Source: Armatimonadota bacterium
GTDB lineage: Bacteria > Armatimonadota > Fimbriimonadia > Fimbriimonadales > Fimbriimonadaceae
Direction: 5' to 3'
Length of the DNA stretch: 64,000 nucleotides
Assembly: GCA_020161505.1 (NCBI GenBank)
Contig: JAIUNY010000001.1
Span: 186,001 to 250,000, forward strand
Positions 1 to 64,000 of this stretch are shown here, one piece after another. The notes under the pieces are model-generated. The model made no database searches, had not been told where the DNA came from, and saw only the letters and a list, made by a program, of their open reading frames with translations. How positions within the stretch are numbered: position 1 is the stretch's first letter; every line of letters begins with the position of its first letter. A program made the translations under genes and the position numbers.

Positions 1-1691
1 TTCTGTTGGTGATTGTGGCGTTCAGCTACTACCAAACGATCCACGCGTACCCCGACAACGGAGGCACCTACATCGTCTCCACCGACAATCTCGGCCCGCT
101 TGCCGGACAGTTTGCGGGAGCCGCGCTGTTGGTTGACTACGTTCTCACCGTGGCGGTCTCGATCAGTGCCGGAGTTCAGGCCGTGATCTCCATCAACCAC
201 GGCGTCCAGCCGTATGCGGTTCCCATCGCGTGCGCAGCGGTCGGGTTTCTGTGCGTGATGAACCTGCGCGGAGCCAAGGAATCGGGGCTCGTCTTTGCGA
301 TTCCCACCTTCGGATTTGTCATTCTCGTGGCCGTTCTTGTCGGGCGGGCGATCTTCACGGGATTGCAGGAGCCCCATACTGCTCCAGTCCTGCCAGCAGG
401 CGACGGATTGCACTCGATGGGTGCCTTCCTCATTCTTCGCGGATTCACCGCTTCTTGTACCGCTCTCACCGGAACCGAAGCGATTGCCAACGGCGTGAAG
501 GCCTTCAAATCTCCGGAGGCCAAAAACGCTTCCCGGGCGCTGATCATGATGGTGGTGATGCTCGGCACGATGTTCATCGGCATCTCGTGGGCCGCGTGGC
601 ATGCGGGCATTGTGCCGAAGCACATGAGCGATCCGACTTACCAAACCGTGCTCGCTCAAATCGCGGAGCAGGAGTTTGGGCGGGGCTGGTTTTATGCCGC
701 GATCCTCATTGCCACCGCCGCGATTCTGTTTCTTGCCGCGAACACGGCTTTCGCCGATTTCCCGCGCCTAGCGAGCTTCATCGGTCGCGATGGATACCTG
801 CCGAGGCAGCTCAGTTCTCTCGGCGACCGCCTGGTTTACCAAAACGGGATCATCGTTCTGGCCATCGTCTCGATTTTGCTGATCGTCAAGTTCAACGCAG
901 ATCCCCACAAGTTGATCCCTCTGTACGCCTTGGGAGTCTTTGTGGCCTTCACTCTCAGTCAGGCCGGGATGGCGGTTCACTTCCTCAAAAAGCGGAAAAT
1001 GACGGTGTATCGGCACGACCGTGAACTTGCGGTCGGCGAGACATTGGACGAGGTGGCCTACCAGAAGCGCCGCCGCAAGCTCGCGATCCAGATGGCGATC
1101 AGCATCGTCGGCGCGATCACAACGTTCGTGGTGGCCTGCATCATTGTCGTCACCAAGTGGGAAGAGCGCGTGTGGATTGTCGTCATCGCCTTTGCGTTGC
1201 TGATGCTGATCTTCCGCATTGTGAAGGGGCACTACAACTCTTTGGCAAAGAGCCTGAGTCTGAGCCGAGCCGACGCGCTTCCGGAAATGCGGTCGGCGAC
1301 CCTGCTCCTCGTTCCGCGTCTTCACCGGGGCATTCTCCAAGCGATCAAATACGCACAGGTCACGGCGGACGACTGCCGGGCCCTGCATGTGAGCCTCAGT
1401 CACGAGCAGACGGCGAAGGTGAAAGACGACTGGGGTCACTTCGGCGCGGACATGCCGTTGGTGATCCTGGAGTCGCCCTATCGATCTCTGGTGAGCCCTT
1501 TGACCGATTACATCGACGAGATGCAGAGGGTGGACAAGAACTTGATGGTGACGGTGATCGTCCCACAAGCAGTACCGAAACACTGGTGGCAAGGTCTTTT
1601 GCACAACAACGCGGCGATCCAGCTCAAACTCGCCTTGGGCTCACGTAGAAACGTTGTGGTCACGAACGTCAGGTACTTTATCGAAAGCTGA
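1..1691 (+). CDS. KimA-like potassium importer (APC superfamily), 5' truncated
   Basis: The frame is open to the window edge, so the true start lies upstream; about 562 residues are visible. The first visible segment carries AYPDNGGTY, the substrate-site signature of APC permeases of the YdaO/KimA group, followed by many hydrophobic helices to about residue 400 and then a soluble tail. The tail ends in VVVTNVRYFIE, as in KimA-type proteins, whose C-terminal cytosolic domain binds c-di-AMP in Bacillus. Likely role: K+ uptake across the inner membrane. The next gene starts 7 nt downstream and encodes another USP-type domain, suggesting joint control. An ordinary amino-acid permease is the alternative; the long cytosolic tail argues against it. 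Confidence 0.8.
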   Translation, partial: LLVIVAFSYYQTIHAYPDNGGTYIVSTDNLGPLAGQFAGAALLVDYVLTVAVSISAGVQAVISINHGVQPYAVPIACAAVGFLCVMNLRGAKESGLVFAIPTFGFVILVAVLVGRAIFTGLQEPHTAPVLPAGDGLHSMGAFLILRGFTASCTALTGTEAIANGVKAFKSPEAKNASRALIMMVVMLGTMFIGISWAAWHAGIVPKHMSDPTYQTVLAQIAEQEFGRGWFYAAILIATAAILFLAANTAFADFPRLASFIGRDGYLPRQLSSLGDRLVYQNGIIVLAIVSILLIVKFNADPHKLIPLYALGVFVAFTLSQAGMAVHFLKKRKMTVYRHDRELAVGETLDEVAYQKRRRKLAIQMAISIVGAITTFVVACIIVVTKWEERVWIVVIAFALLMLIFRIVKGHYNSLAKSLSLSRADALPEMRSATLLLVPRLHRGILQAIKYAQVTADDCRALHVSLSHEQTAKVKDDWGHFGADMPLVILESPYRSLVSPLTDYIDEMQRVDKNLMVTVIVPQAVPKHWWQGLLHNNAAIQLKLALGSRRNVVVTNVRYFIES

Positions 1692-1698
1692 GAACCCC

Positions 1699-2535
1699 AT
1701 GATTGTTGAATCGCTCGAAGATGTGATTGTGCTCACCGGACCTCTCCGGGCGAATTTCTGGGAGGCGATCCGCACGGCGATTGCTCTCACCTTGCACCGT
1801 CACCCGACTGGCGTCATCATCGACTGCCACGGCATCAGCGAGATCAATGAATCGGGGGCCAAGACGTTCCAACAAGCCCTGGACTTTGTCCACCAGCACG
1901 ATTCTGCCCGGGTGATTTTTGCCCGCGTTCCGGATCATGTGATTGATGTGCTGAGAGAAGTTCCGGAAGTCCGGTCTCAACTCGCGATCACCGCGACGGT
2001 CGAGGAAGCCCGTCGATCTCTCGACCTCGTGGTTTCCGATCCCGAATCCGCCAAGCGGCTGGATCGGAAGAAGTCATTCAATCGACAGATCCTCGCGGTT
2101 CAGTGTCCGAATCATTACGATCCCCATGTGCTGGAGGTCACGACGGAGCTGATCAGCGACCGATTCGCCAAGCTGGTGATTGTGCTCCCGATCATGGTTC
2201 CCCGCGAACTCCCCTTGCAGGCTCCGATGCCGGAAGAGGAAGCCCGGGCGGAGAAGTTCATCCATGAAGCGAAAGAGCTCTTGCGGCATGAGAGTTTTGC
2301 CTACGAACTCCGCCTGGAACGCACGCGCGATCTCCCGACGCTCGTCGCCGAGACTGCGGAGGAAATCGACGCCGCGCACATCGTGATTGGCATCGCGGCG
2401 GATCACAGCGAAGACCAGGCGATGAACAAGGTCATTCGCAATGTCATGGATCGGGTCAACCGATCGTTGCTGTTCGTGCGCGGGAAGGTCGAGGAATCAG
2501 CGGAGACTGGCGCTCGCTTTTCGGAGACGGTCTAA
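1699..2535 (+). CDS. STAS domain - universal stress protein (USP) fusion
   Basis: 278 residues from the ATG at 1699. Residues about 1-115 resemble a STAS/anti-sigma-antagonist fold (VIIDCHGISEINESGAK, the usual phospho-switch loop region). Residues about 125-270 resemble a USP domain ending in VNRSLLFVRG, the typical final strand. Such proteins are cytosolic and regulatory. It sits 7 nt after the KimA-like importer, so it is probably co-transcribed and may sense nucleotide or stress state for transport. Its last 39 nt overlap the convergent sua5 gene. An upstream in-frame start at 1654 would lie inside the importer gene and is less likely. The function is inference from domains only. Confidence 0.7.
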   Translation: MIVESLEDVIVLTGPLRANFWEAIRTAIALTLHRHPTGVIIDCHGISEINESGAKTFQQALDFVHQHDSARVIFARVPDHVIDVLREVPEVRSQLAITATVEEARRSLDLVVSDPESAKRLDRKKSFNRQILAVQCPNHYDPHVLEVTTELISDRFAKLVIVLPIMVPRELPLQAPMPEEEARAEKFIHEAKELLRHESFAYELRLERTRDLPTLVAETAEEIDAAHIVIGIAADHSEDQAMNKVIRNVMDRVNRSLLFVRGKVEESAETGARFSETV

Positions 2536-3429
2536 GACCGCTTCCCATTGAGGCTCGTCCGGCGGCTCCTGGACGAAGATTGTGTCCGTTTCCGGCTTAT
2601 CGAGCCTCCGAAGCGCCGTGTAGAGCACGGCTCCGTACGCAATGGGATCATCCGGCATCTTGATCTGCTGAGGGTTCGCAGGCTCCTCAAAGCTCAAGCC
2701 GATTTGCCCTTCGGTGAGCGCATCGACCAAAACCACTCGCGCATTGGGAGCATAGTGCCGACGGTACATCCCGGGAGACTTGCGCACATCCGGCGGAGGG
2801 TTCAGGCCAAGCGGGCGGCCCGTGATTGCCTGGATGTCCGCACGGGTGATCGCGCCGGGGCGCAGGATGCGGGGCGTATCGTCGGTGAGATCCAACACCG
2901 TGCTTTCCAAGCCGACTTCACAAGGGCCACCATCGAGAATGACATCGACTTCGACCAGGATTTCTGGGTCGATGTCTTGGGCTCGGGTGGGGCTGAGCGC
3001 CATAAAAACGTTTGCGCTCGGGGCGGCGATCGGCCGTTCCGCTTGCCGGATCACATCCAGGGCGACCCGGTGACGGGGCATCCGGACGGCAACTGAATTG
3101 AGCCCTCCGGTGGTCTCCATCGGCACTTCGGGACGCTTCGGCAGAACCAGAGTCAGCGGCCCTGGCCAATACTTCTCCGCGAACTTCTTGGCGAGGGGCG
3201 GGATGTCTTGGGCGACCATTTCCAGCATGTCCCAATCGCTGATGTGGACGATGAGTGGATTGTCAGAGGGGCGGCCTTTGACTTCAAAAACGCGCATCAC
3301 TGCGTCTTTGTTCAGGGCGTCGCAGGCGATGCCGTAGACCGTTTCGGTGGGGATCACCACCACACCGCCTTGCCGAATCGTGCGCGCGGCGGTCTGAATC
3401 GCCTCAGGTGTGGGGGTGAGGATGCTCAT
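2497..3429 (-). CDS. sua5: L-threonylcarbamoyladenylate synthase (Sua5/TsaC)
   Basis: 310 residues. Makes threonylcarbamoyl-AMP from threonine, bicarbonate and ATP for the t6A37 tRNA modification. The YrdC domain shows PTETVYG (27-33), KGRPSDNPL (51-59), SVAVRMPRH and PSAN. The C-terminal Sua5 extension is present, announced by SPGMYRRHYAP, so this is the long Sua5 form and not the short TsaC. The chosen ATG at 3429 gives MSILTP; a start at 3441 is also possible. It overlaps the 3' end of aroE by about 26 nt and is the last gene of the hisN-ruvX-mltG-yqeG-aroE operon. Confidence 0.93.
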   Translation of the reverse strand: MSILTPTPEAIQTAARTIRQGGVVVIPTETVYGIACDALNKDAVMRVFEVKGRPSDNPLIVHISDWDMLEMVAQDIPPLAKKFAEKYWPGPLTLVLPKRPEVPMETTGGLNSVAVRMPRHRVALDVIRQAERPIAAPSANVFMALSPTRAQDIDPEILVEVDVILDGGPCEVGLESTVLDLTDDTPRILRPGAITRADIQAITGRPLGLNPPPDVRKSPGMYRRHYAPNARVVLVDALTEGQIGLSFEEPANPQQIKMPDDPIAYGAVLYTALRRLDKPETDTIFVQEPPDEPQWEAVLDRLRKASASLR

Positions 3430-4246
3430 AGACCGCCGCAAGCATATCCGTTCGAGGGGCTTCTTTGCCCGTCCACCAGGTGAAGGCTAGGGCCGCTTGC
3501 TCCACGAGCATCGCTCGTCCGTCCGCGTGGCGCAGGCCGTGGGAGGCCGCGTCCTGCTGAAATCGGGTCAGGCCATCGGTGTAGGCGATGTCGTACGCAA
3601 GCAGATTTTGGGCAGCTGATGGCCAGGGGATCGGCAGGCTTTCCGCACTCAGGCTTGCGCTCGTCGTGTTGATGAGAGCGGCGCAGTAGGTCGGCGAAAC
3701 CTCTGCCACGACCTCGATTCGTGCTCCCGGAATGAGTTCAGCTGTGCGCTGCGCGAGATCATCCGCTTTGCTTTGCGTTCGATTCCAGAGACGCAACCGG
3801 AACCCAGATTGGGCCAAACCCACAACCAGCGCCTTCGCCGATCCACCCGCCCCGAGCACGTGAATCAGCGCGCCGGGCTCGATCTCGAATCCTCGCAGGG
3901 TGGAGAGAAAAGCGGGGACGTCGGTGTTCGTGCCGAATCTCGTGCGGATATCGAGCGTGTTGAGAGCCCCGTAGACCGCATCGCGAGGCTCGGTTTCGGC
4001 CCAGGCAAAGGCTTCTTCCTTGAGCGGGAGCGTCACGTTCACGCCCCGATACCGAAGGGACTCAAGATGCGCGAGGGCAGCCTCAAGCTCACCAGTGGGA
4101 ACCCGGATCGCGTGGTACGTCAAAGGCAATCCATAGGCTGCATAGGCCGCAGCGTGGATCCGCGGGGACCGTGAATGGTGGATCGGATCGCCGAGGACGG
4201 CGAAGTCCCCCGGGGGAGCATCCCGCCATTCAAACCAGTTGTTCAT
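3404..4246 (-). CDS. aroE: Shikimate dehydrogenase
   Basis: 280 residues, normal for AroE. Reduces 3-dehydroshikimate to shikimate with NADPH in aromatic amino-acid synthesis. Visible motifs: substrate serines in HSRSPRIH (S25, S27), NVTLPLK with catalytic Lys76, TNTD with Asp109, and the nucleotide-binding GAGGSAKA near residue 131. Its start ATG overlaps the stop of the upstream yqeG/GtrA gene by four bases (ATGA), implying translational coupling. A yqeG-aroE neighbourhood is also known from Bacillus. Confidence 0.94.
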   Translation of the reverse strand: MNNWFEWRDAPPGDFAVLGDPIHHSRSPRIHAAAYAAYGLPLTYHAIRVPTGELEAALAHLESLRYRGVNVTLPLKEEAFAWAETEPRDAVYGALNTLDIRTRFGTNTDVPAFLSTLRGFEIEPGALIHVLGAGGSAKALVVGLAQSGFRLRLWNRTQSKADDLAQRTAELIPGARIEVVAEVSPTYCAALINTTSASLSAESLPIPWPSAAQNLLAYDIAYTDGLTRFQQDAASHGLRHADGRAMLVEQAALAFTWWTGKEAPRTDMLAAVYEHPHPHT

Positions 4247-5328
4247 TTCTGCTTAAACGTCCAGAGTCTCTGGGCGTTGAAGTTCCAGATGAACCCGGCG
4301 ACGATGCCCACCGCACTGCCGGCAACCCAGTCCAGAACAGGATTGCGGTCGGCAAGGCGATTCGCGACCGTGCCGACAAACACGGAAATCAGCATCCCGA
4401 TGAGGGCAACGATATAGAACTGCGCAACTTGTTTGCCGGTAATTTTTCGATCGGTGACCTGGAACGTGAAGGTTCGATTCAGGAGGTAACTCACGAGGAT
4501 GGCGATCATCGTGCCGGGAAACATCAACGGGGCGTAGGCGGCATCGCTGAGATGCTTCGCATCGAGCGGCCAGCCCAGGTTGAAACTGTTGATGACCCAC
4601 GTTCCAACGGTTTCCTTGAGCGGCTTCCCGTTGAACGACAGTCCAAACATGAAAAGTGCATGGATCCCTCGGTCGATGACGGTGACCGTTCCGCCGACCA
4701 AGGCAAACTTCAGAAGCTGCTGCACCACCTCGTGCCGGAAGAACCCAGGACGATCTTCGGCATCGGCGCCTTCAGCTTGGAAGTAGCGGTAAAGCAACCG
4801 CCCGACAACACGCTCGCCGTTGCGACTAACCAGCTTCGTGCCGATGAATTCCTTTTTGCCGAGAGGCCGCACCCAGATCGCATCGATTCCCGCCCGGTTC
4901 GCGCCCCAGATATCCGTGAAAAGTTGATCGCCGATCATCACGCAGTCGGCGGGAGACATCTTATACTTCTCCATGGCAAGGTGGTACATCTTGGGGTTCG
5001 GCTTGAACTTATCCCGGATGAAATCAACCTTCATGGACTCACAAAGTTTCTCCAGCCGCTCGGGGTTGCGCGTATTGCTGAGGATGCAGAGCTCGAATCC
5101 CAGGTCGCGCGCCGCCTGGAGCCAGGCCGTCGTGGATGCGGGGATTTCCTGACTCTTCCAAGGAAGGAGCGTGTTGTCAACATCCAGCAATATCAGCCGC
5201 TTGCCAGCGGCTTTCAGGGCATGGAGATCCACTTCTTCAAGCGAGTGGAGAGACTCGTTCGGGCTAAATCGCCGGAGCGCCGTCGGGACGCGCTCCTTGT
5301 CAAAGCTCCCAGCCTTAAAGTGCCTCAA
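4243..5328 (-). CDS. Fusion: YqeG-type HAD phosphatase + GtrA-like membrane domain
   Basis: 361 residues from a TTG start at 5328. That start has AGGAGG four bases upstream and forms a TTGA overlap with the mltG stop; a GTG at 5355 is the alternative. Residues about 20-190 are a HAD-IIIA phosphatase: DVDNT (D49 and D51 are the nucleophile and acid), the SNTR motif, the motif-III lysine in KFKPNPK and GDQLFTD. Residues about 205-361 form four hydrophobic segments typical of GtrA/DPMS-type membrane proteins, with YLLNRTFTF and FIWNFNAQRLWTF. YqeG and GtrA are normally separate proteins. The fusion suggests phosphatase activity at the membrane, perhaps on a lipid-linked sugar precursor; that is inference. 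It is coupled to aroE by ATGA. Confidence 0.85.
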   Translation of the reverse strand: MRHFKAGSFDKERVPTALRRFSPNESLHSLEEVDLHALKAAGKRLILLDVDNTLLPWKSQEIPASTTAWLQAARDLGFELCILSNTRNPERLEKLCESMKVDFIRDKFKPNPKMYHLAMEKYKMSPADCVMIGDQLFTDIWGANRAGIDAIWVRPLGKKEFIGTKLVSRNGERVVGRLLYRYFQAEGADAEDRPGFFRHEVVQQLLKFALVGGTVTVIDRGIHALFMFGLSFNGKPLKETVGTWVINSFNLGWPLDAKHLSDAAYAPLMFPGTMIAILVSYLLNRTFTFQVTDRKITGKQVAQFYIVALIGMLISVFVGTVANRLADRNPVLDWVAGSAVGIVAGFIWNFNAQRLWTFKQK

Positions 5329-6326
5329 GCACCCTCCTGGCGAGCTTCGCGCCACTCCGCCCGAGCCTTACGGATGTTCGCGAGGTGATCGCTGTAGGTT
5401 CGGCTAAAGATGTGGGATCGATCGGGGCGAGCCACGTAGAACAGGTACGGATGCTTCTCTGGCTGAATGGCGGCCAGGATTGAACTTGCCCCGGGGGATC
5501 CAATCGGGCCAGGAGGGAGCCCGGCGTTGAGATACGTATTGTAGGGCGACTCGACGCTGCGTACCACTCCGGGGCCGAGTTCCTTCCATTCGCCGAGGGC
5601 ATAGAGGACGGTGGCATCGATTTCGAGCCTCATGCCACGGTCGATTCGGTTCTGAATCACGCCAGCGACCCGGGCTCGCTCGGGCTCCAGAGCTGCTTCA
5701 AGCTCCACCATAGATCCGATGATGACCGCCTTGTGGAGATCACTCTCCCCGATCTTGCTGGCGACCTTTTTCTCAAAGGCCTGGAGTTGGCGCCGGATCA
5801 CCCCTTCGGCCCCGAGCTCGGGCGGGAGCTCGTAGGTGTCGGGGTAGAGATAGCCCTCAAGCGACTTCTCGGGAAGCTTGAACGAAACGACGTCCTTGAA
5901 CTTCTCTGGCTGACTTGCCAGCTCGATGTACTCCTCAGCTGTGCAGACGTTCTTTTCTTCGAGGCGCGCGGCAACGCGGCTGATCCACCATCCTTCAGGA
6001 ATACGCACCATCTGTTTGATCGGAGTGCGCATCGACTTGTGGATTTCTTCACTGGTCATGCCGGGACGGAAGAGGTAGGTGCCATCCGCTGGCGCGGCGT
6101 TCTTGTTGTCGATTCGGGCCATCAGGCCGAACGCACGAGCATTTCGCAGCACCCCTTTTTCTTCGAGCTGCTTTGCCGCACCATTGAAGGACTGCCCCTC
6201 CCAGCGGATGTAAAACTCTTTGCCGGGTGCGGTCGGCGAAGTTTCGCGGTTCAGCCAAGTGATGCCCGCAAGGGCAAGGGCCACACCGATGAAGAGGCCG
6301 AGGAGGAGTTTCGCCACTTTGCTCAT
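5325..6326 (-). CDS. mltG: Endolytic murein transglycosylase MltG
   Basis: 333 residues, the standard length. Cleaves nascent glycan strands in the periplasm and may act as a terminase of peptidoglycan synthesis. A single N-terminal membrane anchor (about 7-25) is followed by a LysM-like region and the YceG catalytic domain, with the hallmark EGYLYPDTY (157-165) and catalytic Glu208 in GSMVELEAALEPER. The C-terminal NAGLPPGPIGSPG signature is intact. The start ATG overlaps the ruvX stop by four bases. ruvX next to mltG is a common bacterial arrangement. Confidence 0.95.
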   Translation of the reverse strand: MSKVAKLLLGLFIGVALALAGITWLNRETSPTAPGKEFYIRWEGQSFNGAAKQLEEKGVLRNARAFGLMARIDNKNAAPADGTYLFRPGMTSEEIHKSMRTPIKQMVRIPEGWWISRVAARLEEKNVCTAEEYIELASQPEKFKDVVSFKLPEKSLEGYLYPDTYELPPELGAEGVIRRQLQAFEKKVASKIGESDLHKAVIIGSMVELEAALEPERARVAGVIQNRIDRGMRLEIDATVLYALGEWKELGPGVVRSVESPYNTYLNAGLPPGPIGSPGASSILAAIQPEKHPYLFYVARPDRSHIFSRTYSDHLANIRKARAEWREARQEGA

Positions 6327-6736
6327 GACTGGTTCTGCTGATGGAATCGTTGGAGGATGACGCAGGCGGCTTCGCTGTCTCTCATTTTCTTACGCGTGGC
6401 GGCACTGAGCCCGGAATCGAAGAGGTGATCTTCCGCTTCATGGGTGCTCAGAGACTCGTCAGCGTACCGCACGACAAAGCCTTGATCTTCCAGGATCGCG
6501 CCGAATCGGCGGACAACTTTGGACTGCGGAGTCTCCTCGCCCTCAAGCAAGGGAAGCCCGAGGACGATCAGGGTGGCCTCTTCTTTCTTGGCCGCCGTTC
6601 CCACCAACGCTGCATCTTTACTCAGGGTTCCGATCGCCTGGAGGGTTGGCAGAGGCCGCGGGAGTCCGCTCGAAAGATCCATCGCGGCAAGGCCAATCCG
6701 GGCTTTGCCGAGATCGACACCGAGAGCGCGGCTCAA
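6323..6736 (-). CDS. ruvX: RuvX/YqgF family Holliday-junction resolvase-like nuclease
   Basis: 137 residues. RNase H-fold enzyme of the YqgF family, implicated in pre-16S rRNA 5' processing and possibly Holliday-junction resolution. Visible: first acidic residue in GVDLGKARIGLA (D8), the strand VLGLPLLEG, the acidic ESLSTHEAE and the C-terminal RDSEAACVIL aspartate. Cytosolic. It sits between hisN and mltG with four-base overlaps on both sides. Confidence 0.92.
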   Translation of the reverse strand: MSRALGVDLGKARIGLAAMDLSSGLPRPLPTLQAIGTLSKDAALVGTAAKKEEATLIVLGLPLLEGEETPQSKVVRRFGAILEDQGFVVRYADESLSTHEAEDHLFDSGLSAATRKKMRDSEAACVILQRFHQQNQS

Positions 6737-7515
6737 GACGGATCCTCCCCAAAGGCCTCAAGCATCGTCCGATGGTGCAGAGGAGCCGCCGAAATGAGTT
6801 CCAGAGAGCCGTTGGCGTGAGCTGGCTCCAAAGGACTCCGGCCCGCAAAGGTGCTCGCCACCGCCCCTGCCTCGCTGAGAATGGGGAGAAGGGCAGAGAC
6901 ATCCCAGCGGCTGACGACTGGGTCGATCATGGCGGCGGCGCGGCCGCTTGCCACCAGCATGTGCCCGTAGGCATCGCACCAGGTGCGCGTGCCCATGGTC
7001 AGGCTGGAAAGGTGTTCCAGGCCACGGAGTCGGTTGTACTTCAGCAGTCCGTTGAGTCCAGCGTGGGCGATGATGAGCTTACGCAGGTCGGTCTCGGTGG
7101 TTGCTTGGATGGGGCGTCCGTTCCAGAATGCACCACCGCCCTGCTCTGCATAGAACAGCTCGTTGAGTGCGGGGAAGTAGCACACGCCGAGAATAGGCTG
7201 CCCGGCTTGCTCGTAGGCGAGCAGAGTTGCATAGAGCGGAACCCCAGTCACAAACGACTTGGTGCCGTCGATCGGATCGACCACCCAGCGGTCGTCGCTG
7301 GCTCCGGTGAGGCCCTGCTCCTCGCCGAGGATTGTCTCGCCGGGGAAGTGTCCGCCCAGATACTGGCGGATACTTTCTTCGGCGTTTTTGTCGGCGATGG
7401 TCACTGGGGAGAGATCGCCTTTGAGCTCAAGCCCAACGCCGGTTTGATAGTGGGCCAGAGTGCTTCGCCCGGCAGAAAGGGCGGCCTGAATCGCGTGATG
7501 GAGCCGGGGCGACAT
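6733..7515 (-). CDS. hisN: Inositol-monophosphatase family phosphatase, probably histidinol-phosphatase
   Basis: 260 residues. Mg2+-dependent, Li+-sensitive sugar-phosphatase fold. The metal ligands are visible: GEEQG (E65/E66), DPIDGTKSF (D80, D83) and the late WDVSALLPIL aspartate. The DPIDGTKSFVTGVP form is typical of the HisN-type histidinol-phosphatase branch rather than SuhB or CysQ, but substrate cannot be settled from sequence alone. It is the first gene of the six-gene minus-strand operon. No clear TANNNT box or SD lies before its ATG. Confidence 0.85.
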   Translation of the reverse strand: MSPRLHHAIQAALSAGRSTLAHYQTGVGLELKGDLSPVTIADKNAEESIRQYLGGHFPGETILGEEQGLTGASDDRWVVDPIDGTKSFVTGVPLYATLLAYEQAGQPILGVCYFPALNELFYAEQGGGAFWNGRPIQATTETDLRKLIIAHAGLNGLLKYNRLRGLEHLSSLTMGTRTWCDAYGHMLVASGRAAAMIDPVVSRWDVSALLPILSEAGAVASTFAGRSPLEPAHANGSLELISAAPLHHRTMLEAFGEDPS

Positions 7516-7578
7516 GCACCGCTATTTTGGCAGACCCGGAGAGGCATCGCTCGCAACGACTGGGGCGAAGCGGGAGTG

Positions 7579-7584
7579 TAGACT
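7579..7584 (+). promoter_or_regulatory. -10 box TAGACT for trhA
   Basis: TAGACT ends 6 nt before the ATG at 7591 and no Shine-Dalgarno sequence is visible. Transcription would begin at or next to the start codon. Confidence 0.5.
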
Positions 7585-7590
7585 AGGGGT

Positions 7591-8235
7591 ATGGCAACGA
7601 GCGTGAGGATACGAGAGCCATTCAACGCGCTCTCCCATTTGGCGGGCGCGATTCTTCTCGGATTGGGCTCGATTGTCCTCGTGATTTCGGCGATCTCGAA
7701 CCCGATGGCCGCGATGGCTTTTGCCATCTTCGGACTCGGTGCGGTGTTCATGTTCACCAGCAGCTCGCTCTATCACTGGCTGAAGCTGGACTACCAGTGG
7801 CTCCAGAGAATGGATCACTGCGCGATTTATGTGATGATCGCCGGATCCTACACTCCCATCGCCTTGCTGGCTCTGCCAAACCCGACCCAGCAGATCGTTT
7901 TGGCGATTCAGTGGGGGCTCGCCCTGATTGGCGTCGTCGTCGCGGCAACACGAGAGAAGACTCCGACCCCTTTGCGTCTCACCTTGTACCTCGTCATGGG
8001 CTGGATGATCGTGGCTCTGATCCCGCAGCTTCGGATGGGGATGCCGATCTCGGGGATCGCCTGGATGGTGGCGGGCGGTGTGAGCTACACGGTTGGCGCC
8101 GTGGTCTACGCAAGCAAGAAACCCACCCTCTGGCCCGGGAAATTCGGCTTCCACGAGCTCTGGCACGTGTTTGTGCTGGGCGGAGCGATCTGCCACTTTG
8201 TCGTGATGGCAATCTTAAGCAACTCGATTCCTTAA
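7591..8235 (+). CDS. trhA: TrhA / hemolysin III family membrane protein
   Basis: 214 residues with seven hydrophobic segments. Member of the bacterial PAQR/YqfA group, linked to membrane-fluidity homeostasis. The conserved metal-site residues are present: SSSLYH (Ser and His in helix 2), MDHCAIYVMIAGSYTP (Asp) and FHELWHVF with two late histidines. Inner-membrane location. It stands alone, divergent from the hisN operon. The start is supported by a TAGACT box 6 nt upstream. Confidence 0.92.
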   Translation: MATSVRIREPFNALSHLAGAILLGLGSIVLVISAISNPMAAMAFAIFGLGAVFMFTSSSLYHWLKLDYQWLQRMDHCAIYVMIAGSYTPIALLALPNPTQQIVLAIQWGLALIGVVVAATREKTPTPLRLTLYLVMGWMIVALIPQLRMGMPISGIAWMVAGGVSYTVGAVVYASKKPTLWPGKFGFHELWHVFVLGGAICHFVVMAILSNSIP

Positions 8236-8287
8236 GAAGATAGAGTCCGGGCAGCCTGTGGGACCGACTTTTCTGCGACAATGAGGC

Positions 8288-9100
8288 ATGGTTTCCGTGC
8301 TTTTGTCTGCCTGCCTAGGCACCGAGATGACTCTGGTGTGGTCGGATGAGTTCAATGTGGATGGTCCGCCGGATCCAGGCAAATGGATCTACGAACTGGG
8401 GTTCGTGCGGAACAAGGAGCCGCAACTTTATCGCAAAGAGAACGTCTGGGTGAAAGATGGGTTCCTGGTGATTGAGGGGCGAAAGGAAGAGGTTCCGAAC
8501 CCCGCGTTTGATCCTGCTGCTCCCGCAGACGATTGGAAAAAGAGCCGGAAGACCGCGCCGTACACCAGTGGATCGATCAAGACCGCGACGCTTCACACCT
8601 GGACGTACGGGCGGTTTGAATGCCGAGGGAAGTTCAAGGTCACCAAGGGGCTTTGGCCTGCGTTCTGGATGACCGGCCCCGCACGCGCCTGGCCCGCGAA
8701 CGGGGAAATCGACATCATGGAGTTCTATCAGGGGCAGTATCTGGCGAATCTGGCCTGGGGTTCGAGTAAGCCCGGTGTCGGCATTTGGAACACGAGCAAG
8801 ACTCAGATCGAGAAGCTGGCCAAGGAGTCGGGATACGAATCAGCGGAAGCGTGGGCGGATGACTTCCACGTCTACCGGATGGATTGGGATCAAAAGTGGA
8901 TCAGGCTCTACGTGGACAACCGCTTGCTGAACGAGCAGGATTTGACCAAGACGATCAATCAGTCGCCGGACGGAGCAAACCCCTTCCATGAGCCGCATCA
9001 CCTGATCCTGAATCTCGCCCTCGGGGCGACCGGCGGCGATCCCAAAGATGTGAAATGGCCGACCCAGTTTGTGGTGGATTGGGTTCGGGTGTGGCAGTGA
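8288..9100 (+). CDS. Glycoside hydrolase family 16 (beta-glucanase-like)
   Basis: 270 residues, nearly all GH16 jelly roll. The catalytic motif GEIDIMEF supplies nucleophile Glu140, helper Asp142 and acid/base Glu145. The family's WSDEF start (18-22), the GLWPAFWM segment before the active site and the C-terminal VDWVRVWQ strand are present. It likely cleaves beta-1,3 or mixed beta-glucans, or agar-type galactans. The N-terminus is only about 14 residues of hydrophobic character with an LSAC string, too short for a standard signal peptide, so location is uncertain. A GACAAT box ends 5 nt before the ATG. Confidence 0.9.
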   Translation: MVSVLLSACLGTEMTLVWSDEFNVDGPPDPGKWIYELGFVRNKEPQLYRKENVWVKDGFLVIEGRKEEVPNPAFDPAAPADDWKKSRKTAPYTSGSIKTATLHTWTYGRFECRGKFKVTKGLWPAFWMTGPARAWPANGEIDIMEFYQGQYLANLAWGSSKPGVGIWNTSKTQIEKLAKESGYESAEAWADDFHVYRMDWDQKWIRLYVDNRLLNEQDLTKTINQSPDGANPFHEPHHLILNLALGATGGDPKDVKWPTQFVVDWVRVWQ

Positions 9101-9114
9101 GGGCGGCCGCTTCG

Positions 9115-9140
9115 TTCACTCGCTGATCGCTCCTTCACTC
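9115..9140. repeat. Left arm of inverted repeat flanking the 9188-9763 gene
   Basis: TTCACTCGC, then tga, then TCGCTCCTTCACTC. The same two blocks separated by AT occur in reverse orientation at 9852-9876. Each arm itself contains TTCACTC twice. Confidence 0.8.
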
Positions 9141-9187
9141 CACTAGGGCGCTGATGCTGAACGTGGCGTCCGGTTCTCCCCGTCCTT

Positions 9188-9763
9188 GTGAGGAGGATGC
9201 GGAAACAGTCGGGGTGGAGGATCAAGCAGATTGTCTGGCCGGATGCGGTTGCGCCGGTTCGCAAGACCGGCCCGGACTGGCTGAACCCCAACCGCCTCAC
9301 CCGGCGCGAGATGGTTCGAATCGTCTGCTGGCTCGGCGGGATCTGGTTGGGCTGGCAGATCGCGGCGGGGCTTCCTCGTGAGCTCGAACGAGATGGTGGG
9401 CAGTGGGGAGCCGTGGCCACAGAAGTCCACACCGCCGCAGGGGTTGAAAGGAATCGGTTTCCCATCGGGTTGGTCATGCAGATCGGGAAAGGGAGGGTTC
9501 ATGCCGTGGAGTACTCGGTTGACTACGTCTCGTACGACCGGGTTTTGCGAGGGAAGATGATGGCGCGACCGGATGGAATTGAGCTGGTGGCCACGAAACC
9601 GGAAGACCAGGCTGGTTTCCTGAAGAGGCTTCCGAACGGGAATCTGGAACTCCGCCGACCTCTGTGGGATCAGCGCTCCGAGGGACCTCCGGGAACGGTG
9701 ATCATCGAGTACCAGCACGAGCAGAATCACCAGACAATTTTCGATCTCGTCGGTTGGCGGTAG
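9188..9763 (+). CDS. Hypothetical single-pass membrane protein
   Basis: 191 residues, family not recognised. A basic N-terminus (about 40 residues) precedes one hydrophobic stretch (IVCWLGGIWLGWQIAAGL), then a soluble domain with alternating beta-like segments (GLVMQIGKGRVHAVEYSVDYVSYDRVL). The opposite strand has a longer open frame, but its translation looks like a low-complexity shadow. The start is uncertain: GTG at 9188 and ATG at 9197 are adjacent, with AGGAGG immediately before the ATG, too close for a normal SD. The gene is bracketed by an inverted repeat. Confidence 0.55.
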   Translation: MRRMRKQSGWRIKQIVWPDAVAPVRKTGPDWLNPNRLTRREMVRIVCWLGGIWLGWQIAAGLPRELERDGGQWGAVATEVHTAAGVERNRFPIGLVMQIGKGRVHAVEYSVDYVSYDRVLRGKMMARPDGIELVATKPEDQAGFLKRLPNGNLELRRPLWDQRSEGPPGTVIIEYQHEQNHQTIFDLVGWR

Positions 9764-9851
9764 CGTCGGCGGCAACGCCCGCTGATTGGTATGCTTCGAC
9801 TCACACCTCTGGAGCATCGTTCGAGTTGGTTCCGGAGGCGACTGACTAAGT

Positions 9852-9876
9852 GAGTGAAGGAGCGAATGCGAGTGAA
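9852..9876. repeat. Right arm of inverted repeat flanking the 9188-9763 gene
   Basis: Reverse complement reads TTCACTCGC-AT-TCGCTCCTTCACTC, matching the left arm at 9115-9140 except for AT versus TGA in the middle. Degenerate GAGTGA units continue to about 9899, into the start of the next gene. Confidence 0.8.
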
Positions 9877-9892
9877 GGAACGGAGGGCGTGA

Positions 9893-10528
9893 GTGAGCGA
9901 AACAGAGAGCATCTTGAATGAGTCGTGGGCCAGGGGATGGAGCGGAATCCGGGCCGCAGGATCTGGCTTCGCGATCCGAGACGCGCTCCTTGCCGCCTAC
10001 CGGGAACCGAGCCGAAGCTATCACTCTGATCAGCATCTGGCGGAGTGCCTTACCTTGTTTCAAGAGTTTCGAGCCCGAGCACACTTACCCGCCGAAATTG
10101 AAATCGCCCTGTGGTTCCACGACGCGGTCTACGACGTGCGGGCTCATGACAATGAGGAGAAGAGTGCCGCCTGGACGGAGAGCGAACTTGCTCGCGCGGG
10201 AGTCGGCGGTGACGCAATCACCCGGGTGAGGGAACTCATCTTGGCGACGCGGCACTCTTCGGCTCCAACAGATCGCGATCAGGCTTTGCTCGTCGATTTC
10301 GACCTGGCGATCTTGGGCGCACCGACTCGCCAGTTCGACGAATACGAAACTCAGGTTCGCAAGGAATATGCCTGGGTGGCCGACGAGGACTTTCGTGTCG
10401 GGCGCGCGGCCATCCTGAAAGGCTTCCTCGCCCGATCCTCGATCTACACCACTCCCGAACTTCGCGGTCGATTTGAGGAGTCGGCAAGCGTGAATCTATG
10501 GCGGAGCCTGATCCAACTAGGAGCCTAG
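9893..10528 (+). CDS. HD-superfamily predicted metal-dependent phosphohydrolase (COG4339-like)
   Basis: 211 residues. The HD-type metal site is visible as YHSDQHLAECL (H44, H48) and ALWFHDAVYD (H76, D77), the arrangement of the COG4339 family. Later helical segments carry LILATRHS and DLAILGAP, which fit the same family. Substrate is unknown. Cytosolic. The GTG start at 9893 is supported by GGAGGG five bases upstream, and both lie in the tail of the GAGTGA repeat. Confidence 0.8.
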   Translation: MSETESILNESWARGWSGIRAAGSGFAIRDALLAAYREPSRSYHSDQHLAECLTLFQEFRARAHLPAEIEIALWFHDAVYDVRAHDNEEKSAAWTESELARAGVGGDAITRVRELILATRHSSAPTDRDQALLVDFDLAILGAPTRQFDEYETQVRKEYAWVADEDFRVGRAAILKGFLARSSIYTTPELRGRFEESASVNLWRSLIQLGA

Positions 10529-10543
10529 GGAGGAACCGGTAGT

Positions 10544-11440
10544 ATGAGTCATCAGATGGTGCAGCAGACGAGCTTCAAGCTCAGCAAGTTTTATCGCGCA
10601 CTCTGCTGGATCACGTTTCTCGGAGTCGGTGGCTTCTTTGGACTCTTCCTCGTCTGGGTCGTCCTTGAGCCAGAACTTCGTCAGCCAGTGACTCTCTCTC
10701 TGGGACTCCTGACTCTCGGCGGGGGAACGATCCTCTATGGCTGGTACTTGCTCGCCATCACCCGCGAAATTGTCGTCACCGAGGAAGCGATTGAACTCCG
10801 AAGCAAGCTCAAGACGAGGAGAATCCTGTGGGAAGAGGTCGTCGAAATTACCCTCTCCGAGCCTTCTGCTCGTGGCTACGTGATTCGGACGGCGACCCGC
10901 GTGTTCAACTTAGACATCACTGGCATCGAAAACGGCAGGGAGTTGCTGAACTACTTGTCGGAATTTGCCCAGCCTGTGAAGGTCGAGTTTCCGGTCACCT
11001 GGGTCCCGATCCGCGACACTTTACAGGCAAAGTTGATGGCACCGCTCTTGCTCGCGGTGAGCGGCATTCCTTTTTGCGCCCTGCTTTTTAACGAGGACGG
11101 TCGAACTCCTTTCAGTTACGCTACTTGCGTGGGTGCCGTCGCGTTTACGATGAACTACCTGGCGATCAATGCTCGTCGCCACCGGGTCGACGAGGACGGG
11201 ATCACGGTGCCGACGATTCTCGGTCACCGAACCATGCTGTGGCGCAATGTGAGGAAGGTGGTATTCGGTGGGCGCGGCTCGCTGTATTCATTCTGGCTTC
11301 ACCCAAGGCATCTCGTACTTTGGTCACGGGGATGGCCCATCGTTCTCCTACCGGGTTCTCCGGCATACTATGAGACCCGGAGTTTGATCTTTGCGAAGGT
11401 TGCTCCGTCCGCGCTTCCCCGAGAAGACGCGCCGTTTTAG
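10544..11440 (+). CDS. Membrane protein with two PH-like beta segments; paralogue of the next gene
   Basis: 298 residues. Two pairs of hydrophobic helices (about 20-75 and 160-205) each precede a beta-rich cytosolic segment resembling bacterial PH domains (EIVVTEEAIELRSKLKTRRILWEEVVEI, shown here only in part: ITREIVVTEEAIEL). GGGAGGAA lies about 10 nt before the ATG. The next gene has the same layout, so the pair looks like a tandem duplication. Function unknown. Confidence 0.65.
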   Translation: MSHQMVQQTSFKLSKFYRALCWITFLGVGGFFGLFLVWVVLEPELRQPVTLSLGLLTLGGGTILYGWYLLAITREIVVTEEAIELRSKLKTRRILWEEVVEITLSEPSARGYVIRTATRVFNLDITGIENGRELLNYLSEFAQPVKVEFPVTWVPIRDTLQAKLMAPLLLAVSGIPFCALLFNEDGRTPFSYATCVGAVAFTMNYLAINARRHRVDEDGITVPTILGHRTMLWRNVRKVVFGGRGSLYSFWLHPRHLVLWSRGWPIVLLPGSPAYYETRSLIFAKVAPSALPREDAPF

Positions 11441-11463
11441 TAGCGGATCGGGCAGGCGTCCGG

Positions 11464-11469
11464 TATCCT
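11464..11469 (+). promoter_or_regulatory. -10 box TATCCT for the 11478 gene
   Basis: TATCCT ends 8 nt before the ATG; no SD is visible. Confidence 0.4.
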
Positions 11470-11477
11470 CTCACTGA

Positions 11478-12323
11478 ATGGAGAGAACAGAGGTCTTCCG
11501 TCCCCAAATCTGGTTCCTGCTGATCTTGTTTTTGGGGACGGCGAGTTTCATGGTGCTCCCTGGCTGGATCATCGTGGATCAGGTGCGTAGCGGTGAGATG
11601 CTCTCGGGGCGTGGGTGGCTCATGGTGGTCTTTCTGCTGATTGGAGGCGCAGTTCTGCTGAGCATGGCTCGCTTGCCGATTGCGATCAAGGTCACGCCGA
11701 GTTCGATCTCCCTCCTCGCTCTTCTAGGAGTCACGGAGATTCCGTGGGATAGGGTCACCGAGCTGAGCCGGGGCGGCACGGCAGATCGGATCATCACCAT
11801 TCGCCATGGTCAGCGACGCACTGCGATCCTCACCACCCTTTTTGTCCGAGGCGAAAACCTGCAAGGCATCCTGCTGAAGCATCTCAAGGAGCCTGAGCTT
11901 CGGCTGCCGCTTCGATGGCGTCCGATATTGACCCCGCAGGGTCGGATGAGTATCTGGTTTATGCCATTGGCCCTCATGACCATCGGACTCCTTATCTTCA
12001 CTGGAATCCATCCCGTTCTTATCGCGATTGGAACCGCTCTGCTGTTCGGGCTCATCTGGATCCTGATTCAGGGCTTCGCGGAGATCGAGATCACGCAAAA
12101 CTCGATCTCGCGCAAGATTTCTCCCGGATTCATCCGCACGATCAAGTGGGAGCACGTTTATGAGGTCTCCACCCACGATACAGGTGAGGAAGGGGCCTGC
12201 CGGGAAAGGCGGCAAAATCACTCTCCGCTCCACACTCACCCCGCAGCACGCCCAAGTGCGCGATTTCATCTGCTCCCAAGTCGATTCTTCAATCCGTCCG
12301 GGAAAGCCTTAGGGCAGGGGTAG
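11478..12323 (+). CDS. PH-like membrane protein, paralogue of the preceding gene; apparent 3' frameshift
   Basis: The open frame encodes 281 residues. Helix pairs near residues 10-60 and 155-200 alternate with beta segments (SSISLLALLGVTEIPWDRV; EIEITQNSISRKISPGFI). After YEVSTHDTG (about residue 236) the translation becomes low-complexity. The +1 frame from about 12184 instead reads a plausible ending (GKGGKITLRSTLTPQHAQV, then VRDFICSQVDSSIRPGKP) and stops at 12312. So either one base is wrong near 12183-12192 or the gene is frameshifted. The tail overlaps the convergent esterase gene in either case. Function unknown. Confidence 0.6.
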   Translation: MERTEVFRPQIWFLLILFLGTASFMVLPGWIIVDQVRSGEMLSGRGWLMVVFLLIGGAVLLSMARLPIAIKVTPSSISLLALLGVTEIPWDRVTELSRGGTADRIITIRHGQRRTAILTTLFVRGENLQGILLKHLKEPELRLPLRWRPILTPQGRMSIWFMPLALMTIGLLIFTGIHPVLIAIGTALLFGLIWILIQGFAEIEITQNSISRKISPGFIRTIKWEHVYEVSTHDTGEEGACRERRQNHSPLHTHPAARPSARFHLLPSRFFNPSGKALGQG

Positions 12324-13449
12324 CTCCCCGTTGCTTTAGCGAAGCGCTCCGTCTCTCGGTGCGGAACAAGGTTGGAAGAAAATTGGCAAGATCACGGTTC
12401 CAGACCCTCCACTCGTGGCCACCGGGGGTGTTCGAACTTACATGGGCGATTCCCCGTTCATCCAGCCACTTCCGTACCACATTGTTCGCCGTCATGACGA
12501 AGTCTGATTCTCCGCAGCGAATCATGATCTCGGGCACCTCCCTTTCGGAATTGTCGCCAAACCAGAGCGAAGAGTCCGCTCCGTACATCATGAAGGCTCC
12601 GCCAAACGAGCCCACATGGGAGAACTGACGAGGATGCTTCATTCCCAAGTAAAGCGCCTGCGCTCCACCCATAGAAAGCCCGGCGATTGCTCGCGTTTGG
12701 CTTACCGGGAAGTGGGATTCGACGTGCGGGACGAGTTCTTCGAGGATATGTTCCGCCAGAGAGTCCATCGTTTCCTTCTGCCTGCGCGGGGACATGGAGA
12801 ACAGTTCGCCGACGCGGCGGTGGGAGTCTGAAAAGCCGTAGCCCAGCGGCATGACGATAACCATCGGTTGAGCTTTTCCTTCGTCCATGAGGTTTTGCAG
12901 GATCTGAGGGGCGCGACCTGCCGTGCTCCAGGCGTATTGATCCTCGCGTACCCCGTGAAGCAGGATCAGCATGGGCAGTTTTGCCCGGTGAGACTTTGAA
13001 ACCGTCCGCGGCAGATACACCAGTGCTTCCCTGGTTTCTTGATAAAGGCTTGAGTGGAATCGAGTGACGTAGAGATCTCCGAGGCCTCGTGTTGGCGACT
13101 GCCAAGGGACATCGGTCGTCGAGGGAACAACAAGAATACTTTCGTATCCGCCATCGTGAGCTGGCTTGCGAAGCGGATTCCGTTCGTCTCCGACTACTTT
13201 TCGATCGACAATGAATGTGTAAGTGTAGATGTCTGGCATGAGTGGCCCAACTTCCAATTGCCAGGAGCCAGCTTCGTCCCTGATCATGGGGACAATTCCG
13301 AGCGAGTCAAGACGCAGGCTGACTCCTTGCGCCATCGGGGCGGAAAGTTCAAATCGGACCCTCCCTTCGGGCAGTAGCCGGGGGCCTTCGACGCTGCCAG
13401 CAGAACCCGCTGCGGCGATGAGATAGGCCACTGCGATCGATGGCATCAC
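12289..13449 (-). CDS. Secreted esterase, enterochelin/feruloyl esterase-like alpha/beta hydrolase
   Basis: 386 residues. The N-terminal hydrophobic segment (about 3-18) suggests export. Residues about 25-115 form a CBM48-like beta domain, and 125-375 are an esterase-D-type hydrolase. The triad can be read as Ser259 in GLSMGG, Asp316 in CGESDF and His345 in TPGGHEW, with an oxyanion-side LILLHGVRED strand. Such enzymes hydrolyse esters of sugars or siderophores; substrate unknown. Its ATG overlaps the stop of the membrane-protein gene by four bases, so it belongs to the ECF sigma operon. Confidence 0.85.
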   Translation of the reverse strand: MMPSIAVAYLIAAAGSAGSVEGPRLLPEGRVRFELSAPMAQGVSLRLDSLGIVPMIRDEAGSWQLEVGPLMPDIYTYTFIVDRKVVGDERNPLRKPAHDGGYESILVVPSTTDVPWQSPTRGLGDLYVTRFHSSLYQETREALVYLPRTVSKSHRAKLPMLILLHGVREDQYAWSTAGRAPQILQNLMDEGKAQPMVIVMPLGYGFSDSHRRVGELFSMSPRRQKETMDSLAEHILEELVPHVESHFPVSQTRAIAGLSMGGAQALYLGMKHPRQFSHVGSFGGAFMMYGADSSLWFGDNSEREVPEIMIRCGESDFVMTANNVVRKWLDERGIAHVSSNTPGGHEWRVWNRDLANFLPTLFRTERRSASLKQRGATPALRLSRTD

Positions 13450-14105
13450 CGCGGCACGACCTTAAACTCGTTCGCTCGTTGGAGTTCATCCCGAGCTCGC
13501 GCGAGGGCCGTGCCGAGCATGAACCCCTCAAGGCCGCGCCGTAACTTCGAGCCTGCGGGCTGCTTTCGCAGGAGGAGGAATGCGCCGACCGCCACCACGA
13601 GGCCAAAGAACATATTGAGAATCCAATACGTGGCGGGAACAATGAACGCCATTTCGTATCCGAACAAAACTTGCGCAATGAAGACCGGAAACACGATCCA
13701 CAGGATCAACCCAGCGACGAAGGCCACTCCAGTTGTCCGAATCGTCAATCTTTCAAGTTTTGCCACGCGAAGTGCCGCTTCGGAGACAGGGGAGTCCCAC
13801 TTGAGTTCGCTGGTCAGCACCAGCCTTCTGATAGCAAGGCTGATCGTGGCAATGCTCAGTGCATAGTGCGCGAGCGCTGGTACCGCACCCCATGGCTTAG
13901 ATAGAACTAGGTTGAAATGACTGCCAAGCAATCCACCGGCTAACCAAAGGGTTATTCCGGCGATGATGATTTCGGCAATTGACTGTATGTTGAGCGCATA
14001 GCTATGGTGTGCTCGACGCTGTGTCGATTCAAATTCGGACACGCGTTGATCGAGATGAGACCACGCTTCGCGCAGGGTTTCGAGTTCATTGGGGAAGGAG
14101 TTCAT
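13446..14105 (-). CDS. Membrane protein encoded with an ECF sigma factor (possible anti-sigma)
   Basis: 219 residues. A short soluble N-terminus (about 40 residues, helical, heptad-like) precedes four hydrophobic helices, and the C-terminus is basic and soluble. It starts in an ATGA overlap with the sigma gene and ends in an ATGA overlap with the esterase gene. Position suggests a membrane anti-sigma factor, but I see no zinc anti-sigma HxxxCxxC motif. Function is inference from context. Confidence 0.7.
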   Translation of the reverse strand: MNSFPNELETLREAWSHLDQRVSEFESTQRRAHHSYALNIQSIAEIIIAGITLWLAGGLLGSHFNLVLSKPWGAVPALAHYALSIATISLAIRRLVLTSELKWDSPVSEAALRVAKLERLTIRTTGVAFVAGLILWIVFPVFIAQVLFGYEMAFIVPATYWILNMFFGLVVAVGAFLLLRKQPAGSKLRRGLEGFMLGTALARARDELQRANEFKVVPR

Positions 14106-14617
14106 GCTTTTTGTTCTTTGTCATGGAGTGAACGCAGTTGCTGGCGGATTCGGGAGAGCCGAGTGGCCACGTTGGCCACAGAGATCCCGAGCACTTCTGC
14201 GATCTCAGCGTGGCTGAGGTCATCGAGATACAAAACGAGGAGTGCTCGGTGCAATGGATCGAGTAGCTCGATCAGCCTTTGCAGATGTTCTGCCCGGGGA
14301 TCTGGCTCCTGGGTCGCACTCGGCGCAGGAATCGATTCCCAGTCCATTTCCGGGGCCGACCATCGGTCCGCCTTTCTTCGGAAGGATATAGCACAGTTCA
14401 GCGCTACCCGGTAAAGCCAGGTCGAACTATTCCGGTCAGGTTGGTAGGAAGGAAAGGACTTTATGATCTGGTATCGAATTTCCTGCAGGAGGTCGCTCCG
14501 TTCATCGGGATTCCGAGAATAGGCACGCGCGATTCGAGCAAGAATTGACTGATGGTCGAGCAGGAATTGCTCGACGCCTCCAATCTGGATTCTTGATCTC
14601 GAGTTTTTTCGCAGCAT
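14102..14617 (-). CDS. ECF RNA polymerase sigma factor
   Basis: 171 residues. The region 2 helix carries RSDLLQEIRYQIIKSFPSY and TWLYRVALNCAIS. Region 4 has the helix-turn-helix LSHAEIAEVLGISVANVATRLSR. A linker of about 35 residues rich in P and E separates them. It directs RNA polymerase to an alternative promoter class. It leads the operon sigma - membrane protein - esterase. The intergenic region to the divergent arsR-type gene is 132 nt. Confidence 0.92.
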   Translation of the reverse strand: MLRKNSRSRIQIGGVEQFLLDHQSILARIARAYSRNPDERSDLLQEIRYQIIKSFPSYQPDRNSSTWLYRVALNCAISFRRKADRWSAPEMDWESIPAPSATQEPDPRAEHLQRLIELLDPLHRALLVLYLDDLSHAEIAEVLGISVANVATRLSRIRQQLRSLHDKEQKA

Positions 14618-14639
14618 GTTGATGTGATTCGCAGTTAGC

Positions 14640-14677
14640 TATCGAAACTTGACACGGTCCTAATCCGAACTTGGAAT
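14640..14677 (+). promoter_or_regulatory. Putative arsR-type promoter with overlapping TATCGAAA half-site
   Basis: TATCGAAA (14640-14647) touches TTGACA (14649-14654); 17 nt later is a weak TGGAAT (14672-14677). The half-site matches the right arm of the palindrome at 15025-15043, as expected for autoregulation. Confidence 0.35.
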
Positions 14678-14749
14678 CAGCGTGCCATGGGGAGGCTCGG
14701 CCTGAGTCGTTGCGCCGAAACTTGGCTGCTACGCGTAAGGATAAACAGA

Positions 14750-15034
14750 ATGTCGATGACCGATACGGAGTTTGCCCAGGCGATGAAGGCTCTTTCAGAG
14801 CCGAATCGGTTGGAGATTGTGCGCCAGGTGAAAGCCAAGCAGGGCGATTGTGGCATCGCTTGCACCACGGTGCTCGACGAACTCTCCATCTCCCAATCGA
14901 CCTTCAGCCACCATGTCACGGAACTCCGAGAGGCCGGGATCCTGCTCGGCGAACAGGACGGGCGGCGGGTCCGCTTGACCCTCAATCCAACGATCTTCTC
15001 CCAAATTCAAGAAAAAATCGAAGAATTTCGATAA
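14750..15034 (+). CDS. ArsR-family helix-turn-helix repressor
   Basis: 94 residues from ATG 14750, which has AAGGA about 9 nt upstream; the open frame extends further 5' but without ArsR similarity. The winged helix is clear: LSEPNRLEIVRQV, then the recognition region LSISQSTFSHHVTELREAGIL, then the wing GEQDGRRVRLTL. Two Cys (GDCGIAC) before the recognition helix could bind a metal or act in redox sensing. Its stop codon lies inside a 19-nt perfect palindrome, the first of three sites before the SDR gene. It probably represses itself and that neighbour. Confidence 0.88.
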   Translation: MSMTDTEFAQAMKALSEPNRLEIVRQVKAKQGDCGIACTTVLDELSISQSTFSHHVTELREAGILLGEQDGRRVRLTLNPTIFSQIQEKIEEFR

Positions 15035-15070
15035 TATCGAAATATGTCGATATATCGAGGCGTATCGATA
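15025..15070. promoter_or_regulatory. Cluster of three TATCGA palindromes (likely ArsR-type operator)
   Basis: ATTTCGATAATATCGAAAT (15025-15043) is a perfect dyad with 9-base arms. TCGATATATCGA (15047-15058) and TATCGATA (15063-15070) are also perfect. They fill the space between the repressor stop codon and the SDR start at 15074. The same half-site recurs at 14640. Confidence 0.75.
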
Positions 15071-15073
15071 TGA

Positions 15074-15823
15074 GTGCCACAACTCACAAACAAAATCGCC
15101 CTCGTCACTGGATCTACCGCCGGGATCGGCAAAGCTTCCGCCCTGGCTCTGGCCGCTGAAGGGGCCACCGTCATTGTTTCTGGACGCCGGGCCGCCGAAG
15201 GGCAGGCCGTGGTCGACGAGATCACCGAAACAGGCGGAAAAGCCACTTTCATCGCCGCGGATGTCACTCAGCCGGATCAAGTCGCGGCTCTGTTCTCTCA
15301 GGCCATCGAAACGGTCGGGGATCTGGATATTGTCTTCCTGAACTCAGGCATTTACCATTTCGCCCCGCTCGCCGAGCAAACCGCCGAAGATCTCGCTCTC
15401 CAGCTTGATGTGAACGTGAAGGGCCTCTACTACGGCGTTCAAGAATCGGCTCGTCGGTTGAAGCCAGGGAGCTCGGTGATCCTCAACAGCAGCACCGTCG
15501 CGGATATCGGCATGCCAGGAGCCTCGGCCTACACGATGACGAAGGGCGCGGTGAACTCGCTTGTCGCAGCGGCAGCGGTGGAACTTGCCCCTCAAGGAAT
15601 TCGGGTCAACGCGATCTCTCCCGGCCCGATCTGGACCGAGGGAATGGGCGAGATGATGGGAAGCCGCGAGAATGCCGAGGCGAACCTGGGGGGCCTCAAC
15701 GTGATGGGCCGCGTCGGAGAGCCGGAAGAGATCGCATCGGGCGTTGTGTTCCTCGGCAGCGATGCCTCAAGCTTCATCACGGGTCAGATTCTGCGGATCG
15801 ATGGAGGCATTCACATCAAGTAA
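15074..15823 (+). CDS. Short-chain dehydrogenase/reductase (SDR)
   Basis: 249 residues, classical SDR length. Rossmann motif TGSTAGIG (12-19), Asn114 in LDVNVKG, catalytic Ser139/140 in LNSST, Tyr153 and Lys157 in YTMTK, and PG after the catalytic Lys. The typical C-terminal FITGQILRIDGG is intact. Oxidoreductase with NAD(P); substrate unknown. The GTG start follows directly on the TATCGA operator cluster, so the repressor encoded upstream probably controls it, as in the frequent arsR-SDR pairs. Confidence 0.92.
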   Translation: MPQLTNKIALVTGSTAGIGKASALALAAEGATVIVSGRRAAEGQAVVDEITETGGKATFIAADVTQPDQVAALFSQAIETVGDLDIVFLNSGIYHFAPLAEQTAEDLALQLDVNVKGLYYGVQESARRLKPGSSVILNSSTVADIGMPGASAYTMTKGAVNSLVAAAAVELAPQGIRVNAISPGPIWTEGMGEMMGSRENAEANLGGLNVMGRVGEPEEIASGVVFLGSDASSFITGQILRIDGGIHIK

Positions 15824-15834
15824 CTGCTTTCACG

Positions 15835-15869
15835 GCGGCCCCGGGTTTGTCTCCTGTCTCCGGGGCCGC
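15835..15869. terminator. Hairpin between convergent SDR and C25-like genes
   Basis: GCGGCCCCGG (15835-15844) pairs perfectly with CCGGGGCCGC (15860-15869) around a 15-nt loop. No U-rich tail follows on either strand, so termination is probable but not certain. Confidence 0.6.
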
Positions 15870-15876
15870 GTTACTC

Positions 15877-18240
15877 TCAATCGAATTCTAAATCGAATTC
15901 GAGCTTCGGGAGATTCGCGCGGATTTTGCCCGTGTTCGCATCGAAGTCAATCATCCGCACCGAGAATCGGGTCGTGAAGGTTCCATTCGGGTTCTGGGAA
16001 GACTGCCACTTTCCGCTCCATCCGAGAGGGCTCGCCGGGCTCTGAATCGCCGAGATCGCGGTGACTTTCTGCTTCGTTGTGAACTCCGCCATCACCAACG
16101 GGATTTCTTCATCTCGTCCGATTCCGCTCCAGCTCGACATGGAGAACGCCCCAGGGCCACGCACGGCGAAGAGATCTTTGCCTTCCCACTGTTTCCAGTC
16201 CGGAGGTACGACCGCCTTCACAACTGTCCACTTTTCGGGGGCGAAAACGGTGACCCGATTCCCCTGATGATCCGTGCGAGCGGGTTTGGTCTTTGGCTTG
16301 CCGGGGATCTGAAGGATCAGGGCCGGATCGCCAAATTGAAGTCGGATGTTCGTGTTGTAGCGATAAGCTCCACCTGGCCCTTCACCCCGTTCGCGGATGA
16401 TGAGTAGGCCTGCATTGAGGGCTTTTCGATGGGCTTGCCCCAGGGTCATGCCAGCGAGAACCCCGTTCCAGAACTCCATGCGGAGCGGCTGGGCTTCGGC
16501 GGAGTGCTCGCGCGATCCTCCGGCAAACGAGACCGCACCGAGTCGGAGCATCCGGGCGACCACCGAGCGGTTGTCGACTTCGCGATCCAGGCATGCCGTC
16601 CCACATCCTCCTGATTCAACGACGCTCGGGGCCAAGAGAACCTGGGCATCCCAGTTGAACATGGTGCCGAGTCCTTGCCACGAGGAGTGCTCGCTGTGGG
16701 CAATCACCGCGGCGCGGGCGAGGGCCGAATCCTGGGTGAAGCTGGGGGCACGCCGGCCTCCGCTCGGGTCGGTGGGAGGCACGATCCAAGGGACGGCGCT
16801 CGCCTCCAGATGATAGGTCTTCGCGAATCCGACGTTCTCAAAAAGCGGCCCAAACGTATTCTCCCACTCTGCCTGACCCGCCAGCGAAGAGGTTGACTTC
16901 TGCATCAGATCGGGATAGGTGAGAGCGCGCGCGGCATACAGCGAGCCGTAGCTCACGCTCTCCGCGATCACCCGTCCGACGCCGATTTGCGCGAACTCGT
17001 TGTCTTTAAGCTGGGCGTAGGGGAGATCCGAGACCTGCTCTTCCACGATTCCTCCGCTTCCGATGATCGCGTGGGGCAGGGCATCGGGGAAGCCGACGAG
17101 GCAGAGATGCTCCGGTGCGGATCCGAGCGCGGCGTAGTACTGGCCGAGCCTCGTGCGAAGGTCGTCGGCGGTCGGCCAGGTGAGGTGGACATCGGTTTTC
17201 CCGAACTTTGTCCGCGTCCCCAGCGAGACAGCCCATCGCCGATCATCGATTTCGACGGTGTCGCCCGAAGCCAGGGGCGGCGAGAAGGTTCCCTTACCCA
17301 TGCGGTCGATCGAGAGTCGCAAGTTGCTCTCGTCTTTACCGCCCGTGAGGATGAATCGAAGCTTCGAACCGCCGATTTCGATTGTTCCTTCTTTGGGCTT
17401 CGCCTCAGAAGCAGGAGTCCCTTTGGGGAGAGCGCCCTTGAGCACTCTTGATTCGAAGGGTCGTTTCCACTCGACCTTGGCCCGAAGCGGAGCCACCAGC
17501 CCCTTGCGACCGGTCGCCAGTTGCGCGCCAATCAGCGAGAGCTTGCGCGTGGTGGTGTTGGCGCGATCGAGCGGGTTGGCGGCCGCGAGATAGCTCACCT
17601 TCAATCCACGGCTGCGCACCCACTTCATGGCCTCGAACGGGCTGCTGAGGGGGGTGATTTTGCCGTTGAACTCGGGAGCCAAGAAGCCCAGTGAGACAAG
17701 TTCGGTGACCCCCAGCCGTTTGATTTCCCGCTCCGTGGCGGAGCTCAGAGCATCGCCGGTGGTGAAGAGCAGGGGCGCATCGAAGAGCCCGGCAAGGGAG
17801 GCCGCGAAAATCGCGATATCGTAGAGATCGGCTCGGCACACGACCGCGATCTTGCTCGTGGACCAGAATTGATTGCTGAGCTTGACGGCGGCTGCTTCTG
17901 CGGAGTCTGCCTGGATGCGCTGAATCTTCAGGTTGGCGGGTGGGCGCTTTTCGGCGGGGAGGATAGAGGTTTTCGGGTCGTCGAGGAGCCAGACCGCATC
18001 TGGTTGATAGCGGGCGATGTAGTCCGCGAACTCCGGGCCGTAGCCTGATTTGGCGTCCAGTGCCACAAGCGATCCCCCGCCCTTATTCGCTCGCTCCGAA
18101 GCAGGGATCGCAGCGAGATATGCCATATCCCGCCAGGAAGGCTGGTCATCGAGGGGGACGAAAAGGGTCGTCCTTTGAGGAGCCGCGAGGCTCGCCACCG
18201 CGAGCATGAGAGTCGAGACCGCCGCAGTCCACCGAAGCAT
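15877..18240 (-). CDS. Secreted C25 (gingipain)-like protein with a CWB2-like segment
   Basis: 787 residues from ATG 18240, which has a signal peptide (about 1-20, ending SLAA) and a TATACT box 6 nt upstream. Residues about 120-215 resemble a cell-wall-binding repeat 2 region (APLLFTTGDALSSATEREIK). The second half resembles the peptidase C25 fold: a strand with LCLVGFPDALPHAI, a basic AQIGVGRV, then AHSEHSSWQGLG (candidate His), VVESGGCGTACLD (candidate Cys) and a final LQFGDPALIL, as in C25 proteins. The His motif is not the canonical HGS, so activity is uncertain. Likely a surface or periplasmic protein. Confidence 0.7.
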   Translation of the reverse strand: MLRWTAAVSTLMLAVASLAAPQRTTLFVPLDDQPSWRDMAYLAAIPASERANKGGGSLVALDAKSGYGPEFADYIARYQPDAVWLLDDPKTSILPAEKRPPANLKIQRIQADSAEAAAVKLSNQFWSTSKIAVVCRADLYDIAIFAASLAGLFDAPLLFTTGDALSSATEREIKRLGVTELVSLGFLAPEFNGKITPLSSPFEAMKWVRSRGLKVSYLAAANPLDRANTTTRKLSLIGAQLATGRKGLVAPLRAKVEWKRPFESRVLKGALPKGTPASEAKPKEGTIEIGGSKLRFILTGGKDESNLRLSIDRMGKGTFSPPLASGDTVEIDDRRWAVSLGTRTKFGKTDVHLTWPTADDLRTRLGQYYAALGSAPEHLCLVGFPDALPHAIIGSGGIVEEQVSDLPYAQLKDNEFAQIGVGRVIAESVSYGSLYAARALTYPDLMQKSTSSLAGQAEWENTFGPLFENVGFAKTYHLEASAVPWIVPPTDPSGGRRAPSFTQDSALARAAVIAHSEHSSWQGLGTMFNWDAQVLLAPSVVESGGCGTACLDREVDNRSVVARMLRLGAVSFAGGSREHSAEAQPLRMEFWNGVLAGMTLGQAHRKALNAGLLIIRERGEGPGGAYRYNTNIRLQFGDPALILQIPGKPKTKPARTDHQGNRVTVFAPEKWTVVKAVVPPDWKQWEGKDLFAVRGPGAFSMSSWSGIGRDEEIPLVMAEFTTKQKVTAISAIQSPASPLGWSGKWQSSQNPNGTFTTRFSVRMIDFDANTGKIRANLPKLEFDLEFD

Positions 18241-18246
18241 GAGAGC

Positions 18247-18252
18247 AGTATA
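18247..18252 (-). promoter_or_regulatory. -10 box TATACT for the C25-like gene
   Basis: TATACT on the minus strand ends 6 nt before the ATG at 18240. This supports the signal-peptide start over an upstream in-frame one. Confidence 0.55.
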
Positions 18253-18327
18253 CGGGCTCCACTCCGAAAGGGTGTACGAAAATGCACGCGTCAAACTCCG
18301 CGAGTTCGTGGGCTGAAAGGGATCCGA

Positions 18328-18403
18328 TGGTGGAGGCTAGGGGACTCGAACCCCTGACATCCTGCTTGCAAAGCAGGCGCTCTCCCAACTGAGCTAAGCC
18401 CCC
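18328..18403 (-). tRNA. tRNA-Ala (anticodon TGC)
   Basis: 76 nt including an encoded CCA. Acceptor GGGGGCT pairs with AGCCTCC and contains the G3:U70 wobble that identifies alanine tRNAs. D-loop TAGCTCAGTTGGGAGAGC, anticodon stem-loop CTGCTTTGCAAGCAG with TGC, and T-arm GGGGTTCGAGTCCCC are all standard. The discriminator is A. Confidence 0.98.
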
Positions 18404-18419
18404 ACCAAGGGGAAGGGAA

Positions 18420-18425
18420 AGTATA
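18420..18425 (-). promoter_or_regulatory. -10 box TATACT for tRNA-Ala
   Basis: TATACT on the minus strand lies 16 nt before the mature tRNA 5' end. It is identical to the box before the 18240 gene, which helps define the genome's -10 element. Confidence 0.5.
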
Positions 18426-18614
18426 CCACCGCCTCGGGAAGAACTGGGACTCGGCGTGCGGGGGCGAGCCAGGTCTTCCCGCTACGGCACGACGCCATCG
18501 TGTAGCCATCGGCAAGGTGCATCAAGCTCGGGGCTTCTGAACGGCCACCAGAGAGCTGGTGCCAGATCGTTCTCGTTGTTTTGGCTGGGGGGCAAAGCAG
18601 CCCGGCGGAATGAC

Positions 18615-19313
18615 TCAATCAATTTCCTGCCAAACACCGATGACCCGGCACCCTGCAAAGATCTCATAGACAACATGAACGCCATCGCACGCGAATCCAC
18701 GCGGATCGGTACTCTCGTTCGAGAAGACGGCAAAAAACTTCATGTCGGCGTGGCAAATTGGGCAGACCATTCGCTTATCTGGAAAGTTCCAAAGGAAAGG
18801 CACGCCTCCGATCTGCGAGGCGTCAGAGTCGATCGCTTTGAGGCTCACGGATCTCGCTCGCTCAGATCGGTCATCCCAGTCGTAAGAGAAATGCTTTACG
18901 CGAAGCTCTTGGATCTCTTTGGGAAGATCCTCAAGCCACAGAGGGGTCTGCAGGAACCACCCCGGGTAGTCGTCGTAAGGGAAGTCTTCCGATGGCGAGT
19001 CGCCGTCTTCAGATCCCTTTTTGTAGTCGAGGATCGTGACCTCTCCTCCCATTTGTGCGTGATAGAAAAACGAACCGTGTGCCACGTTGCACTTCCAGCA
19101 GAACAACAAGTCGAGCCAATCGAGTGGCTTGAGTTCTCCCCCGAAAACGGGATCGGTGAGATCCAGGCCTGCGTGACGCATCATCAGAACTTGGCAGTTC
19201 GGGCAAATTGAATTCTTAGACCGAGGAAGCCCACAAAACTCGCGCTTTTGGCAGAGCCCCGGGGGTGGTGTCCCCCATCGGATCAAGTAGGAATCGCGAA
19301 TCAGACTCTCCAT
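18615..19313 (-). CDS. Zinc-ribbon DUF1963/YwqG-like protein
   Basis: 232 residues. Three CxxC knuckles (CPNC, CWKC, CPIC) and the segment QIGGVPFLWNFPDKRMVCP, followed by MKFFAVFSN, resemble DUF1963/YwqG proteins, where a GGxPxW motif precedes a Cys pair. Probably cytosolic, zinc-binding. Family function is not established. TAGAGT lies 8 nt before the ATG. It is divergent from the DUF4272-like gene. Confidence 0.65.
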   Translation of the reverse strand: MESLIRDSYLIRWGTPPPGLCQKREFCGLPRSKNSICPNCQVLMMRHAGLDLTDPVFGGELKPLDWLDLLFCWKCNVAHGSFFYHAQMGGEVTILDYKKGSEDGDSPSEDFPYDDYPGWFLQTPLWLEDLPKEIQELRVKHFSYDWDDRSERARSVSLKAIDSDASQIGGVPFLWNFPDKRMVCPICHADMKFFAVFSNESTDPRGFACDGVHVVYEIFAGCRVIGVWQEID

Positions 19314-19321
19314 CCCTTCGA

Positions 19322-19327
19322 ACTCTA
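19322..19327 (-). promoter_or_regulatory. -10 box TAGAGT for the DUF1963-like gene
   Basis: Minus-strand TAGAGT ends 8 nt before the ATG at 19313. Confidence 0.4.
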
Positions 19328-19360
19328 CAACAGGTTGGCCTTTGTTTACGTCGTGAGAAG

Positions 19361-19366
19361 TACTCT
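19361..19366 (+). promoter_or_regulatory. -10 box TACTCT for the DUF4272-like gene
   Basis: TACTCT ends 7 nt before the ATG at 19374. Confidence 0.4.
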
Positions 19367-19373
19367 TGCAGGG

Positions 19374-20171
19374 ATGAAGTGGAGAGATCTGTTCCGGAAG
19401 AAATCGAAAACGCCCCCTCCTCCGGCGGAAGAGGATGACGATTTCGATCTCGTCCCACCGAGCGTGGACCGGGTGAAGGCGCGTTTGATGGTTCAGTGCG
19501 CGGCGTGGTTGCGGTCGGGGTGGGAGCTCGGGATTTCCGAGGAATTACCGACGCCGCTGCAACTTTGCGCCTGGGTGACCAGGTTGTCCCCAGAGGCCAC
19601 CGACCAGGAGATTGATCTCCATGCCTTGCCGATCGGCGAGTGGCCGGAGCGTGCGGTTCGAGATGCCTCATGGGCGCAGCAGTCGGGCGGCATGTTGGAG
19701 TGGGCGCTTTATCTTCGCGAGGATCTTCCCGCCTGGGATCAGCGGTTCCACTGGACAGAGGTCGTCGTGCGAGACTTCCAGACATTTCCCACGCCGGATT
19801 CTTGGCAGCCCTTCCTCACCTTACGCTCGCATGAAGAGATGGAACGCGAGGCGATGGTGCTGGAAACCTGCTCCTGGCGGATGCGCACGGGGCAGACTCT
19901 TTTGGGCAACGAGAAAGCCTACGCCCACAAGTTGCTCGGCCGATCGGCTCAACTCGGTCATGTGCCTCTCGCTCCCGATGGCGATTTTCTCTGCTCCGAT
20001 GGACGGAGTCTAGCGGATCAATCTCCGGAGGAATTCGCTCTGATCCGGAGCATCGCCCGAGAAAAACTCCAAGCCCTCAACTGGCTCACCGGGCAGGACG
20101 AGGAATACCACTCCGTCACCTGCGATACGATCGTCGGCTGGCTGTGGGATGGCGCGTGGGAAGGGAAGTAA
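19374..20171 (+). CDS. DUF4272-like protein
   Basis: 265 residues from ATG 19374 (MKWRDLFRKK). A basic head and an acidic linker (EEDDDFD) precede a helical domain. The helical pattern with WALYLREDLP, a mid-protein ETCSWRMRT and an ending EKLQALNWLTGQ before WDG resembles DUF4272. Function unknown; related proteins occur near toxin-immunity loci, but nothing here shows that. Its last 56 nt overlap the convergent WD40 gene. Confidence 0.6.
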   Translation: MKWRDLFRKKSKTPPPPAEEDDDFDLVPPSVDRVKARLMVQCAAWLRSGWELGISEELPTPLQLCAWVTRLSPEATDQEIDLHALPIGEWPERAVRDASWAQQSGGMLEWALYLREDLPAWDQRFHWTEVVVRDFQTFPTPDSWQPFLTLRSHEEMEREAMVLETCSWRMRTGQTLLGNEKAYAHKLLGRSAQLGHVPLAPDGDFLCSDGRSLADQSPEEFALIRSIAREKLQALNWLTGQDEEYHSVTCDTIVGWLWDGAWEGK

Positions 20172-23034
20172 GCCCTGAACGAGCAAGTTGGCACTCGTGC
20201 TTCCGAATCAGATAGAGGACAGTGTGGGCAACCGCTTGGTCCACCATTCCTTTTTCGCCAACCTCGATCATGTAGGGCTCACCGATCAACTTCTCCGTCA
20301 AATCGGCTTCAAACCTGGAAAGCTGAATCGTGCACTGGTAGACGGCCCCGAGGCTTTGCTGCTGGACGCGCAACCGGAATGAGTATGCCCCCGGATCACG
20401 TTGATCGGGCCAGTGGGCAAATCGGTGGACCTGATTCGCGGCTGATAGCTCCGACATCGGATAGAAGCCGTTATCGAACAGATAGTAACGCTCATTCTCC
20501 GGCCACGCCACAAACGTTGGGGCGTTGAGGATCGGTATTGGTGACGCGGCGAGAATCTGAGACCGCAGCGCGGCTGGGAGCTGACCAAAGCGAAAGAAAG
20601 GGATGGTTCCTGGATGCCGCCATTCGGGAAGATGGAGGGCTGTGGATCTCTCAGCCTTTTCCGCAATAGCATCGTACGCACTCCGGAAAAGAACCTGGGT
20701 GTCCAGGCGAAGGGTATTGTTCTCGAATTCACCTAACTGCCAAACCGAAGGGTCGGTTTGGATGAGTTTGTTGAGTGTCGTCATCACTAGTCCCTCTGTG
20801 TCGAAAGACGTGTTGGGCCGTGGTTGATCCGCGCAGTTCGCAAAAAGAAGGAGACCAGCCTGGTCTTGCAACCTATTCAGACTTCGCCTCATTTCGGTAC
20901 CTGCTCGGGTGACGGAGGTGAACTCATCGGTGGCGATGGTATCGAGGACAAGAACCTTCCGCCAGGCAGGTATCGCGCTGAGCCAAGAGCTGAGTTCCGG
21001 CGCGCTGATGGAGTCTCTTGGCGCACGGGTCGGTCGGTCGGCTCCGCTTTTGAGGCCGGAAGGCAAGAAGTGATACTCTGGGTTTTCTCCGCCTGCAAGG
21101 ATGCCTCGGCCAGACATGAGCACCACCACCAGGTCAGCGGGCGTGGCTTTCCGGGCGATTTCTTGGATGACGCGTTCGATATTTGGTTTGGTAGCCGTGT
21201 ACTTGGAGTCACCTGAGAGCACGGTGAGGTGCACGGCCTCTGGCCCTATCTGCTCGCTGGATACGGCCCGAAGTGTATTCGCCAGATCGACGGTGGCCTT
21301 CGTCGCATCGGGTGAGGTCCCTGCTGCGATGGCGATGATGAAAGCCTTCGGGGGAGCCTCCACGATCTGTGGATCATCAGGAGTGTCGGTTGAATTTGTA
21401 AAGAAGTTTCGGATCGAAACCGCTTTCGAATCAGAGGATTCTGCCGCGGAGGTGAATACCTCCAAGTCAGAATCCAGCCGACGCCACTCGTCTGAACCCG
21501 ATTTCCGATTCCGGCGCAGGAACTCCGGGTCGTTGAGATCGATCCAAATCTCGTACTTCCCGTCCTTGATCTCGCTTGGTTTGGGTGCGGGAATCGTGCG
21601 GGCGAGCGTTCCGCTGATGCGGAGCTCGGTTGGGCCTATGCCGCCGCCACGGTCTTCGAACTCGAACAGCCTCCGACTTCCCTGATACTCCTTTTCCCAG
21701 AAGTCGGGAGCCTTAAGGATTTTCGCTTCTTTAATCGGCGTGACGGGCTTGAGCGGTTCTTTATTGTAGCCAAGCACTTTTGCCAGTAAGCCTGGCTCAT
21801 AGTATTCTTCTCGCACGGAAACGGCGGAAAAACTAAAGTCTTGTCCAATTTGCCAGGTGATCTGGGCATTTCCACCGTGGCTGGAATCAAATCGTCCGTC
21901 AGGAGTTGCGACGATCCATTTGTCGGCATCTGACACCAGGGAGCAGAGATGGTTGAGGTTCTTTGCATCCCACAGTTCAATCGTGCCCAGGTTGGTTTCG
22001 GCGACAATCAGATCGCCAGACGGGCTGAATCCTGCGCCCTGGTAACGCTGGTCAGTTTGACTCGTGGCGAGAACTTTGCCTGTTTCCGTTTCCCACACGT
22101 GGATTGTGCCGAACCTGCTTGCTGCGACAATTCGCTGTCCATCGCGGCTGAACTCAAATCGGAGGGAGTCATCGTAGTTGTGGGCCTGATCTGGCGGGCG
22201 TGGCACGACGAGGTGCGCGATCTCCGCTCCGGTTTCTGAATCCCAGAGTCGGATGGAGAGGTCGTCGTGAGTCGTGGCGATTCGGTCTCCATCGGGGCTG
22301 AGTTGGAGGGAGAGCGCCTCGCACGTGGTTCGAAACTTACGGGCTCCGGTCTCAATATCCCAGGCGGTAATGGCCCGGCTTGACTGACCGAAAACCGATT
22401 TCCCATCTATGCTGATAATGGCGCCGAAACTGGAATATTCCGCGTTGACTTGACCAAAGACTCGTTGCTCTGCGCCCGTCGCGATCTCCCAGAGCCTGCC
22501 TGTGCCATCGAATGATGATGTGATCAAATACTTTCCATCTGTGGAGAAAGCGAGGTGGGTCACCTCCCTTTGATGCCCAGTGAATGTTTGAACGAGCTTC
22601 CCGGTTTGCAACTCGTACAGTTTGGCGACGTTCCCCTCCCCCATCGCCAGAGTGCTTCCATCGGGGCTAAAGACGGCGAGATTTCTCCAACTGCTTACGG
22701 GAGGCAGTGCCGTGATCTCGCCATTGCTCAAATTCCAGAGTGCAGCAAAGTTCGTTTCCAAAACGCGCACTTCCAAAGAGTCGTATCGGGGGCTGAACCT
22801 GGGGTTGCCATAGAATCCAAAGGGGGTCTCGAGTTTCGTGACGGGAGAGCCACGGCGCAAATCCCATTTTGTGGCCGTCGTAGTTGTGAAAATCCAGAGC
22901 GTGTGTTCATCAGCTCCGAACTGAGCCTCGGCTTCAAGATCTTCGGGTCTCAACCAGACCGTGAGACCCGTCGGCGGAGCCTTTTCTGCTTGGGGGGTTG
23001 TGAGCAGAGTAAATCCGAGGAGCAAGGGTGTCAT
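20116..23034 (-). CDS. WD40-repeat protein with degenerate caspase-like domain
   Basis: 972 residues. A signal-like N-terminus (MTPLLLGFTLL) is followed by about seven WD40-type repeats to residue 365 (LAFSTDGKYLITSSFDGTG; RLWDSETG) and the linker DKWIVATPDGRFD (371-383) that often joins WD40 to caspase domains. Residues about 563-760 have the caspase-fold layout (FIIAIAAG, LVVVLMSGRG, KVLVLDTIATDE). The catalytic His is replaced by Arg643 (SGRG instead of SGHG), and the Cys position is Ile700 (DTI instead of DxC). It is therefore probably a non-catalytic, protein-binding homologue. The C-terminal 200 residues are unassigned. Confidence 0.8.
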   Translation of the reverse strand: MTPLLLGFTLLTTPQAEKAPPTGLTVWLRPEDLEAEAQFGADEHTLWIFTTTTATKWDLRRGSPVTKLETPFGFYGNPRFSPRYDSLEVRVLETNFAALWNLSNGEITALPPVSSWRNLAVFSPDGSTLAMGEGNVAKLYELQTGKLVQTFTGHQREVTHLAFSTDGKYLITSSFDGTGRLWEIATGAEQRVFGQVNAEYSSFGAIISIDGKSVFGQSSRAITAWDIETGARKFRTTCEALSLQLSPDGDRIATTHDDLSIRLWDSETGAEIAHLVVPRPPDQAHNYDDSLRFEFSRDGQRIVAASRFGTIHVWETETGKVLATSQTDQRYQGAGFSPSGDLIVAETNLGTIELWDAKNLNHLCSLVSDADKWIVATPDGRFDSSHGGNAQITWQIGQDFSFSAVSVREEYYEPGLLAKVLGYNKEPLKPVTPIKEAKILKAPDFWEKEYQGSRRLFEFEDRGGGIGPTELRISGTLARTIPAPKPSEIKDGKYEIWIDLNDPEFLRRNRKSGSDEWRRLDSDLEVFTSAAESSDSKAVSIRNFFTNSTDTPDDPQIVEAPPKAFIIAIAAGTSPDATKATVDLANTLRAVSSEQIGPEAVHLTVLSGDSKYTATKPNIERVIQEIARKATPADLVVVLMSGRGILAGGENPEYHFLPSGLKSGADRPTRAPRDSISAPELSSWLSAIPAWRKVLVLDTIATDEFTSVTRAGTEMRRSLNRLQDQAGLLLFANCADQPRPNTSFDTEGLVMTTLNKLIQTDPSVWQLGEFENNTLRLDTQVLFRSAYDAIAEKAERSTALHLPEWRHPGTIPFFRFGQLPAALRSQILAASPIPILNAPTFVAWPENERYYLFDNGFYPMSELSAANQVHRFAHWPDQRDPGAYSFRLRVQQQSLGAVYQCTIQLSRFEADLTEKLIGEPYMIEVGEKGMVDQAVAHTVLYLIRKHECQLARSGLTSLPTRHPTASRRSYRR

Positions 23035-23172
23035 GGGTTTCCGCCTTAGCTATTCAGACGCAGAGGCGAGCTACATAGCTACTCCTCTGTAACGTTCTGT
23101 TGAGAAAAACGACAAGGAGCGATTGAGTGCACCGTGTGCTTTGTCTCGTGCCGCAGGGGTACTTTGTGCTTC

Positions 23173-23586
23173 ATGGAAGTGGGCGAGAGGATTCCGGTGC
23201 AATGTCTCTGGGTTTTGGAGTACTACGATGGCCCAGCCGCAGGAGTGGTTTTTGCCAGCGGTCGGGCATTTCTGTTCGATCGATTTGTCGACCGTGACGC
23301 CGGATTCGCGCTTGCGGAGATCACGCACTCTGAGGCGGAGGAGCTCCTCGGCCACTGCCGGGTTGAGCGCCTTTGGCATAGAAGCATCCTCAGTTTGTGG
23401 GCTTCATACGATGTTCAAGCTTGCCCGCAAGTGTTCTGGGAGAATCCACCAATCGCGGTGGGCGAGCTCGACTTTGGCCGCCGGGAACTTCACGTTCTGA
23501 GTCTGGAGCGTCCGGACTCGGATAGTCTCGTCGCCTTCTGGATCGGAAGCGCGACACAAGATGCCCCCGGGCAGAAAGTAGACTAG
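23173..23586 (+). CDS. Hypothetical small protein
   Basis: 137 residues from ATG 23173. The composition is globular and mixed alpha/beta (LWVLEYYDGPAAGVVFASG; ALAEITHSEAEELLG; HVLSLERPDSDSLVAFWIG). I do not recognise a family and see no signal peptide. Its stop TAG shares a CTAG with the stop of the convergent gene at 23583. The antisense frame at 23071-23379 looks like a shadow. Confidence 0.5.
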   Translation: MEVGERIPVQCLWVLEYYDGPAAGVVFASGRAFLFDRFVDRDAGFALAEITHSEAEELLGHCRVERLWHRSILSLWASYDVQACPQVFWENPPIAVGELDFGRRELHVLSLERPDSDSLVAFWIGSATQDAPGQKVD

Positions 23587-24236
23587 CGGATGACTAGCCC
23601 GAGTTGAGCGAAGCCAGGATGTTCGGGGAGGCGGCGTTTCATCGCGGGACAGACACGAATCCGAGTTGTTCTGGTTCCAAGAGGTGTCTCAACCTTGAGC
23701 GGTTTGGTCTGGCTTTGAAGCGAGCTTGTGAGCGAGTCGAACAGCGGGCGACAGATGAGCTCCGCGCCATCGCATTCCTCGCCGGAGCGTCCCTCCGAAT
23801 AGTCGAACCAAACCTTTGGGATCGCGATCCTCAACCCAATAAAGATGCCCGGGGACGAATTTGTTTGCAATCGCCCGCTTCGCTTATCCACCGCAAGCGA
23901 CTCATCGCGGAGAGAAATCGCCGGCTCGCGGAGGCGGCGAGTCGTGAAGCCAGGCAATTTCGACGGTTCAAGATGGACATCAAAGCTCGGCGGGAAGATG
24001 TGGGAATGGAGATAGAAGTGGCCGAGGGTGCCAGCAAAAGCCTGCTGGATCACCTCGTCGTACCTGTGGCAGAACGAGTCGATCCCGTCTGTTCCGACGA
24101 GCTCGGTTGGCATCTTGTCAGTCGGATGGATCCACGCCCCGTGATCACGGAGCGCTTGCGCCAGCAATCCGGGCTCCACGAAATAGCTCCTCGAGATCCA
24201 CCCTTTTCCTGCTCCTGTACCGGCGAAGTACCCCAT
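23583..24236 (-). CDS. Hypothetical protein
   Basis: 217 residues from ATG 24236 (MGYFAGTGAGKGWIS), chosen because TACAAT ends 6 nt upstream; a TTG start at 24251 is less likely. No recognised family and no obvious membrane segment. Conserved-looking aromatic and His residues (GTLGHFYLHSHIFPPSFDV) occur in the middle, and the C-terminus is basic. The start region GTGAGKGW is not a full P-loop. Shares a CTAG stop overlap with the convergent gene. Confidence 0.55.
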   Translation of the reverse strand: MGYFAGTGAGKGWISRSYFVEPGLLAQALRDHGAWIHPTDKMPTELVGTDGIDSFCHRYDEVIQQAFAGTLGHFYLHSHIFPPSFDVHLEPSKLPGFTTRRLREPAISLRDESLAVDKRSGRLQTNSSPGIFIGLRIAIPKVWFDYSEGRSGEECDGAELICRPLFDSLTSSLQSQTKPLKVETPLGTRTTRIRVCPAMKRRLPEHPGFAQLGLVIR

Positions 24237-24242
24237 TTGGAC

Positions 24243-24248
24243 ATTGTA
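24243..24248 (-). promoter_or_regulatory. -10 box TACAAT for the 24236 gene
   Basis: Minus-strand TACAAT ends 6 nt before the ATG at 24236. Confidence 0.45.
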
Positions 24249-24296
24249 CAACCACGGAGGACACGCCCTTGTTGATTTATGCGCATGGCGAGGGTT

Positions 24297-25189
24297 TCAC
24301 CAGCGCGTTGCGGAAGCGGGTGGGGGGACTTCGGTGAAAGTGTGATGGTTGAGGTCGGCGACAAGGGTGGGCTCGCCGCCGGGGAAGGAGGTCCAGCGGT
24401 AGAGACATCCATTTTCGGCGAATACAACGCGACCAGCCTTATCCACTTCCATCCAGAAGCTCGCCGGGTTCTCGGAGATCCAGGTGCGCACAACCCGGCC
24501 CTTGCGATTCCAGAGTTCCCAGCGAAGGCTGCGCCCTTCATTCACCCGGCAGATCGTCCCTCTTTTCCAGACCCGAAGAATGACCCCATCGCAACGGATG
24601 ATCGGTGTGCGGCCACGTTTTCCGCGCCACTTGGTTTGAGATTTCCACGTCATCGCGAGGGGCCTTTCCATCTGCTTCGAGATCACCCGCCACCCCTTGT
24701 TGGCCATGATTTGCTCGTACAAGGGCACTTCTGCGACCCACCAGCCGATCCAGGGCACCACGGTGAGCCAGCCTGGAATTGGCTTTTCGGGGGCGGAGAG
24801 CTCGGAGCTCGCCGCAATCCGGAGATGATGATTGGAAGTCCACACGCCGCCGGCCAATTCGTGAATCAGGGGCCCCGTCCAGAGCGTGAGTGCGGTGAAG
24901 TAGGGCGGACGACAGATGACCGTCCATGTCCAAGGATTTCTTGATCGGGGTGCCGCTTCCTGTGGGCTTCTGAATAGTTTGAGCAAAGGGCTACCAGATA
25001 CTTCCCGTCCGGGCTGACATCGCAATTCATCTCATGGACACGCCCGGTGAGCCACTGCCCTGGGGTGATCCTGTCTGTTTTCAGATCCCAGGTCAGCATC
25101 AAAGTATGCCGACTCGGCCCTCGGCGGAGGAGAACAACCGTGTTCGCCTCCTTGGCTAGGATTCCGTAGACGCGGGCGGAAGCTCTCAC
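24297..25189 (-). pseudogene. Frameshifted hypothetical gene of a WD-like (SPDG) family
   Basis: The N-terminal part starts at GTG 25189 (MRASARVYGILAKEANTVVL; CDVSPDGKYLVAL), and the C-terminal part lies in another minus-strand frame that ends at 24297 (TWTVICRPPYFTALTLW, then IRCDGVILRVWKRGTICRV). The two join naturally near 24950-24980, where the reading frame must shift. I recall bacterial proteins in which SPDGxxLL is soon followed by SWTAISRPPYFTALALW, so this is one gene broken by an indel or a base-call error. A TAGACT box lies 6 nt before the start. Function unknown. Confidence 0.7.
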
Positions 25190-25195
25190 GAAAAA

Positions 25196-25201
25196 AGTCT
25201 A
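25196..25201 (-). promoter_or_regulatory. -10 box TAGACT for the 25189 gene
   Basis: Minus-strand TAGACT ends 6 nt before the GTG at 25189, the same hexamer and spacing as at 7579 and 59439. Confidence 0.5.
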
Positions 25202-25271
25202 TCTCTAAAGTGGCTGAGCGCAAAAGGATCCCAGTTCCTGCCTCGACTTTTCCCGATGTACCGCGAAGCAA

Positions 25272-26222
25272 TCAAGGAAAGATGACTTCGGCAATCACCG
25301 GCAGGTGATCGGAGCCGACGTTGCTCCCGACAAACGCGCGTAACGGACGCGCGCCGTGGGTGGTGTAGAGGTGGTCAATGCGGATTGCCGGGAGCGTGGC
25401 GGGGTACGTCCAACCAAGCCCGGTGCCAGTGGCGGAAAAGGCATTTTCGAGTTTCCCGCTGAGCACCCGAGTGAATCCGTGCGCCGGGGGATTGTTGAGG
25501 TCACCGCCGAAAACGGTAGGAGTCGGATCACTCTCAATCACGCTCAGAATCTGCTCCAACTCCTCTTGCTTTGCGGCCCCCGCGCGTCGAAACTGCCCGA
25601 TTCCTCGCGAGAGTTGGGGTGCGGAGAGGTGGGTTGTCACCACACGGAGCGGCCCCTTGGGGGTCTGAGCCGTGGCCCACAGAATCCTGCGCCACGGGCG
25701 ATTCACCAGCCCCGTCGCCCCAGAATCCCGAAGCGGAAATCGCGAGAGAATCGCGTGGCTCTCCTCCTCCACCATTGACCAATCCGCGAAATCCCGGCGT
25801 AAGGCGTCCAGGGGCGCGCCTTTGTTTTCTTGAACGAGCACGATGTCGATCTTCTCGTCGCGGATGAGCTGGCTGAGCTTCGGCAAAGCGCCGGAATCGT
25901 AGTGGACGTTGATCGTCAGCACCTTGATCCCCTTGCCTGGCTGTTCGCGCCCTGGCATGGCGAGCCCCAGATGCAAACCGGCGACAACCATCAAAAGCAG
26001 CGCGATCCACTTCGCGCCGGGCGGGGTTTTCTTTCCTTTCTCACGGGGCGGAATCAGGGCGAGCAAGGCGAGAAACACGAGCGGAATCGACCAAACGAGC
26101 GGGGGAGGCATCGTCATCGCGGTATGGAGAGGGTTCTCCATCGGGAGCCAGCCTGCGCCGAGCGTGAGTCCAGACACAATCAGCCCAGCGAGGAGGATGA
26201 GGGCTCGCGTTCCGGCTTTCAT
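25272..26222 (-). CDS. Endonuclease/exonuclease/phosphatase (EEP) family protein, membrane-anchored
   Basis: 316 residues. Three N-terminal hydrophobic helices (about 5-90) are followed by an EEP domain: KVLTINVH, VLVQEN (metal Glu), LSRFPL, VVTTHLSAP (His), GDLNNPP (Asp/Asn) and a final SDHLPVIAEV. All catalytic signatures are present, so it is likely an active phosphodiesterase or phosphatase facing outward, perhaps on lipids or nucleotides. TATCCT lies 9 nt before the ATG. Confidence 0.87.
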   Translation of the reverse strand: MKAGTRALILLAGLIVSGLTLGAGWLPMENPLHTAMTMPPPLVWSIPLVFLALLALIPPREKGKKTPPGAKWIALLLMVVAGLHLGLAMPGREQPGKGIKVLTINVHYDSGALPKLSQLIRDEKIDIVLVQENKGAPLDALRRDFADWSMVEEESHAILSRFPLRDSGATGLVNRPWRRILWATAQTPKGPLRVVTTHLSAPQLSRGIGQFRRAGAAKQEELEQILSVIESDPTPTVFGGDLNNPPAHGFTRVLSGKLENAFSATGTGLGWTYPATLPAIRIDHLYTTHGARPLRAFVGSNVGSDHLPVIAEVIFP

Positions 26223-26231
26223 GCGACGCAG

Positions 26232-26237
26232 AGGATA
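26232..26237 (-). promoter_or_regulatory. -10 box TATCCT for the EEP gene
   Basis: Minus-strand TATCCT ends 9 nt before the ATG at 26222. Confidence 0.4.
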
Positions 26238-26265
26238 TCACGCCCCCCGCTCGGGCCCGGGAGAA

Positions 26266-27084
26266 TTACTTGATTCCGCTCATCTGAATGCCCCGAACGA
26301 ACCACTTTTGAGCGAGGATGAAGACGAGGATCATCGGCAGGAGAGTGACAACGGCGGCGGCCATCTGCAGCGGCCAGTTGGTGGTTCCGTAGCTGTTTTT
26401 GAAGATCGAGAGGCCTACTTCCAGGGTGCGCATCCTCATCGAATTCGTGGCGAGAAGGGGCCAGAAGAAATCAGTCCAAACCGCGAAGAACGTGAAGGCG
26501 GCGGCGGTGGCGAGAGCCGGTTTGCAGAGGGGCAACACGACACGCCAATAGATCTGCCAGTGAGTTGCGCCGTCCATTTGGGAGGCTTCGTCGAGCTCAA
26601 ACGGAATCCCAAGCATGAACTGACGGAGGAGAAACACATTGAACGCGCTGGATAGCCCGGGAATGATGAGTGCGGCAAACGTGTCGAGCCACCGAAGCTC
26701 GCGCATGAGCAGATAGACGGGAATCTGGGTGACAACCCCGGCGAACATCATCGAGGCGAGGAAAGTGCCAAAGACGGTCGATGCGCCCCGGAATCGCACT
26801 CGGGCGAGGCCGTACGCAGCCATTGAGGTGACCAGAAGTTGCCCCAGCACCACGCAGAGGGTAACAACGAGCGAGTTCACAAGGAATCTGGTGACGGGAA
26901 CCTCTGGGGTGAAGAGAACGAGGGCGTAATTCTTCCACTGCGGATCCTTCGGAATGAGATCTGCGTAGTCGGGGATCGGTGCCTTGGCGGGATGCAGCGA
27001 GACGAGCACCATCCACACAAACGGCGCGAGGAGGAAGATCGCGAGGCTGATCAGTGCCGCCCATGTCAACGTGCGGCGGATCAT
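26266..27084 (-). CDS. Carbohydrate ABC transporter permease (MalG-type)
   Basis: 272 residues and six hydrophobic helices. The EAA loop that docks to the ATPase is EASQMDGATHWQIYWRVVLP. Typical second permease of CUT1 importers. The ATG at 27084 overlaps the previous gene's stop by one base (TGATG). The gene order binding protein - permease - permease indicates one importer, but no ATP-binding subunit is encoded in this cluster. Confidence 0.92.
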   Translation of the reverse strand: MIRRTLTWAALISLAIFLLAPFVWMVLVSLHPAKAPIPDYADLIPKDPQWKNYALVLFTPEVPVTRFLVNSLVVTLCVVLGQLLVTSMAAYGLARVRFRGASTVFGTFLASMMFAGVVTQIPVYLLMRELRWLDTFAALIIPGLSSAFNVFLLRQFMLGIPFELDEASQMDGATHWQIYWRVVLPLCKPALATAAAFTFFAVWTDFFWPLLATNSMRMRTLEVGLSIFKNSYGTTNWPLQMAAAVVTLLPMILVFILAQKWFVRGIQMSGIK

Positions 27085-27956
27085 CAGGCGGCTCCCTCCA
27101 CTTGTTTGTTCATCGCTCGGAAGGGGCCAAAGCTGAGTGCCAGGATGATCACGAACAGCACAAGCGACATCGCACTGGCCTCGCCGATCTGGAATCTCTC
27201 CCAGGCCGCGCTGTAGATGTGATAGCCGACCACATCGGTGGTTCCTTCGGGGCCGCCCTTGGTCATCATATAGACCGGGGTGAAGACCTGCATTGCCGAG
27301 ATCATGGAGGTGACTCCGACGAAGAAGGTCGTCGGAGTGAGCAGCGGCAGGGTGACTTTCCAGAATTGCTGATTCTTGGTTGCCCCATCGAGCTCGGCGG
27401 CTTCGTAGAGCGACTCGGGGATATTGAGGATTCCCGAGACGAAGAGCACCATTCGTGGCCCAAGCGCGACCCAGATACTCATGAACACGAGCGCAGCCAT
27501 CGCCCAACCGGGTGTGCTGAGGAAGTCGGTCTCATTGGGGAGCCCGAACCATCCGAGCACCCCGTTGATCATTCCTTTCTTCGGTAGAAAGATGTAGATC
27601 CAGATCATCGCGATGGCGACTTGGCTGCACACTGCGGGCAGATAGTAGATGGTGCGGAAGATCGTGATGCCTCGAATCTTCTGCGCCACCAGCAAAGCCA
27701 CCGCCAGGGCCAACGCGATACCGAGCGGCACACTGGTGATGGTGTAGAGAGCACTGTTGAGGAGGGCCTTGGCAAACTGTCCGTCCTCCCAGATGCGGGT
27801 GAAGTTCTGAAAGCCTACGAAGCGGGAATCCCCCTTGAGGAGATTCCAGTCGTAGAGCGAGAGAGTCGCGGCATAGAGAATCGGCCCAAGGGCGAAGACG
27901 ACGAGGTGGAGCAGGGCTGGGGCGACGAAGAGCCACCCAACGAGACTTCGCTTCAT
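27084..27956 (-). CDS. Carbohydrate ABC transporter permease (MalF-type)
   Basis: 290 residues and six helices, with the EAA loop EAAELDGATKNQQFWKVTLP. CUT1-family inner-membrane subunit; imports an oligosaccharide together with the permease encoded next. Its start is joined to the binding-protein gene by a four-base ATGA overlap. Confidence 0.92.
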   Translation of the reverse strand: MKRSLVGWLFVAPALLHLVVFALGPILYAATLSLYDWNLLKGDSRFVGFQNFTRIWEDGQFAKALLNSALYTITSVPLGIALALAVALLVAQKIRGITIFRTIYYLPAVCSQVAIAMIWIYIFLPKKGMINGVLGWFGLPNETDFLSTPGWAMAALVFMSIWVALGPRMVLFVSGILNIPESLYEAAELDGATKNQQFWKVTLPLLTPTTFFVGVTSMISAMQVFTPVYMMTKGGPEGTTDVVGYHIYSAAWERFQIGEASAMSLVLFVIILALSFGPFRAMNKQVEGAA

Positions 27957-29242
27957 CGATCCCCCAGCTGCCGATCTACCGCGCGGGCGAAGTCACGAAG
28001 AGATCGAGCGGGGTCACGGCCACTCTTGAGAATGCCGTCCATCATCTTTTGGCCTTCGCTCTCCACGTAGTCGTAGCCTTCTACCTTGGCACCCCAGGGT
28101 TCGCGACCAGACGGGATGATGCGGAGGAACTCTTGCTCTCGGGCGTCGATCGCGCGTTCCGTGGCGATGTCTTTGCGCGCACAGACCCCGATCCCGGTCT
28201 GCTGGATTTTGCGCTGGACTTCTTGGCTGGTGTAGTACTTGATGAACCTCCAGGCGAGATCCGGGTTCTTGCAGTTACGCCCGATGGACCAGCCGCTTTC
28301 GTAGATCACGGTGACGGGTTTCCGTCCGGGCCGGGAGACGGGGAGCGGGGCGATGCCGATCTCATCAAGCTTAACCTTCGGGGCACTGGCCAGCCCGACA
28401 AGGTTCCAGTGACCACTGGTTTCCATGGCGGCGGTGGCGTTGGCGAACGGGGCGGCCCCTTCTGCGGCCATCTGACTGAGCGAGGGGGCGACTTTGTGAA
28501 CCGCGATGAGGTCGCGGAGCCACGAGACGGCATCGATCGTGGCTTGCGAGTCGGCGGTTCCGGTGGCTTTCCCATCCGGGCCGAGGACGTCGCCTTCGTT
28601 GTTCCAAACCCAGGGAAGCCAGCCGGGCATCCAATTGGTGAAGGTGAACCCGTACTGCTCGCCTCTCGTGAGTCTCTTGGCTTTGGCGAGGAACTCGTCC
28701 CAAGTCCAGTTGTCCGACGGATAGGGGACGCCCGCTTCATCGAAGAGTCGCTTGTTGTAGTACACAACAAGCGGCGTGAAGTCGACGGGGATCGCGTAGA
28801 GTTCTTCATCGCGGCGGGCGATGTTCACGACGTTCTCAAAGTAGTCATCCAGGTTGATCCCATCTTCGCCTTCGACGTACGGGGTCAGATCTTTGAGAGC
28901 TCCGTTGTTGATGAAGACCGCCGCGCTACTTGCGTCGAGCCTGATGACGTCGGGCTCCGCCCCGGCGATGAAGCTGAGCAGCACTTTGCGAACATAGTCT
29001 TGCGAGCCCGGGATGTTCTCCAACTGAATCTCGACGCCGGGGTTTTGGCGTTCAAATTCGGCATAGACTTCGCGTTCGATGCGGGCGGCATCGCTGTCAT
29101 CGCCTGCACCTCCCCAGGCGGCGATGCGCAGAACAGTCGTGTTCGGCTGGGCACCCGGTGTGCAGGAGGAGAGGCACAATGCGGCAGCGAAGGCGGAGAA
29201 AACCACCGGAAGAGGAATTCGCTTGGGATTGCCGCGCCTCAT
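27953..29242 (-). CDS. Sugar-binding lipoprotein of an ABC importer
   Basis: 429 residues from ATG 29242 (MRRGNPKR). The lipobox LSSC gives an acylated Cys near residue 27, then a periplasmic-binding domain of the CUT1 type (RIAAWGGAG start; IPVDFTPLVVYYNKRLFDEAG; WRFIKYYTSQEVQRKI). It captures an oligosaccharide for the two permeases. A TAGATT box lies 7 nt upstream, within 43 nt of the divergent GH2 start. Confidence 0.9.
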   Translation of the reverse strand: MRRGNPKRIPLPVVFSAFAAALCLSSCTPGAQPNTTVLRIAAWGGAGDDSDAARIEREVYAEFERQNPGVEIQLENIPGSQDYVRKVLLSFIAGAEPDVIRLDASSAAVFINNGALKDLTPYVEGEDGINLDDYFENVVNIARRDEELYAIPVDFTPLVVYYNKRLFDEAGVPYPSDNWTWDEFLAKAKRLTRGEQYGFTFTNWMPGWLPWVWNNEGDVLGPDGKATGTADSQATIDAVSWLRDLIAVHKVAPSLSQMAAEGAAPFANATAAMETSGHWNLVGLASAPKVKLDEIGIAPLPVSRPGRKPVTVIYESGWSIGRNCKNPDLAWRFIKYYTSQEVQRKIQQTGIGVCARKDIATERAIDAREQEFLRIIPSGREPWGAKVEGYDYVESEGQKMMDGILKSGRDPARSLRDFARAVDRQLGDR

Positions 29243-29249
29243 CAGCCAC

Positions 29250-29255
29250 AATCTA
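29250..29255 (-). promoter_or_regulatory. -10 box TAGATT for the sugar-importer operon
   Basis: Minus-strand TAGATT ends 7 nt before the ATG at 29242. Confidence 0.5.
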
Positions 29256-29270
29256 CCCCGGTTGGTGAGT

Positions 29271-29276
29271 CAGAAT
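29271..29276 (+). promoter_or_regulatory. -10 box CAGAAT for the GH2 gene
   Basis: CAGAAT ends 9 nt before the ATG at 29286. It lies 16 bp from the opposing TAGATT, so the two divergent promoters must overlap. Confidence 0.4.
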
Positions 29277-29285
29277 GAACCTGCG

Positions 29286-31388
29286 ATGACGCTGGATTGG
29301 TCCATGGATTTCGGCGATGGCCCGCGAGCCGTAGAGGTGCCCCACGTGTGGCACGGTTCGATGCCCATGAGCTGGGAAGGGCCGGCCCTGTACTCATGCG
29401 AAGTCGATGTGCCTCCCGGCGGCGGCTGGCTGGTCTTTCATGGCGTGAGCTATCTTGCGGTTGTCCGAATCAATGATGAGGAAGTGCTCCGGCATGAAGG
29501 GATTTGGGATGCCTTTTCGCTGGATCTGCGGGCGTGGGCTGGCTCCAAGATCAACCTTTCGGTGGAGGTTGTGAAGAACGGAGGGCCGAGCTACCCGGTC
29601 AAGGATGTTGCGAGTGGATTCTTGCCCTATGTCTATCACACGTTTGGCGGGATTTTTCGCGAAGTTGAGTGGTCGGCGAGCGAGCCCATCTTGGACGCAG
29701 AAGCACCGCCGAGTCGCATGAGAGTTGAGGAAGATCGGGTTTTTGTGGATGGTCAGCCCTTCTTTGGGCGAGGTGTTCTCACGTGGGGGTGGTATCCCGA
29801 GACCACGAGTCCTCATCCGGATGAGGATACGTTCATCAAGGAGATCGACACGATCCAGCGGATGGGCTTCAATCTGATCAAGTTTTGCCTGTGGCTCCCA
29901 CCACATGGTTATCTTGAGGAGATGAATCGCCGTGGCATGATGGCCTGGATTGAACTGCCAATTTGGCTTCCGAGCAGCGATGCTGCTGCGCTGGAGAGAA
30001 TGAAGCAGGAGTCGCTCCGTATCGTTCGTCAATACCGTCGGCACAGCAACATCCTTGCTTGGACGGCAGGCTGTGAGCTGAGCGAGGGCATTCCGCCGGA
30101 GTGGCGTCGCGATTTGGTCGCGGAAATTCAGGCTCTGACGAGGCATCCTCTGGTGAAGGATAATTCTGGAGGAGCGGAGATGTATGGCGGGCATCCCGCT
30201 GAATTCGGCACGTTCGAGGACTTCCATCCCTACTGCGATCCGATGTTTTATCCGCAGGTGATGGATTCGTTGTCTGCAGGGCCGCGCGAGCGGAAGCCGA
30301 TCTTTTTCGGTGAGTTCAACGACCATGACCTGGTCAGGCCTCTTCATCAATGGGTGGAAGAAACACCTTACTGGGCAAGCGATGACCCAGCCCTGAACGC
30401 TCAGGGAGTGCGATGGCAGTATGACTTTCCAGCTATCGTGGAGCAATGCCGCAGCGGTTCTCTCGGGGATTGGTTGGTCAGCCGCTGGGAAGAACTGATC
30501 GCCACCAGCATCAGCCAAAGCACTTGGATGCGCGAGGAGGCTTTTGATCTTGCTCGAATGGTTCCGGGGTGCGCCGGATGGGTCGTGACCGGCCACCGCC
30601 ACACCCCGATCTCGAGTACGGGGATGGTGGACGACACCGGAGAACCTATCTTCCCCCCAGAAGTCACCAAAAGGTGGACTTCTGACACTCGGCTCATTCT
30701 ATTCCCGCGTCGCACTCCGCCGTGGATAGATGGAGGCAATCGAGTGGGCTGGGAGCCGACGAGAGTGCGCTTCGCAGGCGAATGTCTCTTTCAAGTCGCC
30801 GTACATTCGGTTCATGGGGAGGAGGGATCTCTTGCGTGGGAGATTGGTGGCTTCCGGGGTGTCTGCGATGCAAAGAGTGCTCCCTCCATGCAGCCGACCG
30901 AAGTTGGGAGATTTGTTGTCCATCTGACTCCCGGCGTCCACGATCTTGAGTTGAGATGGGGCCGTGTCGTGCAGCGCCAAGCCATCCATGTGGTGGAAAG
31001 AGGGGGAAGTGCAATACCAGACTTTTTGATCCCGCCAGCAGAGTCTCTGGCGAGACCGTTCTTTCGCGAAAGCTGTCTGGTTTTGGATCACCCCATCTGG
31101 CGTCAATGCGGCTGGGAGCACGCCTGGCCTCTTTGGCGATTGGTTGCCAGCGATACCGCGATGAGCTCCGCTTGGTTGGATTCGGCCTTCCCTGGTTGGG
31201 AACCGATCTTGACTCGGCTTGACACTCGCACGTATGAGCGGGCCCCTCTCGCAGTACGCCATCAAGGCAAAATCATCACCACGCTTCGGCCGCAGGGAGG
31301 TCTCGGCGACCAGCCGATCGGGGTATCCCGAAACCCTGGGGGTCACGCCCTGATCCGGACTCTCAGGGCGCTTCTCGCAGGACCCTAG
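29286..31388 (+). CDS. Glycoside hydrolase family 2-like enzyme
   Basis: 700 residues from ATG 29286. N-terminal sugar-binding domain (about 1-130, LVFHGVSYLAVVRIND), short Ig-like link, then a TIM barrel (about 155-450) with VFVDGQPFFGRGVLTWGWYP and candidate catalytic Glu264 (AWTAGCELSEG, where the usual Asn-Glu is Cys-Glu) and Glu343 (PIFFGEFND). The C-terminal 250 residues are beta-rich and unassigned. No signal peptide is evident, so it may act on sugars brought in by the divergent importer. Beta-galactosidase, mannosidase or glucuronidase activity cannot be told apart here. Confidence 0.75.
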   Translation: MTLDWSMDFGDGPRAVEVPHVWHGSMPMSWEGPALYSCEVDVPPGGGWLVFHGVSYLAVVRINDEEVLRHEGIWDAFSLDLRAWAGSKINLSVEVVKNGGPSYPVKDVASGFLPYVYHTFGGIFREVEWSASEPILDAEAPPSRMRVEEDRVFVDGQPFFGRGVLTWGWYPETTSPHPDEDTFIKEIDTIQRMGFNLIKFCLWLPPHGYLEEMNRRGMMAWIELPIWLPSSDAAALERMKQESLRIVRQYRRHSNILAWTAGCELSEGIPPEWRRDLVAEIQALTRHPLVKDNSGGAEMYGGHPAEFGTFEDFHPYCDPMFYPQVMDSLSAGPRERKPIFFGEFNDHDLVRPLHQWVEETPYWASDDPALNAQGVRWQYDFPAIVEQCRSGSLGDWLVSRWEELIATSISQSTWMREEAFDLARMVPGCAGWVVTGHRHTPISSTGMVDDTGEPIFPPEVTKRWTSDTRLILFPRRTPPWIDGGNRVGWEPTRVRFAGECLFQVAVHSVHGEEGSLAWEIGGFRGVCDAKSAPSMQPTEVGRFVVHLTPGVHDLELRWGRVVQRQAIHVVERGGSAIPDFLIPPAESLARPFFRESCLVLDHPIWRQCGWEHAWPLWRLVASDTAMSSAWLDSAFPGWEPILTRLDTRTYERAPLAVRHQGKIITTLRPQGGLGDQPIGVSRNPGGHALIRTLRALLAGP

Positions 31389-31433
31389 GAACCTGCTTCG
31401 CCCGCTCAACCGTTTACACCTCAGACCTCGCTC

Positions 31434-32879
31434 ATGAAACGTGCTTCGCTGCTCGCTCTCGCCCTCGGATTCGCTGCCGCCTCGCTGGCCGACAGCGCGG
31501 TTCTTGTGGGAATCGATACCTATCCATTTCTTCCCGGAGCCAAGCTTTCGGCATGCGAAAACGATGTCGATCTCATGCGCGGAATCCTGAGCCGGCGTGG
31601 GTTCAGCAGCTTTGTGGCGATGAAGTCGATGGACGCGAGCAAAGAGAACATCCTCGCTGCGGTCGATCGAGCGATCCGCAAGGCGATGCCGGGGGAAAGG
31701 GTGGTTTACTACCATTCCGGACACGGATCGCAGGCCCAAGATGGCAAGAGCACCCTGCTCACCGCGAGCAGTAAAGGCAATTTCGAGGGCGATATCACCA
31801 GTGAGGAGCTTGCGGCGCGCATTGAGGAAGCCCGAAAGAAGCAGGTCAATTTCACCCTCATCATAGATGCGTGCCACAGCGAAGGGGTGGCGAGCAAGAG
31901 CAGTCGCCCGATCACCGCGAGCATGGAGCGAAAGGTCTTCATCCGCCCAGGGGCCGAACTCAAGTTGGCGGATGACAACTTCATTGGCGAACGGGGAGCC
32001 CGCGTGGTGCGTCGAAACCCGGTCGCTACTCAGACTCCGGAAACGAATCTCGATGCCATCGTCGGCTTCGGGATGGTGAATCAGTACGTTTCCTCGCGAG
32101 CCGACGAGGTCTCGTGGGCCACCGATTTCCCAGAAGGAAAGCATAGCGTTTTCACCTACTTTCTGAGCAAAGTGATGGGGATTGACTGGGCTCAAACGAC
32201 GGTGGAAGTCAACAAATCGGTGATGCGCTGGAGCCAAGATGAGCAGCATCCGGTTTTTGTCGGGGTAGGCGGGCAGCTTTTCACCAAAGGGTTAGTTGCC
32301 GAGAAGTCGGTGGTCGAGCGAATCAATGTGCCTGATTTCGGATCCCTGTTGGCTCTCGATCGAGTTGACCGCGACGCCTTGACCCTGAGCGCGACGGTGA
32401 GCGACCCTGAGCTCCAGAAGGAGTTTCCCTTTTCGCCCGAGACACCGATCCGAACTCTTGGTCATCCCAAAGGAGGTGTGCAGGTTCGGCTGGAGGTGAG
32501 TGCGAAGAAGTCCGGTTGGCTGTTCGTCTTTGATCGCGATATGAGCAACGCTCTTCAACTGATGGGCGAAACCGGGTCGGTGAGCAAGACCGCGGATCTC
32601 CTGAAGTTCGCGCGGATTTCGGCGGGTCAGGTCAAGAGCTTCCCGGAGGATCGCGATTCGGCATATGAGTTTGATCTTGCTGGACCCGAGCACATCAAGG
32701 CGATTCTCATCACCGATGAGTCGGTGGCCACCAAAGTCGCCGAGATGCTCCTTGCCGCGAAAGTTCTGGAAGGCGTGACCCTCACGGACTTTCTCAGTCA
32801 GTCGAGGCTTGGGATCGAGAAAGCGGACGCCAGCCGATTCGCCACTGATGACCTGCGATTCAACGTCGTCAAGAACTGA
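31434..32879 (+). CDS. Secreted caspase-family (C14) protease with C-terminal DUF4384-like domain
   Basis: 481 residues. A signal peptide (1-19) is followed by a metacaspase-like domain: VLVGIDTYPFLPGAKLSACENDV, then catalytic His97 in HSGHG and Cys147 in IIDACHSEG. The C-terminal part (about 330-470, LEVSAKKSGWLFVFDRD, then FPEDRDSAYEF) resembles DUF4384, which often follows caspase domains in bacteria. Unlike the WD40 protein at 20116-23034 its dyad is intact. Periplasmic or secreted; substrates unknown. A strong hairpin terminator follows. Confidence 0.88.
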   Translation: MKRASLLALALGFAAASLADSAVLVGIDTYPFLPGAKLSACENDVDLMRGILSRRGFSSFVAMKSMDASKENILAAVDRAIRKAMPGERVVYYHSGHGSQAQDGKSTLLTASSKGNFEGDITSEELAARIEEARKKQVNFTLIIDACHSEGVASKSSRPITASMERKVFIRPGAELKLADDNFIGERGARVVRRNPVATQTPETNLDAIVGFGMVNQYVSSRADEVSWATDFPEGKHSVFTYFLSKVMGIDWAQTTVEVNKSVMRWSQDEQHPVFVGVGGQLFTKGLVAEKSVVERINVPDFGSLLALDRVDRDALTLSATVSDPELQKEFPFSPETPIRTLGHPKGGVQVRLEVSAKKSGWLFVFDRDMSNALQLMGETGSVSKTADLLKFARISAGQVKSFPEDRDSAYEFDLAGPEHIKAILITDESVATKVAEMLLAAKVLEGVTLTDFLSQSRLGIEKADASRFATDDLRFNVVKN

Positions 32880-32903
32880 CTGTTGGGTTCACAAGCCACT
32901 CAT

Positions 32904-32950
32904 AGAAAAGCAAGGCCGCGAAGAAAATGTCCTCGCGGCCTTGCTTTTCT
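32904..32950. terminator. Bidirectional terminator (18-bp perfect stem)
   Basis: AGAAAAGCAAGGCCGCGA (32904-32921) pairs perfectly with its complement at 32933-32950 around an 11-nt loop. A-rich and T-rich ends occur within the stem. It separates the convergent caspase and DUF1501 genes. Confidence 0.9.
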
Positions 32951-32964
32951 CAAGGGAGCGGAGC

Positions 32965-34200
32965 TTACTTCAGCACGTCCAGAGTCTGGAATTGTTGGCC
33001 CAGAACGACGGCGGAATCGTTGCCCATCCAGTTGTCAAGCGCGGTGGCGTAAACCTGGCGGAAGTCAACTTTGAACTTCACGTCTCCGTCGTTCAGATCC
33101 TGCAGATCGGGCTTCGGGCCGTGGAATCCACCCTTCACATTCTTGCCGATCAAGAACATCGGCGCGGCCTGACCGTGGTCGGTGCCTGCCGAGCCGTTTT
33201 CGTAACTCCGTCGACCGAATTCGCTGAAGACCAGGGTCATCACCTTGTCGGCTCGACCGACCGCTTCCATTTCGGCTTGGAAGGCTGCGACCGCATCGCT
33301 GAATCCCTTAAGCAGCTTTTCGTGGGCTTCGGCCTGGCGGGCGTGGGTGTCGAATCCTCCTGCGGAGAAGTAGATCACGCGGGTCTGTGGCGAGGTCGCG
33401 ACGATCTGAGCGATCTGCTTAAAGCCTCGACCGAAAGGATCGTCCCCATAGGTCTGCTTTGGTTCGTACTTGCCGAGATTGGCCTTGAGGGCGGCAATCG
33501 CATCGAGGGCCGAATTGTTGGCCATTTGGATCGTGCGAACCGCCGATCCTTCCTTGGCCGCCATGCCTTGAATCTCGCGGAGCATCTTCTCGGCGTCCGG
33601 GTCTCCGACCATCTGCTGAACGTCGCCAAGGCTGGCGAAACAGGGGATGCTGACCTCGTTTGCGGTGAGTGCCAAGGGCCGTTCGGTGGAGAGACCAAGC
33701 CCGGCGAGTGCATCGAGCTTGCCGCCAGATTCGCAGTTTTTATCGAATGCGCGACCGATCCAGCCGTACTTCAGGGCTCCATCGGGGCTCGCGGATTGCC
33801 AGATGTCCATGCTCTTAAAGTGCGAGCGATTGGAGTTCGGGTAGCCCACGTTGTTGATGACTGCGACTTTGCCCTCTTTGAACAACTTGGCGAAGCCTGT
33901 CATCGCCGGGTGGAATCCGAGTCCATCGGCAGCAGGGATCACCGCATCCTTGGAAATCGCGAGGTTGGGTCGAAGATCGTAGTAGGCTTGATCCATGTAG
34001 GGGACGATCGTGTTGAGACCATCATTCCCCCCAGAAAGCTGGCAGACGATGAGCACGTTATCGGGAGCAATCGCTTTGCCCTTCGACATCTTCACGACGT
34101 CGGCACGGGCAATGGCGCTCAGCCAGGAGGGTGCCATTAATCCCACGGCGAGGACGCCACCTTTGACGAACAGTTCTCTTCGGCTGATATCGTTGCTCAT
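32965..34200 (-). CDS. DUF1501 protein, Tat-exported
   Basis: 411 residues from ATG 34200, which has AGAGG about 6 nt upstream. Twin-arginine signal SRRELFVKGG (6-15) followed by a hydrophobic core. The DUF1501 signatures are visible: LIVCQLSGGNDGLNTIVPY, VIYFSAGGFDTHARQ, FSEFGRR and GTDHGQAAPMFLIG. The family has a sulfatase/alkaline-phosphatase-like fold and is common in Planctomycetes and Armatimonadota, usually next to DUF1800, which is not present here. The in-frame extension upstream of 34200 lacks such features. Confidence 0.88.
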   Translation of the reverse strand: MSNDISRRELFVKGGVLAVGLMAPSWLSAIARADVVKMSKGKAIAPDNVLIVCQLSGGNDGLNTIVPYMDQAYYDLRPNLAISKDAVIPAADGLGFHPAMTGFAKLFKEGKVAVINNVGYPNSNRSHFKSMDIWQSASPDGALKYGWIGRAFDKNCESGGKLDALAGLGLSTERPLALTANEVSIPCFASLGDVQQMVGDPDAEKMLREIQGMAAKEGSAVRTIQMANNSALDAIAALKANLGKYEPKQTYGDDPFGRGFKQIAQIVATSPQTRVIYFSAGGFDTHARQAEAHEKLLKGFSDAVAAFQAEMEAVGRADKVMTLVFSEFGRRSYENGSAGTDHGQAAPMFLIGKNVKGGFHGPKPDLQDLNDGDVKFKVDFRQVYATALDNWMGNDSAVVLGQQFQTLDVLK

Positions 34201-34306
34201 GCTTTGCCTCTTGTCTATCTTATGGCACGAAAGGACGCTTTGCCAACTCTGGAGTTCACATTTCAGGAAGATTCTCTCAAGCGAATCCGGTGAAATCGGG
34301 GGTTTC

Positions 34307-34798
34307 GTGCCACACTGGGCTGTTTTGGCAGGCGAAGCATCGGCCCCATCGAGGGAAGAGACTGGGCTCAGCGAGTCCGGCGGAACGCGCCCGGTGAGCC
34401 GCGGCACATGGCTCGCGGCGGCTGTTTTGGTCGTGCTGGTTCTGGCGGTTTTCTTTGTAAGCCGAGATACAGGCCCCGAGAGTACGGTGCGACGATATCA
34501 CCAGGCTCTAGCGAACGCAGACACCACGGGGACCCGAGCTTTGCAGACCGACGACAGTCAGCTGGCCGGGCCTTTGCTGGACAGCAATGTGCGCCGACTG
34601 ATCGTGGAGAGTCAGGAGATCCAGTTGGGCCGTGTCCGTCGGGAGGGCCGGACGGCTTATGTCGATGTTGTGTACCGAATTCCTCAATCCGGGAGCATGA
34701 TGGCCGTGAGATACGTTGTAGAGAAACCAGGGCTCCGCTGGAGAATCGATGCTCCTGAGACCTTGAGTCTTCTCCGGCGAATGCTCCAGTTCGAGTAA
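34307..34798 (+). CDS. Membrane-anchored small protein, DUF4878-like
   Basis: 163 residues from GTG 34307, the best start by context; the reading frame extends further upstream but overlaps the divergent DUF1501 region. A cytosolic head of about 40 residues, one TM helix (AAVLVVLVLAVFFV) and a periplasmic cone-shaped domain (VRRYHQALANADTTGTRAL, then VDVVYRI and RWRID), as in DUF4878/lumazine-like folds. A paralogue of similar layout follows 15 nt downstream. Function unknown. Confidence 0.6.
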   Translation: MPHWAVLAGEASAPSREETGLSESGGTRPVSRGTWLAAAVLVVLVLAVFFVSRDTGPESTVRRYHQALANADTTGTRALQTDDSQLAGPLLDSNVRRLIVESQEIQLGRVRREGRTAYVDVVYRIPQSGSMMAVRYVVEKPGLRWRIDAPETLSLLRRMLQFE

Positions 34799-34800
34799 GG

Positions 34801-34806
34801 TTTAAT
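34801..34806 (+). promoter_or_regulatory. -10-like box TTTAAT for the 34814 gene
   Basis: TTTAAT ends 7 nt before the ATG at 34814. The gap to the preceding stop is only a few bases, so it may instead be read through from upstream. Confidence 0.3.
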
Positions 34807-34813
34807 AGCGCGC

Positions 34814-35245
34814 ATGAAACGAAGCGGGAAAGTTCACTGGATGGTGCTGGCAGCGGGTGCTGCTGCAGTGGCGGTCGTCGCCTTGTTCCTCACAAGCGGG
34901 TCATCGCCCCAGACCACGGGTCAGGTCTTCATGTCGGCCCTGGTGCGTGGAGACGCCAAGACCCTCGCCGAAACGACGACGTCGACATCGATGGATGATG
35001 CCGAGCTCCTGAAGGCTTGGGAAAAGACGGTGAAGGATGCCGAGCATTATCGGTTCACGTACCGCATTCTCGCCGCCAGCCAAAGCTCCCCCGATTCGGC
35101 AGCGGTGATGATGCAGGTTCTGCGGAATTTGGACATCACCTCGTACGAAGAGAATTTCCAGCTCGACCTGAAAAAGGTCGATGGCAAGTGGAAGGTCCGT
35201 ATGGAGGGCCTGAACCGCGAAATGTATCCCTTTATGCCTCGTTAG
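34814..35245 (+). CDS. Membrane-anchored small protein, DUF4878-like
   Basis: 143 residues. One N-terminal TM helix ([16 protein letters not shown]) and a periplasmic domain whose pattern ([19 protein letters not shown], then [17 protein letters not shown]) matches the SnoaL/DUF4878 type seen in the preceding gene. The two genes look like a tandem duplication that has diverged. Function unknown. Confidence 0.65.
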
Positions 35246-35343
35246 GGGTGAGTTCGAACAGGGTCGGGTGTCGCCTTGACCCAAGCCCTTCGGCGTTGAG
35301 GCCCGTGAAGGTTTGAGCGCGGGAAGGTACCTTGTTCGCGCTC

Positions 35344-37167
35344 ATGTCTCTCCCTATCCGAAACCTTGGCATCATTGCCCACGTTGACCACGGCAAAACC
35401 ACCCTGGTTGACGCAATCTTCCGCCAAGCCGGACTCTTCCGATCCAACGAGCACGTGCAGGATCGGGTGATGGACAGCAACGACATCGAGCGAGAGCGCG
35501 GAATCACGATTCTCTCCAAGGTCGCCAGCTGCACCTATCAGGGCACTAAGATCAATATCGTCGACACCCCAGGCCACGCGGACTTCGGCGGCGAAGTCGA
35601 GCGCGTACTCAGCATGGTGGATGGCGTCCTGCTCATCGTCGATGCCTGCGAAGGCCCGATGCCCCAAACCCGCTTTGTGCTCAAAAAGGCTTTCGACAAC
35701 AATCTCAAGGTTGTCTGCTGCGTCAACAAAATCGACCGCGAAGGGGCCAGACCGCTGGAGGCCTACGATAAAACGATCGACCTCTTCATCGACCTGGGTG
35801 CGGAAGAGGAGGACTTGTTCTTCCCCGTGCTCTACGTGAGCGGTGCCGGCGGATATGCCCGTCTGACGCCAGATGGCGAAGAGCAGGATATGCGACACCT
35901 GTTCGAGGCGATCATCAACGAGATTCCGGCTCCCAAAGCGATTCTCGATGGCCCAGCACGACTTCAGATCAACAATCTCGACTACAGCGACTACCTCGGC
36001 CGGATCTTCGGCGGGAAGCTCCTGCGGGGGCGAGTTCGAGTCGGCGACCGCATGACTCAAGTGAAGGAAGACGGTAAGCAAGTCGGATTCAACGTCACCA
36101 AAGTCTGGATTTACGAGGGCCTGAAGCTGAAAGAGGTGGAAGTCGGCGAGGCAGGCGAAATCGTCATGATGTCCGGCACCGACGACGTACTCATTGGCGA
36201 TTCGATCTGCGATGCCCAATTTGTGGAGCCCCTTCCGCGGATTGAAGTCGAGCCGAGCACCCTGACGATGAACTTCTTTGCCAACAGCTCTCCGCTTGCC
36301 GGAAAGGATGGCGGCAAGTTCCTGACGATCCACAAGATCCGAGAGCGCTTGGAGAAGGAAGAAAAGACCAGCGTCACCCTCAAGATCGACCGCACCGCCA
36401 GCGCGGAAACGGTCAAGGTTGCGGCGCGCGGCGAAATGCAGCTCAGCGTCCTCATCGAAACCATGCGCCGAGAAGGCTACGAAATGGCCATCGCTCGCCC
36501 AGAGGTCATCTTCAAGGAGAATGACATGGGCACCAAGCTCGAGCCGGTCGAGCAACTCACCTGTGAGTTCGAGGAAACCGGCATGGGCGAGGTCATGGAA
36601 GAGCTGAGCCGCCGGAAAGCGATGATCGAGGGCATGGAATCCCTCGGGAATGGTCGAACCAGAGTGGTCAGCAGCATCCCCACTCGGGGCCTGATTGGGT
36701 TCCGAAGCGCCTATCTCACGATGACGCGGGGGACGGGAATCCTGGCGAGTATTTTTGAAGGGTATCAGCAGTATCGAGGTGCCGTAGAAAACCGCACGAA
36801 CGGCTCGCTCATCTGCAAGGACCCGGGCAAGATCACGCGGTATGCCTACGAAGATGTCCAGGAGCGCGGCGTGCTCTTTCACGGCGTGGGCGTCGACACC
36901 TACGGCGGCATGATTGTCGGCCAGAATGCTCGCGACGAGGACATGGTGGTCAACATCACGAAGACAAAGGCCGCGAACAACATGCGCTCCGCAACTTCGG
37001 ACGATACGTCGGTGCTGAAGCCGGTCAAGGATTTCTCACTTGAGCAAGCACTGAGCTGGCTCCGGGACGACGAGTTGCTTGAGGTGACCCCGAAGATGCT
37101 CCGATTCCGCAAAAAGATCCTGGATCACAGCGAGCGACGCGTCGCCGAACGCCGTGCGGGTGTCTAG
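35344..37167 (+). CDS. typA: Ribosome-associated GTPase TypA/BipA
   Basis: 607 residues from ATG 35344, the standard length. GTPase involved in 50S assembly and stress/cold adaptation. Full G-domain: AHVDHGKTT (P-loop), [28 protein letters not shown]. The EF-G-like C-terminal half includes [19 protein letters not shown], a hallmark of BipA, and ends with the basic [17 protein letters not shown] at 35332 is possible but less likely. Confidence 0.97.
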
Positions 37168-37229
37168 TATTCTTGCGGAAGTCGCGGGAATTCGTGACTT
37201 GACCGCCAAGTAGGTGGGCCATAATACTT

Positions 37230-37831
37230 ATGGCTGTCATGGAACAATCAGGCAAACGCGCAGGGATCGCCGGTCTGGCACTTGGTGCCACTTTTGCGCT
37301 TGTTCACTTCCTGTCCACTCCGGTTCATGCTCAATCCGGTGGGGGGGGGGGGCGGTGCTTCTCTGGATCAACTACGGAGCAATTGAGGCTCCTGGCCTGG
37401 ACACCGACGGGTTTTTGAAGACTTCGCAAAGAGTCTACTATCCAACGATCTGCAACTGCAGTGATGCCGAGGCTACTTTCAATATTGCAGTGCCGCTGTT
37501 AGAGATAGTAACCGTCGATTCCTGCCGGGTTCCTCCGGGCTCAAGCCCGCCGGGCTATTGCACGGCCCGGTCACCAAGGGTTAACCCCGAAAGGCAGGGC
37601 CGAGTAACAACAGTAATAATACCAGCCAGGCAGTGCCTTAACTTTCTTGAGGTGTATTGGAAGTGGGAATTCGGCGTAGTGCATCCACTTTGCTACAATG
37701 ATGATCAATGCCCAAAAGTAGTCTTGCCTGGGACCTTAAATGGTGAGACTGTTCCAACAGGGGCAAGAAGTCCGGTACCGCCCGAGTGTCAGCCGACTGG
37801 CCCGGGCGGTGGCGGCGGAGGTGGGGAATGA
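37230..37831 (+). CDS. Secreted Cys/Gly-rich protein interrupted by a poly-G12 frameshift tract
   Basis: The start ATG 37230 opens a clear signal peptide (about 1-35, core LALGATFALVHFLSTPVHA). Then comes a run of 12 G (37341-37352), after which this frame stops at 37418. The remaining protein is in the frame that ends at 37831 (LLWINYGAIEAPGLDTDGFL ... DSCRV, GYCTARS, RQCLNF, PLCYND, DQCPKV, ending GPGGGGGGGE). A tract of 10 or 13 G would join signal peptide and mature part. With 12 G the gene reads as off, which is the pattern of a phase-variable gene or of a homopolymer base-call error. Family unknown. Confidence 0.65.
37341..37352 (+). repeat. Homopolymer G12 tract
   Basis: Twelve consecutive G inside the coding region, right after the signal peptide. 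Its length sets whether the downstream frame is read. Confidence 0.85.
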
Positions 37832-38961
37832 ACCGATTAGCTTCAACTCGCAGACTATCCTTAATTGGGATTGTTGCACTGTTTACAACTTCTGCATTTG
37901 CCAGCGAGAAGTCGCTTCAGTCGATTGCGAAAAATGAGCAGGTGGGATTGGTGATCCCCTACAACTTACTCAAGGATCGCGAGCTTGACGTGCCGAACTA
38001 TCCTGTCGGCGAACTCGCCCTCACTTACCTCGCTGGGGCTTCGCTGACGCGCCAGACCGAACTCAACGGCGTGCGTGTCTTCTATTACGATGCACGCTAC
38101 GTAGTGGCATCGCAAGATCGTCTTCGTAGCGCCTTTGAATCGTGGGTAAACACGTTGGCACCGCAGCAACACGAGGTTGGGCGACGCCGCTCTTGGCGGT
38201 TGAAAGACTTCCCGGACTCCATGACACATGAAATAGTGTATGAAGCTGCCGATGGTGCCACGCTTAGAGAGGCAATATCGGGGCAATATGGCTCAGTGCT
38301 GATGCTTGGATACGAAGTTCAGGACGGAGCGGGCAAGCTACTCTACAGTTGGTTCGGGCCAACCCGTACAAGAGAGCCGAATCGCGAGCCTGTGCCGCAG
38401 GTGTACCCCGATGTTCCAAGCGGGCCACCAGCGGGAAAAGGGATCCCGAAGGGCGAGCTGAACTTTGGGAAAGGTGAAGTTAGAACGCTACGGGATTTCT
38501 GTCTGCTCGCATGGGCGAAGTTTGGGCGCACTCTCTCGATAGACCGGCGGTTGCAAGACGAGGAGTACTTTATCTCCGGCGGTTTTGACTTTGAGACATT
38601 TAGGCAGGTGATTGAGCGCATTAACAAGACTGAGCCAGTCTTCTGGTATGACCCGGCAGATCGCACCCCCGTAATGCTTGGGCAAGCCACGGTACTAGCT
38701 CACGCAGAGCGACTTGAGAAGGAACTCGGATCAGATTGGCAGTCCCTCATAAAGGGCGAGTTTGTGTCGGCACCACTGGTTTTGCCCCCTGACTCGCGTG
38801 ATCGAGAGATGAAGCTCTTGAATCTGCCCGAGTATCGCGCCCGCGTCCGAGTCGGCATTGGGCTTATGCACTATGTGATGCGGCCTGTCTCGCGACTCAA
38901 CGATCCTACTAAGCCGCTTCCCCCGAACGAAGTTTCATCCTTCATCGTAGGGTGGAATTGA
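37828..38961 (+). CDS. Secreted protein with two STN (secretin/TonB N-terminal)-like modules
   Basis: 377 residues. ATG 37828 overlaps the preceding stop by four bases (ATGA), with GGAGGTGGGGA upstream, so it is translationally coupled to the poly-G gene. Signal peptide about 1-26. Residues about 28-90 (SLQSIAKNEQVGLVIPYNLL) and about 215-280 (TLRDFCLLAWAKFGRTLSID, then FETFRQVIERI) resemble STN domains, but no secretin barrel follows. Base composition is AT-richer than neighbours. Function unknown. Confidence 0.6.
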   Translation: MNRLASTRRLSLIGIVALFTTSAFASEKSLQSIAKNEQVGLVIPYNLLKDRELDVPNYPVGELALTYLAGASLTRQTELNGVRVFYYDARYVVASQDRLRSAFESWVNTLAPQQHEVGRRRSWRLKDFPDSMTHEIVYEAADGATLREAISGQYGSVLMLGYEVQDGAGKLLYSWFGPTRTREPNREPVPQVYPDVPSGPPAGKGIPKGELNFGKGEVRTLRDFCLLAWAKFGRTLSIDRRLQDEEYFISGGFDFETFRQVIERINKTEPVFWYDPADRTPVMLGQATVLAHAERLEKELGSDWQSLIKGEFVSAPLVLPPDSRDREMKLLNLPEYRARVRVGIGLMHYVMRPVSRLNDPTKPLPPNEVSSFIVGWN

Positions 38962-38965
38962 ACGT

Positions 38966-38997
38966 TTGCTGCCGAGCGATTAAGAACTCGGCAGCAA
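38966..38997. terminator. Hairpin between convergent genes
   Basis: TTGCTGCCGAG (38966-38976) pairs perfectly with CTCGGCAGCAA (38987-38997) around 10 nt. No clear U-tract follows. Confidence 0.6.
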
Positions 38998-39010
38998 GGA
39001 ACTGCCTAGT

Positions 39011-40267
39011 TCAGTTCGCCGGTTCGATTCGAATCAGCTTGCCGGAGCGCTCATCGGTGATCGCGTAAAGGAACCCATCCGGCCCTTGGCGGACATCGCG
39101 GATACGACCGGGCATCGGGAGACGGGTTTGGCCAACCACCCGACCATTGGCATCCAGATCGACCCGGCGGATGTCGTTGCCAGCAAGGCCGCCGCTGAAC
39201 AGATCACCTTTCCAGGCGGCGAACTTGTCGCCGGTGTAGAACACCAATCCGCTGGGAGCCGGGCAGGGGGTCCATACGACCATCGGATCGACGAGACCGG
39301 CAAGCGAGCGATCGGGGCTCACCCACGTTTGCGTGCCGTACTCTTGGGAGTAGCTGACTTTCGGCCAGCCGTAGTTCTTGCTCGCTTCAATTCGATTGAG
39401 TTCGTCGCCCCCTTGGGCTCCGTGCTCATTGGCAAAGATGCGTCCACTTGCCGGATCCAGGGCCATGCCTTGAATGTTGCGGTGACCAAGGCTCCAGACT
39501 TCCGGGAACGCTCCGGTCGTCTTCACGAACGGGTTGTCCTTCGGTGCCTTTCCGTTCTCGTCGAGCCGGAGCACCTTGCCGAGGTGACTGTTCAGTTCTT
39601 GCGCCCACCAGCGGTTCAGCTTGCCTTCGGTGGAAGCCGGTGGGTTGCCGCCATCCCCAATGCTGACAAGGAACGTGCCGTCCTTCAGCCACAGGATACG
39701 CGATCCGAAGTGCTGCCCTCCGCCCTTGGCTTGCTTGGTTTGGAAGATGATCTTCAGATCGGTGATCTGCGTGCCCCGGAGGACACCTCGGGCGACCGCG
39801 GTGTGGTTCGCATTTCGATCTCCGGTCGCCAGCGTGAAGTAGACCCAGTTGTTCTCCTTGAACCTCGGGTGGATCGACACGTCCATCAGGCCGCCTTGCC
39901 CGACGACCGCAGGCACGGGCCCACCGATAATTGCATCGCGGGTGAGAGTGCCGTTGTTCCAAATCGCCAGTCCACCGCCTTTTTCCGTGATGAGGATCCG
40001 GCCGTCGGGCAGCCACGTCATCCCCCAAGGAGTTTGGAGCTCTTGGGTCAAGATGGTGGATTTCCAGTTACCGTTCTCCTGCGGGGGCGGGCCTGAAACC
40101 TTGATCTCTCCCTGAACAGCGTTTCCGGTCCGTGCGGCTGCGACGGCGGATTCGACCGGTGCGGTGCCCGCCGCCTCGGCTTGTGGGGCACAGGCGATCA
40201 GAGTGACGCCCAAGGCACTCGCCCCTGCGAGCGCCATCCAGGAAGACTTGAAATTCATACGAGCCAT
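39011..40267 (-). CDS. PQQ-dependent sugar dehydrogenase (glucose/sorbosone type), lipoprotein
   Basis: 418 residues. Lipobox VTLIAC with Cys26. The soluble beta-propeller of the YliI/sGDH family starts with TPWGMTWLPDGRILITEK and shows QHFGSR, SLGHRNIQGMA and the PQQ/Ca2+ signature EHGAQGGDELNRIEASKNYGWP (cited here as EHGAQGGDELNRI and NYGWP). Oxidises aldose sugars in the periplasm, with electrons passing to a quinone or other acceptor. AGGA lies 5 nt before the ATG. A PQQ synthesis cluster is not in the window. Confidence 0.93.
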   Translation of the reverse strand: MARMNFKSSWMALAGASALGVTLIACAPQAEAAGTAPVESAVAAARTGNAVQGEIKVSGPPPQENGNWKSTILTQELQTPWGMTWLPDGRILITEKGGGLAIWNNGTLTRDAIIGGPVPAVVGQGGLMDVSIHPRFKENNWVYFTLATGDRNANHTAVARGVLRGTQITDLKIIFQTKQAKGGGQHFGSRILWLKDGTFLVSIGDGGNPPASTEGKLNRWWAQELNSHLGKVLRLDENGKAPKDNPFVKTTGAFPEVWSLGHRNIQGMALDPASGRIFANEHGAQGGDELNRIEASKNYGWPKVSYSQEYGTQTWVSPDRSLAGLVDPMVVWTPCPAPSGLVFYTGDKFAAWKGDLFSGGLAGNDIRRVDLDANGRVVGQTRLPMPGRIRDVRQGPDGFLYAITDERSGKLIRIEPAN

Positions 40268-40380
40268 GGTGTCCTTTATGGTGTTTGCGCGCCAGAGGTT
40301 CCCCCGAGTCCCAACAAAATGCGCTCTGCAACCACCTCTATTTTACCGGTGATCTTCCCGGGATGCTGAAATCCATTGCC

Positions 40381-40386
40381 CATAAT
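40381..40386 (+). promoter_or_regulatory. -10 box CATAAT for rnhC
   Basis: CATAAT ends 8 nt before the GTG at 40395. Confidence 0.4.
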
Positions 40387-40394
40387 GGGAGCCT

Positions 40395-41036
40395 GTGAGT
40401 GATGGCGGTCGAATTGGTGTCGATGAGAGCGGAAAGGGCGACTATTTCGGTCCCTTAGTGATTGCCGCTTGCTACGTGGCCGACTTCCACAATGCCGAGC
40501 TGGAAGGGGTGATGGATAGCAAGAAACTCACGGACGCAAAGGCTCTCCAGCTAGACGCCGTGATCCGAGCGACATGCCCCTTTGCCGTCGTCGCGATTGG
40601 GCCGGAAAAGTACAACGATCTCTACGCGAAGATTCGCAATCTCAACCGTCTGCTGGAGTGGGGGCACGCTCAGGCCATCCAAAACGTGTTGGAAAAGCAA
40701 CCCTGCCGTGAGGTCATCAGCGATCAGTTTGCCAATCCCGCCGGGCTGGAGCGAACTCTCAAAGCCAAGGGGCTCGATGTGAATCTCGAAAGCCGAGTGC
40801 GGGCAGAGGCCGATCTCGCGGTGGCAGCCGCGTCGATTCTCGCCCGGGCCGAATTTCTTCGCCGACTCAAACGACTCGGCGAGGGAGCGGGCATGGACTT
40901 GCCGAAAGGCGCGGGGGCCAACGTCGATCAAACCGCGAAAAGGTTTGTGCAAGCGCAAGGCGAAGGCGCGCTCAAGACGGTGGCCAAGCTTCACTTCCGA
41001 ACCACGGAGAAAGTTCTCGGGCGACCTCTGGTGTAA
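40395..41036 (+). CDS. rnhC: Ribonuclease HIII, catalytic domain only
   Basis: 213 residues. Cleaves RNA in RNA-DNA hybrids. GVDESGKGDYFGPLV (with D10 and E11) and VMDSKKL are the HIII signatures, different from the HII forms; the later acidic sites (ISDQFAN, EADLAVAAASI) are present. The usual N-terminal TBP-like substrate-binding domain of RNase HIII (about 80-90 residues in Bacillus) is missing. A start further upstream is not available in this frame. Confidence 0.9.
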   Translation: MSDGGRIGVDESGKGDYFGPLVIAACYVADFHNAELEGVMDSKKLTDAKALQLDAVIRATCPFAVVAIGPEKYNDLYAKIRNLNRLLEWGHAQAIQNVLEKQPCREVISDQFANPAGLERTLKAKGLDVNLESRVRAEADLAVAAASILARAEFLRRLKRLGEGAGMDLPKGAGANVDQTAKRFVQAQGEGALKTVAKLHFRTTEKVLGRPLV

Positions 41037-41047
41037 CCCTCAGACCC

Positions 41048-41476
41048 TTAGCCCATCGGCTCGAGCAGACTGAGAATCTCTTCTTGCTTTTCGGCAGGGA
41101 TCTCCTCGCTGATGATCGCGATGACTTTCCCGTGGATCTCCGCTTCGACGATGTCCTCACCGACGATGCGCCGGGCCGGGGCAACTTCCGGAAGGATCAA
41201 AATGACCTTGCGTCGAATCTCCGGACGGACACTCGGTACTCCCTGCGCTACGATCGTCGGGGCAGGCTTGTCTGAAGCAAGGGTCGCATCGGCAATCTTC
41301 CTCACTGAGTCGACCATGGCATGGACTGTCTCGGGCGTCGATTGAGTGGCGACGACCTGTGCCGGTTCCGCGAGGCCAGGAGCCATCGCCTGCTCGGTCG
41401 GAGCTTGGGCAAAGTTGATCACCGCCGTGATAAGAACGGCGACGGCTTTGATGGCGGCTTGGAAGAATTCACCCAT
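41048..41476 (-). CDS. Hypothetical protein
   Basis: 142 residues. A hydrophobic N-terminus (MGEFFQAAIKAVAVLITAVI) suggests membrane association or export. The middle is Ala/Pro/Thr-rich, and the C-terminus is acidic-basic (VILILPEVAPARRIVGEDIV; AIISEEIPAEKQEEIL). AGGAG lies about 7 nt before the ATG. No family recognised. Convergent to rnhC with an 11-nt gap. Confidence 0.6.
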   Translation of the reverse strand: MGEFFQAAIKAVAVLITAVINFAQAPTEQAMAPGLAEPAQVVATQSTPETVHAMVDSVRKIADATLASDKPAPTIVAQGVPSVRPEIRRKVILILPEVAPARRIVGEDIVEAEIHGKVIAIISEEIPAEKQEEILSLLEPMG

Positions 41477-41559
41477 GGTCTGACTCCTGTTTTTGATCTG
41501 TTACCAGTTACACGTGCGAGGACGCGCCGCGTTCCGCCATGTTCAGAAAAATGCATTTG

Positions 41560-41585
41560 GCCCTGATTGGTCCCAGACTCAGGGC
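41560..41585 (+). other. Hairpin upstream of pyrR
   Basis: GCCCTGA and TCAGGGC form a perfect 7-bp stem around 12 nt. It lies 60 nt before pyrR, upstream of the proposed -10 box, so it is not in the transcript if that box is used. No U-tract follows. Confidence 0.4.
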
Positions 41586-41631
41586 TTCGTCGCAGGAGGC
41601 CCTCGGCGAGAATCCTCCCCCAGCGACCAGC

Positions 41632-41637
41632 CATAAT
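41632..41637 (+). promoter_or_regulatory. -10 box CATAAT for the pyrR-pyrB-pyrC operon
   Basis: CATAAT ends 7 nt before the ATG at 41645; the alternative ATG at 41636 lies inside the box. The transcript would have no leader. Confidence 0.45.
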
Positions 41638-41644
41638 GAGACCA

Positions 41645-42202
41645 ATGAGCGAAGTGCTCCTAGACGCGGGAACGATGAAACGGACGCTGTCGCGTCTGGC
41701 CCACGAGGTTCTGGATCACCCAGAGGGTTCCGACGATTTGGTCGTGGTTGGAGTCTTGCGACGCGGCTATCCTGTCGCCAAGCGTCTCGCCTTCCTGATG
41801 ACCCAGGTGGAAGGGGCCACGATTCCGTGCGGCAAGCTCGACGCCCGGGCCCATCGCGACGACGGATCCCAGTCGAGCGAGCCGTCCGAGACTCAGATCC
41901 CGTTCCAGATCACCGGGAAGCGGGTCGTTTTAGTCGACGAAGTGGTCTTCACGGGGCGCACCATCCGGGCGGCTCTGGATGCCTTGATCCAAATTGGCCG
42001 ACCGAGGGTGGTGCAGCTTGCCGTGCTCATCGATCGAGGGCACCGCGAACTCCCGATTCAGCCCGACTACGTGGGCCGGAAGGTGGAAACGAGCCGGGAA
42101 GATCACATCCTGGTCAAGCTCAACGAATTCGATGGCGAAGACCTGGTGGAGCTCCTGAGCTCCGAGGAAATGCGCGAGAAGGAGATGGTGAAGCAATCAT
42201 GA
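41645..42202 (+). CDS. pyrR: Bifunctional PyrR: pyr operon regulator / uracil phosphoribosyltransferase
   Basis: 185 residues from ATG 41645 (MSEVLLDAG). PRTase fold with the PRPP loop VVLVDEVVFTGRTIRAALD, LRRGYPVAKRLA, and the C-terminal RGHRELPIQPDYVGR and VKLNEFDG motifs of PyrR. In Firmicutes PyrR binds pyr mRNA leaders and attenuates transcription. Here the -10 box abuts the start codon, so that mechanism lacks a leader. It overlaps pyrB by four bases (ATGA). Confidence 0.92.
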   Translation: MSEVLLDAGTMKRTLSRLAHEVLDHPEGSDDLVVVGVLRRGYPVAKRLAFLMTQVEGATIPCGKLDARAHRDDGSQSSEPSETQIPFQITGKRVVLVDEVVFTGRTIRAALDALIQIGRPRVVQLAVLIDRGHRELPIQPDYVGRKVETSREDHILVKLNEFDGEDLVELLSSEEMREKEMVKQS

Positions 42203-43131
42203 GCCGACAAATGCTGGCGATTCGGCACCTTGAAAAAACCGACATCGAGTTCCTTGTGGCAAACGCCGCGTCGCTGAAAGCCGACGTTCTGGCGGGGAAG
42301 CCGATCGATGCGAAACGAGCCCACACGGTTGGCCTCCTCTTCTTTGAAAACTCGACGAGAACCCGCGTGAGCTTCGAGCAAGCGTGCAACTACCTCGGTT
42401 ACCGATTTGTGAACTTCTCTGGCTCCGGTAGCTCGCTCTCCAAGGGCGAATCGCTCAAGGACACGATTCTCACCCTCAAGCACGAGCGACTGGAGGCCGT
42501 GGTGATGCGCCACAAGTCGAGCGGGGCGGCCCAGCTCGCTGCCGGATACTTCGATGGTCCGATCATCAACGCTGGCGATGGTCAGCATGAGCATCCCACC
42601 CAAGCCCTGGGTGACGCTCTCACGATCCAAGAGCGACTCGGCAAGCTCAGCGGCCTGAAGATTGCGATTGTCGGGGATGTTCTTCATTCTCGCGTGGCAC
42701 GCAGCAACTCTTGGCTCCTCAGCAAGCTCGGAAACGAGGTCCGATTCGTCGGCCCCCGTTCGCTGATTCCCAGCTTCACCTCAAAGCTCCCCGGCGATGT
42801 CTACTACAACTTGCGCGAAGGGCTTCTGGGCGCGGATGTCGTGATGTGTCTCCGACTCCAGCGGGAGCGGATGGATGATGGTCGGCTGAGCTCGATCAGC
42901 GAATTTTCGAGGCTGTATCAGGTTAATCGGAGCACGATCAAGTCGGCTGCTCCCCATGCGATTGTCATGCATCCTGGCCCGCTGAATCGCGGAGTTGAGC
43001 TGGATGACGCAACCGCCGATGGACCGCAAAGCGCGATTTCTGATCAAGTTCAGAACGGGATCTTCGTGAGGATGGCGGTGCTGAAGTGGATCTTTGAACC
43101 GACCGCAGCAGCTTCGGAGGTGAAGGCATGA
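42199..43131 (+). CDS. pyrB: Aspartate carbamoyltransferase catalytic subunit
   Basis: 310 residues, standard. Makes N-carbamoyl-aspartate from carbamoyl phosphate and aspartate. Carbamoyl-phosphate loop ENSTRTRVSF (STRTR), active-site SLSKGESLKDT loop, HPTQALGDA and HPGPLNRG are visible. No pyrI regulatory subunit follows, which fits the PyrB type regulated at the transcription level. Coupled to pyrR and pyrC by four-base overlaps. Confidence 0.96.
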   Translation: MSRQMLAIRHLEKTDIEFLVANAASLKADVLAGKPIDAKRAHTVGLLFFENSTRTRVSFEQACNYLGYRFVNFSGSGSSLSKGESLKDTILTLKHERLEAVVMRHKSSGAAQLAAGYFDGPIINAGDGQHEHPTQALGDALTIQERLGKLSGLKIAIVGDVLHSRVARSNSWLLSKLGNEVRFVGPRSLIPSFTSKLPGDVYYNLREGLLGADVVMCLRLQRERMDDGRLSSISEFSRLYQVNRSTIKSAAPHAIVMHPGPLNRGVELDDATADGPQSAISDQVQNGIFVRMAVLKWIFEPTAAASEVKA

Positions 43132-44444
43132 GAACACTCTTCCGCAATGGTCGGATCCTCGATCCAAGCCAAGAATTGGACATCGTCGGGAGCGTGATGC
43201 TGGAAGATGGCCAGATCATTGACCTGGGCGCGGACATCGACGAAGAGGATGCCGATGAGGTCTATGACTGCACCGGCCTCTGGATTGCCCCGGGGTTGGT
43301 CGATATGCACGCTCACCTGCGCGAGCCTGGTCAGGAACGTCGCGAGACGATCCGCACGGGGACTCAAGCGGCGGCAGCGGGTGGATTCACTACGGTTTGC
43401 TGCATGCCGAACACAAGCCCCGCGCTTGACAACCCGGCAATCATCGACTTCATCCTAGATAAAGCCGCTTCACCGGACTCTGGCGGCGTTTTCGTTCAAC
43501 CCATCGGAGCCTTGACAAAGGGGCAAAAGGGCGAGCAGATCGCCGATTTGGCTGCGCTGAAGCAAGCCGGAGTGGCCGCAGTCAGCGACGAAGGCTGCCC
43601 GATTCAAGAATCGAATCTGATGATGCGAGCCATGGAGTTTGCCCTCCAGCTCGACCTGCCGATCATGGTGCACTGCGAGGATCGGTCCCTCAGCCAAGGC
43701 GGAGCGATGAACGAAGGCATGGTCTCGGCCATGCTCGGCGTCCCGGGCATCCCTCGAAGTGCCGAAGAGATCATGATTATGCGGAACTGCGTGCTTGCCC
43801 TGAACACGGGCTGCCGCATTCACATCATGCGCGTCACGACCTGGGGCGGGGTCGAAATGATCCGGCAATTCAAGTATCTGGGCGCGCCGGTGACCTGCGA
43901 GGTCACTCCGCACCACCTCACGCTCACCGACGAATCGATTGGCGAGTTCAACCCGAACTTCAAAACCACGCCTCCGCTGCGCACCTCGGTCGATTTGGAT
44001 ATTCTCCAACAGGCCCTGAGTGATGGCACGATTGACGTGATTGCCAGTGATCACTCGCCGTATGCTCCGTTTGAAGTGCATGTTCCGTTCGAGGAAGCCC
44101 CGAACGGCATGTCCACACTCGAGGCCACAGTCGGGGTCGTGCTCACCCACCTGACGCACAAGGGTGTTCTGACGCCGCTCCAGACGATTGAGAAACTCTC
44201 CACCGCGCCGGCTCAAATCTTGGGTCTTGCGGCAGGGACTTTGCAGCCAGATCGAACACCCGTCGCCCAAATCACAGTCATAGACCCGAACGTGGAATGG
44301 AAATTCGATGCTCATCGAACCTTCAGCAAGGGCAAAAACTCGCCATTTGACGGGTGGAACCTGCTCGGGAAGGCCGTGTTGACCTACTGTGGAACTGAGG
44401 TCTATCGCGATCCATTCTTTAGTGATGAGCGGTATGAAGCCTAA
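43128..44444 (+). CDS. pyrC: Dihydroorotase (type I)
   Basis: 438 residues. Cyclises N-carbamoyl-aspartate to dihydroorotate. Zinc site DMHAHLREPGQE, substrate Arg in the same loop, HCED and H..H motifs (CEVTPHHLTLTD), and ASDHSPYAP for the catalytic Asp. The length and LREPG form fit the class that often associates with PyrB. ATGA overlap with pyrB; the next gene starts inside its last codons. Confidence 0.96.
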   Translation: MRTLFRNGRILDPSQELDIVGSVMLEDGQIIDLGADIDEEDADEVYDCTGLWIAPGLVDMHAHLREPGQERRETIRTGTQAAAAGGFTTVCCMPNTSPALDNPAIIDFILDKAASPDSGGVFVQPIGALTKGQKGEQIADLAALKQAGVAAVSDEGCPIQESNLMMRAMEFALQLDLPIMVHCEDRSLSQGGAMNEGMVSAMLGVPGIPRSAEEIMIMRNCVLALNTGCRIHIMRVTTWGGVEMIRQFKYLGAPVTCEVTPHHLTLTDESIGEFNPNFKTTPPLRTSVDLDILQQALSDGTIDVIASDHSPYAPFEVHVPFEEAPNGMSTLEATVGVVLTHLTHKGVLTPLQTIEKLSTAPAQILGLAAGTLQPDRTPVAQITVIDPNVEWKFDAHRTFSKGKNSPFDGWNLLGKAVLTYCGTEVYRDPFFSDERYEA

Positions 44445-45201
44445 GTTTTGGGTCGCAGGATTGGTGCTCTTGAGCGCTCTCGGAGGGTGTTATTTCGACA
44501 CCCTGCCGGATCCCAATGCGATCACTTCTCAGCGGATGCCCGAAGCCGAGGTGATGCAGCGCAACATCTCTTCCGCCTATGCCTCGCTCGATCGTCGGCT
44601 CAAGAAGGGCGAGATCACGGAGGCGCAAAAGAAGGATTCGATTGATCAGCTCGTGCAGGTTTATGCAGAGAAGATCATCCTGGAGGAGGTGCCAGATCGA
44701 ACCGCCTTCCGGTACGCGGATATTCTGCGACAAGCTGGTCGCCTAAAAGAAGCCGAAGGGCTCTATCGGAAAGCCGTCGAGGTGGCCCCGAACGAAGATC
44801 GTCGGGTCAACGATTCGCTCCAGCTCGCCCGCGTCCTGATGATGCAGGGCAAAGGGAAGGAGGCCATGACTCTGGCTCGATCCACATTTGATGTGGAGCC
44901 CAAGGAGAAGGCGCCGATCATGATGGCGGTTCTCTACGAGATCGTCCCTGAGGGACGAAAAAAAAAGCAGAGCCTCACCGAACTCGCGAAGCTCCTGGAA
45001 GAATCGATTAACCAGCACATGCTCGTTTACGTGGATCCCACGACGGATGGAGGGCAAGCGTTTCTTTCGGCGATGCCAAGGCACCTGGACAATGCCTGGG
45101 ATGAAGTGATGAAGCTCTACCGAGACGCAGATCGCGATGACCTGATGCAAGCTGCTTTCAACCGTCGTCGCGAGCAAGATCGGAAGACTCGATCCCTGTA
45201 G
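44434..45201 (+). CDS. TPR-type lipoprotein
   Basis: 255 residues from ATG 44434 (ATG 44425 adds three residues). Lipoprotein signal MKPKFWVAGLVLLSALGGC, then helical TPR-like pairs (YADILRQAGRLKEAEGLYRK; LARVLMMQGKGKEAMTLARS). Probably an outer-membrane or periplasmic scaffold. It overlaps the pyrC end by about 11 nt and so is co-transcribed with pyrimidine genes, without obvious functional link. Confidence 0.75.
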   Translation: MKPKFWVAGLVLLSALGGCYFDTLPDPNAITSQRMPEAEVMQRNISSAYASLDRRLKKGEITEAQKKDSIDQLVQVYAEKIILEEVPDRTAFRYADILRQAGRLKEAEGLYRKAVEVAPNEDRRVNDSLQLARVLMMQGKGKEAMTLARSTFDVEPKEKAPIMMAVLYEIVPEGRKKKQSLTELAKLLEESINQHMLVYVDPTTDGGQAFLSAMPRHLDNAWDEVMKLYRDADRDDLMQAAFNRRREQDRKTRSL

Positions 45202-45259
45202 ACTCGCCGGGTCCTTCATTCCCACCCTCGTCGGGCTGGTATCCTTGCACTCTTGCAAC

Positions 45260-45273
45260 TCGTGCATGCACGA
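45260..45273. promoter_or_regulatory. 14-nt perfect palindrome upstream of the small basic gene
   Basis: TCGTGCATGCACGA lies between a TATCCT box (45240-45245) and the AGGA ribosome site at 45284. It could be an operator or an mRNA hairpin. Confidence 0.4.
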
Positions 45274-45292
45274 TGAATGAGGCCAGGACACC

Positions 45293-45484
45293 ATGAGGGT
45301 TCGAAACAAGGAAATGCGCAATCGACGCCGCCGAAAGGAAAAGCGCGTCAAGGAACTGATTAAGGAAGCCATCGCGGAAGCGAAGGGCGGTAAGACCACC
45401 AAGAAGGCTGCTCCCGCCGCGAAGAAGGCCGCAGCTCCGAAAAAGACGACGAAGAAAGACGCAGCTCCTGCTGAGTCTGAGTAA
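45293..45484 (+). CDS. Small very basic protein (Lys/Ala/Arg-rich)
   Basis: 63 residues. Residues about 1-30 are an Arg/Lys helix (RNKEMRNRRRRKEKRVKELI), followed by a Lys/Ala/Thr/Pro tail with KKAAPAAKKAAAPKKTTKK and an acidic last few residues. This looks like a nucleic-acid binding, histone-H1-like or ribosome-associated protein; I recognise no defined family, and it is not S20 or S21. AGGA lies 5 nt before the ATG. It is followed by an exceptionally strong terminator, which suggests high expression. Confidence 0.7.
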   Translation: MRVRNKEMRNRRRRKEKRVKELIKEAIAEAKGGKTTKKAAPAAKKAAAPKKTTKKDAAPAESE

Positions 45485-45499
45485 ACAACATCCGCTTTT

Positions 45500-45555
45500 G
45501 TTGCGTCCCAGCACGATGAACCACTTGGTTCGTGGTGCTGGGACGCAACTTTGTT
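45500..45555 (+). terminator. Strong Rho-independent terminator after the small basic gene
   Basis: GTTGCGTCCCAGCAC (45500-45514) pairs perfectly with GTGCTGGGACGCAAC (45535-45549), plus inner GAACC/GGTTC, followed by TTTGTT. Confidence 0.92.
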
Positions 45556-45578
45556 GGGGGGTGAACCGGTAACCTCTT

Positions 45579-47396
45579 GTGGATAGATTCGTGTCAGAGG
45601 TCGTTGCCGCTTCGGAGCCCACGCTCACCGCGACAAGCAGTCGCATGGATGAGTTCTCTTCGCATGTGCGAGAGAACCCTTCTTGCTTGGCCGAAGACCC
45701 GGTTGCTCTGGCTGAAAAATTTGGTCTTCCGATCGAATTCGTCCGAGGCGTGATCGGGGCGATGCGGGCTCCTGTGGAGCAACAAAGCTTTGTGGACGTC
45801 GCCTTCACGGCGGTTCGTACCGGCGTCAGCTCTCTTGGGCGAACAGTTCAATCGACGATCCATGAGCTCACCGCCCGGCCTCTGCTTTGCCTTCTGGGAT
45901 CGACCGGAATCGTGGCCCTGGTTCTCTTTGGTCTGATCCTCCTCTCCCGCACCTTCAACATTTCAGCGAGTTTCCTGGGGACAGGTGCCGCCGCTGCTCT
46001 GATAGGGGCGGTGATGGTGGCGGCGACGATGCTTCATGCCGTCTGCTTTTACCGCCACGGAATGATGCGCTACGCGCTCATCGTCTCGGCGGTTGTCTTC
46101 TTTGGGTTTGTCGCCGCGTTTTCTGCTCTGTCCGCGAGCGGAGCCCTCTCGGATGTGGAGCGCTCCGGCACTCCGATTTTGCCGACCATCATCCTCGCCT
46201 CTACGTTGTTGACGATGCTGTATTTCTCGTTCAGCGCGGCGTGCAGTTTGCTGGGAGGCTTCGCCCGAGTCCGTGAGCAGAGCTTGGCTCACGCGCAGGT
46301 CGACCGCCAAGCAATGCTCGATCGGCTTTTTGAGGTGGAGAGTCGCCTGAACTACCTCGTCGCCGAGGGACGCACTGCCCCCAAGCTCAGTCTCATTCGC
46401 CGGATTCGTGCGAGTCGGACGTTCGTGTTCAACGCCTTCGCCTTCGGCATCGCCATGGGCCTCGTCGAGCTCGTCCTCATTGGTACGATCCGCCAAATGG
46501 GAGACGCGGCAGGTCGCACGGCTCCGCTGGAGATCATGCTCTCCCTCGGCGTGCTGTTGCTGAAAACCGCGTGCTACCTGGGCGTCGGGTTCCTGGCGGG
46601 GCGTCCAGGACGAGCGATCAGTGCGATCATCGCGACCTGGGCTGGGCACCTGATCCCTCTGATGATCCCGTTTGGCGGATATGGCTGGCCCTACGTTTCG
46701 CGTGAACTCAGCATCGTGAATCTCTTTCCTGCGCTTCTCGCCGGACTCCTGATGGGCGTTTTGAGTGGATACGCGGCCTTGATCGAGGATGCGAGCGCCA
46801 AGCAGCGCCGCAACAACGAGGAAGACCCAGCGAGCCTGATGGCTGAGCGAATTCAGCTCCAATGGCGGCTGGGGATCGGCCAAAACGCGACGACGGTCAT
46901 GGTCGTCGACGTCGCCCGTTCCACCGCGATGAAGGCTCAAGCAGACCCTCTTCGCGTCGAATGGAGTTTCCGGGAGTATCAACAACTAGTGGCTGTCCTC
47001 AGCGCGCGACATGGTGGACAAGTGCTCTCCACGGCGGGTGATGGCGCGGTGGTGGGCTTTGGCTTGCCCGCTGCGGCGACTCAGGCGGCTCGAGAGATTC
47101 AGTCGGAGATCGCTCGGTTCAATTCACGGAGAAACCGGTTGGATACCGCGTTCCGGCTGCGGATTGGCATCCATGCCGGGCACACGCAGTCGAATCTTGC
47201 CGACGCCCCATTCAACGAACTGATCGACATCGCGGCTCACATTGAGGGCGTCGCGCCGGTTGGCGGGATTGCCGTCAGTGGAGAAGTCGCGAAGGGGCTT
47301 GAGGGGCAGGTGGAGCTGGCCGAGATGGCTCGTCCGGTCGATGGTCAGCCTGTATTCGTCGTTCTGAACCCGACACTGGAGGGGGCGATCGTTTGA
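45579..47396 (+). CDS. Membrane protein with degenerate class III nucleotide cyclase domain
   Basis: 605 residues. About nine hydrophobic helices (110-410) in two blocks, then a cyclase homology domain (about 440-600). The two metal Asp are kept (VVDVARST; STAGDGAVVGF), as is RLRIGIHAG, but the base-selecting Lys is Ser in STAGDG, and the transition-state NxxxR region reads IDIAAHIE (N to D, R to H). Enzymatic activity is therefore doubtful. The GTG start at 45579 follows a TAACCT box closely. lipB overlaps its stop. Confidence 0.8.
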   Translation: MDRFVSEVVAASEPTLTATSSRMDEFSSHVRENPSCLAEDPVALAEKFGLPIEFVRGVIGAMRAPVEQQSFVDVAFTAVRTGVSSLGRTVQSTIHELTARPLLCLLGSTGIVALVLFGLILLSRTFNISASFLGTGAAAALIGAVMVAATMLHAVCFYRHGMMRYALIVSAVVFFGFVAAFSALSASGALSDVERSGTPILPTIILASTLLTMLYFSFSAACSLLGGFARVREQSLAHAQVDRQAMLDRLFEVESRLNYLVAEGRTAPKLSLIRRIRASRTFVFNAFAFGIAMGLVELVLIGTIRQMGDAAGRTAPLEIMLSLGVLLLKTACYLGVGFLAGRPGRAISAIIATWAGHLIPLMIPFGGYGWPYVSRELSIVNLFPALLAGLLMGVLSGYAALIEDASAKQRRNNEEDPASLMAERIQLQWRLGIGQNATTVMVVDVARSTAMKAQADPLRVEWSFREYQQLVAVLSARHGGQVLSTAGDGAVVGFGLPAAATQAAREIQSEIARFNSRRNRLDTAFRLRIGIHAGHTQSNLADAPFNELIDIAAHIEGVAPVGGIAVSGEVAKGLEGQVELAEMARPVDGQPVFVVLNPTLEGAIV

Positions 47397-48040
47397 AAGT
47401 CATCGATCTCGGTCGAATGGGTTACCAGGACGCTTGGGATATCCAGCTCGAAGTTCACGAAGATGTGATGGCCGGCCGTGAGGATGTGCTCTTGTTTGTG
47501 GAGCATGATCCTGTGCTGACTTTGGGGGCTAACTTCCATGAAGAGAACCTGCTCCTCACTCCCGAGCAATACAAGGAGCGCGGAATCGACGTGATCCGGA
47601 CGGATCGCGGCGGCGATGTGACCTACCACGGCCCGGGTCAGTTGGTGATCTATCCGATTTTCAACGTCGCGAATCACGGCAAAGATCTGCACAAGTGGAT
47701 GCGTGACCTGGAGGAGACAATGATTCTGACTTGCGCTTCCCTGGGGATCGAAGCTCATCGAAAACCGGATGTCAACACCGGAGCGTGGGTGGGGAACAAC
47801 AAGATCGCCGCGATTGGGGTGAAGGTTCGCAAGTGGGTGAATCTGCACGGAATCGCCCTGAACATGGACCCCGATTTGAGCGCGTTCCAGCTCATCAATC
47901 CCTGCGGGATTGTGACGCACGGGGTGACCTCGCTCCGAAGAGAACTGGGGGAAGCTCCGGATGTCGCCAGTGTCAAGTCACATGTTGCAGCCGCATTCGA
48001 AGGTTTGTTCGCGAAAACCCCTCCGCGAGTAAAAAAGTAG
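47393..48040 (+). CDS. lipB: Lipoyl(octanoyl) transferase
   Basis: 215 residues. Transfers octanoyl from ACP to lipoyl domains. The signature RTDRGGDVTYHGPGQL, catalytic Lys137 in NNKIAAIGV and Cys171 in INPCGIVTHGVTSL are intact. The TTG start overlaps the stop of the cyclase-like gene (TTGA). lipA is not in the window. Confidence 0.96.
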   Translation: MKVIDLGRMGYQDAWDIQLEVHEDVMAGREDVLLFVEHDPVLTLGANFHEENLLLTPEQYKERGIDVIRTDRGGDVTYHGPGQLVIYPIFNVANHGKDLHKWMRDLEETMILTCASLGIEAHRKPDVNTGAWVGNNKIAAIGVKVRKWVNLHGIALNMDPDLSAFQLINPCGIVTHGVTSLRRELGEAPDVASVKSHVAAAFEGLFAKTPPRVKK

Positions 48041-48063
48041 CGAGACCCTCTGCGGTGTCTCGC
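48040..48063 (+). terminator. Possible weak terminator after lipB
   Basis: GCGAGAC and GTCTCGC form a 7-bp stem around 10 nt, extended by GTAG/CTAC with one bulge. No U-tail follows. The 274-nt stretch to 48315 holds no convincing gene; a 69-codon minus-strand frame there is unsupported. Confidence 0.4.
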
Positions 48064-48299
48064 CTACGAACTGCTTGTTGTGATCGCAGCGCGCGCCATC
48101 TGATTCTCTGCCCAGATTTCAGATGAGACCGTTCCTCCGAACACCCACCTCAGCCGCGTGCTTCCATCACTACTATCGGAGGAAACTGTTAAGACATCAC
48201 CCCTGCTGGGACCAAAGCTGAAGTGATTGATCAAGTTTAGGCATTTCTTCACAGGGGAACCGCGCAAGTTCACGGGCTGAGACTGAACCGAGCATCGGT

Positions 48300-48305
48300 C
48301 ACAAT
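48300..48305 (+). promoter_or_regulatory. -10 box CACAAT for trpG
   Basis: CACAAT ends 9 nt before the ATG at 48315. Confidence 0.35.
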
Positions 48306-48314
48306 AAGGGCTCC

Positions 48315-48920
48315 ATGATTCTCGTCATCGACAACTACGACAGCTTCACTTACAACCTGGTGCAGTATCTCGCCCAGGCGGGGGCAGAGGTCGTGGTTCG
48401 TCGAAACGACGAAGTTACGCTCGACGAAATCATGGCCATGAAGCCAGCGGGCATCATGCTTTCGCCTGGTCCCTGCACCCCGAGCGAAGCAGGTGTATGT
48501 CGAGCGGTCAGTCAGGCCGCGCTTTCCGCTCATCCTGCGCTCGGCGGCGTTCCAATCTTCGGCGTGTGTCTCGGTCACCAAACGCTCGGCGATCTTTCCG
48601 GCGGCGAAGTCCGGCGCGCGCGGAAGGTAATGCATGGTAAGTCAAGCCTGATTGAGCATGATGGAAGGGGCCTTTTCGCCGGGATGCCGAATCCGTTTCG
48701 GGCGATTCGCTATCACTCTCTTGTGGTGGACGAGGCCTCGATACCCGAGGACTTCATCGTCACCGCACGTTCAACTGACGACAATGAGGTTCAGGGAATG
48801 CGCCACAAAACTCTGCCGATCGAGGGCGTGCAGTTCCACCCCGAGTCGATCATGACGGAGCAAGGGATGACGATCGTGGAGAACTTTGTACGCCAGACTC
48901 GGGCGGCGAGTCCGGTCTAA
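48315..48920 (+). CDS. trpG: Anthranilate/aminodeoxychorismate synthase glutaminase
   Basis: 201 residues, class I glutamine amidotransferase. Supplies ammonia to TrpE and/or PabB. Start MILVIDNYDSFTYNLVQYL, nucleophile Cys85 in GVCLGHQ, His175 and Glu177 in GVQFHPES. In many bacteria one such subunit serves tryptophan and folate; here it stands alone, away from trpE and pabB, so the dual TrpG/PabA role is likely. Its TAA stop overlaps the convergent gene's TAG (CTAA). Confidence 0.93.
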   Translation: MILVIDNYDSFTYNLVQYLAQAGAEVVVRRNDEVTLDEIMAMKPAGIMLSPGPCTPSEAGVCRAVSQAALSAHPALGGVPIFGVCLGHQTLGDLSGGEVRRARKVMHGKSSLIEHDGRGLFAGMPNPFRAIRYHSLVVDEASIPEDFIVTARSTDDNEVQGMRHKTLPIEGVQFHPESIMTEQGMTIVENFVRQTRAASPV

Positions 48921-49360
48921 TCCGGTTCGATGGCGAACTGGTCGATTGACCACTTTTTGTCCGCATAGACCAGATCCATTTTCACGCGTGCTTTGCCGTT
49001 GGCAAACGTGGCTCTCTGCTCGTAGGCGCAGAGGATCCCTTTTTTGTTCGTATTCTTTAGCCGCGCCGTTCCTCGTCCGGAAACATAGGAACCGAGGGCT
49101 TTCTTGTTTCCATCGAGCGACTTTTGGAACTGATCTTTGGAGAATTCCTTCTGATAACTCTCCGTGGCGAGCGACACAAGCTGATCCGCGCTCCAATTCC
49201 TCAGGATTTGGCGAGTGTAGTTGTCCCCGAAGCTTTTGGCTTCCTTTTCCCGCTTCTCGACGACGGTGGTGGCCGGACTGAGCATCAGCATAAAGCCGCC
49301 GCAGCAGAAGAGCATAAGCACTCCCATCACCAGCATGCCGACTTTGAAGCCCGTGTTCAT
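48917..49360 (-). CDS. Membrane-anchored small protein
   Basis: 147 residues. One N-terminal TM helix (VGMLVMGVLMLFCCGGFMLML), then a soluble domain with NYTRQILRNWSADQLVSLAT and KARVKMDLVYADKKWSIDQF, compatible with a DUF4878/NTF2-like fold, as in the genes at 34307 and 34814. Function unknown. TAGCAT lies 9 nt before the ATG. Confidence 0.7.
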   Translation of the reverse strand: MNTGFKVGMLVMGVLMLFCCGGFMLMLSPATTVVEKREKEAKSFGDNYTRQILRNWSADQLVSLATESYQKEFSKDQFQKSLDGNKKALGSYVSGRGTARLKNTNKKGILCAYEQRATFANGKARVKMDLVYADKKWSIDQFAIEPD

Positions 49361-49369
49361 AGATAGATC

Positions 49370-49375
49370 ATGCTA
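49370..49375 (-). promoter_or_regulatory. -10 box TAGCAT for the 49360 gene
   Basis: Minus-strand TAGCAT ends 9 nt before the ATG at 49360. Confidence 0.35.
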
Positions 49376-49512
49376 GATATTCGGCGGAATTGTGCTGATT
49401 TGCAGGGAAACAAAGTGTTTCGATACTTGTCCTCCGGAAAAGGGGGCCTCCGGGTCGCGGGACGAAGGGGCGAGAGTGTGCAAAACCCCAGAATCCTGCC
49501 TCGGTCGCGTGT

Positions 49513-49518
49513 CAGACT
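49513..49518 (+). promoter_or_regulatory. -10 box CAGACT for thyX
   Basis: CAGACT ends 6 nt before the ATG at 49525; no SD is visible. Confidence 0.4.
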
Positions 49519-49524
49519 CGACGC

Positions 49525-50403
49525 ATGGGTCGGATTGTCGTGCCGGAAGCGGAGGCACTGTTAGATCAGGAGATCAAAGTTCTTGACAAGGGGTTTGTGC
49601 GGTTGGTTGACTACTTGGGGGGCGATGACCGAATCGTCCAAGCGGCTCGGGTGAGTTACGGTTCCGGCACGAAGAGCTACCGACAAGATCGCGGCCTGAT
49701 CCACTACCTTTTGCGCAACGAGCACACGAGTCCGTTTGAACAAGTTGTTCTGACATTCCACACCAAAATGCCGATCTTTGTCGCGCGCCAATGGGTGCGG
49801 CACCGCACGGCTCGCCTCAACGAGATCAGTGGTCGCTACTCCATCATGCGCGACGAGTTTTATGTGCCGGAACCGGATCAGATGCGGTTCCAGAGCACCG
49901 ACAACAAGCAGGCGCGAAGCGACGAGGAACTCGATGCGGATCTCGCTCGGCAGATGATCGCCGAGATGGAAGCAGACCAGAAGCAACTCTATGCTCACTA
50001 CGAAGGCATGATCGAAAAGGGCCTTGCCCGAGAAATTGCCCGTGGGAATCTTCCGCTGAACCTCTACACCGAGTGGTACTGGCAGATCGATCTTCACAAC
50101 CTCTTCCGCTTCATGCATCTTCGCATGGATAGCCACGCGCAGTACGAAATCCGCGTATACGCGGAGGCTCTGGCTCAGTGCGCCAAAGCCGTGGCGCCCA
50201 TCGCTTACGAAGCCTTTGAGGAGCACACGCTCGGCGGGCTCAAGTTCAGCCGGGCGGAGTGTGAGGCTCTGAGCCTGATGCTGGCAGGGCAAGCGAATCC
50301 GCTTGAGGGACGCCCTCTAGCGATTTTCGAGGAGAAGTTGAAGAAGCTCCAAGCGGCGAAACCGACTGAGACTCCCGACGAGCCAGTGGCACCAAGCGCT
50401 TAA
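49525..50403 (+). CDS. thyX: Flavin-dependent thymidylate synthase
   Basis: 292 residues. Methylates dUMP with methylenetetrahydrofolate and FAD. The ThyX motif RHRX7S is clear as RHRTARLNEIS (R92 to S102), followed by GRYS. The C-terminus has an extra Pro/Glu tail. No thyA is in the window; folD at 62133 makes the methylene donor. It is followed 5 nt later by a cyclase-like gene. Confidence 0.96.
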   Translation: MGRIVVPEAEALLDQEIKVLDKGFVRLVDYLGGDDRIVQAARVSYGSGTKSYRQDRGLIHYLLRNEHTSPFEQVVLTFHTKMPIFVARQWVRHRTARLNEISGRYSIMRDEFYVPEPDQMRFQSTDNKQARSDEELDADLARQMIAEMEADQKQLYAHYEGMIEKGLAREIARGNLPLNLYTEWYWQIDLHNLFRFMHLRMDSHAQYEIRVYAEALAQCAKAVAPIAYEAFEEHTLGGLKFSRAECEALSLMLAGQANPLEGRPLAIFEEKLKKLQAAKPTETPDEPVAPSA

Positions 50404-50408
50404 CCCCC

Positions 50409-51467
50409 ATGGTTTGGCTCAGGCATGTCCTCATTGCGGCGCTGGTCACGCTGGGGATGTCCCTTGTCTTCCAGGTGAGCGGCCCTCTGCCCCTGATGAT
50501 GGCGATTTTCGGGCTGACCGTGGGCTCGGGAATGTTCCTGTTCACCACATTCCTGGTGCCCTACCTGCACAAGCGGCAGTTCCTGGAGAAGGTCGTTTTC
50601 ACGGGCCTCGGCCTCGTCTTGACTTTCGTCATTTTCGGCCTCTTCGGCATGCTGGTGATGTTCTTCTCGTTCGAGCTCATCGCTCCGAGCGAGGAGGGAT
50701 TCTCTGGTCGATTCGAGATCTGGAAGAGCGCGGTCACCCATCCGATTTCGATTCAGTTCCTGATTGCGTCGGTGTTCGTGGCGGTCACGATCTCGTTTGT
50801 TCAGCAGATTCTGCGCAAGCTGGGTAAAGGGATCTTGTGGAACTGGATGACGGGGCGTTACCACGACCCGGTTCCGGAAGAGCGGATCATTTTGTTCCTC
50901 GATCTGCGTGACTCCACGTCGCATGCCGAGCGCCTGGCGCCTCTCGAATTTGCCCGGATGCTTCAGAGGTTCATCGCCGACGTAGCGACCTCGATTGAAG
51001 CCCACGGAGGGATTGTCAGCCACTACATTGGGGATGAGGTCGTCGCGACCTGGATCCCGGAGAGGGGGCTGAAAAACGCCTCTTGCCTCCTGGCGATCGA
51101 ACAAGCGCACGCTCGGCTCACTGCCCACTCGCCGACCTACGAGCGAGACTTTGGAGTGTCTCCCTCATTCAAGGCCGCTCTGCATCTGGGTCAAGTGATT
51201 TCGACCGAGGTCGGGAACCAAAAGAGCGAGATCGTCCAGCTGGGCGATGCGATGAACACAACGGCACGACTCCAGGCGGTTGCGAGCGATCATGATGGCC
51301 AGCTCGTGGTGAGCGAAGCGCTTTCCAGGCGCTTACCGCGCGAAGCCAGCGGGAACCTGATCCATCAGGGTGACGTGAGCCTCAAAGGCAAATCTGCCCC
51401 GGAGAGTGTGCTGGTCTATCGGCTGAGCAGCGGAGCTCGGATAGAGAAGCCGGGCCCGGCATCATGA
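50409..51467 (+). CDS. Membrane-anchored class III adenylate/guanylate cyclase
   Basis: 352 residues. Four hydrophobic helices (about 7-135) and a cyclase domain (about 155-330): metal Asp in LFLDLRDST and YIGDEVVATW, and NTTARL provides Asn and Arg for the transition state. The base-selecting Lys is His (SHYIGDE), so substrate specificity is open. Unlike the protein at 45579 the key residues are mostly kept. Probably makes cAMP or cGMP at the inner membrane. Confidence 0.85.
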   Translation: MVWLRHVLIAALVTLGMSLVFQVSGPLPLMMAIFGLTVGSGMFLFTTFLVPYLHKRQFLEKVVFTGLGLVLTFVIFGLFGMLVMFFSFELIAPSEEGFSGRFEIWKSAVTHPISIQFLIASVFVAVTISFVQQILRKLGKGILWNWMTGRYHDPVPEERIILFLDLRDSTSHAERLAPLEFARMLQRFIADVATSIEAHGGIVSHYIGDEVVATWIPERGLKNASCLLAIEQAHARLTAHSPTYERDFGVSPSFKAALHLGQVISTEVGNQKSEIVQLGDAMNTTARLQAVASDHDGQLVVSEALSRRLPREASGNLIHQGDVSLKGKSAPESVLVYRLSSGARIEKPGPAS

Positions 51468-51569
51468 GGATGCGCGAGCCCTTGCTTGGCGTAGCGCCTC
51501 TCCACTGCCCGCCCGAACAGGAATTCGAGCGGCGTGGAGCGGCGGTCGGCGGAGACAGGCACCGTCACC

Positions 51570-51588
51570 GGGCCTGATGGGGTCAGGC
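51570..51588. terminator. Short hairpin at the end of the PEP-CTERM gene
   Basis: GGCCTGA and TCAGGCC form a 7-bp stem with a TGGGG loop, overlapping the PEP-CTERM stop codon at 51583. No U-tract is present. The 116 nt from 51468 show nothing else clear. Confidence 0.3.
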
Positions 51589-52350
51589 CTTGCGTTTGCG
51601 GCGGGCCAAGATGGCCGCACCAGCGGCGAGCCCGAGCATCGTCATCGGCTCTGGCACAGCAAGTGCGGCGATCTCTTGGTCCGTAAGGGCAGAGTTGTAG
51701 AAGCGCACGTCGTCCAGGGTGCTGTTCGAGAGCGTTCCATTGACCACGTTCCGTCCGATCTGGAACTGATGTCCCGCGTTTGTGACCATTCCTGAATTGG
51801 TCGAGAGGCCCGACGCAACCTGGACGCCATCGCGATACATCTTCATCTGCTTGGAAGCTGCATCGTAGGAAACGGCGAGGTGATAGAACTGCCCGGTTTG
51901 CCATCCAGAAGAGAAGATTTCATCATAGGCAGCTCCGCCGACCGTGTTGAGGAAGAACGAAATCGAACCAGGAACGGCAAAGCGCTCCTCCAAGGTGAAG
52001 CCGCTCATGTTGGCGGTCGTCCGAAGATTCACCAAGCTCCCGCCGCCGACCACGGTCTCAAAGTTGACAAACAGCGCAACGGTGAAACCACTCGCTGACT
52101 CCAGCCCGCCCGCGATGGGGTTAGCCACCGAGACATGACCACCGTTCAAATTGAGCCCTCGTCCGACGACGGCTGATTCGTAACCCAGCGGCCCGCTTCC
52201 TGTCCCAGAATTCGGGCCAGCGGCATCGCTCAGATTGTCCTCAAACTGCCAGTGAGAAACAAGGGCGGCAGAAGCAAACACCGCGGAGCTCGCCATGACG
52301 GCGATCACGGCAACGAAACGAAAAGAAATCTCTCTGACAATCATAAACAC
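51583..52350 (-). CDS. PEP-CTERM protein with LamG/concanavalin A-like domain
   Basis: 255 residues. Signal peptide (about 10-28) and a LamG-type sandwich (about 30-225: LVSHWQFEDNLSDAAG; FYHLAVSYDAASKQMKMYRDG; LDDVRFYNSALTDQEI). The C-terminal sorting signal VPEPMTMLGLAAGAA ends in RRKRKA. PEP-CTERM proteins are cut by an exosortase and anchored or released outside, often into the extracellular matrix. An exosortase must be encoded elsewhere. The start may be the third codon (ATG 52344). Confidence 0.9.
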   Translation of the reverse strand: MFMIVREISFRFVAVIAVMASSAVFASAALVSHWQFEDNLSDAAGPNSGTGSGPLGYESAVVGRGLNLNGGHVSVANPIAGGLESASGFTVALFVNFETVVGGGSLVNLRTTANMSGFTLEERFAVPGSISFFLNTVGGAAYDEIFSSGWQTGQFYHLAVSYDAASKQMKMYRDGVQVASGLSTNSGMVTNAGHQFQIGRNVVNGTLSNSTLDDVRFYNSALTDQEIAALAVPEPMTMLGLAAGAAILARRKRKA

Positions 52351-52438
52351 TTTCCCGACGAGGATTCGTCACAGGAACGATACAACTCAAGTCGCGGGCG
52401 ATCCTCTAAGTAACGTGAAATTTCGTGAACCAGTGAGA

Positions 52439-52444
52439 TATTCT
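52439..52444 (+). promoter_or_regulatory. -10 box TATTCT for the SARP/TPR gene
   Basis: TATTCT ends 9 nt before the ATG at 52454. Confidence 0.4.
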
Positions 52445-52453
52445 CCTCCAGCG

Positions 52454-53815
52454 ATGGCGGAAACGTGGACTTTAGAACTGGGATCAGACGTCGTGCTGCG
52501 CCGAGCCTCCGGCACTGCGGTCGCTGGCCTGCCCCAAAAGGCGAGGGCTGCCCTTGCTGTTTTGGCCTTGCTGGATCCGGAGCCAGTGTCTCGGCGCCGG
52601 TTGGGGGAGATTTTGTGGCCAAACTCATCTCCGGAACAGCGCCTGGTTTCACTCAGGCAAGCCCTGGCGTCAGTCCGGAAGCAGCTCGGAGGCCAGGCGG
52701 TGATTCTCGCCAGTCGGACGAGCCTCTCGTTGGAGCCCGAGCGAGTTCGGGTCATTCCTCCCGAATCGGGGCCACTTCTGAATCGGTTTACTGAGCCCTG
52801 GTTTGTGCTTCTCAGATCCTCTCAGTCTGCCGCGAGGCAAGTGGCGCTTCGAGGGGGCGGTTCCGAGGAGGAAGGTGAGGCCGTCCGATCGCTGACGAAT
52901 TTGCTCCATTGGACGGTTCAGCATCAGGCAGACAATGCATTTGGACTCATCTATCACGCGCTCGATCTCGCGACGTCGATCCCTGGATCAGAAGCGCTGC
53001 CGATCGCCGAGGAACTCCTGCGTCGCTCGTCCCCGAGCCACCCGATGCGAGGGTGGGGCTCCTTTTTTAAAGCAATCGCCCTCTTCTTCACCAACGAAAC
53101 AGAAGCAGCGCGCGATGAATTTCATCGCGTCAGGCTCGCGGCAGCCAGTCAGGGTAACAGCGAGCTGATGGTGATGTCTGCTTTTCATGAAGCGGGGGCG
53201 ATCTTGCCGATGGGAGATCTGGCGACTGCTCAGGCCATTCTTGACCACTGCCAAACCCTCAAACCATCCCGCTCTCGGCCGCGTGCAGCGATCCGGCTGG
53301 ATCATGGGTTGGGCCTTGTGGCAGCATGCCAGGGCGACTACAAGAAGGCATTCGCCAGGATGAAGCAGGCGGGCGACACCGCCAGGATGCGGGGGGAGAG
53401 ATACGAGCAAGCGTATGTCTGCGTCAACTGCGCTTGGATTGCCGCGTCGGTCGGCGAACAAGAGATTGGGAATCAAGAGCTCCACCGGTTCGAGGAGGCA
53501 GACACGGGTGCCTCGTACCGATTTGAGCTCACCAGTCAACTTGCACGCATTCACCTGCATTGCGGAGACAACGATCCCATGGCGGGGGCGTCACTCGGCG
53601 AGGCGGCTATTGTCCGGGCTCAGACTTTGAACTTGTACGGATTGGAGGCCTATGTCCGGGAATCAGTGGCTCGTTGCTACCGAATGCTCGATGACATGGA
53701 AAAGGCCCGAGAAGAGGTTCGGATTGCCCAAGAATGCCGGGCGAAGGCCGGGTGGGCCATCATCCCATGGGATCAGGATCGCTTGAATTTGGCGTTGGAA
53801 GGCCGTTTGCCTTAA
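52454..53815 (+). CDS. SARP-like winged-helix regulator with TPR repeats
   Basis: 453 residues from ATG 52454. N-terminal OmpR/SARP-type winged helix: LPQKARAALAVLALLDPEPVSRRRL, then LWPNSSPEQRLVSLRQALASVRKQL (quoted in part). The remaining protein is helical repeats with TPR periodicity (AHFxxAxIL patterns, GDLATAQAILDHC, GDYKKAFARMKQAGD). No ATPase module is present, so it is like the small AfsR/SARP type. Probably a transcription regulator with ligand or partner binding through TPRs. The stop overlaps the convergent MerR gene (TTAA). Confidence 0.75.
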   Translation: MAETWTLELGSDVVLRRASGTAVAGLPQKARAALAVLALLDPEPVSRRRLGEILWPNSSPEQRLVSLRQALASVRKQLGGQAVILASRTSLSLEPERVRVIPPESGPLLNRFTEPWFVLLRSSQSAARQVALRGGGSEEEGEAVRSLTNLLHWTVQHQADNAFGLIYHALDLATSIPGSEALPIAEELLRRSSPSHPMRGWGSFFKAIALFFTNETEAARDEFHRVRLAAASQGNSELMVMSAFHEAGAILPMGDLATAQAILDHCQTLKPSRSRPRAAIRLDHGLGLVAACQGDYKKAFARMKQAGDTARMRGERYEQAYVCVNCAWIAASVGEQEIGNQELHRFEEADTGASYRFELTSQLARIHLHCGDNDPMAGASLGEAAIVRAQTLNLYGLEAYVRESVARCYRMLDDMEKAREEVRIAQECRAKAGWAIIPWDQDRLNLALEGRLP

Positions 53816-54084
53816 GCCGCTTGATCGAACGTGCGGCGCATGAGATATTTGCGCGCACCTGCGATGGAAAACATTTCTTCGCGGAGCAGCTTGCGCAGAA
53901 CAAGCACGGTTTGGATGTCTTCAGCGCGATACCGTCGCTGCCCACCAGCGGTGCGGATCGGGTTCAGGAATCCTTCGAATTCCTTTTCCCAGTAGCGCAA
54001 GGTGTGCACCTCCACGCCCGTGATCTCGCTGGCCATGCTGATGCTGACTCCCTTTTCAGCTTTGCGGTGTCGGCTTGAATTCAT
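53812..54084 (-). CDS. MerR-family transcriptional regulator (short)
   Basis: 90 residues from ATG 54084. Winged helix: ISMASEITGVEVHTLRYWEKEF then GQRRYRAEDIQTVLVLRKL. It lacks a long C-terminal effector domain, as in the SlrA-like or developmental MerR-type proteins. DNA-binding. The open frame extends further upstream without MerR similarity. Shares a TTAA stop overlap with the SARP gene. Confidence 0.85.
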   Translation of the reverse strand: MNSSRHRKAEKGVSISMASEITGVEVHTLRYWEKEFEGFLNPIRTAGGQRRYRAEDIQTVLVLRKLLREEMFSIAGARKYLMRRTFDQAA

Positions 54085-54266
54085 CTGCGGGTTTCGCTCC
54101 GGACAATCTTCCAGCGCTCTCCGAAAAGAATCTTCGGCACCTCCTCGTATTTTTCCCAGGGTTCTTTTCGCATTCACCGATCTTTTTGGCGTAGAACCTC
54201 GTGCAGCGAAGGAGATTCGGGTGCGGGTCTGGGAGGCTCGCTGGAATAGAATTCGCAAGACGCCCC

Positions 54267-56219
54267 ATGGATGCTAGCTGTCCGAAATTCGCGGAACTGG
54301 TACGGGAGCTCGATGATCGAGCCCCGGGCGCGCCGCTTTTGGCGTTGGGGCAAACTGTGTTCTGGGATGAGCCGATGAAGGCTCTGGTGGCCCAGGTGTT
54401 CCAACGATTCGGATCGGCCCGGAAGTTTGTCGCGGGGGTTCACGATACCGACTACTTCGCCAAGTTCCCGGGTGGACGAGGTGGGGGTCGGTTCACGATG
54501 CTCCCCCACAACGACACAACTACGAAAGGTTTGTGGAGCGCGGCGGGGGAATTCAGCTGCATTTTTGGCTCGGAAACCGTGGTGACCAAGGATCGCCTGG
54601 CTCACGCGGGCGGCAAGGTCCACCGGATCGAATCGCAACGGCCGGGTTTCCTCGATGACATCACCGAGGCGTGGGGATGGCGCGGCGTGGTCTCGCGGAG
54701 CAAGGATTCGAAGATAACGGCGGAAAAGCGCCTGCCCGATCTGTTCCCCTACCTCTACGATGCCTTCCAGTGGGCGATCGATGAAAGCCTCGACCTCATC
54801 AGTGGTCAGCACCACGCCGATAGCCAGCGGATGAAGGATCGCCTGCTCTCCCTGGTTTGCGAAATGTCGGAGCGCGAGGGAGTCGAGACGCTCAGCGACC
54901 TCTACGAGGCTCTGCTTCCTGAGTTCTACTCTGCGGTGGCGGCAGAGAGAATCGACCTCGAAACCACGCGCACCACGAGGCTTCTGGCCTTCAATCGCGC
55001 GACCGCACACCTGCCCCGATTCGAGGTCGTGGATCTTTTTGTGAATCCGGCAACCCGCGAAGACGCCGAGAACTGCTACAACGACTGCGTATCGGGGAGC
55101 GAAATCTACTCGCTCGACCGCTTTGGCACCGGAGCGATTCCGTTTGATCTCGTGATCCCCGGAATCGGACGCGGAACTCTGCGTCTGGGAACTCGTGGCG
55201 GGGTGGTAATGACCCCGACGCCGCAAGGATTTAGCTTCAAAAAGCCGCTCCAGACCGTGGAAGAACTCGCGGCGGTGATCGAGGATCGCTTCGGCCCAGG
55301 ATGCGTTCTTGTCGGCAAGGCCGTGTCACTGATTCTGATGCTCGCACGAGAGCACGTTTTTGTGTTCCATGCCGGGGCGAGTTCATACGTCCATCGAAGC
55401 GCGAAGCTTGCGAAGTGCTTCCAGGAGATCAAGCCAGGCATCACCTGGCACCCGATTCTGCGCGTCAAGCTCGAGCCATGGGATGCCATGGACGAGTGCT
55501 GCGCTTGGCTCAAACTTCCCGAGCCCCTTGAGCGCCCGTTCGGAACCAAAGAACTGAGCGCGCCGAGCTTTGCCAGGCGGTGGCGCGAGGTTGCCAGCGA
55601 GCAGTCGAAGATCCTTGCTGCTCTCCCCGCCATCAAGCGCCCCGTCGATCTGGTTTCTTTCCTGCAAGCTCATCTGGGTGGTACGTGGGAGTGCTTGGCG
55701 AATGAATATCAGCAGATGAACTCAACGCTCGGAGGCTTCCAGAACCAACTGGCGGCGCTCAAGCAAGAAAAGGAGTCGGTGCTGGGTGAACTGCGAGCCC
55801 TGAAACAAGAACGGGTCAGGGTCGAAATCTCTCGGGGCGAACAATGGCGGGCGGAAATCTTCGAGCAGACGCCGACCGAAGAAGCACTTGCGCGCAGAGA
55901 GGTTTCGACCCAACTGCTTGCGGAGATTGAATCTCGCCGACAAGAGGCCCGGAGACGATTCCGTGATCTGGATACTGATCAAAAGGCCCTCGTGGGCTCG
56001 GAACAGATGGATCGGCTTCGTCGTCGGAGAGAGGCGATTGCCCTTGAAGCAGAGATGATGCGCATGCACTTGATTCGGGAGGCCGTTGTGGCCACGGACG
56101 GACTCGCCAAGGCGGGACACCGCCCATCAGCGTGGTGGTTTGCCTTGGTGTGTCCGGATGGCACCTGGTTCCGTGCCACCGCGAAAGGTGCGATGGCTTG
56201 GCTGGAGCCGCTCGTATGA
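54267..56219 (+). CDS. Large hypothetical protein with coiled coil, coupled to dapF
   Basis: 650 residues, family not recognised. Residues about 1-430 are globular and soluble (ALVAQVFQRFGSARKFVAGV; SGSEIYSLDRFGTGAIPFDL). About 490-620 is a long coiled coil with Gln/Glu/Arg heptads (NQLAALKQEKESVLGELRAL). The end (WWFALVCPDGTWFRATAKG) is short and globular. The start ATG 54267 is chosen by translation onset; TAGAAT lies 14 nt upstream. Its stop overlaps the dapF start by four bases (ATGA). Possibly involved in a cell-envelope task, but that is only context. Confidence 0.6.
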   Translation: MDASCPKFAELVRELDDRAPGAPLLALGQTVFWDEPMKALVAQVFQRFGSARKFVAGVHDTDYFAKFPGGRGGGRFTMLPHNDTTTKGLWSAAGEFSCIFGSETVVTKDRLAHAGGKVHRIESQRPGFLDDITEAWGWRGVVSRSKDSKITAEKRLPDLFPYLYDAFQWAIDESLDLISGQHHADSQRMKDRLLSLVCEMSEREGVETLSDLYEALLPEFYSAVAAERIDLETTRTTRLLAFNRATAHLPRFEVVDLFVNPATREDAENCYNDCVSGSEIYSLDRFGTGAIPFDLVIPGIGRGTLRLGTRGGVVMTPTPQGFSFKKPLQTVEELAAVIEDRFGPGCVLVGKAVSLILMLAREHVFVFHAGASSYVHRSAKLAKCFQEIKPGITWHPILRVKLEPWDAMDECCAWLKLPEPLERPFGTKELSAPSFARRWREVASEQSKILAALPAIKRPVDLVSFLQAHLGGTWECLANEYQQMNSTLGGFQNQLAALKQEKESVLGELRALKQERVRVEISRGEQWRAEIFEQTPTEEALARREVSTQLLAEIESRRQEARRRFRDLDTDQKALVGSEQMDRLRRRREAIALEAEMMRMHLIREAVVATDGLAKAGHRPSAWWFALVCPDGTWFRATAKGAMAWLEPLV

Positions 56220-57055
56220 CCAACGTGCCGTTCACCAAGGTCGAAAGCGTCGGCAACGACTTTGTGCTTGTCGAGAAAGATCAAGTGGGCGATTTGGATC
56301 TGAGCTGGCTTGCCCAGCAGGTCTGCCCGCGCCGGTTTGCGATTGGGAGCGATGGGCTCCTGGTGATTTGGCGCGAAGGGAGCGATATCCACCTGCGCTT
56401 CTTTAATCCTGATGGGAGTGAAGATTTTTGCGGCAACGGTCTGAGGTGCGCGGCGTGGTACGCCTACCGACAAGGTTGGACGGGCGAAAAGTTTGAGATT
56501 CTCCAAAACGGCATGACGATCGGGATGGAGATCGAAGGGGATGCACGGATCACCGCCTTCATGCCTGCTGCGAGCTTCGAGCCAGGTCGCGTGCCCGTGC
56601 AGAGCCAGGAAGAGTGGTGGGAAAGGCCAGTGCTTGGAGTCATCGGCACGGCTCTCACAACCGGCAGCACACACTTCATCACGTTTGTTGACGAACTGCC
56701 AGCCGACGATGAGTTCTTCGATCTTGGCCCAAAGCTGGAGCACGCGGAGGTCTTCCCCGAACGCACCAGCATCATGTGGGTGAAGCCGGAGGCCGAGGAT
56801 CGGCTGGTTATGCGGATCTGGGAGCGAGGCGTCGGCGAGACTCAAGGCTGCGGGACGGGGGCAATGGCCGCGGCCGTCGTCTGGTTCCGGAAAACAGGCC
56901 GAAGCGGGGAGATCGATGTCGTTTCGTCTGGCGGAACGCTCCGGGTGGCGATTGATCATTGGAGCGCGCCGATCACGATCACCTCGGAGCCTGAGGAGCT
57001 TTTCCGGGGGACGATTATGGTCCCCGTTCCCGGTCTGGACGCTGCGCCAGTCTAG
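56216..57055 (+). CDS. dapF: Diaminopimelate epimerase
   Basis: 279 residues. Interconverts LL- and meso-diaminopimelate for lysine and peptidoglycan. The two catalytic cysteines are Cys72 in SEDFCGNGLRC and Cys212 in GETQGCGTGA. The glycine-rich GNDF near the start and the FFNPDGS motif are standard. ATGA overlap with the large upstream gene; CTAG stop overlap with the convergent mntR. Confidence 0.96.
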   Translation: MTNVPFTKVESVGNDFVLVEKDQVGDLDLSWLAQQVCPRRFAIGSDGLLVIWREGSDIHLRFFNPDGSEDFCGNGLRCAAWYAYRQGWTGEKFEILQNGMTIGMEIEGDARITAFMPAASFEPGRVPVQSQEEWWERPVLGVIGTALTTGSTHFITFVDELPADDEFFDLGPKLEHAEVFPERTSIMWVKPEAEDRLVMRIWERGVGETQGCGTGAMAAAVVWFRKTGRSGEIDVVSSGGTLRVAIDHWSAPITITSEPEELFRGTIMVPVPGLDAAPV

Positions 57056-57489
57056 GGTTGACGCGAGCGAAAAGTGCGCATGGCCGCCAGGGTGGCCTCG
57101 CTAACATGATGCTCGATGCCTTCCGCATCCACGTTGGCGGTCTGCTCATCCACACCAAGCCGGATCAAAAACTCGACGACGACTTTGTGTCGTTCCTGCG
57201 CGGCGACGGCGAGAGCCTCGCCCTCGGGGGTCAAGAAGACACTTCGATAGGGCTCCCCGGTGACCAAACCCTCGCGCACCAAGCGTTGAATTGTCTTGGA
57301 GACCGTGACTTTGCTCACGCCGATCCGATCGGCAAGATCGGTGCGGCGCGCCTCTCCGTGCTCCTCAATGAGGGCGCGAATCATCTCGACATAATCTTCA
57401 GCGGTCTCCCGGCTGTGATCTTCGCGAGTACGACGAAACTGGTTCTTGTCTGCGATGAGGTGGAGTGTATCAGGAGCGGTAGCTGTCAC
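57052..57489 (-). CDS. mntR: MntR-type manganese-responsive repressor (DtxR family)
   Basis: 145 residues. Winged helix RRTDLADRIGVSKVTVSKTIQRLVREGLV (partly quoted) followed by the metal-binding helices LAVAAQERHKVVVEFLIRLG and DAEGIEHHVSEAT, where Glu, His and His of the DtxR/MntR sites are visible. Represses Mn2+ uptake when metal is sufficient. It overlaps the PfkB gene by about 20 nt, so the two are co-transcribed. No Mn transporter lies beside it. Confidence 0.9.
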   Translation of the reverse strand: MTATAPDTLHLIADKNQFRRTREDHSRETAEDYVEMIRALIEEHGEARRTDLADRIGVSKVTVSKTIQRLVREGLVTGEPYRSVFLTPEGEALAVAAQERHKVVVEFLIRLGVDEQTANVDAEGIEHHVSEATLAAMRTFRSRQP

Positions 57490-58378
57490 GCACGGAAGGG
57501 TGGGCTTCGATCAGGGCTTCGATTTCCGCCTTGGTGCCGATGCCGTCGATAGCCCCCGGTGCCCGGCAGTTGAGCGCGCCCGACGCTGACGCAAAAAGCA
57601 GACAGTCCGCGATCTCCCAGCCTTGCGAGAGGCCATGCAGCATTCCGGCTCGGAAGCTATCGCCGCATCCGGTGGAATCGACTACCTCGGGTGAGGGAAG
57701 GGGTTCGTACCAGCGAACCGGATGGCCCAGACCTCCCGCCGCGAAGCCTCGAGCCCCATCGCTGAGAATGCCAAAAACGCTCTGTTTCTTGGTGAACTCG
57801 CGGAGCCACTTGAGATTTTTCGCCGGATTCCCGAGCTCCCCGATCCAGTCGGTACTGGATTGCCACGTAGCACCCTCGGGCAAAAATTCTTCCGAATCGG
57901 CGAAGTCCATCACATACACGCGCATTCCGTTGGCCTGAGCTTGATGAGCCGCTCGGCGGGCTGTCTCTCCAGGATTGGAGTCTGTAGTGAACCAGGCACC
58001 GGGGAGACTTGGAATCACGCCGAGATCGCACTGATCGCCCAAGGAGAGGAACCCTTTGCCAAACATGGTTCGTTGTCCATCAGGGGTGACATAGAGATCG
58101 CACACCGGGCACTCCGTACCCAAAGGCGCGAGAGTCGGCTGACGAAGGCCCCGCGATTGGATCAGTCGGCGGAGATCGTTCGCGGCGGAATCATGGCCGA
58201 TTCCGTTGCCGATCAGCACGTACTCCGAGCCCCAGGTCTGCAAGTTCATCGCCGTATTCAGAGCCTCGCCTCCCATGCTCAGGGTCGAGGATTCGATCTC
58301 GACATAGCCACCCGGCTGCGGGAGACGCGGCACCTTGTGGATTCGGTCGAGGCACACCGTTCCGAAAACGACAATCAT
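57470..58378 (-). CDS. PfkB-family carbohydrate kinase
   Basis: 302 residues, ribokinase fold. N-terminal GTVCLDRI and MGGEALNTAMNL (gly-rich sugar site). C-terminal ATP/catalytic motif DSTGCGDSFRAGML, with catalytic Asp in GCGD. Phosphorylates a sugar or nucleoside; specificity is not visible. The start ATG 58378 leads a two-gene unit with mntR. Confidence 0.88.
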   Translation of the reverse strand: MIVVFGTVCLDRIHKVPRLPQPGGYVEIESSTLSMGGEALNTAMNLQTWGSEYVLIGNGIGHDSAANDLRRLIQSRGLRQPTLAPLGTECPVCDLYVTPDGQRTMFGKGFLSLGDQCDLGVIPSLPGAWFTTDSNPGETARRAAHQAQANGMRVYVMDFADSEEFLPEGATWQSSTDWIGELGNPAKNLKWLREFTKKQSVFGILSDGARGFAAGGLGHPVRWYEPLPSPEVVDSTGCGDSFRAGMLHGLSQGWEIADCLLFASASGALNCRAPGAIDGIGTKAEIEALIEAHPSVRDSYRS

Positions 58379-58388
58379 CAGGACGATT

Positions 58389-58418
58389 TTGATCGGCAGA
58401 CGCCCGATTTGGTAGAGT
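58389..58418 (+). promoter_or_regulatory. Promoter of the 58428 gene: TTGATC / TAGAGT
   Basis: TTGATC (58389-58394) and TAGAGT (58413-58418), spaced 18 nt. TAGAGT ends 9 nt before the ATG at 58428. This is the only such box with a fair -35 element. Confidence 0.5.
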
Positions 58419-58427
58419 CTGGGCCGG

Positions 58428-58811
58428 ATGATTGCTCAGGCGGGGGTTTGTTTGGTGGTGTGGTTGGTGGTTGGCTGGCTGGTCGGTCGGAATCCGCGGT
58501 GGGCGAAAGCTGGGCCGAAATCACCCTGGGCGGGAGTGATCCTCCTGATCCTCGCGACCATGGTTATGCTGGGGATGATGGTCGGCATGGTGCTCGCGGG
58601 AGGCATCCGGGGCGAAGTGATGCTTCCCTGGGCTTGGGCGGTGACCTTGGTCGCAGGCACGATCTTCGTCGGCGGTCAAACCCTGGGCGCTGTTTGGACG
58701 ATGACGCGCCTGATGGAACGAGAAACCGTCATTCATGCTCCCACGTCCAATCTTGAAGATTCCTCGAAGTCGGCATCCGCCCCGCCGACCTCAGAGGATG
58801 AAGGAAAATAG
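58428..58811 (+). CDS. Small membrane protein
   Basis: 127 residues. Three hydrophobic helices (about 4-20, 33-58, 68-88) and a Ser/Pro/Glu-rich cytosolic tail. No family recognised. The next gene begins 4 nt after its stop. Confidence 0.65.
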   Translation: MIAQAGVCLVVWLVVGWLVGRNPRWAKAGPKSPWAGVILLILATMVMLGMMVGMVLAGGIRGEVMLPWAWAVTLVAGTIFVGGQTLGAVWTMTRLMERETVIHAPTSNLEDSSKSASAPPTSEDEGK

Positions 58812-58815
58812 GTGT

Positions 58816-59412
58816 ATGAAGCTTTTCACTGCGGCAATTGCCTTGATGATGTTTGGTTCCACGATGGCAGCGGCTCCCGTGATGCAAAAGAGAGAGAACG
58901 TGGACGCAACTCGAATTAACCTCAAAATCCGCCGTCTGCAACTAGTCGACCAGCTTTTGCCAGTCTTGATGACCCCTGCGCAGCTCAAAGCCATCCTGCC
59001 GGCTGTCGAAAAGGCCCGTCAACAAGAAGTCGATCTTGAAGCCCGGGAGCTGAGGGAGCTGAAAGCGATTGAAGTAGACCTCGACAAGGAACTGAAGGCG
59101 GCGATTGAGAAAGGAATTCTGCCGAGCGACGAGATCGATGCGAAGCTCGCCAAGTTGACCGAGGTCTTCAAGCTTGGTCGCCAAGTTTTGGTTGGATCGA
59201 ATGTGAACGCCATCCTCACGGCGATGAAGGCCAACCTCAGCGAGGGCCAGCTGAAGGCAGCGGCGGGATCGCTGAATCCCCTGATTCTCAATCCGAACGC
59301 CGACCCGGCCGCGATGTCTCAGGATGACAAACTGCGCGCCTGGATCCAACTGGTTCTGCTCGACCGAGCCGTCTACGACCTTCTCGTCGAGATGAGCTTG
59401 AAGAAGGACTGA
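58816..59412 (+). CDS. Secreted helical protein
   Basis: 198 residues from ATG 58816; a start at 58798 inside the previous gene is possible. Signal peptide (1-22, ending MAAAP), then long amphipathic helices rich in Leu, Lys and Glu (LKAILPAVEKARQQEVDLEA; EIDAKLAKLTEVFKLG), reminiscent of Spy/CpxP-type chaperone helices but without their LTxxQ motif in clear form. Periplasmic. Function unknown. Confidence 0.65.
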   Translation: MKLFTAAIALMMFGSTMAAAPVMQKRENVDATRINLKIRRLQLVDQLLPVLMTPAQLKAILPAVEKARQQEVDLEARELRELKAIEVDLDKELKAAIEKGILPSDEIDAKLAKLTEVFKLGRQVLVGSNVNAILTAMKANLSEGQLKAAAGSLNPLILNPNADPAAMSQDDKLRAWIQLVLLDRAVYDLLVEMSLKKD

Positions 59413-59438
59413 TCCAACTCGAGATTCCTCTAGGCAGA

Positions 59439-59444
59439 TAGACT
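59439..59444 (+). promoter_or_regulatory. -10 box TAGACT for the nitroreductase gene
   Basis: TAGACT ends 6 nt before the ATG at 59451. Confidence 0.5.
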
Positions 59445-59450
59445 TGGGTC

Positions 59451-60251
59451 ATGTTCAACGAGACCCCGGAATCTGCTTGGCAGCTTCGCTTCGGTACAAC
59501 GCCCGCAGATCTCCCCGACCTGGGGGCGTTTTTGAATCACCGGTCCGTACGTAAATTTCGCGATGAACCTGTGAGCGAGGCCCTTGTTTCGGCTCTCATC
59601 GGTGCGGCGCAGAGTGCGGCGACGAGTAGCAATCTGGGCCTCTGGAGTGTGATTTCGGTGCAAGATCCTGTGCGGCGGCAGCAGCTGACCGCTCTGACCG
59701 GGGATCAGGGGCAGGTAAAAACCGCGCCGTGGTTCTTTGCCTTTCTCGCCGACCAAAACCGGCTTTGGCGCGCATCGCAGGCGGTCGGCGAATCAGCAGC
59801 GGGGCTCGATTTCAACGAGTTCTATACGATGGCGGTGATTGACGCCGCGCTCGCTGCGGAGCGGATGGTCTGTGCGGCTGAATCGCTCGGCCTTGGGACG
59901 TGTTACATCGGGGCCCTTCGTAACGATCCTGCTGCCGTTCGAGAACTCCTTGGCCTGCCGCCACGCACCGTCGGGGTCTTCGGACTCTGCCTGGGCTGGC
60001 CGGATGAATCGGCTCCAGCAAAGATCAAGCCCAGGCTTTCGCAGGAATCCGTTTGGTTCCGGGAAACTTACGATGCGGATGTCTCAGCGGAGGAGTACGA
60101 CCGCCGGATGTCGGTTTTCTACGAGGCAGAAGGGATGAAAGGCGACGTCACGTGGTCCATGCGCAGCGCGCGTCGGGTGGATGGAAACCACATGACGGGG
60201 CGGGAAGTTTTGAAGGACTTCCTGACGGAGCAGAAGCTGGATTTACGCTGA
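59451..60251 (+). CDS. NfsA-like NAD(P)H nitroreductase/FMN reductase
   Basis: 266 residues. FMN site HRSVRKFRDEPVS (29-41) and AAQSAATSSNLGLWSV; the middle AAERMVCAAESLGLGTCYIGA and LGWPDE follow the NfsA/FrP group, and the C-terminal tail is the extended type. Reduces nitroaromatics, quinones or flavins with NADPH as two-electron steps. Cytosolic. Confidence 0.9.
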   Translation: MFNETPESAWQLRFGTTPADLPDLGAFLNHRSVRKFRDEPVSEALVSALIGAAQSAATSSNLGLWSVISVQDPVRRQQLTALTGDQGQVKTAPWFFAFLADQNRLWRASQAVGESAAGLDFNEFYTMAVIDAALAAERMVCAAESLGLGTCYIGALRNDPAAVRELLGLPPRTVGVFGLCLGWPDESAPAKIKPRLSQESVWFRETYDADVSAEEYDRRMSVFYEAEGMKGDVTWSMRSARRVDGNHMTGREVLKDFLTEQKLDLR

Positions 60252-60261
60252 TCTTCAGGCG

Positions 60262-60291
60262 AAAAAATGCCCCGCTCAGTACGAACGGGGC
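60262..60291 (-). terminator. Rho-independent terminator for ftsZ
   Basis: On the minus strand GCCCCG - 11 nt - CGGGGC is followed by A and TTTTTT. It lies 37 nt after the ftsZ stop. Confidence 0.85.
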
Positions 60292-60327
60292 TATTCGTTG
60301 GACCAGTACGTTGCCGATAAAAGTCGA

Positions 60328-61479
60328 TTATTGAGTGGTTCGCTGTCGTCGCAGGAACGTTGGGATGTCGAGTGCGATCTCGTCCATATTGATCGGCTCG
60401 CCGATCCGTCGCGGGTTTGCAGGAGCCTCCACGGGGACACTCGCCGTTCGCGGAGAAACGGTTGGTTGCTCCGCAAAGACCGCCTTTTCGAGCGGTCGTG
60501 GCGTCGTTCCGGACATGCCTGCTGCCAGCAGGGTGACAATGACTTCACCCTCTAGCGACTCGTCGATCACCTGACCGAGGAAGATTTCCGCATCATCCGC
60601 ATCCGCAAGTTGATTGATGTACTCCATCGCCTCACGGACTTCTCCGATCGAGAAATCAGGTCCTGCCGTAATGTTCACCAGAAGCTTCTTCGCTCCGACC
60701 ACACTGGTTTCCAGCATCGGGGAGTTAGCGGCAGCCTCTGCAGCGACACGAGCGCGCTGGTCTCCGATCCCTCGGCCCATCCCCATCATCGCGATGCCGG
60801 CATCCTTCATCACGGACTTCACGTCTGCGAAGTCAACGTTGATCATGCCGGTTTGGGTGATGATGTCGCTGATTCCCTGGACACCTTGGCGCAGGACATC
60901 GTCGGCAACCTCGAAAGCCTTCGTCATCGAGATGCCCTTGTCGACAACTTCCATCATCTTGTCGTTAGCGATCAAGATGAGCGTATCGACGTTCGCGGTG
61001 AGTCTTTCCCAACCGCCCTGGGCGACCTTCTTCCGACGCGGCCCCTCAAAGATGAACGGCTTGGTGACAACGCCGACGGTGAGGATATCAAGCCGACGAG
61101 CAAGCTCTGCCACGACCGGAGCAGCCCCAGTGCCGGTTCCACCCCCCATGCCTGCGGTCACGAACACCATGTCCGCCCCTTCCAGGATGTCCATGATTTC
61201 GCGCTCGCTCTCTTTGGCCGCCTGTTCACCGCGCACGGGATCACCGCCGGTGCCCAAGCCCCGGGTCGAGTTGACGCCGAGAGCGATTCGCGTCGGAGCC
61301 AGGCTGGCTTCCAGCGCTTGGCGATCCGTATTCATGGCAACGAATTCCACGCCCTTCAAACCGCTGAGAATCATGCGATTGATCGCGTTGCAACCCGCAC
61401 CACCGACGCCGATGACCTTGATCACGGCTTGTGTCTCAAAGAGGTTGATGGGATTCATGGGAACGTTCCTGTCAGTCAT
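60328..61479 (-). CDS. ftsZ: Cell-division GTPase FtsZ
   Basis: 383 residues. Forms the Z-ring. Nucleotide signatures VGGAGCNAINRM and GMGGGTGTGAAPV; the T7 loop NVDFADVKSVM; the C-terminal peptide DIPTFLRRQ that binds FtsA/ZipA-type partners. It stands alone without ftsA or ftsQ next to it. Two starts are possible: ATG 61479 (GGTGGA close upstream) and ATG 61458 (AGGA about 8 nt upstream). Confidence 0.97.
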   Translation of the reverse strand: MTDRNVPMNPINLFETQAVIKVIGVGGAGCNAINRMILSGLKGVEFVAMNTDRQALEASLAPTRIALGVNSTRGLGTGGDPVRGEQAAKESEREIMDILEGADMVFVTAGMGGGTGTGAAPVVAELARRLDILTVGVVTKPFIFEGPRRKKVAQGGWERLTANVDTLILIANDKMMEVVDKGISMTKAFEVADDVLRQGVQGISDIITQTGMINVDFADVKSVMKDAGIAMMGMGRGIGDQRARVAAEAAANSPMLETSVVGAKKLLVNITAGPDFSIGEVREAMEYINQLADADDAEIFLGQVIDESLEGEVIVTLLAAGMSGTTPRPLEKAVFAEQPTVSPRTASVPVEAPANPRRIGEPINMDEIALDIPTFLRRQRTTQ

Positions 61480-61610
61480 AAGTCCACCGAGTCATTCCTC
61501 GGTATGCGGTTCAAGACGAGTCGATCTAGAAGAACGCCGCAGGGCCCCCGTATTTTTTGACCGAGTTTTCCACATTGAAGATCGGGTGGTCTCTTGGAGG
61601 GCTGTCTGAG

Positions 61611-61616
61611 TAAGCT
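61611..61616 (+). promoter_or_regulatory. -10 box TAAGCT for purE
   Basis: TAAGCT ends 6 nt before the ATG at 61623. Confidence 0.4.
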
Positions 61617-61622
61617 GGTGGC

Positions 61623-62120
61623 ATGAATGCGCCGCGCGTTGGAATCATCATGGGGTCCGATACTGACCTCCCGTTCATGGAGCCTGCCGAAGAGGTGATG
61701 AAGGAGTTTGGGATCGCCTACGAGCTCCATATTGTCAGCGCCCACCGCACTCCAGACCGAATGGTCGAATACGCAAAGAGCGCGGAATCGCGTGGCCTTC
61801 AGGTGATCGTTGCTGGCGCGGGAGGAGCTGCGCACCTCCCCGGAATGGTGGCCTCGCTCACCACTCTCCCCGTTGTTGGGGTTCCGGTCACGAGCAAAGC
61901 TCTCAGCGGATTGGACTCACTCCTTTCCATTGTTCAGATGCCGGCAGGGATTCCCGTGGCCACGGTGGCGATCGGGAACGGTCGGAACGCCGGACTCCTC
62001 GCCGCGAGGATTCTGGGCAGCAGCGATCCAGAAATCCGCGCCAAGCTCCAAGACTTCGCGGATCGCCAGCGAGAAACGGTTCTGGCAAAGGACCAAGCGG
62101 TGTCTCGGCGATCCGTTTAG
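61623..62120 (+). CDS. purE: N5-carboxyaminoimidazole ribonucleotide mutase (class I PurE)
   Basis: 165 residues. Converts N5-CAIR to CAIR in purine synthesis. [18 protein letters not shown] and [15 protein letters not shown] are the class I signatures. purK is not beside it; folD follows 12 nt later, forming a one-carbon/purine pair. Confidence 0.95.
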
Positions 62121-62132
62121 AATGGAGGCACG

Positions 62133-62990
62133 ATGGCTTCCTCTGCATTGATCCTCGATGGAAAAGAATCAGCTCGCGAGCTACGCGAAAGTCTGAAACC
62201 GCGAGTCGAGGCTCTGAAGGCGAGAGGAATCACGCCCCGGATCGAAGCCGTGGTCGCGGGGCAGGATCCCGCGAGCCTCGCTTACGTGGCGATGAAGCAA
62301 AAGTGGGCCGGGTGGGTTGGCATTGAAAGCGGTTCATTCATGGTCACCGAAGCGGTCGGTCAGAGCGAGCTTGAGGAAGTGATTGATCGGCTCAACGCGG
62401 ATCCACTCGTGCACGGTGTCTTAGTTCAGCATCCTCTGCCCAAGCATTTGGACGAAGATGCGGTCTTAGAGCGGTTGGGTGCCGAGAAAGACGTGGATGG
62501 CATCACCAGCGCGTCGCTCGGCCGACTGACCGCGGGTCTTCATGGATTTCGATGCGCGACTCCCCTCGGGATCACGAAGCTGCTGGATCGGTACAAAATT
62601 GACTGTTCAGGCAAAAATGCCCTGGTGATCGGCCGCAGCAACATCCTCGGTAAACCGATGGCTCTCATGCTCTTGGAGCGCCATGCCACGGTGACCATCG
62701 CCCACTCCCGCACCCAAAATCTTGCCGAACTTTGTCGCCAAGCGGACATCGTCGTTGCGGCGGTTGGTCGCCCCGAACTGGTGAAGGGCGACTGGATCAA
62801 GCCTGGTGCCGTCGTGATAGATGCCGGCTACAACCGAGTCGAGGGACGAGCCCAAGATGTCGGCGACTGCGACTACGAGGCATGTGCGGCCGTTGCTTCG
62901 GCGATCACCCCCGTTCCTGGAGGCGTGGGGCCGATGACCGTCGCGAGTCTCTTGAGTAACACCGTCGATGCCGCCGAAAGGATCTCGTAA
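62133..62990 (+). CDS. folD: Methylenetetrahydrofolate dehydrogenase/cyclohydrolase
   Basis: 285 residues. Interconverts methylene- and formyl-tetrahydrofolate with NADP. Catalytic Tyr/Lys region SLAYVAMKQKW, VQHPLPKHLDED, dinucleotide motif GRSNILGKPMALML and the final TPVPGGVGPMTVASLL. GGAGG lies 6 nt before the ATG. Gives one-carbon units for ThyX and purines. Confidence 0.96.
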   Translation: MASSALILDGKESARELRESLKPRVEALKARGITPRIEAVVAGQDPASLAYVAMKQKWAGWVGIESGSFMVTEAVGQSELEEVIDRLNADPLVHGVLVQHPLPKHLDEDAVLERLGAEKDVDGITSASLGRLTAGLHGFRCATPLGITKLLDRYKIDCSGKNALVIGRSNILGKPMALMLLERHATVTIAHSRTQNLAELCRQADIVVAAVGRPELVKGDWIKPGAVVIDAGYNRVEGRAQDVGDCDYEACAAVASAITPVPGGVGPMTVASLLSNTVDAAERIS

Positions 62991-63843
62991 GCGCCGCGTG
63001 GTCTGGGTCGTCGCTGTCCTTGGCCTGCTCAGTCTCCTCTATGGGGGGCTCTGCTGGGTGCTCGCCGAAGGCTACGTTTCTCCGGTCCGATTGGCCGAAG
63101 ACCCTCGTCCCGACTGGCTGACCGAGGTTGACATTTCCAGCGATGGTGGGGACATCCCGGCTTGGACTAGCCTCGCCGAGGGTGAATCAGACCGACCAGT
63201 CTTCTTGCTCGCCCACGGATACGGCGGCAATCGTGCTTATTGGAATCCCCTCGCGGAAGAACTTCGGATCCACGGGGACGTGCTCATCCCCGCGATGGCC
63301 GGTCAAGGCGCGAGCCGAAAGAAGCAGGTCGGATTTGGGCTGACCGAGTCGCGGGAGCTTGTGGAGTGCGCCGAGTGGATTCGCGCAAAGGCCCCGGACC
63401 GCAAAATTGCTCTCATCGGAGTGTCGATGGGAGGCGCGGCGGCATGGCTTGCAAGCAAAGACCGTCCGGAATTGTTCAACGCAGTCATCACCGAAGGAAG
63501 CTTTATGAGCTTGGAGGCAGGTTCGCGGGACTTTCTGAGCGTGAGCATCACTGGCGGAGCCACGATTTTCAGACCGATCATTCTTATGGCCGAGCGAAAG
63601 TCTGGAATCACCGCCGACCAAGTCGTGCCCGTGCGTGCCGCCGAAGCTTGGAAAGGGAAGCCCGCCCTAATCATTCACGGAGGCGAGGACAGGATGTTTC
63701 GCGTGGAGCATGCGCAGGCGCTTGCCAAGGCCTCCGGGGCAGAAGTCTGGGAAGTGCCCGCAGCCCGGCATGCCGAGGTCACCAAACTCGAGCCGAAAGA
63801 GTACGCCCGGCGGGCGGCGGAGCTCTTGAAGTCAGCCCACTGA
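62968..63843 (+). CDS. Alpha/beta hydrolase, membrane-anchored
   Basis: 291 residues; ATG 62968 lies inside the end of folD (23-nt overlap). One N-terminal TM helix (VVAVLGLLSLLYGGLCWVL), then the hydrolase core: VFLLAHGYGGNRAYW, nucleophile Ser153 in GVSMGG, a late Asp in HGGEDRMF and His in AARHAEVT. Resembles YqkD/FrsA-like peptidase or acylhydrolase types; substrate unknown. Confidence 0.85.
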   Translation: MPPKGSRKRRVVWVVAVLGLLSLLYGGLCWVLAEGYVSPVRLAEDPRPDWLTEVDISSDGGDIPAWTSLAEGESDRPVFLLAHGYGGNRAYWNPLAEELRIHGDVLIPAMAGQGASRKKQVGFGLTESRELVECAEWIRAKAPDRKIALIGVSMGGAAAWLASKDRPELFNAVITEGSFMSLEAGSRDFLSVSITGGATIFRPIILMAERKSGITADQVVPVRAAEAWKGKPALIIHGGEDRMFRVEHAQALAKASGAEVWEVPAARHAEVTKLEPKEYARRAAELLKSAH

Positions 63844-63919
63844 TACGGGTTTTTGGGTGATTTCATGCCGCTTGGTTCCGATTCCGGCTATCCTGGAAAA
63901 GGGTGAGCGGGAGCAATGC

Positions 63920-64000
63920 GTGCCGCTGTGGGATCAGATGTCAACGCGCCAGAAGGCGGGCCTCGGAGCTCTTTGCCTTCTCGGGTTGCTCGGCCTGGGC
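63920..64000 (+). CDS. Start of a further gene, cut by the window end
   Basis: From GTG 63920, with CGGGAG six nt upstream, the frame reads a short head and then KAGLGALCLLGLLGLG, a membrane anchor. The pattern (short soluble head, Gln-Lys, then TM) resembles the N-terminus of ComEA-like proteins, but only 27 residues are visible. ATG 63938 is another start. Confidence 0.4.
   Translation, partial: MPLWDQMSTRQKAGLGALCLLGLLGLG

Follow-up and report, generated by a model that had tools for sequence, protein, structure and literature searches.

Most of what is known about homopolymer phase variation comes from host-adapted pathogens and commensals. Long G/C tracts are reported to slip in replication and thereby act as switches of reading frame or of promoter spacing (PMC5320596; PMC3786947), and the switching mechanism itself is already known. 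The meningococcal receptors HmbR and HpuAB undergo translational phase variation by intragenic G/C tracts, as described in PMC3786947, and Neisseria fetA and porA undergo transcriptional phase variation, whereby the tracts are located between the -35 and the -10 region (described in PMC5320596). For Helicobacter canadensis, homopolymer contingency sets are described in PMC2823697.

Here we analyzed a G12 tract within a 64-kb stretch of DNA, referred to as the window, which is located on contig C6 of a 3.14-Mb genome (38 contigs) from the Fimbriimonadaceae, a poorly studied family of environmental bacteria. The locus is similar to HmbR and HpuAB as described in that a coding G/C tract is present in the gene of an exported protein and its length sets the frame, but it comes from another phylum, concerns unrelated proteins, has its tract exactly at the junction of signal peptide and mature domain and is here read from sequence alone. 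Most of the tracts that occur throughout the family rather correspond to the fetA/porA type, as they occupy the space from a TTGACA-like to a TAnnnT hexamer, the spacing being ~17–19; they differ from it in that the -10 is usually followed by an ATG after 6–7 nt (near-leaderless) and that the genes encode small secreted proteins. This promoter-spacer design is not used at the window locus. Like H. canadensis, as portrayed in PMC2823697, the genome under study has many tract-associated genes, some transcriptional and some translational in type, but fewer tracts per genome (six internal ones of at least 10). A literature search, with subscription papers outside its coverage, yielded no paper in which phase variation is linked to Fimbriimonadaceae, Armatimonadetes or Armatimonadota.

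The G12 Tract Lies Between a Signal Peptide and a Cys-Rich Frame

The G12 homopolymer is located at 37341–37352 (this and the other parts of the unit are on the plus strand) and is the sole G/C run of at least 9 within the window. It is preceded by the signal-peptide segment of a small gene (37230–37340), which starts with the ATG at 37230, possibly alternatively with the ATG at 37239, and translates to MAVMEQSGKRAGIAGLALGATFALVHFLSTPVHA and then QSGGGGG where the frame enters the tract. The N-terminus was called signal-peptide-like by eye and by hydrophobicity; it consists of an n-region with K/R, the hydrophobic core AGLALGATFALVHFL and a cleavage-like VHA. With 12 G, translation continues into an out-of-frame tail (37353–37418) and ends at the TGA at 37416–37418, resulting in a product of 62 aa. 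The open frame behind the tract (37353–37831) comprises 158 codons plus stop and encodes a Cys-rich, Gly-ended mature domain, whereby its codon-usage and GC3 signals are weak. Translation at different tract lengths joined the signal peptide to the 158-codon frame at n = 10 or 13 and gave an early stop at n = 11, 12, or 14, such that in the proposed length switch n = 12 would stand for OFF and n = 10 or 13 for ON. An earlier note on this DNA had claimed 12 G behind a signal peptide, a stop of the tract frame at 37418, a Cys-rich, Gly-ended frame up to 37831, and a fusion of the two parts by 10 or 13 G. Direct reading and translation reproduced all of this, and the frame arithmetic holds, with n = 12 not joining the parts. 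The long frame exists as it was described there, but it is not merely a lone frame, since it overlaps a second gene.

This second gene, in the following the partner gene (37828–38961), encodes a protein of 377 aa with a signal peptide. The unit thus consists of two genes, in which the stop of the small gene and the ATG of the partner gene overlap as ATGA at 37828; furthermore, an SD-like GGAGGTG is present ~6 nt upstream of the partner ATG. A putative promoter of the two-gene unit was read directly at 37199–37227 (TTGACC, 17 nt, TAATAC, or 15 nt and CATAAT). Its -10 is 2–4 nt upstream of the ATG at 37230 and 11–13 nt upstream of the ATG at 37239, and the promoter resembles the near-leaderless spacing of other family promoters; there is no long tract in its -35/-10 spacer GCCAAGTAGGTGGGCCA.

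Just upstream of the unit lies the gene for BipA (35347–37164), which shows 83% identity to BipA from Fimbriimonadaceae bacterium ACE_ARM8, with the next best match at ~50%; this places the organism in the Fimbriimonadaceae (Armatimonadota). The DNA 3' of bipA in ACE_ARM8 does not contain the gene pair, nor does any other genome of the same genus that was examined, and therefore the pair constitutes an accessory unit. The small protein gave no Pfam or NCBIfam match, and close homologues of its gene were not found, the genus included. A phmmer search with the mature domain against the collected ORFs led to marginal matches only (best E ~6e-5, compared to 0.01 as the best value in the reversed database). 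These matches showed no consistent genomic context, and the alignment to the locus L209 was preferred to them.

A Likely Homologue Carries a Tract in Its Promoter

L209 originates from another genus (genome G021) and encodes a secreted protein of 144 aa. Its mature part aligns in full length with the mature domain from the window (local score 53, z 4.2, 0 of 300 shuffles), whereby a CxC and further Cys positions are shared. The next gene downstream belongs to the partner family (E 2.5e-39). L209 is likely a homologue of the small gene from the window. Its body follows the signal peptide in the same frame, and an internal tract is absent; this reading through supports the view that the fused frame is what functions in the window. 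The L209 promoter reads TTGACATGCGCC-G9-TAAGGT, and thus the same gene type appears to have its tract at two different sites, namely the promoter in L209 and the coding region in the window. According to the earlier note, homologues without any G-tract at the position in question would refute a switch. Such homologues were indeed found (L209, L048, and L045). Switching nevertheless stands as a reading, because in L209 a gene of the same type has its tract in the promoter, to which it seems to have moved, and the note's proposal of a length switch for a secreted product gains support from the comparison across relatives. The order of tract promoter, small secreted gene, and partner-family gene also occurs at L198, L197, and L208, and in a weaker form at L194. 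Counting against a switch are the weak codon-usage and GC3 signals of the mature frame, the lack of close homologues, and the relatives of the partner family from G013 and G034, which are preceded by a small gene but not by a tract.

G/C Tracts at the Starts of Secreted-Protein Genes

The G/C runs in the window include 353 of length 4, 78 of 5, and 13 of 6, none of 7–11, and then the one of 12. Their frequency drops ~4- to 6-fold with each added base and therefore G12 is outside the ordinary tail; extrapolation predicts <0.001 runs of 12 for the window and ~1 run of at least 10 for the whole genome. A dinucleotide-shuffle control was milder, with at least 4 9-mer matches in 11 of 100 shuffles. 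The only other homopolymer of at least 9 in the window is an A9 run (44958–44966), which is within chance.

Genome-wide, eight G/C runs of at least 10 were observed against the ~1 expected, and six of them are internal to contigs; the tracts at contig ends (C19:1, C24:8) were left out as possible artefacts. Five of the six internal tracts are found at starts of genes for secreted or membrane proteins. Two of these precede signal-peptide genes and are flanked by TTGACT on one side and TAGCGT/TAGCTT on the other, two are poly-C that separate the ATG from the segment for a signal or an anchor, and one is the G12 of the window. The sixth lies upstream of another signal-peptide gene without a clear design. 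The promoter-spacer tracts G11 (L023, G000:C37:17427) and G10 (L027, G000:C19:233005) both have a 19-nt spacing and precede small secreted proteins of 157 and 164 aa, respectively. In L022 (G000:C29:52153) and L028 (G000:C22:6781), poly-C follows directly after the ATG, whereby both are out of frame as sequenced; the products are a 315-aa anchored and a ~590-aa secreted protein, respectively. Loss of mismatch repair is not an obvious driver, since mutL is present in the genome and mismatch repair is thus at least partly present.

In 73 genomes of the family, the pattern TTGACN{2,14}G8N{0,12}TANNNT yielded 30 distinct matches compared to 2 in the reversed control, and in 27 genomes from other families of the order it yielded 4 compared to 2. 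The tract touches the -10 in 21 of the 30 promoter sites, and an ATG is present 6–7 nt past the -10 in 17 of them. The -35/-10 spacers centre on 17–19 (range 15–26). The ORFs behind these tracts have a hydrophobic N-terminus in 23 of 27 cases and most encode 90–180 aa. When tracts were picked without the promoter pattern, 25 of 53 were at starts of secreted genes compared to 54 of 452 control runs of 4–6 (Fisher p = 6e-9). Tracts at signal-peptide junctions alone (6/53 versus 27/452) are not significant (p = 0.14), so that the support for the design seen in the window consists of examples. Together, the similar G-runs at secreted-gene starts across Fimbriimonadaceae suggest family-wide random on/off switches. 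Two paralogous promoters from G003 have near-identical flanks but tracts of G9 and G17, which in this analysis come nearest to direct evidence of a length change. In G046, three paralogous secreted proteins of 373–375 aa (L201, L210, L217), two of them adjacent, each have their own G8–G9 promoter tract. G003 additionally contains G67–G71 where contigs end, as well as a run of 44 G within a G-rich patch (L179, L182, L188; contig ends, C8:567403); these probably stem from sequencing or assembly errors or from repeats that were collapsed.

For coding tracts, the phase was worked out from frame tables by asking whether the start ahead of the tract and the open frame behind it agree, with one genome per species. 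Two of 11 are in frame (L232, L133) and nine are out of frame, namely the window together with L022, L028, L163, L185, L223, L237, L255, and L166. Such mixed phases would match random lengths, for which about a third should be in frame, but not fixed coding repeats, which should all be in frame. Besides the window, tracts at the signal-peptide/mature junction occur in L163, L185, L223, L232, L237, L133, and L255; poly-C on the coding strand is present in L022, L028, L185, L223, L232, L255, and L166. L133 (G078, G10, in frame) and L255 (G030, C11, out of frame) are from different families, encode homologous lipoprotein-like thiol-motif proteins (FF.CGC.PC), and both have the tract just after the signal peptide. 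L237 and L238 (G032:C15) share the same leader and G12, but their bodies have diverged to 35% identity, which looks like the duplication of a switchable leader. Gene callers are liable to miss or split tract-bearing genes of this kind.

Proposed Switching and Rival Explanations

The tract, its frames, the recurring design, the mixed phases, and the paralogous promoters of differing tract length were seen directly; slippage in living cells and the expression states we infer from them. G12 probably represents a slipped-strand contingency (phase-variation) locus, which was captured in the OFF state and belongs to a family-wide set, with the partner gene probably coupled to it. Slipped-strand mispairing in replication would alter the number of G. 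With 10 or 13 G, signal peptide and Cys-rich mature domain would form one protein that is exported, and with 11, 12, or 14 G translation would terminate early, which would leave the sequenced copy OFF. In the OFF state, the partner would probably lose translational coupling, because its gene overlaps the small-gene stop (ATGA), despite its own SD-like sequence. Throughout the Fimbriimonadaceae, G/C tracts at gene starts would switch diverse secreted proteins, most commonly through an altered -35/-10 distance in near-leaderless promoters and more rarely through a frameshift near the signal peptide.

It might also be that the count of 12 is a base-call or assembly error and that every cell in truth has 10 or 13 G and an intact gene. 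Homopolymers are error-prone, and at any one locus a miscount can look like an OFF state. Moreover, two tracts of the same genome are at contig ends, and suspect tracts occur in relatives (G67–G71 at G003 contig ends, G007 tracts beside N). We nevertheless consider an error unlikely: even if off by one, G12 is far outside the run-length distribution, its placement fits the family-wide pattern, and 9 of 11 coding tracts are out of frame in different assemblies, whereby the recurrence of the placement is independent of exact tract counts. Alternatively, slippage could have left a fixed frameshift and made the small gene a pseudogene without selected switching, for which the out-of-frame n = 12 and the patchy occurrence of the gene, which is not found in the genus, would speak. 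Such a decayed gene is decidedly unlikely given that the mature frame is open over 158 codons, the ATGA overlap with an intact partner is kept, the Cys positions common to L209 are retained, and this likely homologue has a tract as well.

Long homopolymers generally permit slippage of RNA polymerase as well, and on G12 this would generate mixed mRNA and always some protein while the DNA remains unchanged. Transcriptional slippage is a highly improbable explanation, however, as it accounts neither for the promoter-spacer tracts, which are not transcribed, nor for the differing tract lengths in the paralogous promoters from G003. We give next to no weight to the idea that the tract is a structural DNA or RNA element, whose length would be irrelevant. 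Poly-G can form G-quadruplex-like structures, but in several of the coding tracts the coding strand reads poly-C, and the -35/-10 spacers centre near the sigma-70 optimum, which points to spacing.

Beyond slipped-strand switching at the window locus, we are inclined to think of a Fimbriimonadaceae-wide contingency system, in which poly-G within near-leaderless promoter spacers or at signal-peptide junctions would randomly switch a large, fast-diverging pool of small secreted proteins, partly together with an STN-like partner family, and in which the switch could shift out of the promoter into the coding region without leaving the gene type. As to the benefit, our guess is that exposed or secreted antigens are varied against phages, predators, or competitors. 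If true, homopolymer phase variation would extend to environmental, little-cultured Armatimonadota, where its targets would be small secreted proteins. The switchable genes would already be listed, and the pressure (phage, predator, or competitor) that upholds switching outside animal hosts would become testable.

The Partner Gene Belongs to a Previously Undescribed Family

The partner protein showed no Pfam or NCBIfam match and no sequence match to STN/N0, and a search against the genome contigs gave no relative. With a partner-family profile, relatives were identified in 14 of the 73 family genomes; the family is previously undescribed. A first AlphaFold model from 8 sequences was poor (pLDDT 44), whereas the model from 25 sequences (pLDDT 65.5) shows two alpha/beta modules. 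Foldseek with the latter model yielded nothing below E = 1. VIA-align yielded five weak structural matches (Z 2.4–4.2), all of them to STN or secretin-N0 domains, among them FpvA with a Z of 4.2 and the N0 of MxiD/InvG with 3.1 or less. The model thus gives a weak hint of a secretin-N0/STN-like fold, as known from secretin N0 and TonB-receptor signalling (STN) proteins, although the Z values are too low for a membership claim and a Pfam or sequence match is missing. The members of the partner family (37828–38961 and L262–L291) are secreted proteins of ~390 aa with invariant D239, R241, and G251, and up to seven copies are present per genome, as in G039.
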